Both the position numbers and the translations under genes were made by a program. The notes under the pieces were generated by a model that did not search any database, was not told the origin of the DNA, and saw only the letters and a list, made by a program, of their open reading frames with translations. DNA of 32,758 nt. Source: a virus. The stretch spans positions 1-32,758 of the IMG/VR virus record IMGVR_UViG_3300037672_001248. The stretch is one strand, 5' to 3'. Shown here one piece after another: positions 1 through 32,758 of this stretch (position 1 is its first letter; every line of letters begins with the position of its first letter).

Positions 1-343
1 GTAAGACAACACCATCACTGCTGTATAATCTCACAGCTACTCCACTTTCATTATCAGATAGATATCCTACAAAATTTATCTGTATTAGATAAATTCCTGC
101 TATGGCTAATCTCACTACGTGATTACTTGAAGGTTTGGTAATATTAGTGGTATCCCCTACGATTGTTTCCCAGGTTATATTGCCTTGTGTGTTTAAATGA
201 TTAATTAATTTCAGTTGCGCATATCCATAAGCTGCGTCACCGTCAATAATACCTTTTTCAATCAATACATTATTTTTAAGGATAGGTTCGTCTGTACCTG
301 ATTGAGTAAATACGGTTTTTCCACCAATTGTAAGAGTTGCCAT
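1..343 (-). CDS. Tail adhesin head-domain protein, partial (C-terminus off the left edge)
   Basis: The ATG at 343 overlaps the stop of the upstream chaperone gene by one base (TAATG). About 114 codons are readable before the window ends. The N-terminus, MATLTIGGKTVFTQSGTDEP, follows the same plan as three other proteins in this cluster (starts at 1334, 5602 and 7147): a short '(I/V/L)xGxxVxT' beta strand, then a segment containing a hydrophobic 'xxNNVxxxxGxI' turn, then a variable beta-rich domain. It therefore looks like the head of another receptor-binding cassette. Role as a virion adhesin is inferred from position and paralogy. No catalytic motif is visible. Confidence 0.7.
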   Translation of the reverse strand, partial: MATLTIGGKTVFTQSGTDEPILKNNVLIEKGIIDGDAAYGYAQLKLINHLNTQGNITWETIVGDTTNITKPSSNHVVRLAIAGIYLIQINFVGYLSDNESGVAVRLYSSDGVVL

Positions 344-705
344 TATTCAGGTACCTCCGGCCAATCAACATTTGTCAAATTACCTTGATCATCTAATTTT
401 GGTTCTTGTGTTTCTGGTAGATCCCTAAGTGATTGTAAATATGTTTTCCATTCTTCAGAAACTACTAAACTTTGACTGTATGCTTTTATTGTTACCCAAT
501 CTGTTTCTGCTAATCTACGATTGCGTTCTATGCGTAGCAAGCGCATTGGTTCTAGTGCTTTTAATTCTGTTATTTTTTCTTGAATTTGTTCCCATGAAGG
601 TACTGGATCAATATGATCAAAAAATTCAATGTAATTTCTATGTGTTGTTCTTACGGAATTTTCACCGGCAAGTGCAATTCCTGCTTGGTATAAATAGTTA
701 CTCAT
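343..705 (-). CDS. Tail fibre assembly chaperone (Phage_tail_APC-like)
   Basis: This 120-aa protein carries the hallmark of small phage tail-assembly chaperones near its centre: a 'RIERNRRLAETDW' segment, then 'EEWKTYLQSLRDLP', then an acidic tail ending 'NVDWPEVPE'. The family binds fibre tips during folding and is usually not part of the virion (family knowledge). I start at the ATG at 705, not at an in-frame Met 22 codons earlier, because this ATG overlaps the preceding gene's stop in an ATGA and the protein then begins MSNYLYQAG. Two clear paralogues start at 4941 and 6647. The 3' end is nearly identical in DNA to that of the 4666-4941 gene. It probably serves the head domain encoded just upstream (702-1334). 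Confidence 0.8.
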   Translation of the reverse strand: MSNYLYQAGIALAGENSVRTTHRNYIEFFDHIDPVPSWEQIQEKITELKALEPMRLLRIERNRRLAETDWVTIKAYSQSLVVSEEWKTYLQSLRDLPETQEPKLDDQGNLTNVDWPEVPE

Positions 706-1334
706 TGTTGGACTTCCTGCACTATGAAATAAAAAGCTACATCTGAATAAGAACCTCCAAGTCGGCCCCAATTGGTAACATTAGCCGTAGTATCATCATG
801 CGTTGCAAATTCCATTGTTTTACCAGATTCTTCAATTCTAAGGATCGCATGTACATCCACATTATTTAAATCCTCCAAACAAGTATAAAGAATTACTGTA
901 GATTCTGCTGCATGATAATTACCTCCACCATCATAACCCATTTTTTTATAGGTTCTTCTATTTTCACTACCCCATTGCACACCCATTGAGTACCAAGATA
1001 AAGACTCTATGTTAGGTCCACCATAAGAAATAGTACCAATTAATAAATTACCTTGCTTTGCACTAAAATTAGGGATAGTCAAATATGACCCTTCCGAATC
1101 CTTCAACCTATAAATGCCATTTGAATCTAATGTAGCACTGAGTGTTCCACTTGAAGCTGGTGTAGTGGCATATGTTACATCTACCTGTGAAGATTGAGCT
1201 ACATATGTGGTTACACTTCTTGTTTGGATCACATGTCCAGCAGGGAATTGAACATTGTTATTTAAACTGAGATTTCCAGTCCCATTATCGTGACTTGCTA
1301 GTGTCTTACCGCCTACTGTGATTGATCCACTCAT
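702..1334 (-). CDS. Tail adhesin head-domain protein
   Basis: A 210-aa beta-rich protein starting MSGSITVGGKTLASHDNG and continuing 'LSLNNNVQFPAGHVIQTRSV'. The 'GHVIQ/GHVLQV/GHILQV' turn is shared with the proteins starting at 5602 and 7147, and leads into a variable domain ending 'AFYFIVQEVQQ'. In marine T4-like phages this architecture is a fibre tip whose C-terminal part differs between relatives. It overlaps the preceding stem gene (1331-1334, ATGA) and the following chaperone gene (702-705, ATGA), so the three are probably translated as a coupled cassette. Receptor-binding function is inferred. Confidence 0.72.
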   Translation of the reverse strand: MSGSITVGGKTLASHDNGTGNLSLNNNVQFPAGHVIQTRSVTTYVAQSSQVDVTYATTPASSGTLSATLDSNGIYRLKDSEGSYLTIPNFSAKQGNLLIGTISYGGPNIESLSWYSMGVQWGSENRRTYKKMGYDGGGNYHAAESTVILYTCLEDLNNVDVHAILRIEESGKTMEFATHDDTTANVTNWGRLGGSYSDVAFYFIVQEVQQ

Positions 1335-1555
1335 CTTATATCCATTGTACCTGTTACGTCAACAGTGCCTGTGACTGAGATGTTGTTAAACACAGTAAGA
1401 TTGCTGGTTTCTGGCACGGTTATGCTACCACTGACCGTGATAGGTCCAACCAGAATGGCTGAATAATTATCAGTTATGGTTACTGTGTCACTGTATGTTG
1501 TATCATGCATCATCAACTTACCATGGAAGTTATCTGCGTATAGTGTTCCTGACAT
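1331..1555 (-). CDS. Short beta-stem fibre protein
   Basis: A 74-aa protein made almost entirely of short Thr/Val/Ile-rich strands. It contains 'NYSAILVGPITVSGSITV' followed by 'ISVTGTVDVTGTMDI', a repeating (V/I)T(V/I)xG pattern expected of a trimeric beta-helix or beta-prism stalk. The 72-aa protein at 5606-5824 has the same motif, and the C-termini of the genes at 4019, 5833 and 7148 end in related strands. It lies between a small chaperone-like gene and a head-domain gene whose start overlaps its stop. It probably forms a stem or connector joining the head to the fibre; no enzymatic motif is present. Confidence 0.65.
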   Translation of the reverse strand: MSGTLYADNFHGKLMMHDTTYSDTVTITDNYSAILVGPITVSGSITVPETSNLTVFNNISVTGTVDVTGTMDIR

Positions 1556-1562
1556 ATGTTAT

Positions 1563-1724
1563 TTATTCTCCCGGTTCATCTGCTGGTTCTGGTTCATTAC
1601 CTTCTGCAAGCCACGTTAAGTATTCTTGATAGTCTGAGTTGGCTGGGTCTAATGGAATCCATAATTGCTGTTTTAGATTTAAGATATTTACAATATTGTT
1701 ATTTTCTTTTATTAATTTATACAT
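1563..1724 (-). CDS. Small tail-associated protein (53 aa)
   Basis: Read directly from the sequence: ATG at 1724-1722, stop TAA at 1565-1563. The start overlaps the stop of the 421-aa adhesin gene by one base (TAATG), as at other cassette joints here. The product begins MYKLIKENNN and contains 'IPLDPANSDYQEYLTWLAEG' before an acidic Pro/Glu tail. This 'IPxDPxNxDYQxYxxWLxxGN' pattern is familiar from small genes beside fibre genes in many phages, where it is taken to be a fibre accessory or chaperone protein. I infer it serves the adhesin encoded upstream. Confidence 0.75.
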   Translation of the reverse strand: MYKLIKENNNIVNILNLKQQLWIPLDPANSDYQEYLTWLAEGNEPEPADEPGE

Positions 1725-2989
1725 TATAACTCTGATGAAAATGTAGCACCACTGTTAACTGAATCAGGAAATATCATATAACTTGTCCCAGTAGTAAGTG
1801 ATGTTGAGGAAGTGAATCGTATTGTTACCTGTTGAGATCCACCAGAATTGCTCCTATAAGAAGTGGTTCCAGAAGTTAATGTAGTTGATATATTAGATAC
1901 ACCTCCTAAAGCGACTCTATCAGAAGTGATTGTGGCTATTGTTGGGGTACTTCTCATTGAAACAGGAAAATATATATTTGTTTGTGATAATGTGCTTGTG
2001 TAGGGATGTATTATCAACCCACTAAGTGATGTAAAATTAAAGAAATACCTTTGACACAAACTTAATTCCATTCCTATTTGACGATGCTCAAATGGTGTGG
2101 CTGTGTTGCCCATTTCTAATTGTACTCCGGTAATGTAAAAACTGTTTGCAATATTATCACTTAGATTAATATTTGTTGAGCTTACCCTGTTTGCATTAGT
2201 CCTAGCATCCCATGCTGTTTGTAGTGTACCACTGGTAAAGCCTGTGCCTGCCATTAACCACCAGCTTAAATGCAAAGAAGCAAGATTATCATTATCAAGC
2301 GCCCCTGTAGTATCACCTGGAAATGTAACACTGTGCCTTGTCCAAGCAGTGGTTGCTGTAAATTGTGCTGATATACTGCGAGTGTTATCTCGATCGTCTA
2401 GCTCTACAGTGTACACCCCGGGCTTGGTGGTCTTGCTATACCAACTCACGGTCATTGGCTGTGCAGCACTGTTGCCTTTTACGAATGATTGTAGTTCCTG
2501 ACCTTCAAACTTGTATTGTATGCCAAAATGATCTGAACCACCAGCACCACTGGTTGCTGTGTTGTCTATCAACAAACTTGTTGCAAAGCCTGCAGGTGCA
2601 TCAGTGCTTTGTGCTAGAGTATATTCACCAAATCCGCTACCAAACGTATGCCATCTATCACAAACCACGGGTTTTCCCGATGCGGTGACACCTGTGACTG
2701 GTGTGGTTGAATACTGTGCTACTGACATACTGCCATTTATAATCTTGTTTCGAAACATGTAGCTGTGTGCAGGTACCACACTATCTGCCAGTGTGGTATT
2801 CTTTATCTGTCTTGAGCTGTCTATTACCTCAGTTGTGCCAATATTTAATTTATCAGTAGCAACTGTGACAGTGTTTGCGGTTTCACTGATTATGTCCTGG
2901 CCACTGCTGTCTTTGAGAGCATGTTTCAGCTTTACACCAGCGCCTCCTGGTCCTTGTTCTATTTCATCTACTTTGATTATACCTGGCAT
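1724..2989 (-). CDS. Tail fibre/adhesin with carbohydrate-binding-like domain
   Basis: A 421-aa protein starting MPGIIKVDEIEQGPGG, a short N-terminal segment of the kind that attaches marine phage fibres to the baseplate. Residues about 80-320 follow a layout well known in cyanophage and pelagic phage fibres: 'NKIINGSMSVAQYST', then 'VCDRWH', then 'YTLAQSTDAPAGF', a jelly-roll-like stretch, and 'ITGVQLEMGNTATPFEHR' with 'ELSLCQRYF'. The last 100 residues are Ser/Thr-rich and probably form the exposed tip. The domain resembles lectin-like sandwich domains, so glycan binding is likely but not shown. It sits between two accessory genes (110 aa upstream, 53 aa downstream). Confidence 0.82.
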   Translation of the reverse strand: MPGIIKVDEIEQGPGGAGVKLKHALKDSSGQDIISETANTVTVATDKLNIGTTEVIDSSRQIKNTTLADSVVPAHSYMFRNKIINGSMSVAQYSTTPVTGVTASGKPVVCDRWHTFGSGFGEYTLAQSTDAPAGFATSLLIDNTATSGAGGSDHFGIQYKFEGQELQSFVKGNSAAQPMTVSWYSKTTKPGVYTVELDDRDNTRSISAQFTATTAWTRHSVTFPGDTTGALDNDNLASLHLSWWLMAGTGFTSGTLQTAWDARTNANRVSSTNINLSDNIANSFYITGVQLEMGNTATPFEHRQIGMELSLCQRYFFNFTSLSGLIIHPYTSTLSQTNIYFPVSMRSTPTIATITSDRVALGGVSNISTTLTSGTTSYRSNSGGSQQVTIRFTSSTSLTTGTSYMIFPDSVNSGATFSSEL

Positions 2990-2991
2990 AG

Positions 2992-3324
2992 TTATTCTTT
3001 CGGATATTGTTTCTTAATTTCTGCCACACGACTCTTCCATGCAGTTAAACCTTTCTCAGTTATAAATTCTAATTGTTCATGTGGAGAACCATATGCAGTC
3101 AATCTTTTTTCTTGATAAGTGGGTTCAGGTTCTGCTATTGGTTCAGGTGTTGTTATTTTCGCTATTATCCATTCAACACCATTAAACACACAAGTTTCTT
3201 TGTCAGTATCAAACTCCGGCGGTGCGACTTCTGTACTGTCCTTGGGTAACAGATATACATTTTCTTCTAGGGGACTTCTTTGTCTACGTACTGGTTGTCC
3301 TGTGTAAATATTATAAGCGTACAT
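2992..3324 (-). CDS. Tail fibre accessory/chaperone-like protein
   Basis: A 110-aa protein starting MYAYNIYTGQPVRRQRSPLE. It has a mid-protein 'CVFNGVEWI' strand and a C-terminal half reading 'RLTAYGSPHEQLEFITEKG' then 'AWKSRVAEIKKQYPK'. The C-terminal 'YGSxxEQLxxIxExGxxAWxxxVxxIKxxxPK' pattern recurs in phage tail accessory proteins that sit beside fibre genes. It lies 6 nt downstream of the collar-domain protein and just before the 421-aa adhesin, so it may chaperone either one. The chaperone role is inferred from position and family resemblance. Confidence 0.7.
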   Translation of the reverse strand: MYAYNIYTGQPVRRQRSPLEENVYLLPKDSTEVAPPEFDTDKETCVFNGVEWIIAKITTPEPIAEPEPTYQEKRLTAYGSPHEQLEFITEKGLTAWKSRVAEIKKQYPKE

Positions 3325-3330
3325 GTTTTC

Positions 3331-4017
3331 CTAGTGTTTTATACAATACATAACAGAGATATTCCTAGGTCTTGTTTCTGACCCACCTGCGCTGGTTACA
3401 GTGACTGGTCCACCGCCACCACTACCAACAGCATAAAAATGACTGGAGGTAGCACTACCTCCGCCAAAACCTATACCGCCTGTGTTATGATTATGGCTTT
3501 TGAACAGATCGCCTTGAGCACTAGCAAATGTCCTGCTAGAATCTACGCCTCTAGTGTTGTCCCAACCACGCAGGAATTCTCCACGTAGATCAGGTACTTC
3601 GAAAACTGAGACTGGGTTCCAACTGACCCCGCTATCTGATTCAAGGTCTGAACCACTAGTAGTGCCTGAACCTACTGCTTGATATACTGCACCTGCAGCG
3701 TTTTTCCTATATTGGTTTGCGGTAATGCTCTGTCCTGATGCCCATGCAGTTACCCACTTCGTACCAATCACACCATACAGGCTACTGTAAGTCGATTGGT
3801 TTACAGCAGATCCGTCACACTCTAACCATCCTGCAGGCACTACGTCGGTGCCAAACGCTGCGATTGAACCAATAAAGCTGGCATTGAATGTAGCAGTGTC
3901 GTCACCATTAACATTTACTAACACTAAACCACTAGAGTTACGGATATTATTATGTAGGACAATAGAATTTGCAAGGGTTCTTTCTTTTAGATTATCTATG
4001 TGTAGTGAACTTGCCAT
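3331..4017 (-). CDS. Phage tail collar domain protein (short tail fibre-like)
   Basis: A 228-aa protein. Residues about 45-85 carry the collar-domain signature: 'GSIAAFGTDVVPAGWLECDG' followed by 'STYSSLYGVIGTKW'. It continues with 'FEVPDLRGEFLRGWDN', a 'SHNHN' histidine pair and the ending 'ETRPRNISVMYCIKH'. This is the fold of T4 gp12 and many other receptor-binding tips, where the HxH pairs can bind metal in the trimer (family knowledge). About 40 residues (roughly 88-130) are inserted between the two halves of the collar motif. The short N-terminal region may dock it to the 215-aa protein encoded directly upstream. Confidence 0.88.
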   Translation of the reverse strand: MASSLHIDNLKERTLANSIVLHNNIRNSSGLVLVNVNGDDTATFNASFIGSIAAFGTDVVPAGWLECDGSAVNQSTYSSLYGVIGTKWVTAWASGQSITANQYRKNAAGAVYQAVGSGTTSGSDLESDSGVSWNPVSVFEVPDLRGEFLRGWDNTRGVDSSRTFASAQGDLFKSHNHNTGGIGFGGGSATSSHFYAVGSGGGGPVTVTSAGGSETRPRNISVMYCIKH

Positions 4018-4018
4018 G

Positions 4019-4666
4019 TTATATTATCGTTAAACTTCCATTTACTGTTATAATACTATTTACTGTTAAAGGACCAACTATCAATGCATTTTCATCTGCA
4101 GCTACTGTTACATCTGCATACATAGTGCTGGGATTAGCCAAACTGAGATGATGTGCACTTTCTCCCCGGGTAAAATGTTGATCACTGCGGAATCCAGGAG
4201 TAATTATTTCAACTGCCACAACATCATCTACCAACCTACCTGCTGCAAAAATTATTTTCCTGGTGGTGTAATTTATCGTGTAGTCTATTTCGCTCAATCG
4301 CAAGCCATTTAGATACACGTTAATTTTATCACTCGCACCAAAATTTTGCGTGACTGAAAACTCTGTTTGTCCGGCAGTGCTGGTAAATGTTTCTCGCATG
4401 TAACTGCTGCGAGCTATGTCTGTAAGTTCATTAGTGCCAACTACATTAACAATATCTCCTGACTCTGGTGCGGCAACAAAGGTAATCATTGTGCCTTCAG
4501 CATGGATATTGTAATCAGTACCTTCATTTAGTTTTATTCCGTTTTGGAATACTGAGACAAAATTACTGTTATATTTTACACCAAAAACTGTGCGAGTGCC
4601 ATCGCCTGTGTATGATCTACTGTCCTGTACCGTTTCAGTGGTTGGTTGGTTCCCTATGTAAGGCAT
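4019..4666 (-). CDS. Fibre adaptor/stem protein, MPYIG type
   Basis: I start this 215-aa protein at the ATG at 4666, which overlaps the chaperone stop (TAATG); a start seven codons earlier would run into that gene. It begins MPYIGNQPTTETVQDSRSYT, then two tandem beta modules of about 75 residues with 'TRTVFGVKYNSNFVSVFQNG' and 'QTEFSVTQNF' plus 'INVYLNGLRLS'. Such repeats are common in phage fibre proteins as adhesin-connecting domains. The C-terminus, 'ALIVGPLTVNSIITVNGSLTII', matches the beta-stem motif of the neighbouring short proteins. A paralogue with the same N- and C-terminal logic starts at 6312. It probably acts as the stalk carrying the collar-domain protein. Confidence 0.72.
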   Translation of the reverse strand: MPYIGNQPTTETVQDSRSYTGDGTRTVFGVKYNSNFVSVFQNGIKLNEGTDYNIHAEGTMITFVAAPESGDIVNVVGTNELTDIARSSYMRETFTSTAGQTEFSVTQNFGASDKINVYLNGLRLSEIDYTINYTTRKIIFAAGRLVDDVVAVEIITPGFRSDQHFTRGESAHHLSLANPSTMYADVTVAADENALIVGPLTVNSIITVNGSLTII

Positions 4667-4941
4667 TACGCAGGTACCTCCGGCCAAATTATGTTTGTTA
4701 AATTACCATCGTCATCTAGTTGTGGTTCAGCTGTTGTGGGAAAATCTCTTAGTGACTGTCTATATGTTTTCCATTCAGTAAGTTCTGTGCCCTGCTCTAA
4801 TCCTTTTGTGATAATCCAATCTGTTTCTGTTAAGAGTTGATTGCGTTTTTCTCGCAGTCTCCTTAATGCACGGTCATAAGCTTGATCTTGCCAAGTCTTT
4901 TCTTGCTGTTCAACCTCTGCAATATCTCTAGCATTACTCAT
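4666..4941 (-). CDS. Tail fibre assembly chaperone (Phage_tail_APC-like)
   Basis: A 91-aa protein with the conserved chaperone block 'REKRNQLLTETDW', then 'TEWKTYRQSLRDFP', then 'QPLDDDGNLTN'-like acidic residues and the ending 'IIWPEVPA'. Its N-terminal 30 residues are Gln/Glu/Arg-rich and likely helical. It lies 19 nt after the 213-aa head-domain gene, and its stop overlaps the next gene's start (TAATG). The last bases are almost the same as those of the gene at 343-705. Probable role: folding or trimerising the head encoded just upstream, as in related phage systems. Confidence 0.82.
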   Translation of the reverse strand: MSNARDIAEVEQQEKTWQDQAYDRALRRLREKRNQLLTETDWIITKGLEQGTELTEWKTYRQSLRDFPTTAEPQLDDDGNLTNIIWPEVPA

Positions 4942-4960
4942 TTAATTACCTTTTACTTTA

Positions 4961-5602
4961 TTATTGTTTTATTTCCATAGCAACAATAGATGATATTCCA
5001 CGTTCTTTATTTTCTAAATCATATGAACCTGTAGCTGCATTACCTGCAACATTTCTATTTGTATATAATCCAGTAGCACTGATATTTCTTGAATAGTGTA
5101 TAGAAACTTTATAGGTAACAGCAGAAAGTGTGTTTGGCTGATCAAAATATTGATATTTCGCACTTTCCAAAGTATCTGTAGCGTCATCACCATAAAAACT
5201 TAAAGCAGGAGGTGTTACTCCATGAGCCATAACGTTTACAGAACCTAAACCACCACCAATATCTGGAATTCCAATTGCTGTAGAATCTCTTATAATTCCA
5301 AACATAGAATCATGAACAACATTATAATCTTCAAATTCTCCACACCAACCAACCTGTAACCAAATAACTGAATTAGTAAATCTAGGAGTTATGCTTACAT
5401 TTAAAATTTCAGTGCCACTTCCAGCTACTCCATCACAAATTGGATAATGAGTACGTTTTACCATACCTGTCATCCTAGCAGTACCCTTAAACTGAGTATA
5501 CTGTACTTGTAAAATATGTCCAGCAAAATGATTTGCAGTTACAACTCCGCTTGCTTTACGTATTACTTCTGTGCCATCTATGGTCAAACTTGCATCAGGC
5601 AT
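4961..5602 (-). CDS. Tail adhesin head-domain protein
   Basis: A 213-aa beta-rich protein starting MPDASLTIDGTEVIRKASG and followed by 'FAGHILQVQYTQFKG'. It contains 'NVSITPRFTNSVIWLQVGW', typical of a fibre-tip domain in marine phages where the motif reads 'ILQV...ITPxxxxSKIxI'. The C-terminal end 'GISSIVAMEIKQ' matches the 'LTLMEIGQ' end of the 167-aa paralogue at 6644-7147. The variable middle (residues 60-180) probably forms the receptor-contact loops. It lies 3 nt after a short beta-stem gene and before a cognate chaperone gene. Receptor binding is inferred. Confidence 0.75.
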   Translation of the reverse strand: MPDASLTIDGTEVIRKASGVVTANHFAGHILQVQYTQFKGTARMTGMVKRTHYPICDGVAGSGTEILNVSITPRFTNSVIWLQVGWCGEFEDYNVVHDSMFGIIRDSTAIGIPDIGGGLGSVNVMAHGVTPPALSFYGDDATDTLESAKYQYFDQPNTLSAVTYKVSIHYSRNISATGLYTNRNVAGNAATGSYDLENKERGISSIVAMEIKQ

Positions 5603-5605
5603 TGA

Positions 5606-5824
5606 TCATCCAGTTAAATTTAAGTTTCCTGTGCTGCCAATCACAATGTTACCTGTAACATTGAGATTGTTTACAACATTCAGTGTGCCATTCACTGTGA
5701 TATTTGGAACTGTGATAGGACCACTTAGTATGGCGCTGTAGTTATTATCTACCACAACATCATTCGTAAACGTTTTTGTGTTTATTCCAACTAGTACACT
5801 TTTCTGTTTAGTAATACTTGGCAT
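5606..5824 (-). CDS. Short beta-stem fibre protein
   Basis: A 72-aa protein starting MPSITKQKSVLVGINTKTF. It has the stem motif 'NNYSAILSGPITVPNITVNG' and a C-terminal run of alternating Val/Asn/Gly strands ending 'GSTGNLNLTG'. It is a clear paralogue of the 74-aa protein at 1331-1555: the NYSAIL-GPITV core is the same although the N-termini differ. Length and repeat character suggest a trimeric beta-helical connector rather than an enzyme. It sits between the MPYLG adaptor gene and a head-domain gene. Confidence 0.65.
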   Translation of the reverse strand: MPSITKQKSVLVGINTKTFTNDVVVDNNYSAILSGPITVPNITVNGTLNVVNNLNVTGNIVIGSTGNLNLTG

Positions 5825-5832
5825 AGTTTTTC

Positions 5833-6312
5833 CTAAATTACGTTTAGCACACCCTCAACATTCAGTGTACCTGTAAAATTGACAGGTCCAGCAAAGAATG
5901 CATTGTTTGCAGCAGGAATATGTAGATCAGCAGTATAAGTATTGGGATTCATAAAATATCTTGCTTCTACTTTCTGCATGTTTACAGCCTGTCCGCCTGT
6001 TAGGTGTATATCACTGCGTTCTATCACTTGATTAGTGGTTGTGGTATGTCCTAGTATTTCTATTACGTCTTCCGCTTGCAGTGTAATACTGCTGGTTGGT
6101 ATGCGTATATCTACACCATTTGTAGCTACATAATCACTGGTTGCGAGATTAATACCTCTCACAATCACACTCACATGATTTGGTGTATAACTTGCAACAA
6201 AAGTATAGTATCCACTGTTGGTTGCCGTGTCAGCATTAGCACCAAGATATTCCTTATGATCTATCAAATTAGCTGCGTTTGTGGTCCTTGGTGCTGATCC
6301 TAGGTATGGCAT
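5833..6312 (-). CDS. Fibre adaptor/stem protein, MPYLG type
   Basis: A 159-aa protein starting MPYLGSAPRTTNAANLIDHK at an ATG overlapping the chaperone stop (TAATG at 6312). It has one beta module with 'YYTFVASYTPNHVSVIVRGINLATSDY' character and a C-terminal stem ending 'GPVNFTGTLNVEGVLNVI'. It is a shorter paralogue of the MPYIG protein at 4019-4666, which has two beta modules. Position after a chaperone gene and before a stem plus head pair suggests it begins a new adhesin cassette. Virion location and adaptor role are inferred. Confidence 0.7.
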   Translation of the reverse strand: MPYLGSAPRTTNAANLIDHKEYLGANADTATNSGYYTFVASYTPNHVSVIVRGINLATSDYVATNGVDIRIPTSSITLQAEDVIEILGHTTTTNQVIERSDIHLTGGQAVNMQKVEARYFMNPNTYTADLHIPAANNAFFAGPVNFTGTLNVEGVLNVI

Positions 6313-6647
6313 TAATCACTCTCCGGGGGTGTTGGCCATGTTGGATTATTGGCATCTGCTGTGTTGGCTGGCAAGTCTCTCAGTGCTTGCCTATAAGTCA
6401 ACCATTCACTCTGTTTTGCACCTTGATAATCAATTGTTGCTCGCCAATCTGTTTCGGCAAGAAGTTTATCTCTCTCATCTCTCAACATCATCATAGGTTC
6501 AGCAGCAATAACTTCTTCTATTTTTTCTTGTATTTCTGTTTCAGTAGGTTTGTGTCCGTTATCATGAATAATAATTTCATTATTTGCTGTATTGGTCCAA
6601 ATCCTTCCCTTCATTATGATTTTTAATGCTTCATTTCTATAATTCAT
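6312..6647 (-). CDS. Tail fibre assembly chaperone (Phage_tail_APC-like)
   Basis: A 111-aa protein. Residues about 50-95 carry the chaperone block 'LRDERDKLLAETDW' and 'SEWLTYRQALRDLP', followed by 'NPTWPTPPESD'. The N-terminal 45 residues ('MNYRNEALKIIMKGRIWTN') differ from the other two copies, which would fit specificity for a different head. The start overlaps the head-domain stop (ATGA, 6644-6647) and the stop overlaps the next gene (TAATG). Known relatives act in fibre folding; the specific client here is inferred from the tight coupling to the 167-aa head gene. Confidence 0.82.
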   Translation of the reverse strand: MNYRNEALKIIMKGRIWTNTANNEIIIHDNGHKPTETEIQEKIEEVIAAEPMMMLRDERDKLLAETDWRATIDYQGAKQSEWLTYRQALRDLPANTADANNPTWPTPPESD

Positions 6648-7147
6648 TGTCCTATCTCCATAAGCGTTAGAGTCACCACTTTACCATTTGTAAGCCAATG
6701 ATTGTTTGCACTAGCTGACAAATAAACTTGTATACTAACCTGCAGTGTCGTGGCTGGTGTATACAACCATTGATTTGCAGTAGGAAATCTAGAATAAGAT
6801 GTATGATTTACAGATTGGGCAAATTCTGCATTAGGTATCGCCGTGTATGATGCACCGGCTATTGATTGATAAAAATATAAAGTTCTAATACCTGCACCAT
6901 CACAATCAGCTTCTCCACCATTGAGAGATATAAAAATTTTATTAGTGTTTGACTTTAAAGAGGGCAATGTTGCTATAAAGTTTGTTGCAACCGGTGTAGT
7001 ATAACCTGTACCAATTGCTGCCCCACTAGTGTGTTGTTGCTGCACAACCTGCAATACATGTCCATTGAATAAAACATCGCTACTGAAATTTATTTTATTA
7101 TTACTCTCTGTAGCAAATGTTACGCCATTTAATTTAAAATCTGCCAT
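6644..7147 (-). CDS. Tail adhesin head-domain protein
   Basis: A 167-aa protein starting MADFKLNGVTFATESNNKIN with the shared turn 'DVLFNGHVLQVVQQQHTSGA'. A variable domain follows and the protein ends 'GKVVTLTLMEIGQ'. The N-terminal 40 residues align with the proteins starting at 1334 and 5602, while the remainder is distinct, as expected for exchangeable receptor-binding heads. It lies directly after the 79-aa stem gene and overlaps its chaperone by 4 nt. Host-receptor contact is inferred. Confidence 0.73.
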   Translation of the reverse strand: MADFKLNGVTFATESNNKINFSSDVLFNGHVLQVVQQQHTSGAAIGTGYTTPVATNFIATLPSLKSNTNKIFISLNGGEADCDGAGIRTLYFYQSIAGASYTAIPNAEFAQSVNHTSYSRFPTANQWLYTPATTLQVSIQVYLSASANNHWLTNGKVVTLTLMEIGQ

Positions 7148-7387
7148 TTATGTTCTCCAATCTAATGTGCCTTGCACATTGATATCTTGTTTAAAATCTA
7201 CATCTGTACCTATAAACATAAGATTTGCTGTGTTAGGCACCGTTACAGTATTGCTAAATTCAACTGTGCCATAAAATAAACTGTTTTTACCTGCGATTGC
7301 CGTATATGCTGTGTTAATTACTTGCGGTACAGACACACCTGACAACAACGCAAATTGATTATTAGCAATATCCAAAACTTTACTCAT
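7148..7387 (-). CDS. Short beta-stem fibre protein
   Basis: A 79-aa protein starting MSKVLDIANNQFALLSGVSV and rich in short strands: 'SLFYGTVEFSNTVTVPNTA' and 'DFKQDINVQGTLDWRT'. The alternation 'G(T/P)VxFxxxxxVxxxxxLxxxG' resembles the C-terminal stems of the genes at 4019 and 5833. The start overlaps the preceding gene's stop in an ATGA (7384-7387), and the next head gene starts 1 nt after its stop. Probable role: stalk or connector of the first small adhesin cassette. Confidence 0.63.
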   Translation of the reverse strand: MSKVLDIANNQFALLSGVSVPQVINTAYTAIAGKNSLFYGTVEFSNTVTVPNTANLMFIGTDVDFKQDINVQGTLDWRT

Positions 7388-7734
7388 GCATTATCCATTT
7401 CTAAAATACTGAGTGTAACATCTAATGCACTCGCAGTGCTACTTAAAACTTTTATGGCATCTGTCTGCTGTAATACCAATTTTTGTCCTGCAAACATTTC
7501 TAGTGTGCTGTTCTGTGGCACACTAACTCCACTTAATAATAGAACATCTGCATTCGTTTCTGTGTCTGCTGTATCAGATACCAGCGTGACAGTTACTGTA
7601 ATATTTGCTGCGGCCTTGTTAGCCAGCACAAGTCCTAGCACCACTGATGTCTTACTGGCAGGCACTGTATAGACTGTATCTGCTGTGCTTGCACTTGTAT
7701 CTGCTTTTGTTTTAACTTTAAATACGCTCGCCAT
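7384..7734 (-). CDS. Small virion protein, beta-sandwich (fibre-associated)
   Basis: A 116-aa protein with no cysteine: 'KTSVVLGLVLANKAAANITVTVTLV', then 'SGVSVPQNSTLEMFAGQKLVLQQTDAIKV', then 'VTLSILEM'. The order of strands matches the first 110 residues of the 482-aa fibre encoded just upstream ('RFTVIGLSFTNVSDSIVYVDATL', 'LPVGSSLRAINSGEKLTM', 'VIASFASI'), so the two share a domain. Similar small proteins occur beside fibre and neck genes in marine myoviruses. A structural role is likely; whether it decorates a fibre or the baseplate cannot be told from sequence. Confidence 0.68.
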   Translation of the reverse strand: MASVFKVKTKADTSASTADTVYTVPASKTSVVLGLVLANKAAANITVTVTLVSDTADTETNADVLLLSGVSVPQNSTLEMFAGQKLVLQQTDAIKVLSSTASALDVTLSILEMDNA

Positions 7735-7737
7735 TAT

Positions 7738-9186
7738 TTATCCTAATGCTATTGCAGCAACGATTGGATCTAAATCGCCTGCAGTGTTTGGAGTGTTTAC
7801 CCATTGGTTATTATTGTAAACCAATATATCATTATTCTGTGGATTAGTTGTGGTTACATTTGCTAGTGAACCTAGAGTGATTGCACCCCCACCAGCGGTG
7901 ATTGTAATATTTCCACTTGAATCACTTGTAGTGGTAATACCTGAACCTCCAATTAGCTTAATGTTCTGATTTACACCTACTGTTTTGTATTGATCATCAT
8001 CTGCTGCGATCCTCCAAAGCACACTCGGACCGGTGATACCAATACCATTTGTAATGTGAGAAACGGTAATACCGTTATAGCCTCTGAACTGCACCGTGTT
8101 GTTTACAGTTACATCCTGATATGTACCTGCTTGATCACCCTTTCGCCACGCGACATCTGTGTTTTGCACATAACTTGTAAGATCTGCACCATTTATTGTT
8201 ATATTGCCATTTGCATCACTTGTTGTTGTAACATTGGTGCCTCCTTTTATAGCAAAGTTTGCGCCAATACTTAATTGTTTATATTGTAAATCATCAGCTC
8301 CTATGTTCAACAGATTAGCGGGTCCAGAAATAACAATGCCACCACTGCCATCGTTACTGGTTGTGATATTATTACCGCCTTTTATTTGTATCGTTTCATT
8401 TATTAAAACAGGATCTGTGGTAGTGTCATCTGTGGTAATACTGAAAGCAGTGGCAGTGTTTTGCACATAATTAGAAAGATCAGGTCCAGCAATTACTATG
8501 TTTCCTACTGCATCGCTAGTTGTTGAAACATTTTGTGTACCGCTGACTTTTATCCTGTTTCCTACAATTATATTTCGGTATGTATCATTATCCGCACTAA
8601 TCTGCCAAGCTACATCTGTGCTTTGTACATAAGATGTAAGATCTGGACCAGTAAAAGTTATACGGCCTTCTGCATCACTTGCAGTTGATATATTTTGGGT
8701 GCCACGTAATTCTAGTGTTTCTCCAATCTTGATATCTTTGACTGAACTATCATCTGCTGCCACACCAATATGTAAATCTTGCGGTACAACACCTACCCTT
8801 ATTTTATTACCATTCCTTACTATTCGTATGCCTTCACCTTCAAGCAGTTGTACTTCAGTGTCAAGACCTTGTTCTACGATACTAGCAAAACTAGCAATAA
8901 CGTCAATAGAATTATTTGCCGATGCACTTACTTTGAAATTACTGTTGAACCCCATTGTAAGTTTTTCGCCAGAATTGATGGCTCTGAGACTGCTACCAAC
9001 TGGCAGCATCACATCTTTCATGTAGTAGCCATCATCCAAGGTGGCATCTACGTAAACAATACTATCACTCACATTAGTGAAACTTAGACCAATCACAGTG
9101 AAACGATTATTAGCTGTGGTTTCTAAAAGGGTAGTTTGGGTTGTGCCTAAATTTTTTAAAATTTTATTTCCTACCACAGTTGTCAT
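7738..9186 (-). CDS. Repeat-containing tail fibre protein (482 aa)
   Basis: The N-terminal domain (1-110) matches the 116-aa neighbour. Residues about 135-430 are six tandem copies of a roughly 50-residue unit. Each unit begins near 'ADDxxYKxIxVG', passes through '(L/K)xGGxNxTTTSD' and ends 'GNIxIxGPDLTSYVQ'. Degenerate units appear at positions three and five. Such units form repetitive trimeric beta shafts in phage fibres. The C-terminus 'LGSLANVTTTNPQNND' plus 'ILVYNNNQWVN' is a widespread fibre-tip or connector motif, and the end '(D)PIVAAIALG' resembles the end of the 690-aa protein upstream. It belongs to the leftward late operon, 3 nt after that gene. Confidence 0.82.
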   Translation of the reverse strand: MTTVVGNKILKNLGTTQTTLLETTANNRFTVIGLSFTNVSDSIVYVDATLDDGYYMKDVMLPVGSSLRAINSGEKLTMGFNSNFKVSASANNSIDVIASFASIVEQGLDTEVQLLEGEGIRIVRNGNKIRVGVVPQDLHIGVAADDSSVKDIKIGETLELRGTQNISTASDAEGRITFTGPDLTSYVQSTDVAWQISADNDTYRNIIVGNRIKVSGTQNVSTTSDAVGNIVIAGPDLSNYVQNTATAFSITTDDTTTDPVLINETIQIKGGNNITTSNDGSGGIVISGPANLLNIGADDLQYKQLSIGANFAIKGGTNVTTTSDANGNITINGADLTSYVQNTDVAWRKGDQAGTYQDVTVNNTVQFRGYNGITVSHITNGIGITGPSVLWRIAADDDQYKTVGVNQNIKLIGGSGITTTSDSSGNITITAGGGAITLGSLANVTTTNPQNNDILVYNNNQWVNTPNTAGDLDPIVAAIALG

Positions 9187-9189
9187 TTG

Positions 9190-11262
9190 TTATCCAAATA
9201 TAAGTGCATTAATAAATCCATCATCAGAAGCAGCACCTCCGCCTCCTTCTGTGTTACCTATTTCGATAATAGCATTGTTGCTATCTCTAACATATATTTT
9301 TTTATCTACTGTATTTACCGCAAGTTCACCCTCTTCAATATCAGCTGCACTTGGTATCTCAAATGATACTTCACTGCGCCTAGGTTTAATTTTTGCTAAA
9401 AATCCAGTCGTTGTACCAGTGCCGGTTCCGTATATACCGCCGTTGATAACATTTGTCCAATCAGGTGTACCACTGTTTGAATAGAGTATGTAACCACCAG
9501 TGCCAGCAGTAGTTACCTGTAAATTACCAGTCCCATTACCATAGAGTATTGCATTAGAAGTTACAGTGGCTAACCCTGTACCACCATTAGCCACAGGTAA
9601 TTGATTTGTAACCTTGGCTGAGAGATCAATTGTGGTATTTGCAATTTTTGCATTCACAACACCTTGATCTTTAATTCTCACAATATCATTATTGATTTCA
9701 AGTGTGCTGTTATCTGTTTGCACAGTCAGTGTGTTACCAGCCTTTATAAGACCAGCACCAGCATCTATCTGTCCTGCACCTGAAAACTGCTCAAAAGTAA
9801 TATCCGTAGTGCCAAATGTTGGGCTTCCATTATGGGTTGCTACAAAACCATTGTTTGCATTTACCGACCCTTGCTCTACAAAAGTAAAAGAGCCTCCTGT
9901 GACATCCACAGAACTATCTGCATCTTCTGTGCGTTTTATTACCCAAGGAGTTGATCCACTACCTGTGTCAGTGACATAATAAAAACCGTTCTGGGTTTGA
10001 TCAGTCTGGTCCTTGACTAAGATCCTATCATTTGCCTGCAGAGTGATAGTGTCAATAATCAATGCAGCATTTGCGGTGCTGGTTAGAGAAAAGGTTACAA
10101 AACTATAGTTTGATGGTAAATTTTGTGTTGTTGCTACTTTACATGATGCTTTAACATCAAGCCCATTAGACAAAGAATCAACATAGGCTTTTGGTGCTAG
10201 ACTGTGAGAACTAAATGCTCCTCGTGTGTGATAATCAGAACCAACTGTAATAGTGCCTGTGCTACCAAACGGAGATATATCTAGATCTTGGTTTACATCA
10301 CTTGCATGCCATTTGTTATCTGCGTTGTATCTCAACAAACTTCCTGTTGATACATTTGTTGTAGATACATTTCCTAAATCTTGTAGATCAAGTGTAGGTG
10401 CTTGGAGAATTAGATTGACTTCATTAGGTGCTTGGATTGGAGTGGTACCACTCGGTAGTCTACCAGTGACTGCATACAACACATTATTGAAATCTATCAT
10501 GTCTCCAGCATAATATCCGTCACTACTGCTTGCATCATAATCACCAACGAACTTAAATCCGTTTATTAAAAGTTTCCAATCACTTTGTACTAGGCCTGTG
10601 GTGGCATTTAATGGCTGCTGGGTGGTACCAGCTTCTGCTACTACTACATAAGATTTGCCATGGAATTCTACTACTTGCCGATAAACATATGTGCCTGCAC
10701 TCCATGTGCCTTGCGGATCAAATCCTGGAATTACAACATCAAAACTTGCTGCAGTGTTGCTAGGAGTTTGACTATTTGTGGTAGCAGTCTTAGCTCGATA
10801 TAAAGAGCCTTGCCATCTTACCATATCTCCTTCTGCAAGTACAGTAGTACCATTGTAAGTTGAAATGTAATTACCAAAACCTTGCGCTAATGGAGCCCAA
10901 TATCCTGTGGCATTAGCAACCTCTGTAGCAGGATTACTCGTGCTAGTAGGGACTTCTGCCACAGCAATGTAACTGGTATTTGCATAGAATACTATGTCAT
11001 TTTTATAATATATTTTATTGTCATTCCAGGTAGTGTGGAATTGAAAACCTTCTGTGATCTTTTTGAAACTAGATTGGCCTGTTGTGCTAGGAGGTCGATT
11101 GCCACTGTCAGTGTCAACCACTGTGGTTATCCCCGTAGCAGTGACCACATATAATGATCCACTATGGGTAACAGCATCAAAAAATTCTAGATCGGTTCCA
11201 TTAAGAGTACTGTACTCTCCTTTGAAATTTAATCTTACCCTGCCTAAATTTAAAGTTGCCAT
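9190..11262 (-). CDS. Large tail fibre protein with CBM-like repeats (690 aa)
   Basis: It starts MATLNLGRVRLNFKGEYSTL. Residues about 60-270 hold four modules of the form 'xWxxGxxYxxGDxVxxxGxxYxAxxx', for example 'YNGTTVLAEGDMVRWQGSLY' and 'WSAGTYVYRQVVEFHGKSYV'. These resemble CBM5/12 chitin-binding-like domains and suggest polysaccharide contact. A middle domain of about 200 residues ('KAYVDSLSNGLDVKA' to 'FEQFSGAGQIDAGAGL') is repeated in the 858-aa protein. 'LPVANGGTGLATVTSNA' is a classic fibre motif. Near the C-terminus an Mtd_N-like 'EEGELAVNTVDKKIYVRD' segment appears. A structural role is well supported; its place within the fibre is inferred. Confidence 0.85.
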   Translation of the reverse strand: MATLNLGRVRLNFKGEYSTLNGTDLEFFDAVTHSGSLYVVTATGITTVVDTDSGNRPPSTTGQSSFKKITEGFQFHTTWNDNKIYYKNDIVFYANTSYIAVAEVPTSTSNPATEVANATGYWAPLAQGFGNYISTYNGTTVLAEGDMVRWQGSLYRAKTATTNSQTPSNTAASFDVVIPGFDPQGTWSAGTYVYRQVVEFHGKSYVVVAEAGTTQQPLNATTGLVQSDWKLLINGFKFVGDYDASSSDGYYAGDMIDFNNVLYAVTGRLPSGTTPIQAPNEVNLILQAPTLDLQDLGNVSTTNVSTGSLLRYNADNKWHASDVNQDLDISPFGSTGTITVGSDYHTRGAFSSHSLAPKAYVDSLSNGLDVKASCKVATTQNLPSNYSFVTFSLTSTANAALIIDTITLQANDRILVKDQTDQTQNGFYYVTDTGSGSTPWVIKRTEDADSSVDVTGGSFTFVEQGSVNANNGFVATHNGSPTFGTTDITFEQFSGAGQIDAGAGLIKAGNTLTVQTDNSTLEINNDIVRIKDQGVVNAKIANTTIDLSAKVTNQLPVANGGTGLATVTSNAILYGNGTGNLQVTTAGTGGYILYSNSGTPDWTNVINGGIYGTGTGTTTGFLAKIKPRRSEVSFEIPSAADIEEGELAVNTVDKKIYVRDSNNAIIEIGNTEGGGGAASDDGFINALIFG

Positions 11263-11273
11263 ACTATGTCCTT

Positions 11274-12176
11274 TTATTCATCTGTTAAGATAAATTCTCC
11301 GTTGCTGTTTATTTTGGCATTATCGCTGTTAAAAGTATCAACATGATGTAACAACATATCTCCATCATCTGCAATAGAAATATCTATAATTACTCCAATT
11401 GCACCTCCACCTGATCCAGTACCAAACCGTGTATTGTTAATTGTCAATTGCTTATAGGTGCTTCCTGTTGGATTTGTAAGGATTTCAATACCAGATCCTG
11501 CAACAATTTCTATTATATCTAAACCTGTTGCAACTAAATCTGTTTCACCGCTTACTTTCCAAGTCTTGAAAGTAGAGTTCATCTGTATTTTTACTGCACC
11601 TGATCCTAGATCTGTTACATCAAATCCGCTATCAGTATCAAAACGAATATCAGTTACATTGTTTACAGTTGTTAATGCTGTATTATTAGAATTTATTTTT
11701 TTTACTGTTAAAGGATTAGCAACTGATGCGAAGGAAAAACTACCTGCACCATCTGTTTGTAAAAATTGTCCAGATTGTCCGTCACTTATACCTAAATTTG
11801 TAATTGATGTAGGCACTACAGGTGGTGTTAAAGAAAATACACCTGTAGCATTATTATATGATAAATCACCAGTGCCACTTGCAGTATTAGTAGTGGCACT
11901 GAAATCTGCTTTTGTAATTATAGTTGCATCAAGATCATCTAGCACAGTCTTTAAAGTATTACTAGAACTATATGTTAATCCACTGCTATCAATAGAAAAG
12001 TTATCTTCTTTATCCTCCACAATGCTTATGATCTGTTCCGCACCATTAGAGTCTAAATGTTTGAAAAATAACTTTCCGTCTCTAGTATTGACTGCAAGTT
12101 CACCATATTCTAGATCTGATGCAGTAGGAACACTGCCAACAGTAGATGACCTTTTTAATTGTATTTGTGTTGTCAT
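11274..12176 (-). CDS. Tail fibre protein with Mtd_N-like N-terminus (300 aa)
   Basis: It starts MTTQIQLKRSSTVGSVPTAS and continues 'EYGELAVNTRDGKLFFKHLD'. This N-terminal beta-prism resembles the first domain of the Bordetella phage major tropism determinant and is common at the base of marine phage fibres. The rest is Ser/Thr/Asn-rich with 'NATGVFSLTPPVVPTSI' and 'LGISDGQSGQFLQTDGAGSF', typical of fibre shaft repeats. The end is acidic ('NSNGEFILTDE'). It lies between two larger fibre genes with short gaps, so it is probably another segment of one compound fibre. Confidence 0.8.
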   Translation of the reverse strand: MTTQIQLKRSSTVGSVPTASDLEYGELAVNTRDGKLFFKHLDSNGAEQIISIVEDKEDNFSIDSSGLTYSSSNTLKTVLDDLDATIITKADFSATTNTASGTGDLSYNNATGVFSLTPPVVPTSITNLGISDGQSGQFLQTDGAGSFSFASVANPLTVKKINSNNTALTTVNNVTDIRFDTDSGFDVTDLGSGAVKIQMNSTFKTWKVSGETDLVATGLDIIEIVAGSGIEILTNPTGSTYKQLTINNTRFGTGSGGGAIGVIIDISIADDGDMLLHHVDTFNSDNAKINSNGEFILTDE

Positions 12177-12187
12177 CTATTATCCTG

Positions 12188-14764
12188 TTAGTAACTGCCT
12201 CCGTCAAGTGCGTTTACAGTTGCAAAACCTGATATCACGCTAAATTGGTTAGCATCAAAGTGTGCTATTCCTAAATCACTTTCTGTAATTCCAGTTGCTG
12301 AGGATTTCGTAGCCACGGCTGCATTCATTGCTAATTTGGATTGCAAGATACCAGATGTAGTATAACCACTGGATCCAAAGCTGCCAGAGATAGTAGCTGC
12401 TTTTACCTTATCATTGTCAATTGCACCATCTTTCACACGTAATGCGTCTGCATTTTGCTCTATGGTAACACCATCAAATTTTACGTTAAGTGTGTTACCT
12501 GTTTTGCCCATTGCATCACCAGCAATAATGGTTCCAGCTCCGGAAAACTGAGTAAAGGCAATGGCGGTGGTACCTAATGTAGGGGTACCATTATGTGTTG
12601 TAACAAAACCTGCATCTCCATTTATACTACCAACTTCTACGAAGAAAAATGCACCTCCTGGTAGTTCTGCATCGGTATTAGCATCATCCGCTCTAGTTAA
12701 AACCCATGCAACTCCTGGACTTGTGTTGCCCACTGTGGTAAGAGTGTATATACCATTTTGCACAGCATTAGTTGTACCTCCACCGTCTGCTGTTTGATCT
12801 TTAACCAAGACTCTTTCACCTTGCAACACAGTATGACCATCAATCACAAGAGTAGCATTGGTATCGCTAGCAATTGTACCTGCATTATGGGTGTAAGTCA
12901 CTCCAGCTAATTCTACTGTTGTTGCAACTTTTACTGCATTTTTAATAGCTAGACCAGCTGCAACAGCATCAACATATTTTTTATTTGTAAGGCTATCATC
13001 ACCAAATCCTGTTCTTGTATTATAATTTGAAGGAACTGCTATTGTGCCGTCACCATTTGGCGCCAAGCTAATATTTTGACTGTTAAGTGTTTCTAGTACT
13101 AATGCCGCTGTGTTATCATTGGTTACAATAGTGTTGCCGTTCACAGAAATATTATCTACAACAAGACTAGTAATGCCTGCTATATCTGTTGCACCTGTGG
13201 TGCCTAAAGCAATAGTGGTACTACCTATTTTGATAGAACTATTTACAAGTTTTGCATTTTCAATTGTGGCATTTGATATTTCTGTATTTGTAATTGTACC
13301 GGCTGCAATCTCTGCTGCGGTTATTTCATTGCCTGCAATATTGGTTGCGGTAATTGTATTTGCTGCAATTTTTGTACCTGTTATTGTAGCATCTTTAATG
13401 TTATCAACTTCCACAGCAGCAGCATCTAATTTTGCATGTGTAACATTACCATCTTTTATATTATCAGATTCGACCGCATTAGTAGCTAATTTTACATGGG
13501 TAACAGCGCCTGCGAGTATTTTAGCTTCTGTGACAGCATCATTTTTTATTTCTGTGGTATCAACTGCATCATCAGCAATTTTTGCAGAAGTTATGGCATT
13601 GTTTTTTATATCAGCAGTTTCAATAGTGCCGTTTACAATATGTGTTGAGGTAATGATTGCATCAGCAAGTTTAGCAGCTGATACAGCTCCATCTTTAATT
13701 TTATTTGTTTCTACTGCATTATTTGCTAATTCTGCCGCAGTAATTGTTGATGCTGCAATTTCTTGTGCACCATTAACACTATCTGTACCTCTTACTGAGC
13801 CAGTAGCAAGTTGTGTGGAGTCAATTGCTCCGTTTTGAATGTTAGTGCCTTGAATAGTTGTTGCAGCAATCTTTGCTCCTGTAACTGCTAGGTTTGCAAT
13901 TTCAGATGTGCCTACAGCATCATTTGCAAGATGCTCGTTTTTGACTGCATTATCAGCTATTTTTGTATCATCAATTGCATCTGCACCAATTTTTGTGCCA
14001 ACCACTGCACCTGCAGCGATTTTATCACCTGTCACTGCATTGGTTTTGATTTGTTCTGCATCAACACTGTTAGCGGCAAGATGCGTATTGTCAACTTGAT
14101 CAGTACCAATTTTTGCGCTGGTTACTGCACCATCTGCTAATTTAACTCCTGTAACATTTGCATCAAGAATTTTGGCAGTTGTTACGGCATCTGCATCTAA
14201 TTTTGCAGCATTAACACTACCATTTGCTAATTCTGTGGTACCCACTTTACCAGCAGCTATGCCAAGCGTAGTAGTGCCGAGGTTATCATTATAGGTTATG
14301 TCAATTGCTTGACCTGCATCTTGTGTAAGTGTTCCACCTGAATTGTCTTGCACAAATTCAGTCAATTCTGTTATCACGCCTCCTATACTAATTTTTGGAT
14401 TTTTAATAATCGTAAATCCAGCGTTGTCTGGCAAAAGACTAAGATCTCCACTGGTATCGGTAGTAGTGATAGAATTTCCATCTATTTTAATATTATCAAC
14501 GGAGAATTCATCTATTTTTTTACTACTATCCAAAACAACAGCTTTTCCAGCAGTCACTGCACCAGCAGTAACATCTAACATGTCTGTAAAAAATTTACCA
14601 CCTACTGCTTGAAAGTTTTGTCCGGTAAAATCACCAATAAATAATTTTTCTTTGTGAGAAGTCTCAGTACCAGTCCCGTTATACACATAGACTAATTCAC
14701 CTGAATTTACACTAGATGGGATAGCACCTGTATTAGTACGTTTAATTTGAATTTTGGTTGCCAT
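12188..14764 (-). CDS. Long tail fibre shaft protein (858 aa)
   Basis: The N-terminus MATKIQIKRTNTGAIPSSVN then 'SGELVYVYNGTG' is Mtd_N-like. From about residue 160 to 500 the protein is built of around twenty 15-17-residue units of the pattern 'AVTxAKIADDAVDTTEI', a low-complexity coiled or beta-helical shaft seen in many phage fibres. A domain of about 200 residues follows ('KKYVDAVAAGLAIKN' to 'FTQFSGAGTIIAGDAM') that is paralogous to one in the 690-aa protein. The C-terminus 'FDANQFSVISGFATVNALDG' is likely a trimerisation end. It is the largest gene in the window and sits near the operon start, as expected for a main fibre component. Confidence 0.87.
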   Translation of the reverse strand: MATKIQIKRTNTGAIPSSVNSGELVYVYNGTGTETSHKEKLFIGDFTGQNFQAVGGKFFTDMLDVTAGAVTAGKAVVLDSSKKIDEFSVDNIKIDGNSITTTDTSGDLSLLPDNAGFTIIKNPKISIGGVITELTEFVQDNSGGTLTQDAGQAIDITYNDNLGTTTLGIAAGKVGTTELANGSVNAAKLDADAVTTAKILDANVTGVKLADGAVTSAKIGTDQVDNTHLAANSVDAEQIKTNAVTGDKIAAGAVVGTKIGADAIDDTKIADNAVKNEHLANDAVGTSEIANLAVTGAKIAATTIQGTNIQNGAIDSTQLATGSVRGTDSVNGAQEIAASTITAAELANNAVETNKIKDGAVSAAKLADAIITSTHIVNGTIETADIKNNAITSAKIADDAVDTTEIKNDAVTEAKILAGAVTHVKLATNAVESDNIKDGNVTHAKLDAAAVEVDNIKDATITGTKIAANTITATNIAGNEITAAEIAAGTITNTEISNATIENAKLVNSSIKIGSTTIALGTTGATDIAGITSLVVDNISVNGNTIVTNDNTAALVLETLNSQNISLAPNGDGTIAVPSNYNTRTGFGDDSLTNKKYVDAVAAGLAIKNAVKVATTVELAGVTYTHNAGTIASDTNATLVIDGHTVLQGERVLVKDQTADGGGTTNAVQNGIYTLTTVGNTSPGVAWVLTRADDANTDAELPGGAFFFVEVGSINGDAGFVTTHNGTPTLGTTAIAFTQFSGAGTIIAGDAMGKTGNTLNVKFDGVTIEQNADALRVKDGAIDNDKVKAATISGSFGSSGYTTSGILQSKLAMNAAVATKSSATGITESDLGIAHFDANQFSVISGFATVNALDGGSY

Positions 14765-14773
14765 TATTACTCC

Positions 14774-15322
14774 TTAATATACTCCACCGGTGATAACCAG
14801 TTCACCAGCCTGTGTATCGATTGTATTCGTGCCAGTCCAATTACCACTTTGTAATTGCAGCAGAGCGCCCTCCTGGGCATTTGATGTTTGTGTATTTACC
14901 AGAGTTTCAACATACACCTGTAGGCCAATCTGTGATGGATCAATAGTATTTCCAACAGGTTTAAGAGTACCGTCTGCCTGCTTGACCTGTGTTCCAGCAG
15001 GCAACTCTAATTGATTATTGGCATTAACTTTAATTTGTTGATCACCAACATATAACCCACCATCGTCACTGACATATAAAGCCTGCCAAGCAGCATCAGG
15101 TGATCCTAAATCATATGTATCGTCAGTTGCTGGTTGAATATTCTGTTCGAGATTATCCATATTCACAGTGCTATCAGTCATAATACTAACACCACCTTGA
15201 GTCACACCATCACTTAATTTAAGTTTTCCATCCTCAGCATAGAAAATATCGCCTTTATCACCTACAAAATTCGCAGCTACAGCAGTAGGTTTATAAGATG
15301 CCCATACCTTGTATAGTGACAT
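14774..15322 (-). CDS. Tail fibre or baseplate-proximal structural protein (182 aa)
   Basis: It starts MSLYKVWASYKPTAVAANFV, followed by 'GDIFYAEDGKLKLSDG', an Mtd_N-like strand pair. Residues 65-90 read 'TDDTYDLGSPDAAWQALYVS', a variant of the fibre motif 'YDLGSxxxxWxxLYLS'. The remaining half is beta-rich and ends 'LVITGGVY'. Its size and position as the second gene of the operon suggest a connector between baseplate and long fibre. SD-like AAGGATAAATT precedes the ATG. Structural role likely; exact location unknown. Confidence 0.75.
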   Translation of the reverse strand: MSLYKVWASYKPTAVAANFVGDKGDIFYAEDGKLKLSDGVTQGGVSIMTDSTVNMDNLEQNIQPATDDTYDLGSPDAAWQALYVSDDGGLYVGDQQIKVNANNQLELPAGTQVKQADGTLKPVGNTIDPSQIGLQVYVETLVNTQTSNAQEGALLQLQSGNWTGTNTIDTQAGELVITGGVY

Positions 15323-15331
15323 AATTTATCC

Positions 15332-15568
15332 TTAATTAACTTCGTCTTCTTCTGCATCATCTGTTAATTGTGCGCCTACGATAGATTTTTTGCCGTTTGA
15401 TACTTTGTCTAGTTCTATTTGTTGTTGCTGTGGTCCAACAAATATTGGATCAGCATCTTCTGGTTCTGGATCTTCCTGTGTTTGACCCGCAACATCTATT
15501 TCCGGGTCACCATCGCCATTAATCTTAATGTTTATAGGTACATTAATAGTAAATTCTTTTGCTCGCAT
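15332..15568 (-). CDS. Small acidic protein heading the fibre operon (78 aa)
   Basis: It starts MRAKEFTINVPINIKINGDG and is strongly acidic, with 'EDPEPEDADPIFVG' and a 'DDAEEDEVN' tail. 'MRAKEF' starts are familiar in small proteins of large marine phages, but I cannot assign a family. A good SD (AAGGATA) precedes the ATG, and a CTAAATAT late-promoter-like box lies about 17 nt further upstream, so this is probably the first gene of the leftward fibre transcript. The PQQQQIELDKVSNGKK stretch may be a linker. Function unknown. Confidence 0.65.
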   Translation of the reverse strand: MRAKEFTINVPINIKINGDGDPEIDVAGQTQEDPEPEDADPIFVGPQQQQIELDKVSNGKKSIVGAQLTDDAEEDEVN

Positions 15569-15584
15569 ATCATATCCTTATACT

Positions 15585-15592
15585 ATATTTAG
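15585..15592 (-). promoter_or_regulatory. Late-promoter-like box CTAAATAT for the fibre operon
   Basis: On the minus strand this reads GCTAAATATAG, about 17 nt before the start of the first operon gene. The same octamer is found before the methyltransferase gene, and TAAATAT cores precede two other leftward genes. T4-type late promoters have a TATAAATA -10 element recognised by a phage sigma factor, with no -35; none is seen here. Assignment is inferred from recurrence and position. Confidence 0.5.
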
Positions 15593-15612
15593 CCGTGTTT
15601 GTTTTACGTGGA

Positions 15613-16140
15613 TTAATTGTATATCGCAGCCCATAGATGTTTGCTTACACTTTTTTTGAAGGTTATAGGCCTAGTATCTTGGATTTCATGAACAGCCTTA
15701 GCAACTGCAGGCATTTGAACATCATCAAAAATTATCACTTTGCTATCTTTTACTTTCGCATAATCATGCATTACTGTTTCGTAGCTATGACCTCCATCAA
15801 TATAAACAAAATCAAACACTGTTACTCTAAGTGTATCCTGCGTATAACCTTGAAAAAGTTTATATCTTAGGTTTGGATACCATTCTACTACTTTATCTAA
15901 TGTGTTTGTTGCAACCTGTAGATAGCAAGGACCTTTTCCGTTTCGTTCTGATTTATGAAATGCTTTGTCAACTCGTCCTTCAAATATGTCATATCCATAA
16001 TATGTTAATTTACTATCATTGTAAAAATGTGATATAAGTTGTTTTGCGGTTGAACACTTGTGAACGCCAATTTCTCCTATCAAATTATACCGTCCTTGGG
16101 GTATTAATTCTTTAAATTCTTCAAATAGTACTTGCTTCAC
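15613..16140 (-). CDS. SAM-dependent methyltransferase (Methyltransf_24-like)
   Basis: A 175-aa protein starting at GTG (16140) with AGGAAACA as SD. 'LIGEIGVHKCSTAKQL' (residues about 20-35) is the glycine-containing motif I of class I methyltransferases. 'YYGYDIFEG' carries the acidic motif II residue, and 'FDFVYIDGGHSYETVMHDY' holds the DGGH signature of the Methyltransf_24 / CmcI-like group. 'KVIIFDDV' is the following beta strand. Relatives methylate sugars or small molecules in glycan clusters. In a phage beside fibre genes it could modify a glycan or virion component, but the substrate is unknown. A CTAAATAT box lies just upstream. Confidence 0.8.
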   Translation of the reverse strand: MKQVLFEEFKELIPQGRYNLIGEIGVHKCSTAKQLISHFYNDSKLTYYGYDIFEGRVDKAFHKSERNGKGPCYLQVATNTLDKVVEWYPNLRYKLFQGYTQDTLRVTVFDFVYIDGGHSYETVMHDYAKVKDSKVIIFDDVQMPAVAKAVHEIQDTRPITFKKSVSKHLWAAIYN

Positions 16141-16158
16141 ACTGTTTCCTTGATGTCA

Positions 16159-16166
16159 ATATTTAG
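16159..16166 (-). promoter_or_regulatory. Late-promoter-like box CTAAATAT before the methyltransferase
   Basis: Minus-strand CTAAATAT, 19 nt before the GTG start, identical to the box before the fibre operon. The intergenic gap to the divergent ALAS gene is only 37 nt. On the plus strand the same gap contains TTAAATAC close to the ALAS ATG, which may be a divergent counterpart. Assignment is by recurrence only. Confidence 0.45.
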
Positions 16167-16177
16167 TTAAATACGTT

Positions 16178-17359
16178 ATGATTGATCTAGAACACTTTCA
16201 TAACACGATACATAATTTACAATCCTCAGGACGTTATAGGATATTCAATGATATTGTTAGGCAAAAAGATAAATTTCCTGAAGCAATATGGTATGGTCCA
16301 TACGCTATTAAATCTGTAGTAAATTGGTGTAGTAATGATTATCTTGGCATGGGACAGAATAAAACTGTTATAGATGCTATGCACACTGCACTAGATCAAA
16401 CAGGCACTGGCAGTGGAGGTACAAGGAATATTGGAGGTACTAGCCATTATCATGTTGCACTAGAAAAACAGATTGCCTTGTTGCACAAAAAACCAGCAGG
16501 GCTTTTGTTTACGTCCGCATTTGTTGCAAATGAATGGACGCTAATCACCTTACCCAAGATCATTCCCAACCTAACATACCTCAGTGATAGCAAGAATCAT
16601 GCATCTCTTATTCAAGGGATAAGGCACAGTGGGGCTCCCAAACGTGTTTGGCAGCACAACGATATGGGTGATTTAGAATCGGCTTTAAAAGAAACATCAG
16701 GCACATCTTGCATTGTGTTTGAATCTGTGTATAGCATGGATGGGGATGTTTCTCCAATGGCTGACATTTGCGACTTAGCAAAAAAATATAATGCTGTTAC
16801 CTATATAGACGAAGTACATGCAGTTGGTCTTTACGGAGAAACAGGAGGAGGCAAGTTAGAAGAATATTCACTCTATGATAATGTAGACATTATTAATGGC
16901 ACCTTAGGGAAAGCGTTCGGCATGCAGGGAGGATATATCGCAGGTGATTCTATTGTGTTAGATTGCATAAGGAGTTTATCAAGTGGATTTATTTTCACAA
17001 CCAGCCTAAGTCCTGTGATCTGTGCAGGAGCTCTTGCAAGCATAAAATATGTTATGGATCATAATGAATTACGTAAGTGCCAACAACTTCAAGCAAAGAC
17101 TCTTAAAAATCATTTACAGGATTTAAATTTTGATATATTTCCTGCAGCTACAACCCATATTATTCCTTTGATGGTAGGCAATCCTACACACTGTAAGAAA
17201 ATAAGTGATGATCTGTTAAATGATCATAATATCTATGTGCAACCTATAAATGCACCCACGGTGCCAGTCGGCACAGAAAGATTACGGTTTACTCCAACTC
17301 CATTACACGATGACAGCCTTATCAATGAATTAATCAAAGCCCTACAGAAAGTTTTCTAG
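16178..17359 (+). CDS. hemA: 5-aminolevulinate synthase (ALAS, C4 pathway)
   Basis: A 393-aa PLP enzyme that condenses succinyl-CoA and glycine to 5-aminolevulinate, the first committed step of haem synthesis in alphaproteobacteria. Visible marks: '[11 protein letters not shown]' (50-60), '[15 protein letters not shown]' (78-92), '[13 protein letters not shown]' (136-148), '[10 protein letters not shown]' (181-190), '[12 protein letters not shown]' (209-220) with the PLP-contacting Asp/His, Schiff-base Lys245 in 'NGTLGKAFG', and 'FIFTTSLSP' (271-279). '[14 protein letters not shown]' near the C-terminus is typical of ALAS rather than of the KBL or BioF relatives. The length is nearly full for the family, so it should be active. 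Its stop overlaps the convergent secreted-protein gene by 4 nt. Confidence 0.93.
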
Positions 17360-17739
17360 TAAGCAGTCTCTATAGCAGGCTGAGACATTGCTGGACGAAG
17401 TTTATGACCTACACCAAATATACACAAGTCGGGACCTCCCTTAGCCCTTAAATCATCTGGCAATTTGAATACCATACTATATGCATTTGTATCTTGATTC
17501 ATAAAAATCATAACCTCTCCAAAAATAATTCTTGGCACTTGATTTTTTGCAGGTATTTGCATTGATGCATCAGATTGCAAAAATGGCATTTGCCCTATTG
17601 CCGAAAGTCTTTTGCCAATGGTTGCTACAGAACCACAGTCCATTAGCTGTGGTAGTCTTGTAATTTGCTCTTCGGCTTGTGATGATACTGTAGGTATTAA
17701 AAACCAGACGAAAAGCCACGTAAGAAGTAACTTTCTCAT
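17356..17739 (-). CDS. Secreted/periplasmic hypothetical protein (127 aa)
   Basis: The N-terminus '[20 protein letters not shown]' followed by QAEE is a convincing Sec signal peptide with cleavage near residues 20-22. The mature part is about 105 residues with two cysteines ('[11 protein letters not shown]' and 'DLCIFGVG') that could form a disulphide. I do not recognise the family; similar short periplasmic proteins occur in marine phage genomes without known function. A TAAATAT box lies about 27 nt upstream and AAGGATATT acts as SD. It is convergent with ALAS and follows the YqgE gene on the same strand. Confidence 0.7.
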
Positions 17740-17765
17740 GTAATATCCTTAAAAATATTTTTTTT

Positions 17766-17773
17766 ATATTTAT
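17766..17773 (-). promoter_or_regulatory. Late-promoter-like box AATAAATA(T)
   Basis: The minus strand reads AATAAATATAAAA in the 37-nt gap before the secreted-protein gene. It fits the TATAAATA late consensus in seven of eight positions. The region is very AT-rich, so chance occurrence is possible. Confidence 0.4.
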
Positions 17774-17776
17774 TGA

Positions 17777-18340
17777 TTATAAATAGCGATCAAATAACTG
17801 TGAACTGCAAATATCAAATGCGTTTTTCCATGCTGTCTTTCCAGTGCTATTAAATAGGACATCATCGGTTGCATTAGCTATCAGCCAACTTTGATTTGGT
17901 TGATATGGAGGTTTACCAGTCAACTCTGCTTGTAATTGTCCTGGTGCCCACCCACATAATCCTCCAACTATCTTCCAGTAGGCAGGCTGATCATTTATTC
18001 CTATTTTTTCTAACATGAAATTATCGCTAGTGATACATAATTTATCGCTTATTCGGACGGTATTCTGGCTAGCCCAATCATCTGAATGTAACATCAATAA
18101 TGATTGTTGATTTACAGGACCACCATGATAAACTGGTGGACGGTATGAACAATTAAACTCTATCTTTTTATCTTTGCAAATGTCTTCAACTGTATACTTA
18201 CTTGGTTTATTTAATATAAAGCCTAGTGACCCTTGGTTTGGTCGATCCTGATATAAGAAAATCACGGTGTTATAAAATAAGGAGTCCTTGTTACAACTAG
18301 GATGAGATATCAAAATTTTGTTTTCCAACATTTCAAACAT
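17777..18340 (-). CDS. YqgE/AlgH family protein (UPF0301, DUF179)
   Basis: A 187-aa protein with the family layout: 'NKILISHPSCNKDSLFYNTV' (7-26), 'GSLGFILNKPS' (37-47), 'VYHGGPVNQQSLLMLHSDD' (about 70-88) and 'VGGLCGWAPGQLQAEL' (about 125-140), ending 'SWLIANA...LF'. Bacterial members are cytosolic and of uncertain biochemical role; in Pseudomonas AlgH is linked to alginate regulation. The length matches the family (about 185). It is rare in phages as far as I know. It overlaps the small basic gene upstream by one base, so the two are probably co-transcribed. Confidence 0.88.
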   Translation of the reverse strand: MFEMLENKILISHPSCNKDSLFYNTVIFLYQDRPNQGSLGFILNKPSKYTVEDICKDKKIEFNCSYRPPVYHGGPVNQQSLLMLHSDDWASQNTVRISDKLCITSDNFMLEKIGINDQPAYWKIVGGLCGWAPGQLQAELTGKPPYQPNQSWLIANATDDVLFNSTGKTAWKNAFDICSSQLFDRYL

Positions 18341-18579
18341 TAGCTATAATCCGGCAATGGTCCACCATATGCCGCTCCTTTTATTTTCCGCCCATCAACT
18401 GTAAGTCTCGACTTACCAACCTTATGACTTTTCTTTCCTGATCTCGCTCGGTACCCTTGACTTTTACAGCTTGCCGCTGCACTTGCACCTAATTTAGAAA
18501 TGGGTGTGTTACTTTTACATAATTTGGCACTAGCCTTCCATTCATCTATCAAGTCTTCATCTATTTCTATTATAAGCAC
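18340..18579 (-). CDS. Small basic protein, GGPLPDYS family (79 aa)
   Basis: An acidic N-terminal 20 residues ('MLIIEIDEDLIDEWKASAKL') precede a Lys/Arg/Ser/Gly-rich stretch 'ASCKSQGYRARSGKKSHKVG' and the end 'KIKGAAYGGPLPDYS'. The 'KSQGYRAR...KSHKVG...GGPLPDYS' pattern recurs in small proteins of large marine phages in my recollection, but its function is unknown to me. The positive charge suggests nucleic-acid contact. A TATAAATA late-type box lies 18 nt upstream of the ATG, and the downstream gene overlaps it by one base. Confidence 0.65.
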   Translation of the reverse strand: MLIIEIDEDLIDEWKASAKLCKSNTPISKLGASAAASCKSQGYRARSGKKSHKVGKSRLTVDGRKIKGAAYGGPLPDYS

Positions 18580-18596
18580 ATTTTTCTCCGCTATAA

Positions 18597-18604
18597 TATT
18601 TATA
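18597..18604 (-). promoter_or_regulatory. Late-promoter-like box TATAAATA (exact T4 consensus)
   Basis: The minus strand reads CTATATAAATATTATAG, containing the exact T4 late -10 octamer, followed by SD GCGGAG and the ATG at 18579. It lies back to back with the rightward sigma70-type promoter at 18631-18659, marking a divergent control region of about 100 bp. Confidence 0.55.
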
Positions 18605-18630
18605 TAGAAAAAAAAATTATAAGTTTCCGC

Positions 18631-18659
18631 TTGACATTAATTCTAAATGATTATATACT
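18631..18659 (+). promoter_or_regulatory. Sigma70-type promoter TTGACA-N17-TATACT
   Basis: TTGACA at 18631-18636 and TATACT at 18654-18659, spacer exactly 17. Expected start near 18666, followed by SD AAGGAGA and the ATG at 18678. It shares its -10 hexamer with most right-hand early promoters. It probably drives the rightward block of small genes up to guaA. Confidence 0.8.
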
Positions 18660-18677
18660 AGCTAAATAAGGAGAAAC

Positions 18678-18878
18678 ATGCGTTTTGATTTTTACCAGTG
18701 CGACAATGGAGTGTACACGATCCTTGATGAATATCACAGTGTCTTTATTACACAAGCTCCGTCATTTGACCTTGCGTCTCAATTGTGTAACAAGTTGAAT
18801 TCTTTATCTGACAATGAATACCTGGCTATGGCGCCTATAGACTTTATACAATTAATTAACTTTAATTTAAAAGGATAA
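18678..18878 (+). CDS. Hypothetical protein (66 aa)
   Basis: It starts MRFDFYQCDNGVYTILDEYH with a strong SD (AAGGAGAAAC) right behind the sigma70-type promoter. It is a small mixed alpha/beta protein with two cysteines and no recognised family. As the first gene of a rightward unit it is probably expressed early. The next ORF starts 1 nt after the stop. Function unknown. Confidence 0.65.
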   Translation: MRFDFYQCDNGVYTILDEYHSVFITQAPSFDLASQLCNKLNSLSDNEYLAMAPIDFIQLINFNLKG

Positions 18879-18879
18879 C

Positions 18880-19035
18880 ATGTTAGCAATACTAATTGTT
18901 TATGCCTCTACCTATTATCTCCTTAGCTTAGATCCTTCTAGCTCTCCTAATTCTAGATATACCCAAAGTGATCCTTGCTATGAGTGTGGTGAGGATTGGG
19001 AATGGTATCCAAACATTAATGAAGTCACTAAATAA
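18880..19035 (+). CDS. Small membrane protein with CxxC (51 aa)
   Basis: ATG at 18880, stop at 19033-19035. It begins MLAILIVYASTYYLLSLDPS, one hydrophobic helix, then a Ser/Pro-rich linker and 'DPCYECGEDWEWYPNINEV'. The C-Y-E-C pair could bind metal or form a disulphide. It follows the 66-aa gene with AAGGATAAC as SD and lies in the same operon. No homologue recognised. Confidence 0.55.
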   Translation: MLAILIVYASTYYLLSLDPSSSPNSRYTQSDPCYECGEDWEWYPNINEVTK

Positions 19036-19038
19036 TTT

Positions 19039-19233
19039 ATGTTGGAAATATTTGCTAGTTATGTCGTTGGTACTATTGTTGGACTTTGGTTAACAAGGTC
19101 CTATAGATCAAATGTAGTTGATACTGTGATAGAAGCTCTAATTGATCAACAATTTTTAAAGACTAGGATAGACAGTGCTGGAAACACTGAAATTTTAAAA
19201 TGGAATGAAAATTCCACTTCAACTGATAAATAA
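19039..19233 (+). CDS. Small membrane-anchored protein (64 aa)
   Basis: It starts MLEIFASYVVGTIVGLWLTR, a single N-terminal membrane helix with a GxxxG-like 'VGTIVGLW', then a polar tail with 'VVDTVIEALIDQQFLKTRID'. It lies 3 nt after the previous stop, with no clear SD, so coupled translation is likely. Function unknown. Confidence 0.6.
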   Translation: MLEIFASYVVGTIVGLWLTRSYRSNVVDTVIEALIDQQFLKTRIDSAGNTEILKWNENSTSTDK

Positions 19234-19247
19234 AACTACAAGTCAAA

Positions 19248-19421
19248 ATGTTAAAACTAACCATAGGTTTTATTATAGGGTGCTTTGTCACTTATAATTT
19301 CATTATGCCTTACCCTGCAAGAGAGCAAATGTTAGCTGAAGCTAACAGGATGACATTACAATTATTGCAAAAAATCCAAGAAGAATTAAAATCTAATGTT
19401 GAACATCAAGGAAGTAATTGA
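19248..19421 (+). CDS. Small membrane-anchored protein (57 aa)
   Basis: ATG at 19248, TGA at 19419-19421. It begins MLKLTIGFIIGCFVTYNFIM (one membrane helix), followed by an amphipathic helix 'REQMLAEANRMTLQLLQKIQ' that looks coiled-coil forming. It overlaps the next gene by 26 nt in another frame. It is the third consecutive tiny membrane protein in this unit, so the group may act at the host envelope; this is inference from topology alone. Confidence 0.55.
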   Translation: MLKLTIGFIIGCFVTYNFIMPYPAREQMLAEANRMTLQLLQKIQEELKSNVEHQGSN

Positions 19422-19671
19422 AGGTAAAAGTTATGCCTGTAAATTTACTGTTACCACGGCATGTGATGGTGATGGTAATCCTACTCCTAACTTATCTGGT
19501 AACAAACACATACACAATAAAAAATATGAATCACTTGGAATTATTGTCAAGCGCGATGTAGCTAATAGTCTTGTGCGTTTGATCGATGAATCAAGTCGAT
19601 TACAATTCGTTGTACCTTTTCATGATATCTGGGATATTGATGAAATTGAATGGGTAAATGAATTTGCATAA
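19396..19671 (+). CDS. Hypothetical protein (91 aa)
   Basis: It starts MLNIKEVIEGKSYACKFTVT and contains 'GNPTPNLSGNKHIHNKKYESLGI' and a beta-strand run 'LVRLIDESSRLQFVVPFHDIWDI' before an acidic end. The pattern of strands suggests a small beta-barrel (Sm- or Tudor-like), but I cannot assign a family. It is the last gene before the structured leader of guaA. Confidence 0.6.
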   Translation: MLNIKEVIEGKSYACKFTVTTACDGDGNPTPNLSGNKHIHNKKYESLGIIVKRDVANSLVRLIDESSRLQFVVPFHDIWDIDEIEWVNEFA

Positions 19672-19786
19672 ACCCCGGTTTTTGGTCCAATTTTTCCTTC
19701 CGGTTAAAGGCTGATTGTTCTAGGCCGCCAAAAACCACTCCTAACCTCCTAGTTCACGCTAGGAGGCCTCCTATTATAAATATGAT
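19672..19786 (+). promoter_or_regulatory. Structured leader upstream of guaA
   Basis: This gap of 115 nt has two strong pairings. GGTTTTTGG (19677-19685) is the exact complement of CCAAAAACC (19728-19736), enclosing small stems such as CCTT (19696-19699) with AAGG (19707-19710). Then CCTCCTAG (19745-19752) pairs perfectly with CTAGGAGG (19759-19766) across a 6-nt loop, followed by another CCTCCTA. The AGGAGG in the 3' arm is 20 nt from the guaA ATG, too far for a normal SD. No U-run follows, so this is not a standard terminator. It may be a cis-regulatory RNA; it matches no riboswitch class I can name. Confidence 0.5.
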
Positions 19787-21523
19787 ATGTGCATTTATAT
19801 TATCGACTTGGGTAGTCAATACACACATTTAATCAGCAAACGATTACGTATGTTAGGCTATAGATCTGAAATAATCGATCAAGATTTTACTGCATCATCT
19901 CTTAAGAATCCCAAAGGCCTTATTATAAGCGGAGGTCCTGGCACCAATTTATCAGGATTGACTGATAAAATATTTGCTACCCAACTACCAATATTAGGAA
20001 TATGCCTTGGCCATCAACTGATTTCTGCTCATTATGGAGGCGCAGTTGAAAAAAAGGCCAACACTGAATTCGGTAAGTCTAATTTGTCTCAAGTAAAAGA
20101 TAGTCCTCTATGGGAAGGAGTAAGACAAGGCAGTCAAATCTGGATGAGTCATTTTGACACTGTAACAAATATTCCACCAGATTTTGATATTATTGGCCAA
20201 ACCAACAACGGTGTAGTTGCTGCATTACAGCACACAAAAAAGTCTATCTATACTTTACAGTTTCATCCTGAAGTTTCGGATACACAGGACGGTTATCATA
20301 TATTGTTAAACTTTGCAAAAATTTGTAAGGCAAGACGAAATTGGAGTATGGATAATTTTTCTCTTGACACCATTGAAAAAATTAAAACACAGGTAGGTAC
20401 AAGAAAGGTATTGTTGTTTGTAAGTGGAGGTATAGATAGCACAGTTGCCTTTGAATTGTTAAACGCAAGTATCGGCCAGGATCGTGTGCTTGGCCTTTTC
20501 GTAGATAATGGATTTATGCGTAAAGGCGAAGGCGACCAAATCCGTGCTACATATGACAGCCTTGGTTATACAAATATAAAATACAGAGATTACAGTGCAG
20601 ATTTCTTATCAGCTATCCAAGGTTTAATAGATCCAGAACAGAAACGTAAATCAGTTGGTGAAACATTTCTCAAAGTGAGAGAAAAATTTATCAGTGAATT
20701 AGAATTGGATCCTGATGAATGGATGTTAGGACAGGGTACTCTGTATCCAGATATTATTGAATCAGGCGGCACACGAAACAGTAAGGTAATCAAATCACAT
20801 CATAATAGGGTGGCCGGTGTACAAGAATTTATCCGTAAGGGATTGGTTGTTGAACCGTTGAAAGAATTATATAAAGATGAAGCAAGGATCCTTGGCGATA
20901 AATTAGGGTTGCCAAAAGAAATAGTATATCGGCATCCTTTTCCTGGTCCAGGATTATCTATTAATGTTTTGTGCACAGATCAAAGGATACAAAAGAAATA
21001 TAAAACAAGATTGCCTGTTGACTCTGTAGGTGTACAAGGTGATATGCGAACTTACACTCAGCCAGTTGTTATTGAACTAGAAAAGGATTGGCAAAGTCTT
21101 GAAACTAAATCAATTGAAATTACAAACCAGTTAGCTGATGCCAACAGAGTAGTCACATATCTGCCTCCACAGGATCATCATGCCTTTCCTACTTGGCAAT
21201 CTCGTACTGCACACTGCACTCAAGAACGATTAGACCTATTACGAGAAGCAGATCATGTAATCACACAACTCTTAGAAAAACACAAATGGATGAAAAAGAT
21301 ATTCCAACACCTAACTATTTTATTACCTGTCAGCATAAATGGTGATAAGGATAGCGTTGTTATCCGTCCAGTATGTTCAAGAGATGTGATGACAGCAAAA
21401 TTTGCTAAGATAGATTGGCCTATTGTAGATGAGATTGTCAACCAATTGTACAATATTGAGGAAATAGACAGTGTGTTTTATGATATTACACACAAACCGC
21501 CAGGAACATTTGGTTGGGAATAA
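19787..21523 (+). CDS. guaA: GMP synthase (glutamine-hydrolysing), long type
   Basis: A 578-aa two-domain enzyme converting XMP to GMP with ATP and glutamine. Glutaminase domain: 'IIDLGSQYTHLI' (5-16), nucleophile Cys73 in 'GICLGHQL', His160/Glu162 in 'QFHPEVS'. ATP pyrophosphatase domain: P-loop 'VSGGIDSTVAFELL' (212-225), 'FVDNGFMRKGE', 'LGQGTLYPDIIESGG', 'SHHNRVAG', 'RHPFPGPGLSI'. The C-terminal dimerisation part has 'LPVDSVGVQGDMRTY', 'DSVVIRPVCSRDVMTA' and ends 'FYDITHKPPGTFGWE'. Usual bacterial GuaA is about 520 aa; the extra 50-60 residues lie between the PGPG loop and the C-terminus, somewhat like eukaryotic GMPS. All catalytic residues are present. It lies behind a structured leader. 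Confidence 0.95.
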   Translation: MCIYIIDLGSQYTHLISKRLRMLGYRSEIIDQDFTASSLKNPKGLIISGGPGTNLSGLTDKIFATQLPILGICLGHQLISAHYGGAVEKKANTEFGKSNLSQVKDSPLWEGVRQGSQIWMSHFDTVTNIPPDFDIIGQTNNGVVAALQHTKKSIYTLQFHPEVSDTQDGYHILLNFAKICKARRNWSMDNFSLDTIEKIKTQVGTRKVLLFVSGGIDSTVAFELLNASIGQDRVLGLFVDNGFMRKGEGDQIRATYDSLGYTNIKYRDYSADFLSAIQGLIDPEQKRKSVGETFLKVREKFISELELDPDEWMLGQGTLYPDIIESGGTRNSKVIKSHHNRVAGVQEFIRKGLVVEPLKELYKDEARILGDKLGLPKEIVYRHPFPGPGLSINVLCTDQRIQKKYKTRLPVDSVGVQGDMRTYTQPVVIELEKDWQSLETKSIEITNQLADANRVVTYLPPQDHHAFPTWQSRTAHCTQERLDLLREADHVITQLLEKHKWMKKIFQHLTILLPVSINGDKDSVVIRPVCSRDVMTAKFAKIDWPIVDEIVNQLYNIEEIDSVFYDITHKPPGTFGWE

Positions 21524-21530
21524 AAAATGG

Positions 21531-21559
21531 TTGACATTGGTTTTATTATCATTTACAAT
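21531..21559 (+). promoter_or_regulatory. Sigma70-type promoter TTGACA-N17-TACAAT
   Basis: TTGACA at 21531-21536 and TACAAT at 21554-21559 with a 17-bp spacer, starting 7 nt after the guaA stop. It would give a leader of about 110 nt to the glutaredoxin ATG, containing the three-way-junction structure at 21590-21656. Confidence 0.72.
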
Positions 21560-21589
21560 ATAATTTTAGTTTAGAAATGTAAATACTCA

Positions 21590-21656
21590 GTAGGACCTGC
21601 GCCCGCAAAGCAAGTTGTAGACATGTAGGGCCAGCAAAGGATTGCTCAGGTTCTAC
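21590..21656 (+). ncRNA. Structured three-way-junction leader RNA before the glutaredoxin gene
   Basis: P1 is a 10-bp helix: GTAGGACCTG (21590-21599) with CAGGTTCTAC (21647-21656), containing one G-U pair. Inside it, GCCC (21601-21604) pairs with GGGC (21628-21631) around a 23-nt loop, and AGCAA (21633-21637) pairs with TTGCT (21642-21646) across an AGGA tetraloop, abutting P1 for coaxial stacking. The fold sits between a promoter and the ATG, leaving a single-stranded ATAGGAAAAC ribosome site. It does not match tRNA (no T-arm) or a riboswitch class I know. Cis-regulatory role is inferred. Confidence 0.55.
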
Positions 21657-21679
21657 AAACAATCCCCAAATAGGAAAAC

Positions 21680-21925
21680 ATGCAATTAGAAATTAAAGGT
21701 TCAGTGGTGTTCCGCCATGTAGCCTATCCAGATTGCGAAAAATGCGAAGAAGGAGCCAAACTTATGCAAGAGCGAGGTATCAAATTTGCTACCGTAAACT
21801 GCGATAAGCACCTCTTTGGAGCACTGATGTCTGGCACAAAGTCGCAAGATGTGCCACAATTTTTTGTCAAGGGTGAATTTATAGGTGGTTTACCCGAACT
21901 GAAAGCACATCTAGAAACACTTTAA
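21680..21925 (+). CDS. Glutaredoxin-like thiol-disulphide protein
   Basis: An 81-aa thioredoxin-fold protein: strand 'SVVFRHVAYPDCEKCEEGAK' with active-site Cys19-x-x-Cys22, then 'GIKFATVNCDKH', the cis-proline loop 'DVPQFFVKGEFIGG' and a final helix 'LPELKAHLETL'. The length is that of a classical small glutaredoxin. The CEKC active site is unusual compared with CPYC. It is 19 nt upstream of a Prx5 peroxiredoxin, which in many bacteria is fused to a glutaredoxin that recycles it. The two probably act together in glutathione-dependent peroxide reduction in the host cytoplasm. Confidence 0.82.
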   Translation: MQLEIKGSVVFRHVAYPDCEKCEEGAKLMQERGIKFATVNCDKHLFGALMSGTKSQDVPQFFVKGEFIGGLPELKAHLETL

Positions 21926-21944
21926 CACACACATAGGAGAACAA

Positions 21945-22439
21945 ATGATTGTACCACAAAAGAATTTTCGAGTAAGGATGGGTCCAGACTGGCATGATGC
22001 AACTACAGATGAATACTTCAAAGACAAGCGAGTTGTCGTAGTATCACTGCCAGGAGCATTCACTCCGGTATGCAGCAGTAAACAGTTACCTGCTTATGAA
22101 GCAGCTTACGATGAAATGGTATCACTTGGCATCAATGCAGTCTATTGTATGAGTGTCAACGATAGTTTCGTAATGAACGCTTGGGCTACAAATCTTGGTA
22201 TTGAAAAAGTAGAAATGATTCCAGATGGTGATGGTGTTTTTACACGTGGCATGAACATGCTGGTAGATAAACCATTCCAAGGGTTTGGCATGCGCAGCTG
22301 GCGTTATGCAATGGTAGTGAACAACAAAAAAGTAGAAAAGATGTTCGTTGAAGAAGGATTCAACAATCTAGGACTTGACGATGATCCCTACGTAGAAAGC
22401 ACTCCTGATAAGGTGCTGGAGTTTTTGAAGGTAGAATAG
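21945..22439 (+). CDS. Peroxiredoxin, Prx5 family
   Basis: A 164-aa protein with peroxidatic Cys43 in 'VSLPGAFTPVCSSKQLPAYE', the PxxxTxxC signature of peroxiredoxins in its Prx5 form. It continues with 'NAVYCMSVNDSFVMNAWATN', 'MIPDGDGVFTRGMNMLVD' and the arginine-bearing 'GFGMRSWRYAMVVNNKKVEK'. The length fits the family. Prx5 enzymes reduce peroxides and alkyl hydroperoxides using thioredoxin or glutaredoxin. SD ATAGGAGAAC precedes the ATG. In a phage it would protect the infected cell against oxidative stress (inference). Confidence 0.9.
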   Translation: MIVPQKNFRVRMGPDWHDATTDEYFKDKRVVVVSLPGAFTPVCSSKQLPAYEAAYDEMVSLGINAVYCMSVNDSFVMNAWATNLGIEKVEMIPDGDGVFTRGMNMLVDKPFQGFGMRSWRYAMVVNNKKVEKMFVEEGFNNLGLDDDPYVESTPDKVLEFLKVE

Positions 22440-22446
22440 ATTAAAT

Positions 22447-22530
22447 GCGGCTGTGGTGAAATTGGTAAACACACTGGACTTAAAATCCAGCGGCATAGCT
22501 GCTTTGCCGGTTCAATTCCGGCCAGCCGCA
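22447..22530 (+). tRNA. tRNA-Leu (UAA)
   Basis: GCGGCTG acceptor at 22447-22453 pairs with CAGCCGC at 22523-22529 with discriminator A. The anticodon stem CTGGA/TCCAG holds loop CTTAAAA with anticodon TAA at 22481-22483. The long variable arm (CGGCATAGCTGCTTTG region) and T-arm CCGG-TTCAATT-CCGG fit a class II leucine tRNA. CCA is not encoded. It reads UUA, a codon favoured in AT-rich genomes. Confidence 0.95.
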
Positions 22531-22545
22531 TTTGATATATACTGT

Positions 22546-22752
22546 ATGCAGTATAAAATTATCTTAGCTAAAGTTTTAATCATTGGAATACCTACTTTTG
22601 CCACAGCATACCTAACAGATTCTATGGTATACACAATTCCAATGTTAGCTATAACCACTATTATTGCTACCAGTCTTACTGATCCCAATACTATCGATAA
22701 ACGTATCAATGTCGACCTTTCAAAAGATTCAAAAGATAATCAAGACGGCTAA
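22546..22752 (+). CDS. Small membrane protein (68 aa)
   Basis: I start at the ATG at 22546, because the longer in-frame ORF would run into the tRNA. The product 'MQYKIILAKVLIIGIPTFAT' then 'YLTDSMVYTIPMLAITTIIA' has two hydrophobic helices and a charged tail 'NVDLSKDSKDNQDG'. No clear SD is seen. Two-helix small membrane proteins are frequent among phage early genes; no function can be assigned. Confidence 0.5.
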   Translation: MQYKIILAKVLIIGIPTFATAYLTDSMVYTIPMLAITTIIATSLTDPNTIDKRINVDLSKDSKDNQDG

Positions 22753-22761
22753 AAAAAATAC

Positions 22762-22790
22762 TTGACATTTAAAAAAACAACGTGTATAAT
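22762..22790 (+). promoter_or_regulatory. Consensus sigma70 promoter TTGACA-N17-TATAAT
   Basis: TTGACA 22762-22767 and TATAAT 22785-22790, spacer 17: both hexamers match the sigma70 consensus exactly. The leader to the ATG at 22860 is about 60 nt and contains GGAG as SD. This is the strongest promoter in the window by consensus and should drive the ParB-like/HNH pair. Confidence 0.88.
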
Positions 22791-22859
22791 AAGAGTTAGT
22801 TTAATAGCTTTTTTCAAACCTGTCCGCTTAACTTAACATGCAAAAATGGAGTATCCAAA

Positions 22860-24014
22860 ATGCAACAGTTACTACAAGCCAATATCACAACCTACGCTAC
22901 TCAAAAAAATCAACACTATAGTCAAGCTACATCACATGTAGTAGGAATTGCAGAGAGGTGGGCTAGCACAATCGCAAGTTTGCCATCTTTTTATCAATCT
23001 CTTGTTGAACAAACTCTTGCAAGTGCTATTGCAGGTTTTAAATCACGTCATCCAGACGCAAAAGGGCTTGATGATTTTCCTCTAGCGAAAGCAGCAGAGT
23101 TGTATATGAATCTTTGTTCTATAGACACAACATTACAAAGAGAACTTGATGTTTTTTGGGTTTTAAGGATCTTAAGCCAATTCTGTGCTACGATGGTGAT
23201 GCCGATCAATGCCTACCAAGATCCAAAAACAAAAAAATGGTGCATATGGGATGGACAACATACCATGATGGTCATGTGGTTAATTGCTACCGAAATATAC
23301 AAACAAAATCCTAAAAACGTTATTGTTCCTGCTTGTTTGTATGACATTTCACAAAGAGCACAAATTAGACAAAACTTTACCACTCTTAATAGTCCAGCAG
23401 GTAAGATGACGCTAGATGCGATTGATCATTGGCAACAGAGTCTTTTTGGTGTGCGGATTGACGGTTCTACTGATCCAGCGTGGTTGAATGTAGATGCAAA
23501 GCAAAAAGTTATAGAATCAAGAGGTCTTTTTGTAACCGCAAAAAAGTTTGGTGACACCGGAGAAAATGGTGCAATATCTCGTCTACAAGAAATTAACAGT
23601 CTTACAATTAATGCAGTAGACAATCTAATGGCATATCTTAGCCAAGTTGGTGCAGATGAGCGTCCAGTATACGAAAAGGAAATGATGACAATGGGTCAGT
23701 TTTTCAAAAGATGTGCGCAGGATAATATACAGGTTGACACTAGTTATATACAAGATATAGCAGACGTTATCTTAAACCATTGGGGTGCTGACTTTAGACC
23801 AGAGAGTAATTTTTGGACTGATGTAAGAGATTCTTACAACAATTGGTATAATCATACCAATTTAGGCAGTATGAGCATGCCCAGATATAAAAAAGAATGG
23901 GTGCACGGAGGGCCTTTTTTGATTGCACAACTGCGAAAGGATTGCCCGCATTTGCATATACCAGGCTCAGGCAGTAACAGTGAATTCCAACCACTTGCTG
24001 CAGATTTACGGTAA
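22860..24014 (+). CDS. ParB/sulfiredoxin-like fold protein with DGQHT motif
   Basis: A 384-aa protein. Residues about 112-140 read 'MVMPINAYQDPKTKKWCIWD' followed by GQHT (131-135 is DGQHT), the pattern of ParB N-terminal and DGQHR-type domains where 'v.DGqHRl.A' forms the nucleotide/phosphate site. Here Arg of DGQHR is Thr. The first 110 residues are helical and the last 240 contain 'QNFTTLNSPAGKMT' and many aromatic residues, unlike partition ParB. It is transcribed from a consensus promoter and overlaps an HNH endonuclease gene by one base (TAATG), suggesting a joint DNA-targeting task. Function is otherwise unknown. Confidence 0.6.
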   Translation: MQQLLQANITTYATQKNQHYSQATSHVVGIAERWASTIASLPSFYQSLVEQTLASAIAGFKSRHPDAKGLDDFPLAKAAELYMNLCSIDTTLQRELDVFWVLRILSQFCATMVMPINAYQDPKTKKWCIWDGQHTMMVMWLIATEIYKQNPKNVIVPACLYDISQRAQIRQNFTTLNSPAGKMTLDAIDHWQQSLFGVRIDGSTDPAWLNVDAKQKVIESRGLFVTAKKFGDTGENGAISRLQEINSLTINAVDNLMAYLSQVGADERPVYEKEMMTMGQFFKRCAQDNIQVDTSYIQDIADVILNHWGADFRPESNFWTDVRDSYNNWYNHTNLGSMSMPRYKKEWVHGGPFLIAQLRKDCPHLHIPGSGSNSEFQPLAADLR

Positions 24015-24505
24015 TGAGATCGGGGCAAAATGATAGGATGAAATCTCTATCGACGTTAGAAAAACATTTTGGCCGGATCTGCATGCTAGAGGACTGTGAC
24101 CTTCCTGTATCACATATGGAAGGTCCTGGGTCAAATGTGCTTTGTCGTGAACACCAATTACAACAGAGAGAATATGGTGGGTTAGGTCGGATTGACAGAC
24201 CTTGGACATTCTACAGGAAATGGCACTGTGATCAGTGCGGCTATGCACCTTTAGAAGATCCTAGACTTGCTAATGTCACTGATGAAACAGTGTTACGCAG
24301 AATCGCAAGGACTTTAATCCACGCAGATCACCACCATACTCGCAGAGCTGACGGAGGCGGTGATACGGAAGAAAATATCAAGAGCCTTTGTTATGTCTGC
24401 CATGCAAAGAAAACAATTGTAAACGAGGATTATAAGAAAAATAAAGGACAAGTATGGAAACAAGAACTGCCTAACATGAATTTACTATCACTTAAGTCTA
24501 ATTAG
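24014..24505 (+). CDS. HNH endonuclease with two zinc-binding segments
   Basis: A 163-aa protein. The nuclease core is 'LIHADHHHTRRADGGGDTEE' (101-120) followed by Asn121 and 'SLCYVCHAKKT' (125-134): His-Asn-His with a CxxC pair. Zinc ligands Cys72/Cys75 ('HCDQCG') and Cys126/Cys129 likely form the structural site. A separate N-terminal finger 'CMLEDC...CREH' (23-47) could read DNA. HNH enzymes nick or cut DNA, and free-standing ones in phages are often homing endonucleases. Start coupled to the preceding gene (TAATG); a second Met at codon 9 is also possible. Target unknown. Confidence 0.82.
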   Translation: MRSGQNDRMKSLSTLEKHFGRICMLEDCDLPVSHMEGPGSNVLCREHQLQQREYGGLGRIDRPWTFYRKWHCDQCGYAPLEDPRLANVTDETVLRRIARTLIHADHHHTRRADGGGDTEENIKSLCYVCHAKKTIVNEDYKKNKGQVWKQELPNMNLLSLKSN

Positions 24506-24517
24506 ATAAATATTTGC

Positions 24518-25072
24518 ATGGCAACTTTACAATCACCATTTATTCCAGCGCAACCATCCAAACCAAGTTATCCAAATGGAATTGCCCACAGCACTCCTAA
24601 GGCTGATCGTGCGGCTGCAAAAACAGCTTGGGTGGCTTGGGTCAAAGCCTATAAAGACTATACCTATAGATCTACTGGGAGCGATCCTGGTAAATTTGAT
24701 CATACTGGTTTTACTTTCAGTGATGAAGGCGGTGGTGGTGCACAGACATTCAATATTGCAGTTACAAGTCCCGAAGGTGGACATTACGTCCTTAGTGGGA
24801 CTGATCGTAATGGATCAGTCAGTGGCAATAATCAACCTGTAAACTTAAATGTAGGTGACACCGTGAACTTTAACGTAAATGTTGGTAGCATTCATCCTTT
24901 CTATATAAAGACTGTGGCTACGACCACTCCTGGCAACGAAGTAACTACTCCGACAGCCACTAATCAAGGTGCATACAACGGCACCGTCAGTTGGACCCCT
25001 AACACTGCTGGCACATATTACTACATCTGTGGCAATCATGGTTCCATGCAAGGACAAATAATAGTTTCTTAA
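24518..25072 (+). CDS. Cupredoxin-like domain protein, probably virion-associated
   Basis: A 184-aa protein. The N-terminal 65 residues 'FIPAQPSKPSYPNGIAHSTP' with an AWVAWVKAYKDY helix are followed by a beta-sandwich. Near the end come 'VGSIHPFYIKT' (His126) and 'GTYYYICGNHGSMQGQIIV' (Cys171, His174, Met177), the His/Cys/His/Met set of type-1 copper sites. Such YYxC-x2-H-x2-M domains are common in structural proteins of marine phages. No signal peptide. A GATAAATAT late-type box lies 6 nt before the ATG with no SD, so late and possibly leaderless expression is conceivable. Confidence 0.7.
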   Translation: MATLQSPFIPAQPSKPSYPNGIAHSTPKADRAAAKTAWVAWVKAYKDYTYRSTGSDPGKFDHTGFTFSDEGGGGAQTFNIAVTSPEGGHYVLSGTDRNGSVSGNNQPVNLNVGDTVNFNVNVGSIHPFYIKTVATTTPGNEVTTPTATNQGAYNGTVSWTPNTAGTYYYICGNHGSMQGQIIVS

Positions 25073-25084
25073 TCTAAAGGTAAA

Positions 25085-25369
25085 ATGAGTTTATCATCTG
25101 TGATCCGTGAGGTTAACTCCTTCCGTCGTGGCCCAAAGATTGATCCACGGCATGTGACTATGAGAGACGCTATTCAATTATTCGAACATATTGATTTTCA
25201 ATTGAGTCCTGAATGGTTACACCAAGACGGAGTACGGCCTTATTATCGTGCGATGAAACGAGAACAACAGTTAAAGTCAGCAGCACAGGCCCTTGTAACT
25301 AGGGGATATCGTGCACCAAAACTTTCCAACATGGCAGTCAGTGAGAAATTTCCTAAAACAGTTTCCTAA
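25085..25369 (+). CDS. Hypothetical protein (94 aa)
   Basis: It starts MSLSSVIREVNSFRRGPKID and is helical and basic, with 'LFEHIDFQLSPEWLHQDGVR' and 'YYRAMKREQQLKSAAQALVT'. SD TAAAGGTAAA precedes the ATG. It overlaps the next ORF by about 59 nt in another frame, or about 29 nt if that gene uses the GTG at 25341. No family recognised. Confidence 0.6.
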   Translation: MSLSSVIREVNSFRRGPKIDPRHVTMRDAIQLFEHIDFQLSPEWLHQDGVRPYYRAMKREQQLKSAAQALVTRGYRAPKLSNMAVSEKFPKTVS

Positions 25370-25649
25370 ACAGTATCACGAACATCTAGAAGGATACCAG
25401 TGGCTACTACAGTTTGGGGACGACTATAGACTAAGTATAATCAATCACAAAGGTAGCCGTGGTTATCCAAACTTATATGAAATTGGTATATTTTCAGACT
25501 GTGATACTATGGCAGCATTACCTGGTATTACAGTGAAAGATGATCAAGTAAAAGGAAACTTGACATCTAATCAAATTGATGTTATAATTATTAAGATGAT
25601 ATCTGTTACTGGCAATATGCCAGTAAGCGTTTTCCCACCTAACCATTGA
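25311..25649 (+). CDS. Hypothetical protein (up to 112 aa, start uncertain)
   Basis: The conserved-looking part is 'VRNFLKQFPKQYHEHLEGYQ' with 'WLLQFGDDYRLSIINHKGSR' and 'YPNLYEIGIFSD', a compact alpha/beta protein ending in a Pro-rich tail. An in-frame GTG at 25341 immediately precedes RNFLKQF and may be the true start; neither start has a good SD. No family assigned. Confidence 0.55.
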   Translation: MHQNFPTWQSVRNFLKQFPKQYHEHLEGYQWLLQFGDDYRLSIINHKGSRGYPNLYEIGIFSDCDTMAALPGITVKDDQVKGNLTSNQIDVIIIKMISVTGNMPVSVFPPNH

Positions 25650-25662
25650 CTGAGATTAACTA

Positions 25663-25746
25663 ATGATAATATCTGACATGTTATTCCTTGTTGTCGTAGC
25701 TCTTCTAATGACTATTTTATTTTCTGGAAATCCTCCAAAAGGTTAG
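25663..25746 (+). CDS. Tiny membrane peptide (27 aa)
   Basis: ATG 25663, TAG 25744-25746. 'MIISDMLFLVVVALLMTILF' plus SGNPPKG is one hydrophobic helix with a short polar tail. It lies between the previous gene and another small hydrophobic ORF starting 1 nt after its stop. Phage membrane peptides of this size exist, but coding cannot be proven from sequence alone. Confidence 0.35.
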   Translation: MIISDMLFLVVVALLMTILFSGNPPKG

Positions 25747-25747
25747 A

Positions 25748-25906
25748 ATGCAATACTTGATGTTTTTCGCTACACTTTGGTTTTATGTAGCTGCCGGTGG
25801 TTTAAGCGGCATGGCCTCAATAGTAAGTAATGATTTAGCGTGGCTTGTTGGTTTATACTATATAGGAGTGGAGCAATTTTTAGTATCACCGGCACATGCT
25901 GGATAA
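25748..25906 (+). CDS. Small hydrophobic protein (52 aa)
   Basis: ATG 25748, TAA 25904-25906. 'MQYLMFFATLWFYVAAGGLS' and 'LAWLVGLYYIGVEQFL' give two membrane helices. The stop is embedded in GATAAATAC just before the tRNA. Adjacent spacing of 1 nt to the peptide before it suggests coupling. Function unknown. Confidence 0.45.
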   Translation: MQYLMFFATLWFYVAAGGLSGMASIVSNDLAWLVGLYYIGVEQFLVSPAHAG

Positions 25907-25912
25907 ATACGT

Positions 25913-25989
25913 GGACCTCTAGCTCAATAGGTTAGAGCAAACGACTCATAATCGTTAGGTTCTCGGTTCAAGTCCGAGGGGGTCCACCA
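25913..25989 (+). tRNA. tRNA with CAU anticodon (probably Ile2, otherwise Met)
   Basis: Acceptor GGACCTC (25913-25919) pairs with GGGGTCC, discriminator A and encoded CCA at 25987-25989. Anticodon stem ACGA/TCGT with loop CTCATAA; CAT at 25947-25949. T-arm CTCGG-TTCAAGT-CCGAG. The anticodon arm CGACTCATAATCG and the D-arm match bacterial tRNA-Ile2, whose C34 becomes lysidine to read AUA, better than elongator Met. Lysidine would be added by host TilS (inference). Confidence 0.9.
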
Positions 25990-26003
25990 CGAAAGGAAAT
26001 AGT

Positions 26004-26213
26004 GTGACAAACGATCAATATAATCAAATCAATCAGAAAGTATCAACAATGAGTCATTATTTAGAAACTTACAGTGACATATTACAAGAACAAGTAAATG
26101 AATTAGCAAAATTTGCTAATAATCTTGATAAAGTAAGCAAACAACTGCAAGAAGTATGCAATATGCTTCATGGACGGTACACAGTCAAAGATGACATTGC
26201 AGCGACTAAATAA
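26004..26213 (+). CDS. Small coiled-coil protein (69 aa)
   Basis: It starts at GTG (26004) with SD GAAAGGAAATA, 14 nt after the tRNA. 'YLETYSDILQEQVNELAKFA' and 'NNLDKVSKQLQEVCNML' show heptad hydrophobic spacing over about 45 residues, so a helical hairpin or dimer is likely. No family recognised. The stop lies beside an AATAAATAC box that precedes the next gene. Confidence 0.6.
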   Translation: MTNDQYNQINQKVSTMSHYLETYSDILQEQVNELAKFANNLDKVSKQLQEVCNMLHGRYTVKDDIAATK

Positions 26214-26239
26214 ATACTCAGACACACAAGGAGACACAG

Positions 26240-26611
26240 ATGAAAAAATTATTCCTTTCTGCCTTAATCTTGGCAGCAACTACTACTTCTATAAACGCAA
26301 TAGAATGGACTAATCAAGAAAAACAAACTTTTGTTGGGACCTGTGTAAATCGCAGCATGTCACAACAACAAATACGTAATACTTGGCCTGCACATCTAAT
26401 TGGCCAAGTTTGTGATTGCATCCGCCAAACATTAGAACCTTTTAGTCCATTTGAACAATTCAATTCCGTGTTTACAGATAATACTACACGGCAACGTGGA
26501 CAGCAGAGCATGTACGTGGTTGCGACAGCTTGTGTAGGCATAGTAAGGCAACAACAAGCACAACAACAAACACAACCTGGGCTCAATGGATGGGAAGGAT
26601 TTATGGAATAA
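26240..26611 (+). CDS. Periplasmic hypothetical protein with four cysteines (123 aa)
   Basis: 'MKKLFLSALILAATTTSINA' is a clear Sec signal peptide, cleaved after residue 20. The mature part has 'FVGTCVNRSMSQQQIRN', 'IGQVCDCIRQTLEPFSPF' and 'VVATACVGIVRQQQAQQQTQ'; four cysteines could form two disulphides, and the pattern of helices separated by CxC resembles small periplasmic host proteins. SD AAGGAGA. A late-type AATAAATA box lies about 24 nt upstream. Function unknown; it may act at the host envelope. Confidence 0.68.
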   Translation: MKKLFLSALILAATTTSINAIEWTNQEKQTFVGTCVNRSMSQQQIRNTWPAHLIGQVCDCIRQTLEPFSPFEQFNSVFTDNTTRQRGQQSMYVVATACVGIVRQQQAQQQTQPGLNGWEGFME

Positions 26612-26637
26612 ATACTTAAAACACGAAAGGAGACTAT

Positions 26638-26886
26638 ATGAGCGACCAACCAGAATACGAACTGGATGATGATACCCGAATATTGGTAGTAAGCCTATTG
26701 GAGATTGCGATAATGGCTTCGAACGTGCAACTTGATCCTAAGCACCAAGAGAGTATTGTAAATATTGCTACAGTGGTTGGTGCTAGGTTTGGTATAGATA
26801 TTGATTTTACACAAATTGTTACTAATGTAGATGATATCAATGATGGCGATTGGCCATTTTCAATTTCAGTATCAGGAATTGAATAG
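26638..26886 (+). CDS. Hypothetical acidic protein (82 aa)
   Basis: It starts MSDQPEYELDDDTRILVVSL with a helix 'LLEIAIMASNVQLDPKHQES' and a short C-terminal strand. SD AAAGGAGA; an AATAAATA box lies about 24 nt before the ATG, as for the previous gene. The stop TAG is part of the repeated TAGGCCCCGCTGTTA motif. No family recognised. Confidence 0.6.
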   Translation: MSDQPEYELDDDTRILVVSLLEIAIMASNVQLDPKHQESIVNIATVVGARFGIDIDFTQIVTNVDDINDGDWPFSISVSGIE

Positions 26887-26898
26887 GCCCCGCTGTTA
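26884..26898 (+). repeat. GGCCCCGCTG intergenic motif, copy 1
   Basis: TAGGCCCCGCTGTTA, including the stop codon of the preceding gene. Identical to the copy at 27882-27896. The GC-rich core stands out in AT-rich surroundings. Confidence 0.6.
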
Positions 26899-26921
26899 GC
26901 ATCACATATATAAAGGACATA

Positions 26922-27176
26922 ATGCAACTTTACATTGTATATTGCAGCAATGACAATTATAAACCGCCGACATTTCATGCGACAAAAGACCAGGCCATGA
27001 AAAATTATATGTATCTAGCAAGACTAATGGGGGATCGCCATGCTGTAAAAGTAGGCACTCTAGAAGTTACAGATTTACCAGAAGACGAGGTGTTTGAGTA
27101 CACCGAAACCCATTTTATTAAAAGAACACACAGGACTAATTCAGTTGATGAAGAACTCCAAATTCATGAAATCTAA
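26922..27176 (+). CDS. Hypothetical protein (84 aa)
   Basis: It starts MQLYIVYCSNDNYKPPTFHA, then 'TKDQAMKNYMYLARLMGDRH' and 'VKVGTLEVTDLPEDEVFEYT'. The arrangement strand-helix-strand resembles small ferredoxin-like folds, but no family is recognised. SD AAAGGACATA. It overlaps the next tiny membrane ORF by 11 nt. Confidence 0.62.
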   Translation: MQLYIVYCSNDNYKPPTFHATKDQAMKNYMYLARLMGDRHAVKVGTLEVTDLPEDEVFEYTETHFIKRTHRTNSVDEELQIHEI

Positions 27177-27282
27177 CTCAATGATTGTAAATGATGCTGT
27201 TCGAATCCTCACTACCTTATACTTCACTTACTGGATTATGCCATACATTGAATACATGTTTGGCATGGTAGAATATGCTTAG
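27166..27282 (+). CDS. Tiny membrane protein (38 aa)
   Basis: I prefer the ATG at 27166 over one at 27094, which would overlap the upstream gene by 83 nt. 'MKSNSMIVNDAVRILTTLYF' plus 'TYWIMPYIEYMFGMV' is one aromatic-rich membrane helix. Tight spacing upstream of purN. Coding status moderate. Confidence 0.4.
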   Translation: MKSNSMIVNDAVRILTTLYFTYWIMPYIEYMFGMVEYA

Positions 27283-27296
27283 TAATAATTTAACAA

Positions 27297-27863
27297 GTGA
27301 ATTTTGCTATCTTAGCCAGTGGTGAAGGAACCACAGTAGAACATTTATTAAAGCAAAATTTAAAGAATGTGTATTGGTGCGGCGTCATCACAGATAATCC
27401 TCACAGTGGAGTTCAGCAACGTTGTCAATGCAACGTGATTGAAAAAGCAGAGAAAGAGTCAAAAAATTCACATGAGGCTAGGATTATCACTTGTTTACGC
27501 GATTGGAAAGTAGACATCATTATACTTGCAGGATACATGCGAATATTGAGTCCTTTTATCTTAAATCAATATCCTGCTATAAATGTTCACCCCTCCCTAT
27601 TACCTAAACACAAAGGCCGACATGCAGTAAGAGACACTCTTTCCAGTGGTGACAAAAATTCCGGTTGTACAATCCATTGGGTAGATCAAGGCATAGATAC
27701 AGGAAGCATTATTGCCCAGCATCTAGTTCCTATACAATCAAATGACACTGAATCTACATTGCGACAACGTATCCACAAGTATGAACTAATACTGTACCCT
27801 AAAATAGTAGAAAAAATCGCTAACAAAACATTATCGGTTGACAATCTTTCTAAATTATTATAA
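27297..27863 (+). CDS. purN: Phosphoribosylglycinamide formyltransferase (GART)
   Basis: A 188-aa enzyme transferring formyl from 10-formyl-THF to GAR in purine synthesis. It starts at GTG (27297). 'MNFAILASGEGTTVEHLL' is the phosphate loop (GSGTN in most members, here GEGTT). 'VDIIILAGYMRILSPFIL' leads into 'INVHPSLLPKHKGRHAVRD' with catalytic Asn96 and His98. 'SGCTIHWVDQGIDTGSIIAQ' carries His127 and Asp134. Near full length (about 190-210 in bacteria). With the GMP synthase it suggests phage control of guanine nucleotide supply. Confidence 0.93.
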   Translation: MNFAILASGEGTTVEHLLKQNLKNVYWCGVITDNPHSGVQQRCQCNVIEKAEKESKNSHEARIITCLRDWKVDIIILAGYMRILSPFILNQYPAINVHPSLLPKHKGRHAVRDTLSSGDKNSGCTIHWVDQGIDTGSIIAQHLVPIQSNDTESTLRQRIHKYELILYPKIVEKIANKTLSVDNLSKLL

Positions 27864-27881
27864 TATAGATAACAAAGGCAG

Positions 27882-27896
27882 TAGGCCCCGCTGTTA
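27882..27896 (+). repeat. GGCCCCGCTG intergenic motif, copy 2
   Basis: TAGGCCCCGCTGTTA, directly followed by the hairpin AAGGCC-ATGGGA-GGCCTT. Confidence 0.6.
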
Positions 27897-27917
27897 AGGC
27901 CATGGGAGGCCTTTATA
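27896..27917 (+). terminator. Terminator-like hairpin after purN
   Basis: AAGGCC (27896-27901), loop ATGGGA, GGCCTT (27908-27913), then TTATAT. Six-pair GC-rich stem with a short U-rich tail. Position after purN fits a weak intrinsic terminator, though the U-run is short. Confidence 0.45.
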
Positions 27918-27922
27918 TCCAA

Positions 27923-27937
27923 TTGGCCCCGCTGCTA
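27923..27937 (+). repeat. GGCCCCGCTG intergenic motif, copy 3
   Basis: TTGGCCCCGCTGCTA; two differences from the other copies (positions 2 and 13). It lies 34 nt upstream of the next ATG, as copy 1 lies 24 nt upstream of its own downstream gene. Confidence 0.55.
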
Positions 27938-27970
27938 GTCATACATTAAACCTCCTATTAGAGAATTTAA

Positions 27971-28228
27971 ATGAATCTACTTACCTGGCAAGACCTTGAA
28001 TTGAGTCCTGTGGTGACAAAATATACTCTGAAGAGTGGTAAAATCCTATATAGGCCAAGGAATAAAACAGCAATAAAATTACTGTACAAAATTGACGACA
28101 TCCTAGCCGGGTTTGTCGAAAACCAAATTACCAGTAAATTCACTGTAGTAGATTGCGATGATATGGTCATTAAATATAGCAAAAAGAGTAAACAATTTTG
28201 GAACACGCAAGGTCAACATGCAGAATGA
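27971..28228 (+). CDS. Hypothetical basic protein (85 aa)
   Basis: It starts MNLLTWQDLELSPVVTKYTL and contains 'SGKILYRPRNKTAIKLLYKI' and 'VDCDDMVIKYSKKSKQFWNT'. A strand-rich basic protein of unknown family. No canonical SD (TTAGAGAATTTAA). It overlaps the next ORF by 11 nt. Confidence 0.55.
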   Translation: MNLLTWQDLELSPVVTKYTLKSGKILYRPRNKTAIKLLYKIDDILAGFVENQITSKFTVVDCDDMVIKYSKKSKQFWNTQGQHAE

Positions 28229-28328
28229 ATTTGTTGATGTAGCACTTCGTTGGGGTATTCTTTTAGAACTAATTAGTTTGGTTGTTAATCAAACGTCCTA
28301 TGTCATGCTTGTTGTTAGCTTCATGTAA
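28218..28328 (+). CDS. Tiny hydrophobic protein (36 aa)
   Basis: ATG 28218, TAA 28326-28328. 'MQNEFVDVALRWGILLELIS' plus 'LVVNQTSYVMLVVSFM' is one hydrophobic helix. It overlaps the previous gene by 11 nt and ends the rightward block. Coding cannot be confirmed from sequence alone. Confidence 0.35.
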   Translation: MQNEFVDVALRWGILLELISLVVNQTSYVMLVVSFM

Positions 28329-28421
28329 CTGTCTAAGACAATAGATTTTGCAGATAGATAAAGCTTCCAGTATAAAAATAATAAAATTCTCACATAGAAA
28401 TAGGCAATAAATAAAAAAACA

Positions 28422-28445
28422 TGCCTGGTAAAATCGTGCCAGGCA
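28422..28445 (-). terminator. Hairpin with U-run only on the minus strand
   Basis: TGCCTGG (28422-28428) pairs with CCAGGCA (28439-28445) around a 10-nt loop. Read leftward it is followed by ATGTTTTTTTATT, a standard terminator layout; read rightward there is no U-run. No leftward gene is visible to its right, so it would stop antisense transcription or be part of another structure. Confidence 0.45.
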
Positions 28446-28526
28446 CCTGCTAACAGATATACCCCCGCAAAAAAATCCTACCCTTAAAAGAATTGCCCTA
28501 GTAGATTGCCACACAGATAAAAATCC

Positions 28527-28664
28527 CTAATGATATCAATGACTTACATCAGACCTCTAGATGCCGATTTTGCAAGAGATTTTTCCTAATGATATCAATG
28601 ACTTACATCAGACCTCTAGATGCCGATTTTGCAAGAGATTTTTCCTAATGATATCAATGACTTA
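28527..28664. repeat. 59-bp tandem repeat (two full copies plus a 20-bp third)
   Basis: Units start at 28527, 28586 and 28645. Each begins CTAATGATATCAATGACTTA; the first two are identical over 59 bp and include TTTTGCAAGAGATTTTTC at the end. A fourth variant, CTAATGATATCAGTGAGTTA, lies at 28727-28746. The evenly spaced AT-rich iteron-like core suggests a protein-binding array: operator cluster or replication origin. Confidence 0.8.
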
Positions 28665-28698
28665 GATATGTGATGAAACATCCACCAGTGATCAAAAA

Positions 28699-28788
28699 AA
28701 ACTCCGTCCAGGCCGAGGGAAGATCTCTAATGATATCAGTGAGTTAGGTCTAACCTATTGATATTACTGCGTATCATTTTGGTAGACA
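28699..28788. promoter_or_regulatory. Operator-like control block A (duplicated at about 32154-32244)
   Basis: It begins with ACTCCGTCCAGGCCGAGG, then the fourth TATCARTGASTTA element (28732-28744) within an imperfect inverted repeat TATCA...GTTAGgtCTAAC...TGATA, then CATTTTGGT just before the -35. The same order of elements recurs before the promoter at 32239. It probably binds a regulator of the adjacent promoter. Confidence 0.55.
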
Positions 28789-28811
28789 TCTCGACACAGA
28801 TTCGCTATACT
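28783..28811 (+). promoter_or_regulatory. Sigma70-type promoter TAGACA-N17-TATACT
   Basis: TAGACA 28783-28788, TATACT 28806-28811, spacer 17, followed by ATAAGAACAGTG like the other right-hand promoters. Drives the glycine-zipper gene. Its leader lacks the GNNCA hairpin and instead has AATAAATAC and AAGGAG. Confidence 0.75.
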
Positions 28812-28850
28812 ATAAGAACAGTGGCAATAAATACACGATAAGGAGATCCT

Positions 28851-29288
28851 ATGAAAAAGTTCATACTAGCCATCGCAGCCATAGCAACCGCAGCTCCTGC
28901 ACTTGCTCTTTCAATTGACAAGGGTGTCGTGCGTGATCACTATCGTGAGGTAGTGAGGGAAATACCTGAAACCCATCAAAGGTGCTACACCAAATCGGTC
29001 CCACAGCACAATGATTCATTCAACAAAGGTCGCGCAGTGATCGGAGGAATCATTGGCGGAGTGCTTGGTCACAATATCGGCGGAAAATCCAATCGACACG
29101 TAACGGCCTCATTCGGCACACTAGCTGGATCTGTGCTTGGTGGATCAGAACGTAAAACTACCTACCGACAGCAGAGGCACTGTGAGAATGTTACCCATTA
29201 CTCACAGGAGCGTGAAACCGTGTATAGCCACAGCACCGTTACCTTTAGAGAGAACGGCAAGACCTATACAGTAGAATTTCAAAAATAA
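28851..29288 (+). CDS. Glycine-zipper 2TM surface protein (17-kDa antigen-like)
   Basis: A 145-aa protein. 'MKKFILAIAAIATAAPALAL' is a Sec signal peptide. Residues about 60-98 hold 'RAVIGGIIGGVLGHNIGG' and 'TASFGTLAGSVLGGS', the glycine zipper of the Rickettsia 17-kDa antigen family, an outer-membrane-associated domain in proteobacteria. Two cysteines flank it ('QRCYTKS', 'QRHCENVT'). The C-terminus 'STVTFRENGKTYTVEFQK' is a beta hairpin. No lipobox Cys, so probably not a lipoprotein. In a phage it may alter the host envelope, perhaps in superinfection exclusion or lysis (inference). SD AAGGAGA. Confidence 0.8.
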   Translation: MKKFILAIAAIATAAPALALSIDKGVVRDHYREVVREIPETHQRCYTKSVPQHNDSFNKGRAVIGGIIGGVLGHNIGGKSNRHVTASFGTLAGSVLGGSERKTTYRQQRHCENVTHYSQERETVYSHSTVTFRENGKTYTVEFQK

Positions 29289-29301
29289 TTGAAAAAAATG
29301 G

Positions 29302-29383
29302 TTGACTTCTCCACAGGAGTCAACTATACTATAAAGACAGTGAGCAATTGCTCCATCCTTCCAACTCCAACAACGGAGACTCC
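29302..29383 (+). promoter_or_regulatory. Early promoter and double-hairpin leader (unit 1)
   Basis: TTGACT 29302-29307, TATACT 29325-29330, spacer 17. Leader: GAGC-AATT-GCTC (29342-29353), then CTCC (29365-29368) facing GGAG (29375-29378) across AACAAC. The GGAG is the ribosome site, 5 nt from the TTG start at 29384. Confidence 0.75.
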
Positions 29384-29515
29384 TTGCCAACAAAACCCTG
29401 CTGCGAATACGCAATAGACTCACATAACATTAACCTCAGCATCCCCTGCTTCTGCTACACTCCACCATGGATCATATCAGACGAGGAAGAAGAAGATGAA
29501 CTTGATCAAGAATGA
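29384..29515 (+). CDS. Small Cys-rich acidic-tailed protein (43 aa, TTG start)
   Basis: TTG at 29384, TGA at 29513-29515. The start is chosen because the GGAG-to-start spacing (5 nt) equals that of the other early leaders (4-6 nt). The product (M)PTKPCCEYAIDSHNINLSIP then CFCYTPPWIISDEEEEDEL has four cysteines and an acidic end. It overlaps the next gene by 20 nt. No family recognised; coding inferred mainly from the conserved leader. Confidence 0.5.
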   Translation: MPTKPCCEYAIDSHNINLSIPCFCYTPPWIISDEEEEDELDQE

Positions 29516-29684
29516 AATCCTAAACAAGCAGGATATTGAATTGAAAAAGAATGCCCAAGTCGTCGCTATTAAGAAGCTGGAAAAAATAATCGCTGAATGG
29601 GATGTTCAGCGACTAGGATTTGCAGGACTGCGTCGACATTGCCTCCGACTGGCAGAGTTGAATGGCCACTTCACAAACAAATAA
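29496..29684 (+). CDS. Hypothetical helical protein (62 aa)
   Basis: It starts MNLIKNEILNKQDIELKKNA and continues 'VVAIKKLEKIIAEWDVQRLG'; a basic, fully helical protein that could bind nucleic acid or partner protein. SD-like GAGGAAGAAGAAG precedes the ATG. Second gene of an early unit. Function unknown. Confidence 0.6.
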   Translation: MNLIKNEILNKQDIELKKNAQVVAIKKLEKIIAEWDVQRLGFAGLRRHCLRLAELNGHFTNK

Positions 29685-29698
29685 TATCAGTAGGGAAT

Positions 29699-29848
29699 AT
29701 GGAAGTTGAATTGACATTGAAAGTGACACTGGATGACGGTTATAGCCTAAGTGATTTATCAGCCATCCTGGATGAGATTACCTGGGATGTAGCACATGAA
29801 TCAATAGAATCAGCCGAATTAGTTGATGTAAACTGGGAGCTTGAATAA
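29699..29848 (+). CDS. Hypothetical small protein (49 aa)
   Basis: I start at the ATG at 29699 (SD AGTAGGG) instead of one at 29597, which lies inside the previous gene. 'MEVELTLKVTLDDGYSLSDL' then 'SAILDEITWDVAHESIESAE' makes a strand-helix-strand acidic protein. Its stop overlaps the next start (TAATG). No family recognised. Confidence 0.55.
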   Translation: MEVELTLKVTLDDGYSLSDLSAILDEITWDVAHESIESAELVDVNWELE

Positions 29849-30027
29849 TGACCTTTAGAGAAGCAGACCGACGCCTTACCGCAATCTTAAATCAGCGAGT
29901 AAATGAATGCACCGACAATGAAGACCTACAGAACAGTCATTCATATAAACTAGGTGTGCTAACAAGCATGATGTCTTGTGTCCTTACTGATGATCAACTG
30001 AAAAAATTCGAACAAGGAGTTATTTAA
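29848..30027 (+). CDS. Early small protein, paralogue of 30817-31020 (59 aa)
   Basis: ATG 29848, TAA 30025-30027. 'MTFREADRRLTAILNQRVNE' and 'SYKLGVLTSMMSCVLTDDQL' align with the protein at 30817-31020: xEAxxRLxxILxxR, then (S/A)YxLGxLxxxMxCxLTxxQ and a shared KxEQ. Both neighbours are joined by TAATG overlaps, so it lies in a coupled chain. Predicted all-helical; function unknown. Confidence 0.6.
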   Translation: MTFREADRRLTAILNQRVNECTDNEDLQNSHSYKLGVLTSMMSCVLTDDQLKKFEQGVI

Positions 30028-30230
30028 TGGATTTGATTACCATTTTAGAAAGTTGGTTCAACGGACAGCGCCGGCAAGCTCTAACCCAAGTCAAGGAGAT
30101 GGGATGGAACAATTTCGCCTATGCGATACAATTCGATGACGATCAACTCTGTCCTACCGAAAAAGTTGATATCCTTACCATGCTGATCAGGATGAATGAA
30201 GAATCAAAATTTTTAGCAAAAAATGGTTGA
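30027..30230 (+). CDS. Hypothetical protein (67 aa)
   Basis: It starts MDLITILESWFNGQRRQALT, continuing 'QVKEMGWNNFAYAIQFDDDQ' and 'LCPTEKVDILTMLIRM'. A helical protein coupled to the preceding gene by TAATG. The next promoter's -35 overlaps its stop codon, showing tight packing. No family recognised. Confidence 0.6.
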   Translation: MDLITILESWFNGQRRQALTQVKEMGWNNFAYAIQFDDDQLCPTEKVDILTMLIRMNEESKFLAKNG

Positions 30231-30311
30231 CTTTTGTACTGTGATCCAGTATACTATTAAAACAGTGAGCGAACAGCTTGCGTTTCCAAAAACTCCTCAA
30301 CAGGAGCACCG
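30227..30311 (+). promoter_or_regulatory. Early promoter and double-hairpin leader (unit 2)
   Basis: TTGACT 30227-30232, TATACT 30250-30255, spacer 17. Hairpin TGAGC-GAACA-GCTTG (30266-30280, two G-U pairs), then CTCC (30293-30296)/GGAG (30303-30306) across TCAACA, 5 nt from the ATG. 45 nt from the -10 onward are identical to the unit at 32262-32306. Confidence 0.8.
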
Positions 30312-30542
30312 ATGAACCCTTTCACAAAATCCTCGCATCCCTACTACATGGATCCGCACTTCATGGCCAAGCTCCCTAACTACAAGACAGCTTGGAGTCC
30401 AACCCACAGTCGCTACGTCGGCATCCGTGCCACATGGCGAGATCCTAACGGAGCGCCTGTAATTTCAGCCCATGTGCAAGGTGCTCCAGCAGATGAATTC
30501 ACCCTGTTCCGTGCAACCGAGTTGGTGAGGTACGTCCTATGA
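30312..30542 (+). CDS. Hypothetical protein (76 aa)
   Basis: It starts MNPFTKSSHPYYMDPHFMAK, with 'KTAWSPTHSRYVGIRATWRD' and 'VISAHVQGAPADEFTLFRAT'. Rich in His, Tyr and Pro, probably a small globular beta protein. First gene of its early unit; overlaps the next gene by 4 nt (ATGA). No family recognised. Confidence 0.6.
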   Translation: MNPFTKSSHPYYMDPHFMAKLPNYKTAWSPTHSRYVGIRATWRDPNGAPVISAHVQGAPADEFTLFRATELVRYVL

Positions 30543-30739
30543 GCATCATGCCTATCACAGCAGACACCGTGCAACATCACCTCGAGGCACTTTGGTATTC
30601 AGCCTACGGTGAAATGCCTCCTCCCAACAGCGATCCAGTGGAGATGATTTGCGAACTCACCGAGGATCGTGAACAAGGCTATGAGATCACTGAGATCATA
30701 AAATGGCTGCAAGGTGAACCACCAATAAAAAAAGGTTGA
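30539..30739 (+). CDS. Hypothetical protein (66 aa)
   Basis: It starts MSIMPITADTVQHHLEALWY then 'SAYGEMPPPNSDPVEMICEL' and 'YEITEIIKWLQGEPPIKKG'. Helical and acidic. The start overlaps the previous stop (ATGA). The next promoter's -35 begins inside its last codons. Function unknown. Confidence 0.58.
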   Translation: MSIMPITADTVQHHLEALWYSAYGEMPPPNSDPVEMICELTEDREQGYEITEIIKWLQGEPPIKKG

Positions 30740-30816
30740 CATTTTGGTCCGGTGATCATATACTATAATGACACTGGGCGTTCAGCCCATCCTGCCAACT
30801 CCAACCACGGAGACCA
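30736..30816 (+). promoter_or_regulatory. Early promoter and double-hairpin leader (unit 3)
   Basis: TTGACA 30736-30741, TATACT 30759-30764, spacer 17. Hairpin TGGGC-GTTCA-GCCCA (30775-30789, five Watson-Crick pairs), then CTCC (30799-30802)/GGAG (30809-30812) across AACCAC, 4 nt from the ATG. Confidence 0.82.
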
Positions 30817-31020
30817 ATGAACTGGATCGAAGCCACCGAAAGGCTTGAATACATATTGGCCAGCCGCATCAAGCGCCTAGCAATCAGAGATGAACAGAAA
30901 GCCAGCAAGGCTTACCAGCTAGGATCACTACTAGGCCTAATGGGCTGTACCCTCACTGAAGCACAGATTGAAAAACTAGAACAAGAAGAAAACATCATCC
31001 CAGGAGTGACATGTCCATGA
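30817..31020 (+). CDS. Early small protein, paralogue of 29848-30027 (67 aa)
   Basis: 'MNWIEATERLEYILASRIKR' then 'KAYQLGSLLGLMGCTLTEAQ' and 'IEKLEQEENIIPGVTCP'. The alignment with the 59-aa protein spans nearly its whole length. Helical, with one conserved Cys in MxCxLT. It overlaps the next gene by 10 nt. Function unknown; the duplication suggests selection for dosage or divergence. Confidence 0.6.
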   Translation: MNWIEATERLEYILASRIKRLAIRDEQKASKAYQLGSLLGLMGCTLTEAQIEKLEQEENIIPGVTCP

Positions 31021-31322
31021 AAAACATTATCTACACCCTGATATCAGATCCTGGCCACGGATGGCTGCAAGTGCCACGTGACCATATACATGAGGTAGGC
31101 CTAGGCGCTGGTGACTTTTCAACCTACTCCTACTTGGACATGGACCACTTCTACCTCGAAGAGGACATGGACATCGCAATCTTCTCAAAGGCCTATGCCA
31201 ACACGTTCGGCTCACAACCAACCATCACCTTGAAGAACTGTAAGTCAAAGAGCGGCATCCGACAGAAGAGCACCAACTATGCCGGTGAAAAAGATTTTGC
31301 CGTGCTCTGCTCACGCATGTAG
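31011..31322 (+). CDS. Conserved hypothetical protein, 'SDPGHGW' type (103 aa)
   Basis: 'MSMKNIIYTLISDPGHGWLQ' then 'VPRDHIHEVGLGAGDFSTYS' and 'YLEEDMDIAIFSKAYANTFG', ending with a basic 'KSKSGIRQKSTNYAGEKDF'. The 'SDPGHGWxxVP...FSxYSYxxxxxxYLEEDxDxxxF' layout recurs in small proteins of phages and plasmids as I remember it, without known function. A second Met (codon 3) is an alternative start. Translation is coupled to the previous gene. Confidence 0.65.
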   Translation: MSMKNIIYTLISDPGHGWLQVPRDHIHEVGLGAGDFSTYSYLDMDHFYLEEDMDIAIFSKAYANTFGSQPTITLKNCKSKSGIRQKSTNYAGEKDFAVLCSRM

Positions 31323-31329
31323 AAAAAGG

Positions 31330-31397
31330 TTGACATTCGACACAGGATCACGTATACTATAAAAACAGTAGGCGATCCACTCACACCAGGAGACACC
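31330..31397 (+). promoter_or_regulatory. Early promoter and leader (unit 4, degenerate hairpins)
   Basis: TTGACA 31330-31335, TATACT 31353-31358, spacer 17, then AAAAACAGTAGGCGATCCAC. The first hairpin is weak (GG/CC with a bulge) and the second is reduced to CTC (31380-31382)/GAG (31390-31392), so the leader is a divergent member of the set. Confidence 0.7.
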
Positions 31398-31961
31398 ATG
31401 TTCACAGGTAGAGCTATCACATTCAAAGAGAAACTGAGGCTGGCGGACGCGGCCCCCACACTAACCAGGCTTGGGTCTGGATCAGCCAGGGTGGTCTTTG
31501 GAGTTGATCTCACCACGGGCACTAGGCGAGGTCCTAGCGTGATGAAGATCGCCAAGAACACCAAGGGCCTCAGGCAGAACCTAGCAGAGGCCCAACTTTA
31601 CGTGAAATACGATTTCTACCCTCCATACATGACCCCCATGATATCCTGGGATGACAATGATGACTGTGACACTGCTTGGATCTCCGTTATGAAAGCAGGT
31701 GCCTACTCTGAAACTGCATTCTGGAATCACTTTGGGGTCCCCTTTAAAACATTTTCAGACTGCCTCAGCGAACACATCAACCACGGTCGGATGAATCCTC
31801 GTGTCACAACCCAAGCGATCAGAGATTTCGTCCAGTGGGTTGAGGATAACGATCTCATGCTAGGGGAGTTCCGACAGGGTTCGAACTGGGGCACTTACAA
31901 CGGCATGCCTGTGATACTTGATGCAGGCCTTACCCATGCCAACTACGCAATCGCTGTCTAA
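31398..31961 (+). CDS. Protein-kinase-like mini-protein, possibly catalytically altered
   Basis: A 187-aa protein. 'TRLGSGSARVVFGVDL' (23-38) looks like the kinase glycine loop, 'SVMKIAKN' (47-54) like the ATP-binding lysine strand, and Glu64 in 'NLAEAQLYVKY' like the alpha-C glutamate. Near the C-terminus 'NDLMLGEFRQGSNWG' precedes 'MPVILDAGLT' (171-180): compare kinase-like 'gDlhxxNwG...pVviDyG'. Asn163 and Asp175 are kept, but the expected catalytic Asp is Glu157 and His is Arg. It is much shorter than full kinases. It could act on host proteins, as T7 gp0.7 does, or be a pseudokinase. Assignment is by motif only. Confidence 0.55.
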   Translation: MFTGRAITFKEKLRLADAAPTLTRLGSGSARVVFGVDLTTGTRRGPSVMKIAKNTKGLRQNLAEAQLYVKYDFYPPYMTPMISWDDNDDCDTAWISVMKAGAYSETAFWNHFGVPFKTFSDCLSEHINHGRMNPRVTTQAIRDFVQWVEDNDLMLGEFRQGSNWGTYNGMPVILDAGLTHANYAIAV

Positions 31962-31972
31962 TCAGGAGCCAC

Positions 31973-32152
31973 ATGCCGACTGAAACAATCAACGTAGATC
32001 AAATAATCGAACAGATCGTGGACACGCTCTGCGAAGCTGATGTTTCATTCGTATGCGAGATCGCCAACAAGGTCCTACATGCCGGACATCAGCCCTCAGG
32101 TGAGGATGAGGCCGGCTATGACCTAATCGAGCAGACCTGGCTAGAAGCGTGA
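31973..32152 (+). CDS. Hypothetical acidic protein (59 aa)
   Basis: ATG 31973 with SD AGGAG; TGA 32150-32152. 'MPTETINVDQIIEQIVDTLC' then 'EADVSFVCEIANKVLHAGHQ' and 'GYDLIEQTWLEA'. Helical and acidic, 11 nt after the kinase-like gene and likely co-transcribed. No family recognised. Confidence 0.55.
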   Translation: MPTETINVDQIIEQIVDTLCEADVSFVCEIANKVLHAGHQPSGEDEAGYDLIEQTWLEA

Positions 32153-32153
32153 G

Positions 32154-32244
32154 AAAACTCCGCCCAGGCCGAGGAAAGATCCTCTGTTTTATCAGTGACA
32201 TACGCATAAGTCACTGATATTGCTGGTGTTCATTTTGGTTGTGT
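32154..32244. promoter_or_regulatory. Operator-like control block B with 10-bp inverted repeat
   Basis: It begins with ACTCCGCCCAGGCCGAGG (as in block A), then TATCAGTGAC and GTCACTGATA separated by 10 nt (32190-32219), then TTCATTTTGGTT. Both arms belong to the TATCARTGASTTA family. It ends at the -35 of the next promoter. Confidence 0.6.
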
Positions 32245-32321
32245 TTTATCCTTAGATCTCATATACTATTAAAACAGTGAGCGAACAGCTTGCGTTTCCA
32301 AAAACTGCACACGGAGCAGAT
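32239..32321 (+). promoter_or_regulatory. Early promoter and double-hairpin leader (unit 5)
   Basis: TTGTGT 32239-32244 (weak -35), TATACT 32262-32267, spacer 17. Hairpin TGAGC-GAACA-GCTTG (32278-32292) as in unit 2, then CTGC (32305-32308) with GCAG (32316-32319), enclosing ACACGGA. The SD GGAG (32313-32316) sits partly in the loop. The ATG follows 5 nt later. Confidence 0.75.
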
Positions 32322-32537
32322 ATGAAATTAGCCAAACCAGCAAAGTTCTACAGCCGAGCACAGATGACATTCCGCCCTAAAGCAGAGAAGCGCAGTCGCA
32401 ACCTGGATGCGGACATCCGTGCCGAGCAGGTAGGATTTGCAGAGGGCAGGAGTAGTGCAGAGCAGATGCCTCGTGCAACGATTCGAGTGCGCAAGGTAGA
32501 GATGATCAACGGTCGCAAGTTTTACTGCATCTCATAA
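32322..32537 (+). CDS. Hypothetical basic protein (71 aa)
   Basis: I start at the ATG at 32322 because an in-frame GTG at 32277 lies inside the leader hairpin. 'MKLAKPAKFYSRAQMTFRPK' is basic, followed by 'AEKRSRNLDADIRAEQVGFA' and a beta hairpin 'ATIRVRKVEMINGRKFYCI'. A DNA- or RNA-binding role would fit the charge but is not shown. Confidence 0.58.
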   Translation: MKLAKPAKFYSRAQMTFRPKAEKRSRNLDADIRAEQVGFAEGRSSAEQMPRATIRVRKVEMINGRKFYCIS

Positions 32538-32545
32538 AAAAACAG

Positions 32546-32630
32546 TTGACACGCTAGCCAGGATCTAGTATACTATAAGAACAGTGGGCGACCAGCCCAC
32601 TCCTTCCCCAACTCCACACAGGAGCACGCC
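32546..32630 (+). promoter_or_regulatory. Early promoter and double-hairpin leader (unit 6)
   Basis: TTGACA 32546-32551, TATACT 32569-32574, spacer 17. Hairpin GTGGGC-GACCA-GCCCAC (32584-32600, six pairs), then CTCC (32612-32615)/GGAG (32621-32624) across ACACA, 6 nt from the ATG. Confidence 0.82.
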
Positions 32631-32758
32631 ATGAAGCGCAAGACATTCGACGTAGATCAATTCGTACAATGGGCCAACTCAAGGCTCGCACAGAGCAATT
32701 TCGGCGAGAAAGATTCAACCGACGGAGTTGGATTCCGCAAGGGCATGTTCACTGCTAT
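32631..32758 (+). CDS. Hypothetical protein, partial (right edge)
   Basis: An open frame of 42 complete codons to the window end: 'MKRKTFDVDQFVQWANSRLA' then 'QSNFGEKDSTDGVGFRKGMF'. It weakly recalls the paralogue pair at 29848 and 30817 (an N-terminal helix with xxxRLA, later G-F/L-x-x-G-M), too little to call. It has a full promoter and leader. Confidence 0.55.
   Translation, partial: MKRKTFDVDQFVQWANSRLAQSNFGEKDSTDGVGFRKGMFTA

What the first reader, a model, noticed from the sequence alone, without database searches (positions are those of the whole stretch)
31398..31961. Mini kinase-like early protein with a changed catalytic motif
Glycine loop, ATP-lysine strand, alpha-C Glu, and Asn/Asp near the C-terminus fit a reduced protein-kinase fold in 187 residues, but the expected catalytic Asp is Glu157 and the preceding motif reads GEFRQGSNWG. 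It may be an active atypical kinase, an AMPylase-like enzyme, or a pseudokinase that binds host proteins. Early promoter placement fits host takeover.
Basis: partly seen in the sequence, partly recalled or inferred. Interest (0 to 1): 0.6.

Follow-up and report, generated by a model that had tools for sequence, protein, structure and literature searches.

The report
Cut-down kinase-like phage protein
A virus of bacteria makes, from its own host-type promoter, a small protein shaped like the ATP-binding half of a protein kinase, and it belongs to a widespread but unnamed phage family whose other members appear to be packed into the virus head, so it is probably a tool for taking over the host cell.

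Summary
Window 31398-31961 (+) encodes 187 residues. They fold, with high confidence (pLDDT 91.5), as a protein kinase cut off just after the DFG-like motif; every PDB row shown was a kinase or kinase-like enzyme. It belongs to phrog_4301 (E 6e-14, "unknown function"), for which I found about 80 viral and 9 bacterial loci. Kinase residues G28, K50, E64, D175, G177 are invariant in 80/80 sequences. The catalytic-base position is Asp in 76/76 others and Glu only here and in three relatives, one clade (support 100/100). So Glu157 is a real, inherited change in an otherwise intact ATP site, not decay. New points: (1) most relatives begin with a T4-like capsid-targeting N-terminus (43 of 67 versus 0.5 expected), often fused to acetyltransferase or deaminase domains, suggesting virion-injected effectors; (2) the window protein lacks that N-terminus and sits behind one of seven near-identical sigma-70-type promoters (0.26 expected). 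Best reading: an early host-takeover effector that binds ATP and probably transfers phosphate; a pseudokinase is a close rival. The AMPylase idea has no support. No sequence profile links it significantly to a named kinase family. Activity, substrate and packaging are untested.

The parts
31330..31362 (+). Sigma-70-type promoter TTGACA-N17-TATACT(ATAA) directly upstream
   Evidence: One of 7 sites within 2 mismatches of TTGAC-N18-TATACTATAA; 0.26 expected in shuffles; 11/12 matches to consensus
31388..31392 (+). Shine-Dalgarno AGGAG, 5 nt before the ATG
   Evidence: Read directly in the sequence
31398..31961 (+). Reduced kinase-fold protein, 187 aa, phrog_4301 member
   Evidence: phrog_4301 E 6.1e-14; AlphaFold2 pLDDT 91.5, pTM 0.86; PDB Foldseek matches are kinases
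31473..31490 (+). Glycine loop G26-S-G-S-A-R31
   Evidence: G28 and R31 in 80/80, S29 in 79/80 sequences; between strands 22-27 and 31-38 of the model
31545..31547 (+). Lys50, beta-3 (VAIK) lysine equivalent
   Evidence: 80/80 invariant; in strand 45-52
31587..31589 (+). Glu64, alpha-C glutamate equivalent
   Evidence: 80/80 invariant; in helix 55-70
31866..31868 (+). Glu157 at the catalytic-Asp (HRD Asp) position
   Evidence: Asp in 76/76 relatives outside the clade, Glu in 4/4 inside; 18 residues before D175
31884..31886 (+). Asn163, probable metal-binding Asn of the catalytic loop, at +6 instead of +5
   Evidence: N in 60, S in 15, T in 4, Q in 1 of 80
31920..31928 (+). D175-A-G177, DFG-like metal-binding motif; the protein ends 10 residues later
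   Evidence: 80/80 invariant D and G; structural alignments end in register with the DFG Asp of BTK, LCK, CDK6, ABL and TTK
28783..32578 (+). Promoter island: sites at 28783, 29302, 30227, 30736, 31330 and 32546
   Evidence: GC rises from about 37% to 50% here

Best explanation
It is a phage host-takeover effector with a protein-kinase fold reduced to the N-lobe, hinge, alpha-D/E helices, catalytic loop and DFG-like turn, without activation segment or the rest of the C-lobe. Shown: the ORF, family membership, conserved ATP-site residues, a confident kinase-like model, the clade-wide Asp-to-Glu change, and a sigma-70-type promoter. Inferred: it is made early by host RNA polymerase, binds Mg-ATP through the Gly loop, K50-E64, N163 and D175, and transfers phosphate to a host (or phage) protein, with Glu157 standing in for the catalytic Asp. 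Relatives seem to deliver the same domain inside the virion through a T4-like capsid-targeting N-terminus; here that tail is missing and early transcription would replace it.
For: Model pLDDT 91.5, pTM 0.86. Foldseek: 305 PDB matches at E<=1e-3, all 50 rows shown kinases. VIA Z 8.7 to APH(2'')-IVa (rmsd 4.2, 141 aligned) and 8.3 to Rio2. A 159-aa bacterial relative models at pLDDT 95.5 with Z 10.4 to PLK4 and 9.1 to PRPK. K50, E64, D175, G177 invariant in 80; Glu157 only in one 100/100 clade that keeps every other ATP-site residue and the motif GE[FY]RQ[GK]SNWG at 44-53% overall identity. Promoter. CTS-like N-termini in relatives; GNAT and deaminase fusions. Kinases without an activation loop can be active: PRPK and Rio2 autophosphorylate (PMC7864929). 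Early phage kinases acting on host defence are known: JSS1_004 (PMC12345140).
Against: Pfam, NCBIfam and PADLOC give no match for the window protein. Profile comparisons with T7 gp0.7, YrbL, SrkA and Kinase-PolyVal are not significant, so homology to any named kinase family is not shown by sequence. TM-scores to full kinases are modest (0.35-0.46, normalised by the query). The HRD histidine is absent and the Asn sits at +6. Asp-to-Glu at the catalytic base could abolish transfer. No substrate is known.
Confidence: 0.45

Rival explanations
1. Pseudokinase: the clade lost phosphotransfer when Asp became Glu, but kept ATP and metal binding as a structural switch. The protein works by binding a host protein, not by modifying it.
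For: The base position differs in all four clade members against Asp in 76/76 others. The substrate-binding half of the C-lobe is missing. [quoted passage not shown] The clade sits on a long branch (1.21).
Against: Every other ATP-site residue and the whole loop GE[FY]RQ[GK]SNWG stay fixed while overall identity falls to 44-53%, which is not the drift expected of a dead site. The change is chemically conservative.
Confidence: 0.35
2. Kinase fold used on a small molecule or nucleic acid (APH-like, as in aminoglycoside or methylthioribose kinases), for example an antibiotic, a nucleotide signal or DNA.
For: Best VIA match of the window model is APH(2'')-IVa (Z 8.7, tied with protein kinases). 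Weak APH_6_hur matches in 6 of 67 relatives, best E 0.027.
Against: The C-lobe that forms the APH substrate pocket is missing. The relatives' fusions (GNAT, deaminase) and CTS-like tails suggest macromolecular host targets.
Confidence: 0.1
3. AMPylase-like (SelO-like) enzyme: ATP bound in a flipped pose and AMP transferred to host proteins.
For: Only that the fold is kinase-like and the catalytic Asp is altered; SelO is a precedent for a kinase fold with changed chemistry (own knowledge).
Against: D-type relatives carry the canonical K/E/D/D pattern of phosphotransferases. No SelO entry appeared among the listed structures, which by itself does not exclude it.
Confidence: 0.05
4. Not a kinase-related protein: the fold resemblance is a common alpha/beta arrangement and the motifs serve something else.
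For: No sequence profile reaches significance against a kinase family. Z around 8 can be background (tool note).
Against: Two confident models of proteins about 22% identical both retrieve only kinases and kinase-like phosphotransferases in the rows shown, and the independently conserved residues fall at Gly loop, beta-3 Lys, alpha-C Glu, catalytic Asp and DFG Asp.
Confidence: 0.05

Closest known systems
phrog_4301 (PHROGs, unknown function)
   Same: Direct sequence relatives (E 6.1e-14), e.g. XacN1 ORF170 and Alishewanella phages Slicko01/Slickus01
   Different: The window clade has Glu at the base position, and the window protein lacks the N-terminal tail (LLEAPLPDDWD type) seen in others
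Kinase-PolyVal (Pfam PF18762; Iyer et al. 2017, PMC5512222)
   Same: Phage/mobile-element kinase domain that lost the C-terminal subdomain, in multidomain injected effectors, with stand-alone versions
   Different: Not among the profile matches listed for 67 relatives; profile comparison E 0.09; different motifs (EDLHDENV versus GDLxRxxNWG)
T7 gp0.7 Ser/Thr kinase and JSS1_004
   Same: Early phage kinase acting on host proteins; catalytic Asp 18 residues before the metal-binding Asp in both
   Different: Larger proteins with a shut-off domain behind the kinase domain; profile comparison not significant
PRPK/Bud32 and Rio2
   Same: Active small kinases without activation loop (PMC7864929); structural matches Z 9.1 (PRPK, bacterial relative) and 8.3 (Rio2, window model)
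   Different: They retain helix alpha-F and more of the C-lobe; canonical catalytic Asp; cellular role
T4 internal proteins IPII/IPIII (capsid targeting sequence)
   Same: Relatives L007 and L106 begin MKTFNQFLIE / MKSFSRFLTE, like T4 MKTYQEFIAE
   Different: The window protein has no such N-terminus

Membership tests
phrog_4301 | Significant match to the family profile over most of the domain | tested here: met
   E 6.1e-14, residues 19-183; 4 phage records by tblastn
Protein kinase-like superfamily | Kinase N-lobe with Gly loop, beta-3 Lys and alpha-C Glu | tested here: met
   Conserved G28, K50, E64 at the matching elements of a pLDDT 91.5 model
Protein kinase-like superfamily | Fold match to solved kinases | tested here: met
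   305 Foldseek matches at E<=1e-3, kinases in all rows shown; Z to 8.7, 10.4 for a bacterial relative
Protein kinase-like superfamily | Catalytic Asp (HRD/HGD) | tested here: not met
   Glu157 in the window and 3 relatives; Asp in 76/76 others
Protein kinase-like superfamily | DFG-type metal-binding Asp | tested here: met
   D175-x-G177 80/80; alignments end in register with the DFG Asp of five kinases (kinase numbering from own knowledge)
Protein kinase-like superfamily | Activation segment, APE motif, helices F-I | tested here: not met
   Protein ends 10 residues after D175-A-G177
Protein kinase-like superfamily | Significant sequence-profile match to a kinase family | tested here: not met
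   No Pfam hit for the window protein at E<=10; hhalign E 0.085-0.36
Protein kinase-like superfamily | Phosphotransfer activity | not testable with these tools
   Needs an in vitro assay
Kinase-PolyVal (PF18762) | Match to the Pfam profile | tested here: not met
   Window protein: no Pfam family at E<=10. Not among the 25 families listed for 67 relatives (8 single-member families were not shown). hhalign E 0.092
Kinase-PolyVal (PF18762) | Loss of the C-terminal kinase subdomain | tested here: met
   description in PMC5512222
T7 gp0.7 kinases | Profile similarity over the kinase domain | tested here: not met
   hhalign E 0.085 and 0.19, local only
Bud32/PRPK and RIO kinases | Family-level homology | tested here: inconclusive
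   Structural matches, tied with other kinases
SelO AMPylases | SelO fold and flipped ATP site | tested here: inconclusive
   Not listed among structural rows, which does not exclude it
T4-type capsid-targeted internal proteins | N-terminal capsid targeting sequence | tested here: not met
   0 of 71 window ORFs carry the motif; 43 of 67 unique relatives' N-termini do

The most novel reading that the evidence does not exclude
A widespread, unannotated family of minimal kinases is carried inside the heads of T4-like and jumbo phages and injected with the DNA, often fused to acetyltransferases or deaminases. One clade replaced the catalytic Asp by Glu yet stays catalytic, and in this phage the enzyme has switched from virion delivery to early transcription.
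Probability: 0.25. Interest if true: 0.8.

Novelty: new variant of a known kind. Interest (0 to 1): 0.5.

Why it matters
phrog_4301 has no function assigned. If it is a family of injected minimal kinases, dozens of unannotated phage proteins gain a testable role in host takeover or counter-defence. The Glu clade is a natural test of whether a kinase can work without its catalytic Asp, and the bacterial members of about 155 residues would be among the smallest kinase-fold proteins (own knowledge).

Tried and rejected
Close DNA relatives: no match in 50,697 phage records in near or distant mode. A single-sequence search of viral contigs found nothing; the alignment query was needed. Profile search of PDB sequences gave one chance-level kinase hit with 5 sequences and none with 67. 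hhalign to T7 gp0.7, YrbL, SrkA and Kinase-PolyVal was not significant, though several local alignments fell on the Gly loop and beta-3 Lys; RapZ as a control scored similarly low elsewhere. A first, strict CTS pattern that required one more hydrophobic residue missed MRANEFITE-type N-termini (8 of 67) and was replaced by a looser one checked on T4 and E. coli; the looser pattern was chosen after seeing the sequences. XacN1 virion proteomics: the main text does not mention ORF170 and the figure is not held, so packaging stays untested. SelO did not appear among the structural rows shown. An upstream start that would restore a capsid-targeting tail: none; the frame upstream overlaps the promoter and has no start codon.

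Full report
What is there. Window 31398-31961 (+) is a 187-codon ORF with a good ribosome site (AGGAG, 31388-31392) and a sigma-70-type promoter at 31330-31362. The frame upstream is open but has no earlier start codon. Near-identical promoters (TTGAC-N18-TATACTATAA, up to 2 mismatches) occur 7 times in the window against 0.26 expected, six of them on the + strand between 28783 and 32578. That is what an early region read by host RNA polymerase looks like, but the timing is inferred. The phage is a marine T4-like myovirus by inference: its peroxiredoxin is closest to Pelagibacter phage HTVC008M and cyanophages, and it has tail-fibre genes.

Family. The protein matches phrog_4301 (unknown function, E 6.1e-14) and four phage records at 24-33% identity. 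An alignment query found 80 loci in IMG/VR, a third scan added L106, and nine bacterial loci were found. Across 80 aligned sequences G28, R31, K50, E64, G165, D175 and G177 never vary.

Fold. AlphaFold2 on 67 sequences gave pLDDT 91.5, pTM 0.86: five N-lobe strands with one helix, then helices, a short catalytic-loop helix, two strands, DAG and a last short helix. Foldseek found 305 PDB chains at E<=1e-3, and the 50 rows shown are all kinases. VIA gave Z 8.7 to APH(2'')-IVa, 8.5 to ACVR1 and 8.3 to Rio2. These Z values alone are near background for odd models, so I modelled a 159-residue bacterial relative separately (pLDDT 95.5): Z 10.4 to PLK4 and 9.1 to PRPK; the 50 rows shown are kinases or kinase-like phosphotransferases. 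The VIA end-points put D175 in register with the DFG Asp of BTK (181 with 545), LCK (179 with 386), CDK6 (179 with 167), ABL (181 with 387) and TTK (179 with 668), using kinase numbering from my own knowledge. Glu157 is 18 residues earlier, the usual distance of the catalytic Asp. Sequence profiles do not reach significance against any kinase family tried, so the kinase assignment rests on structure prediction plus conserved positions.

The Glu. Position 157 is Asp in 76/76 sequences and Glu in the window, L006, L007 and L106. These four form one branch with 100/100 support and length 1.21. All keep the rest of the ATP site and the loop GE[FY]RQ[GK]SNWG at 44-53% overall identity. Arg59, at the start of alpha-C, is also fixed in the clade and found in 2/76 others. 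A single old, conservative and well-kept change does not look like decay. It may still have removed catalysis: the HRD Asp is needed for efficient transfer but not for ATP binding (PMC4718504).

Delivery. In relatives the domain often has an N-terminus like the T4 capsid targeting sequence: 43 of 67 unique N-termini match a pattern that shuffling gives 0.54 times, that picks only IPII and IPIII among the 43 ORFs of two T4 segments, and none in two E. coli segments. 76 of 642 other ORFs in the same loci match too, as expected if the loci hold several cargo genes. In L007 and L106 several neighbouring ORFs start this way: MKTFNQFLIE and MKKFKEFISE; MKTYKDFVLE, MKSFSRFLTE and MKSFSQFLTE. T4 internal proteins use this sequence to enter the head, and IPI is injected to counter a host restriction enzyme (PMC3012670). 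32 of 80 relatives are 300 residues or longer by their longest ATG-started frame; of 20 scanned, 7 carry an acetyltransferase domain above the Pfam cut-off and one a deaminase. The window protein starts where the domain starts, and none of 71 window ORFs has the motif. So the same domain seems to arrive in the virion in relatives and to be made at once in this phage. Packaging itself was not tested; the XacN1 proteomics text does not mention ORF170.

Comparison. Iyer et al. 2017 (PMC5512222) describe kinases in injected polyvalent proteins that lost the C-terminal subdomain (Pfam Kinase-PolyVal). The present family may work like them but did not match that profile and has other motifs. PRPK and Rio2 show that kinases without an activation loop can be active (PMC7864929). 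JSS1_004 shows an early phage kinase disabling a host defence (PMC12345140).

Verdict. Observation confirmed; interpretation partly supported. Best reading: an early ATP-binding effector, somewhat more likely an active kinase using Glu than a pseudokinase. New variant of a known kind.

Noticed in passing
L087-L094 (bacterial contigs), e.g. L091:3932-4411: Stand-alone relatives of about 155 residues in Bacillota chromosomes (Anaerocolumna, Herbinix, [Clostridium] fimetarium), in differing ordinary gene neighbourhoods, all with Asp; one modelled as a kinase fold at pLDDT 95.5. Function unknown.
   Followed up: partly
L007:2084-6540, L106:129-6056, L006:47-4310: Cassettes next to the Glu-type relatives: a roughly 755-805-residue protein (GP88 domain, PF17338, in L007), a 390-residue ORF in L007 whose relative is fused to the kinase domain in L006, and several small ORFs with capsid-targeting-like starts.
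   Followed up: partly
window 29001-32000: GC content rises from about 37% to 50% over the promoter island that holds the finding, unlike the rest of the window.
   Followed up: no
window 16178-17359, 19787-21523, 21945-22439, 27297-27863: Host-like metabolic genes: a probable 5-aminolevulinate synthase-type aminotransferase (read from sequence), a GMP synthase-like protein, a peroxiredoxin (PF08534) and a formyltransferase resembling PurN (PF00551).
   Followed up: partly
window 22446-22531 and 25913-25989: tRNA-Leu (taa) and tRNA-Met (cat) genes.
   Followed up: no
L028:5506-6609; L017, L018, L023, L030, L040, L048, L067: Kinase-like domain fused to a dCMP/cytidine deaminase domain (L028) and to GNAT acetyltransferases (the others), a domain mix typical of injected effectors.
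   Followed up: partly
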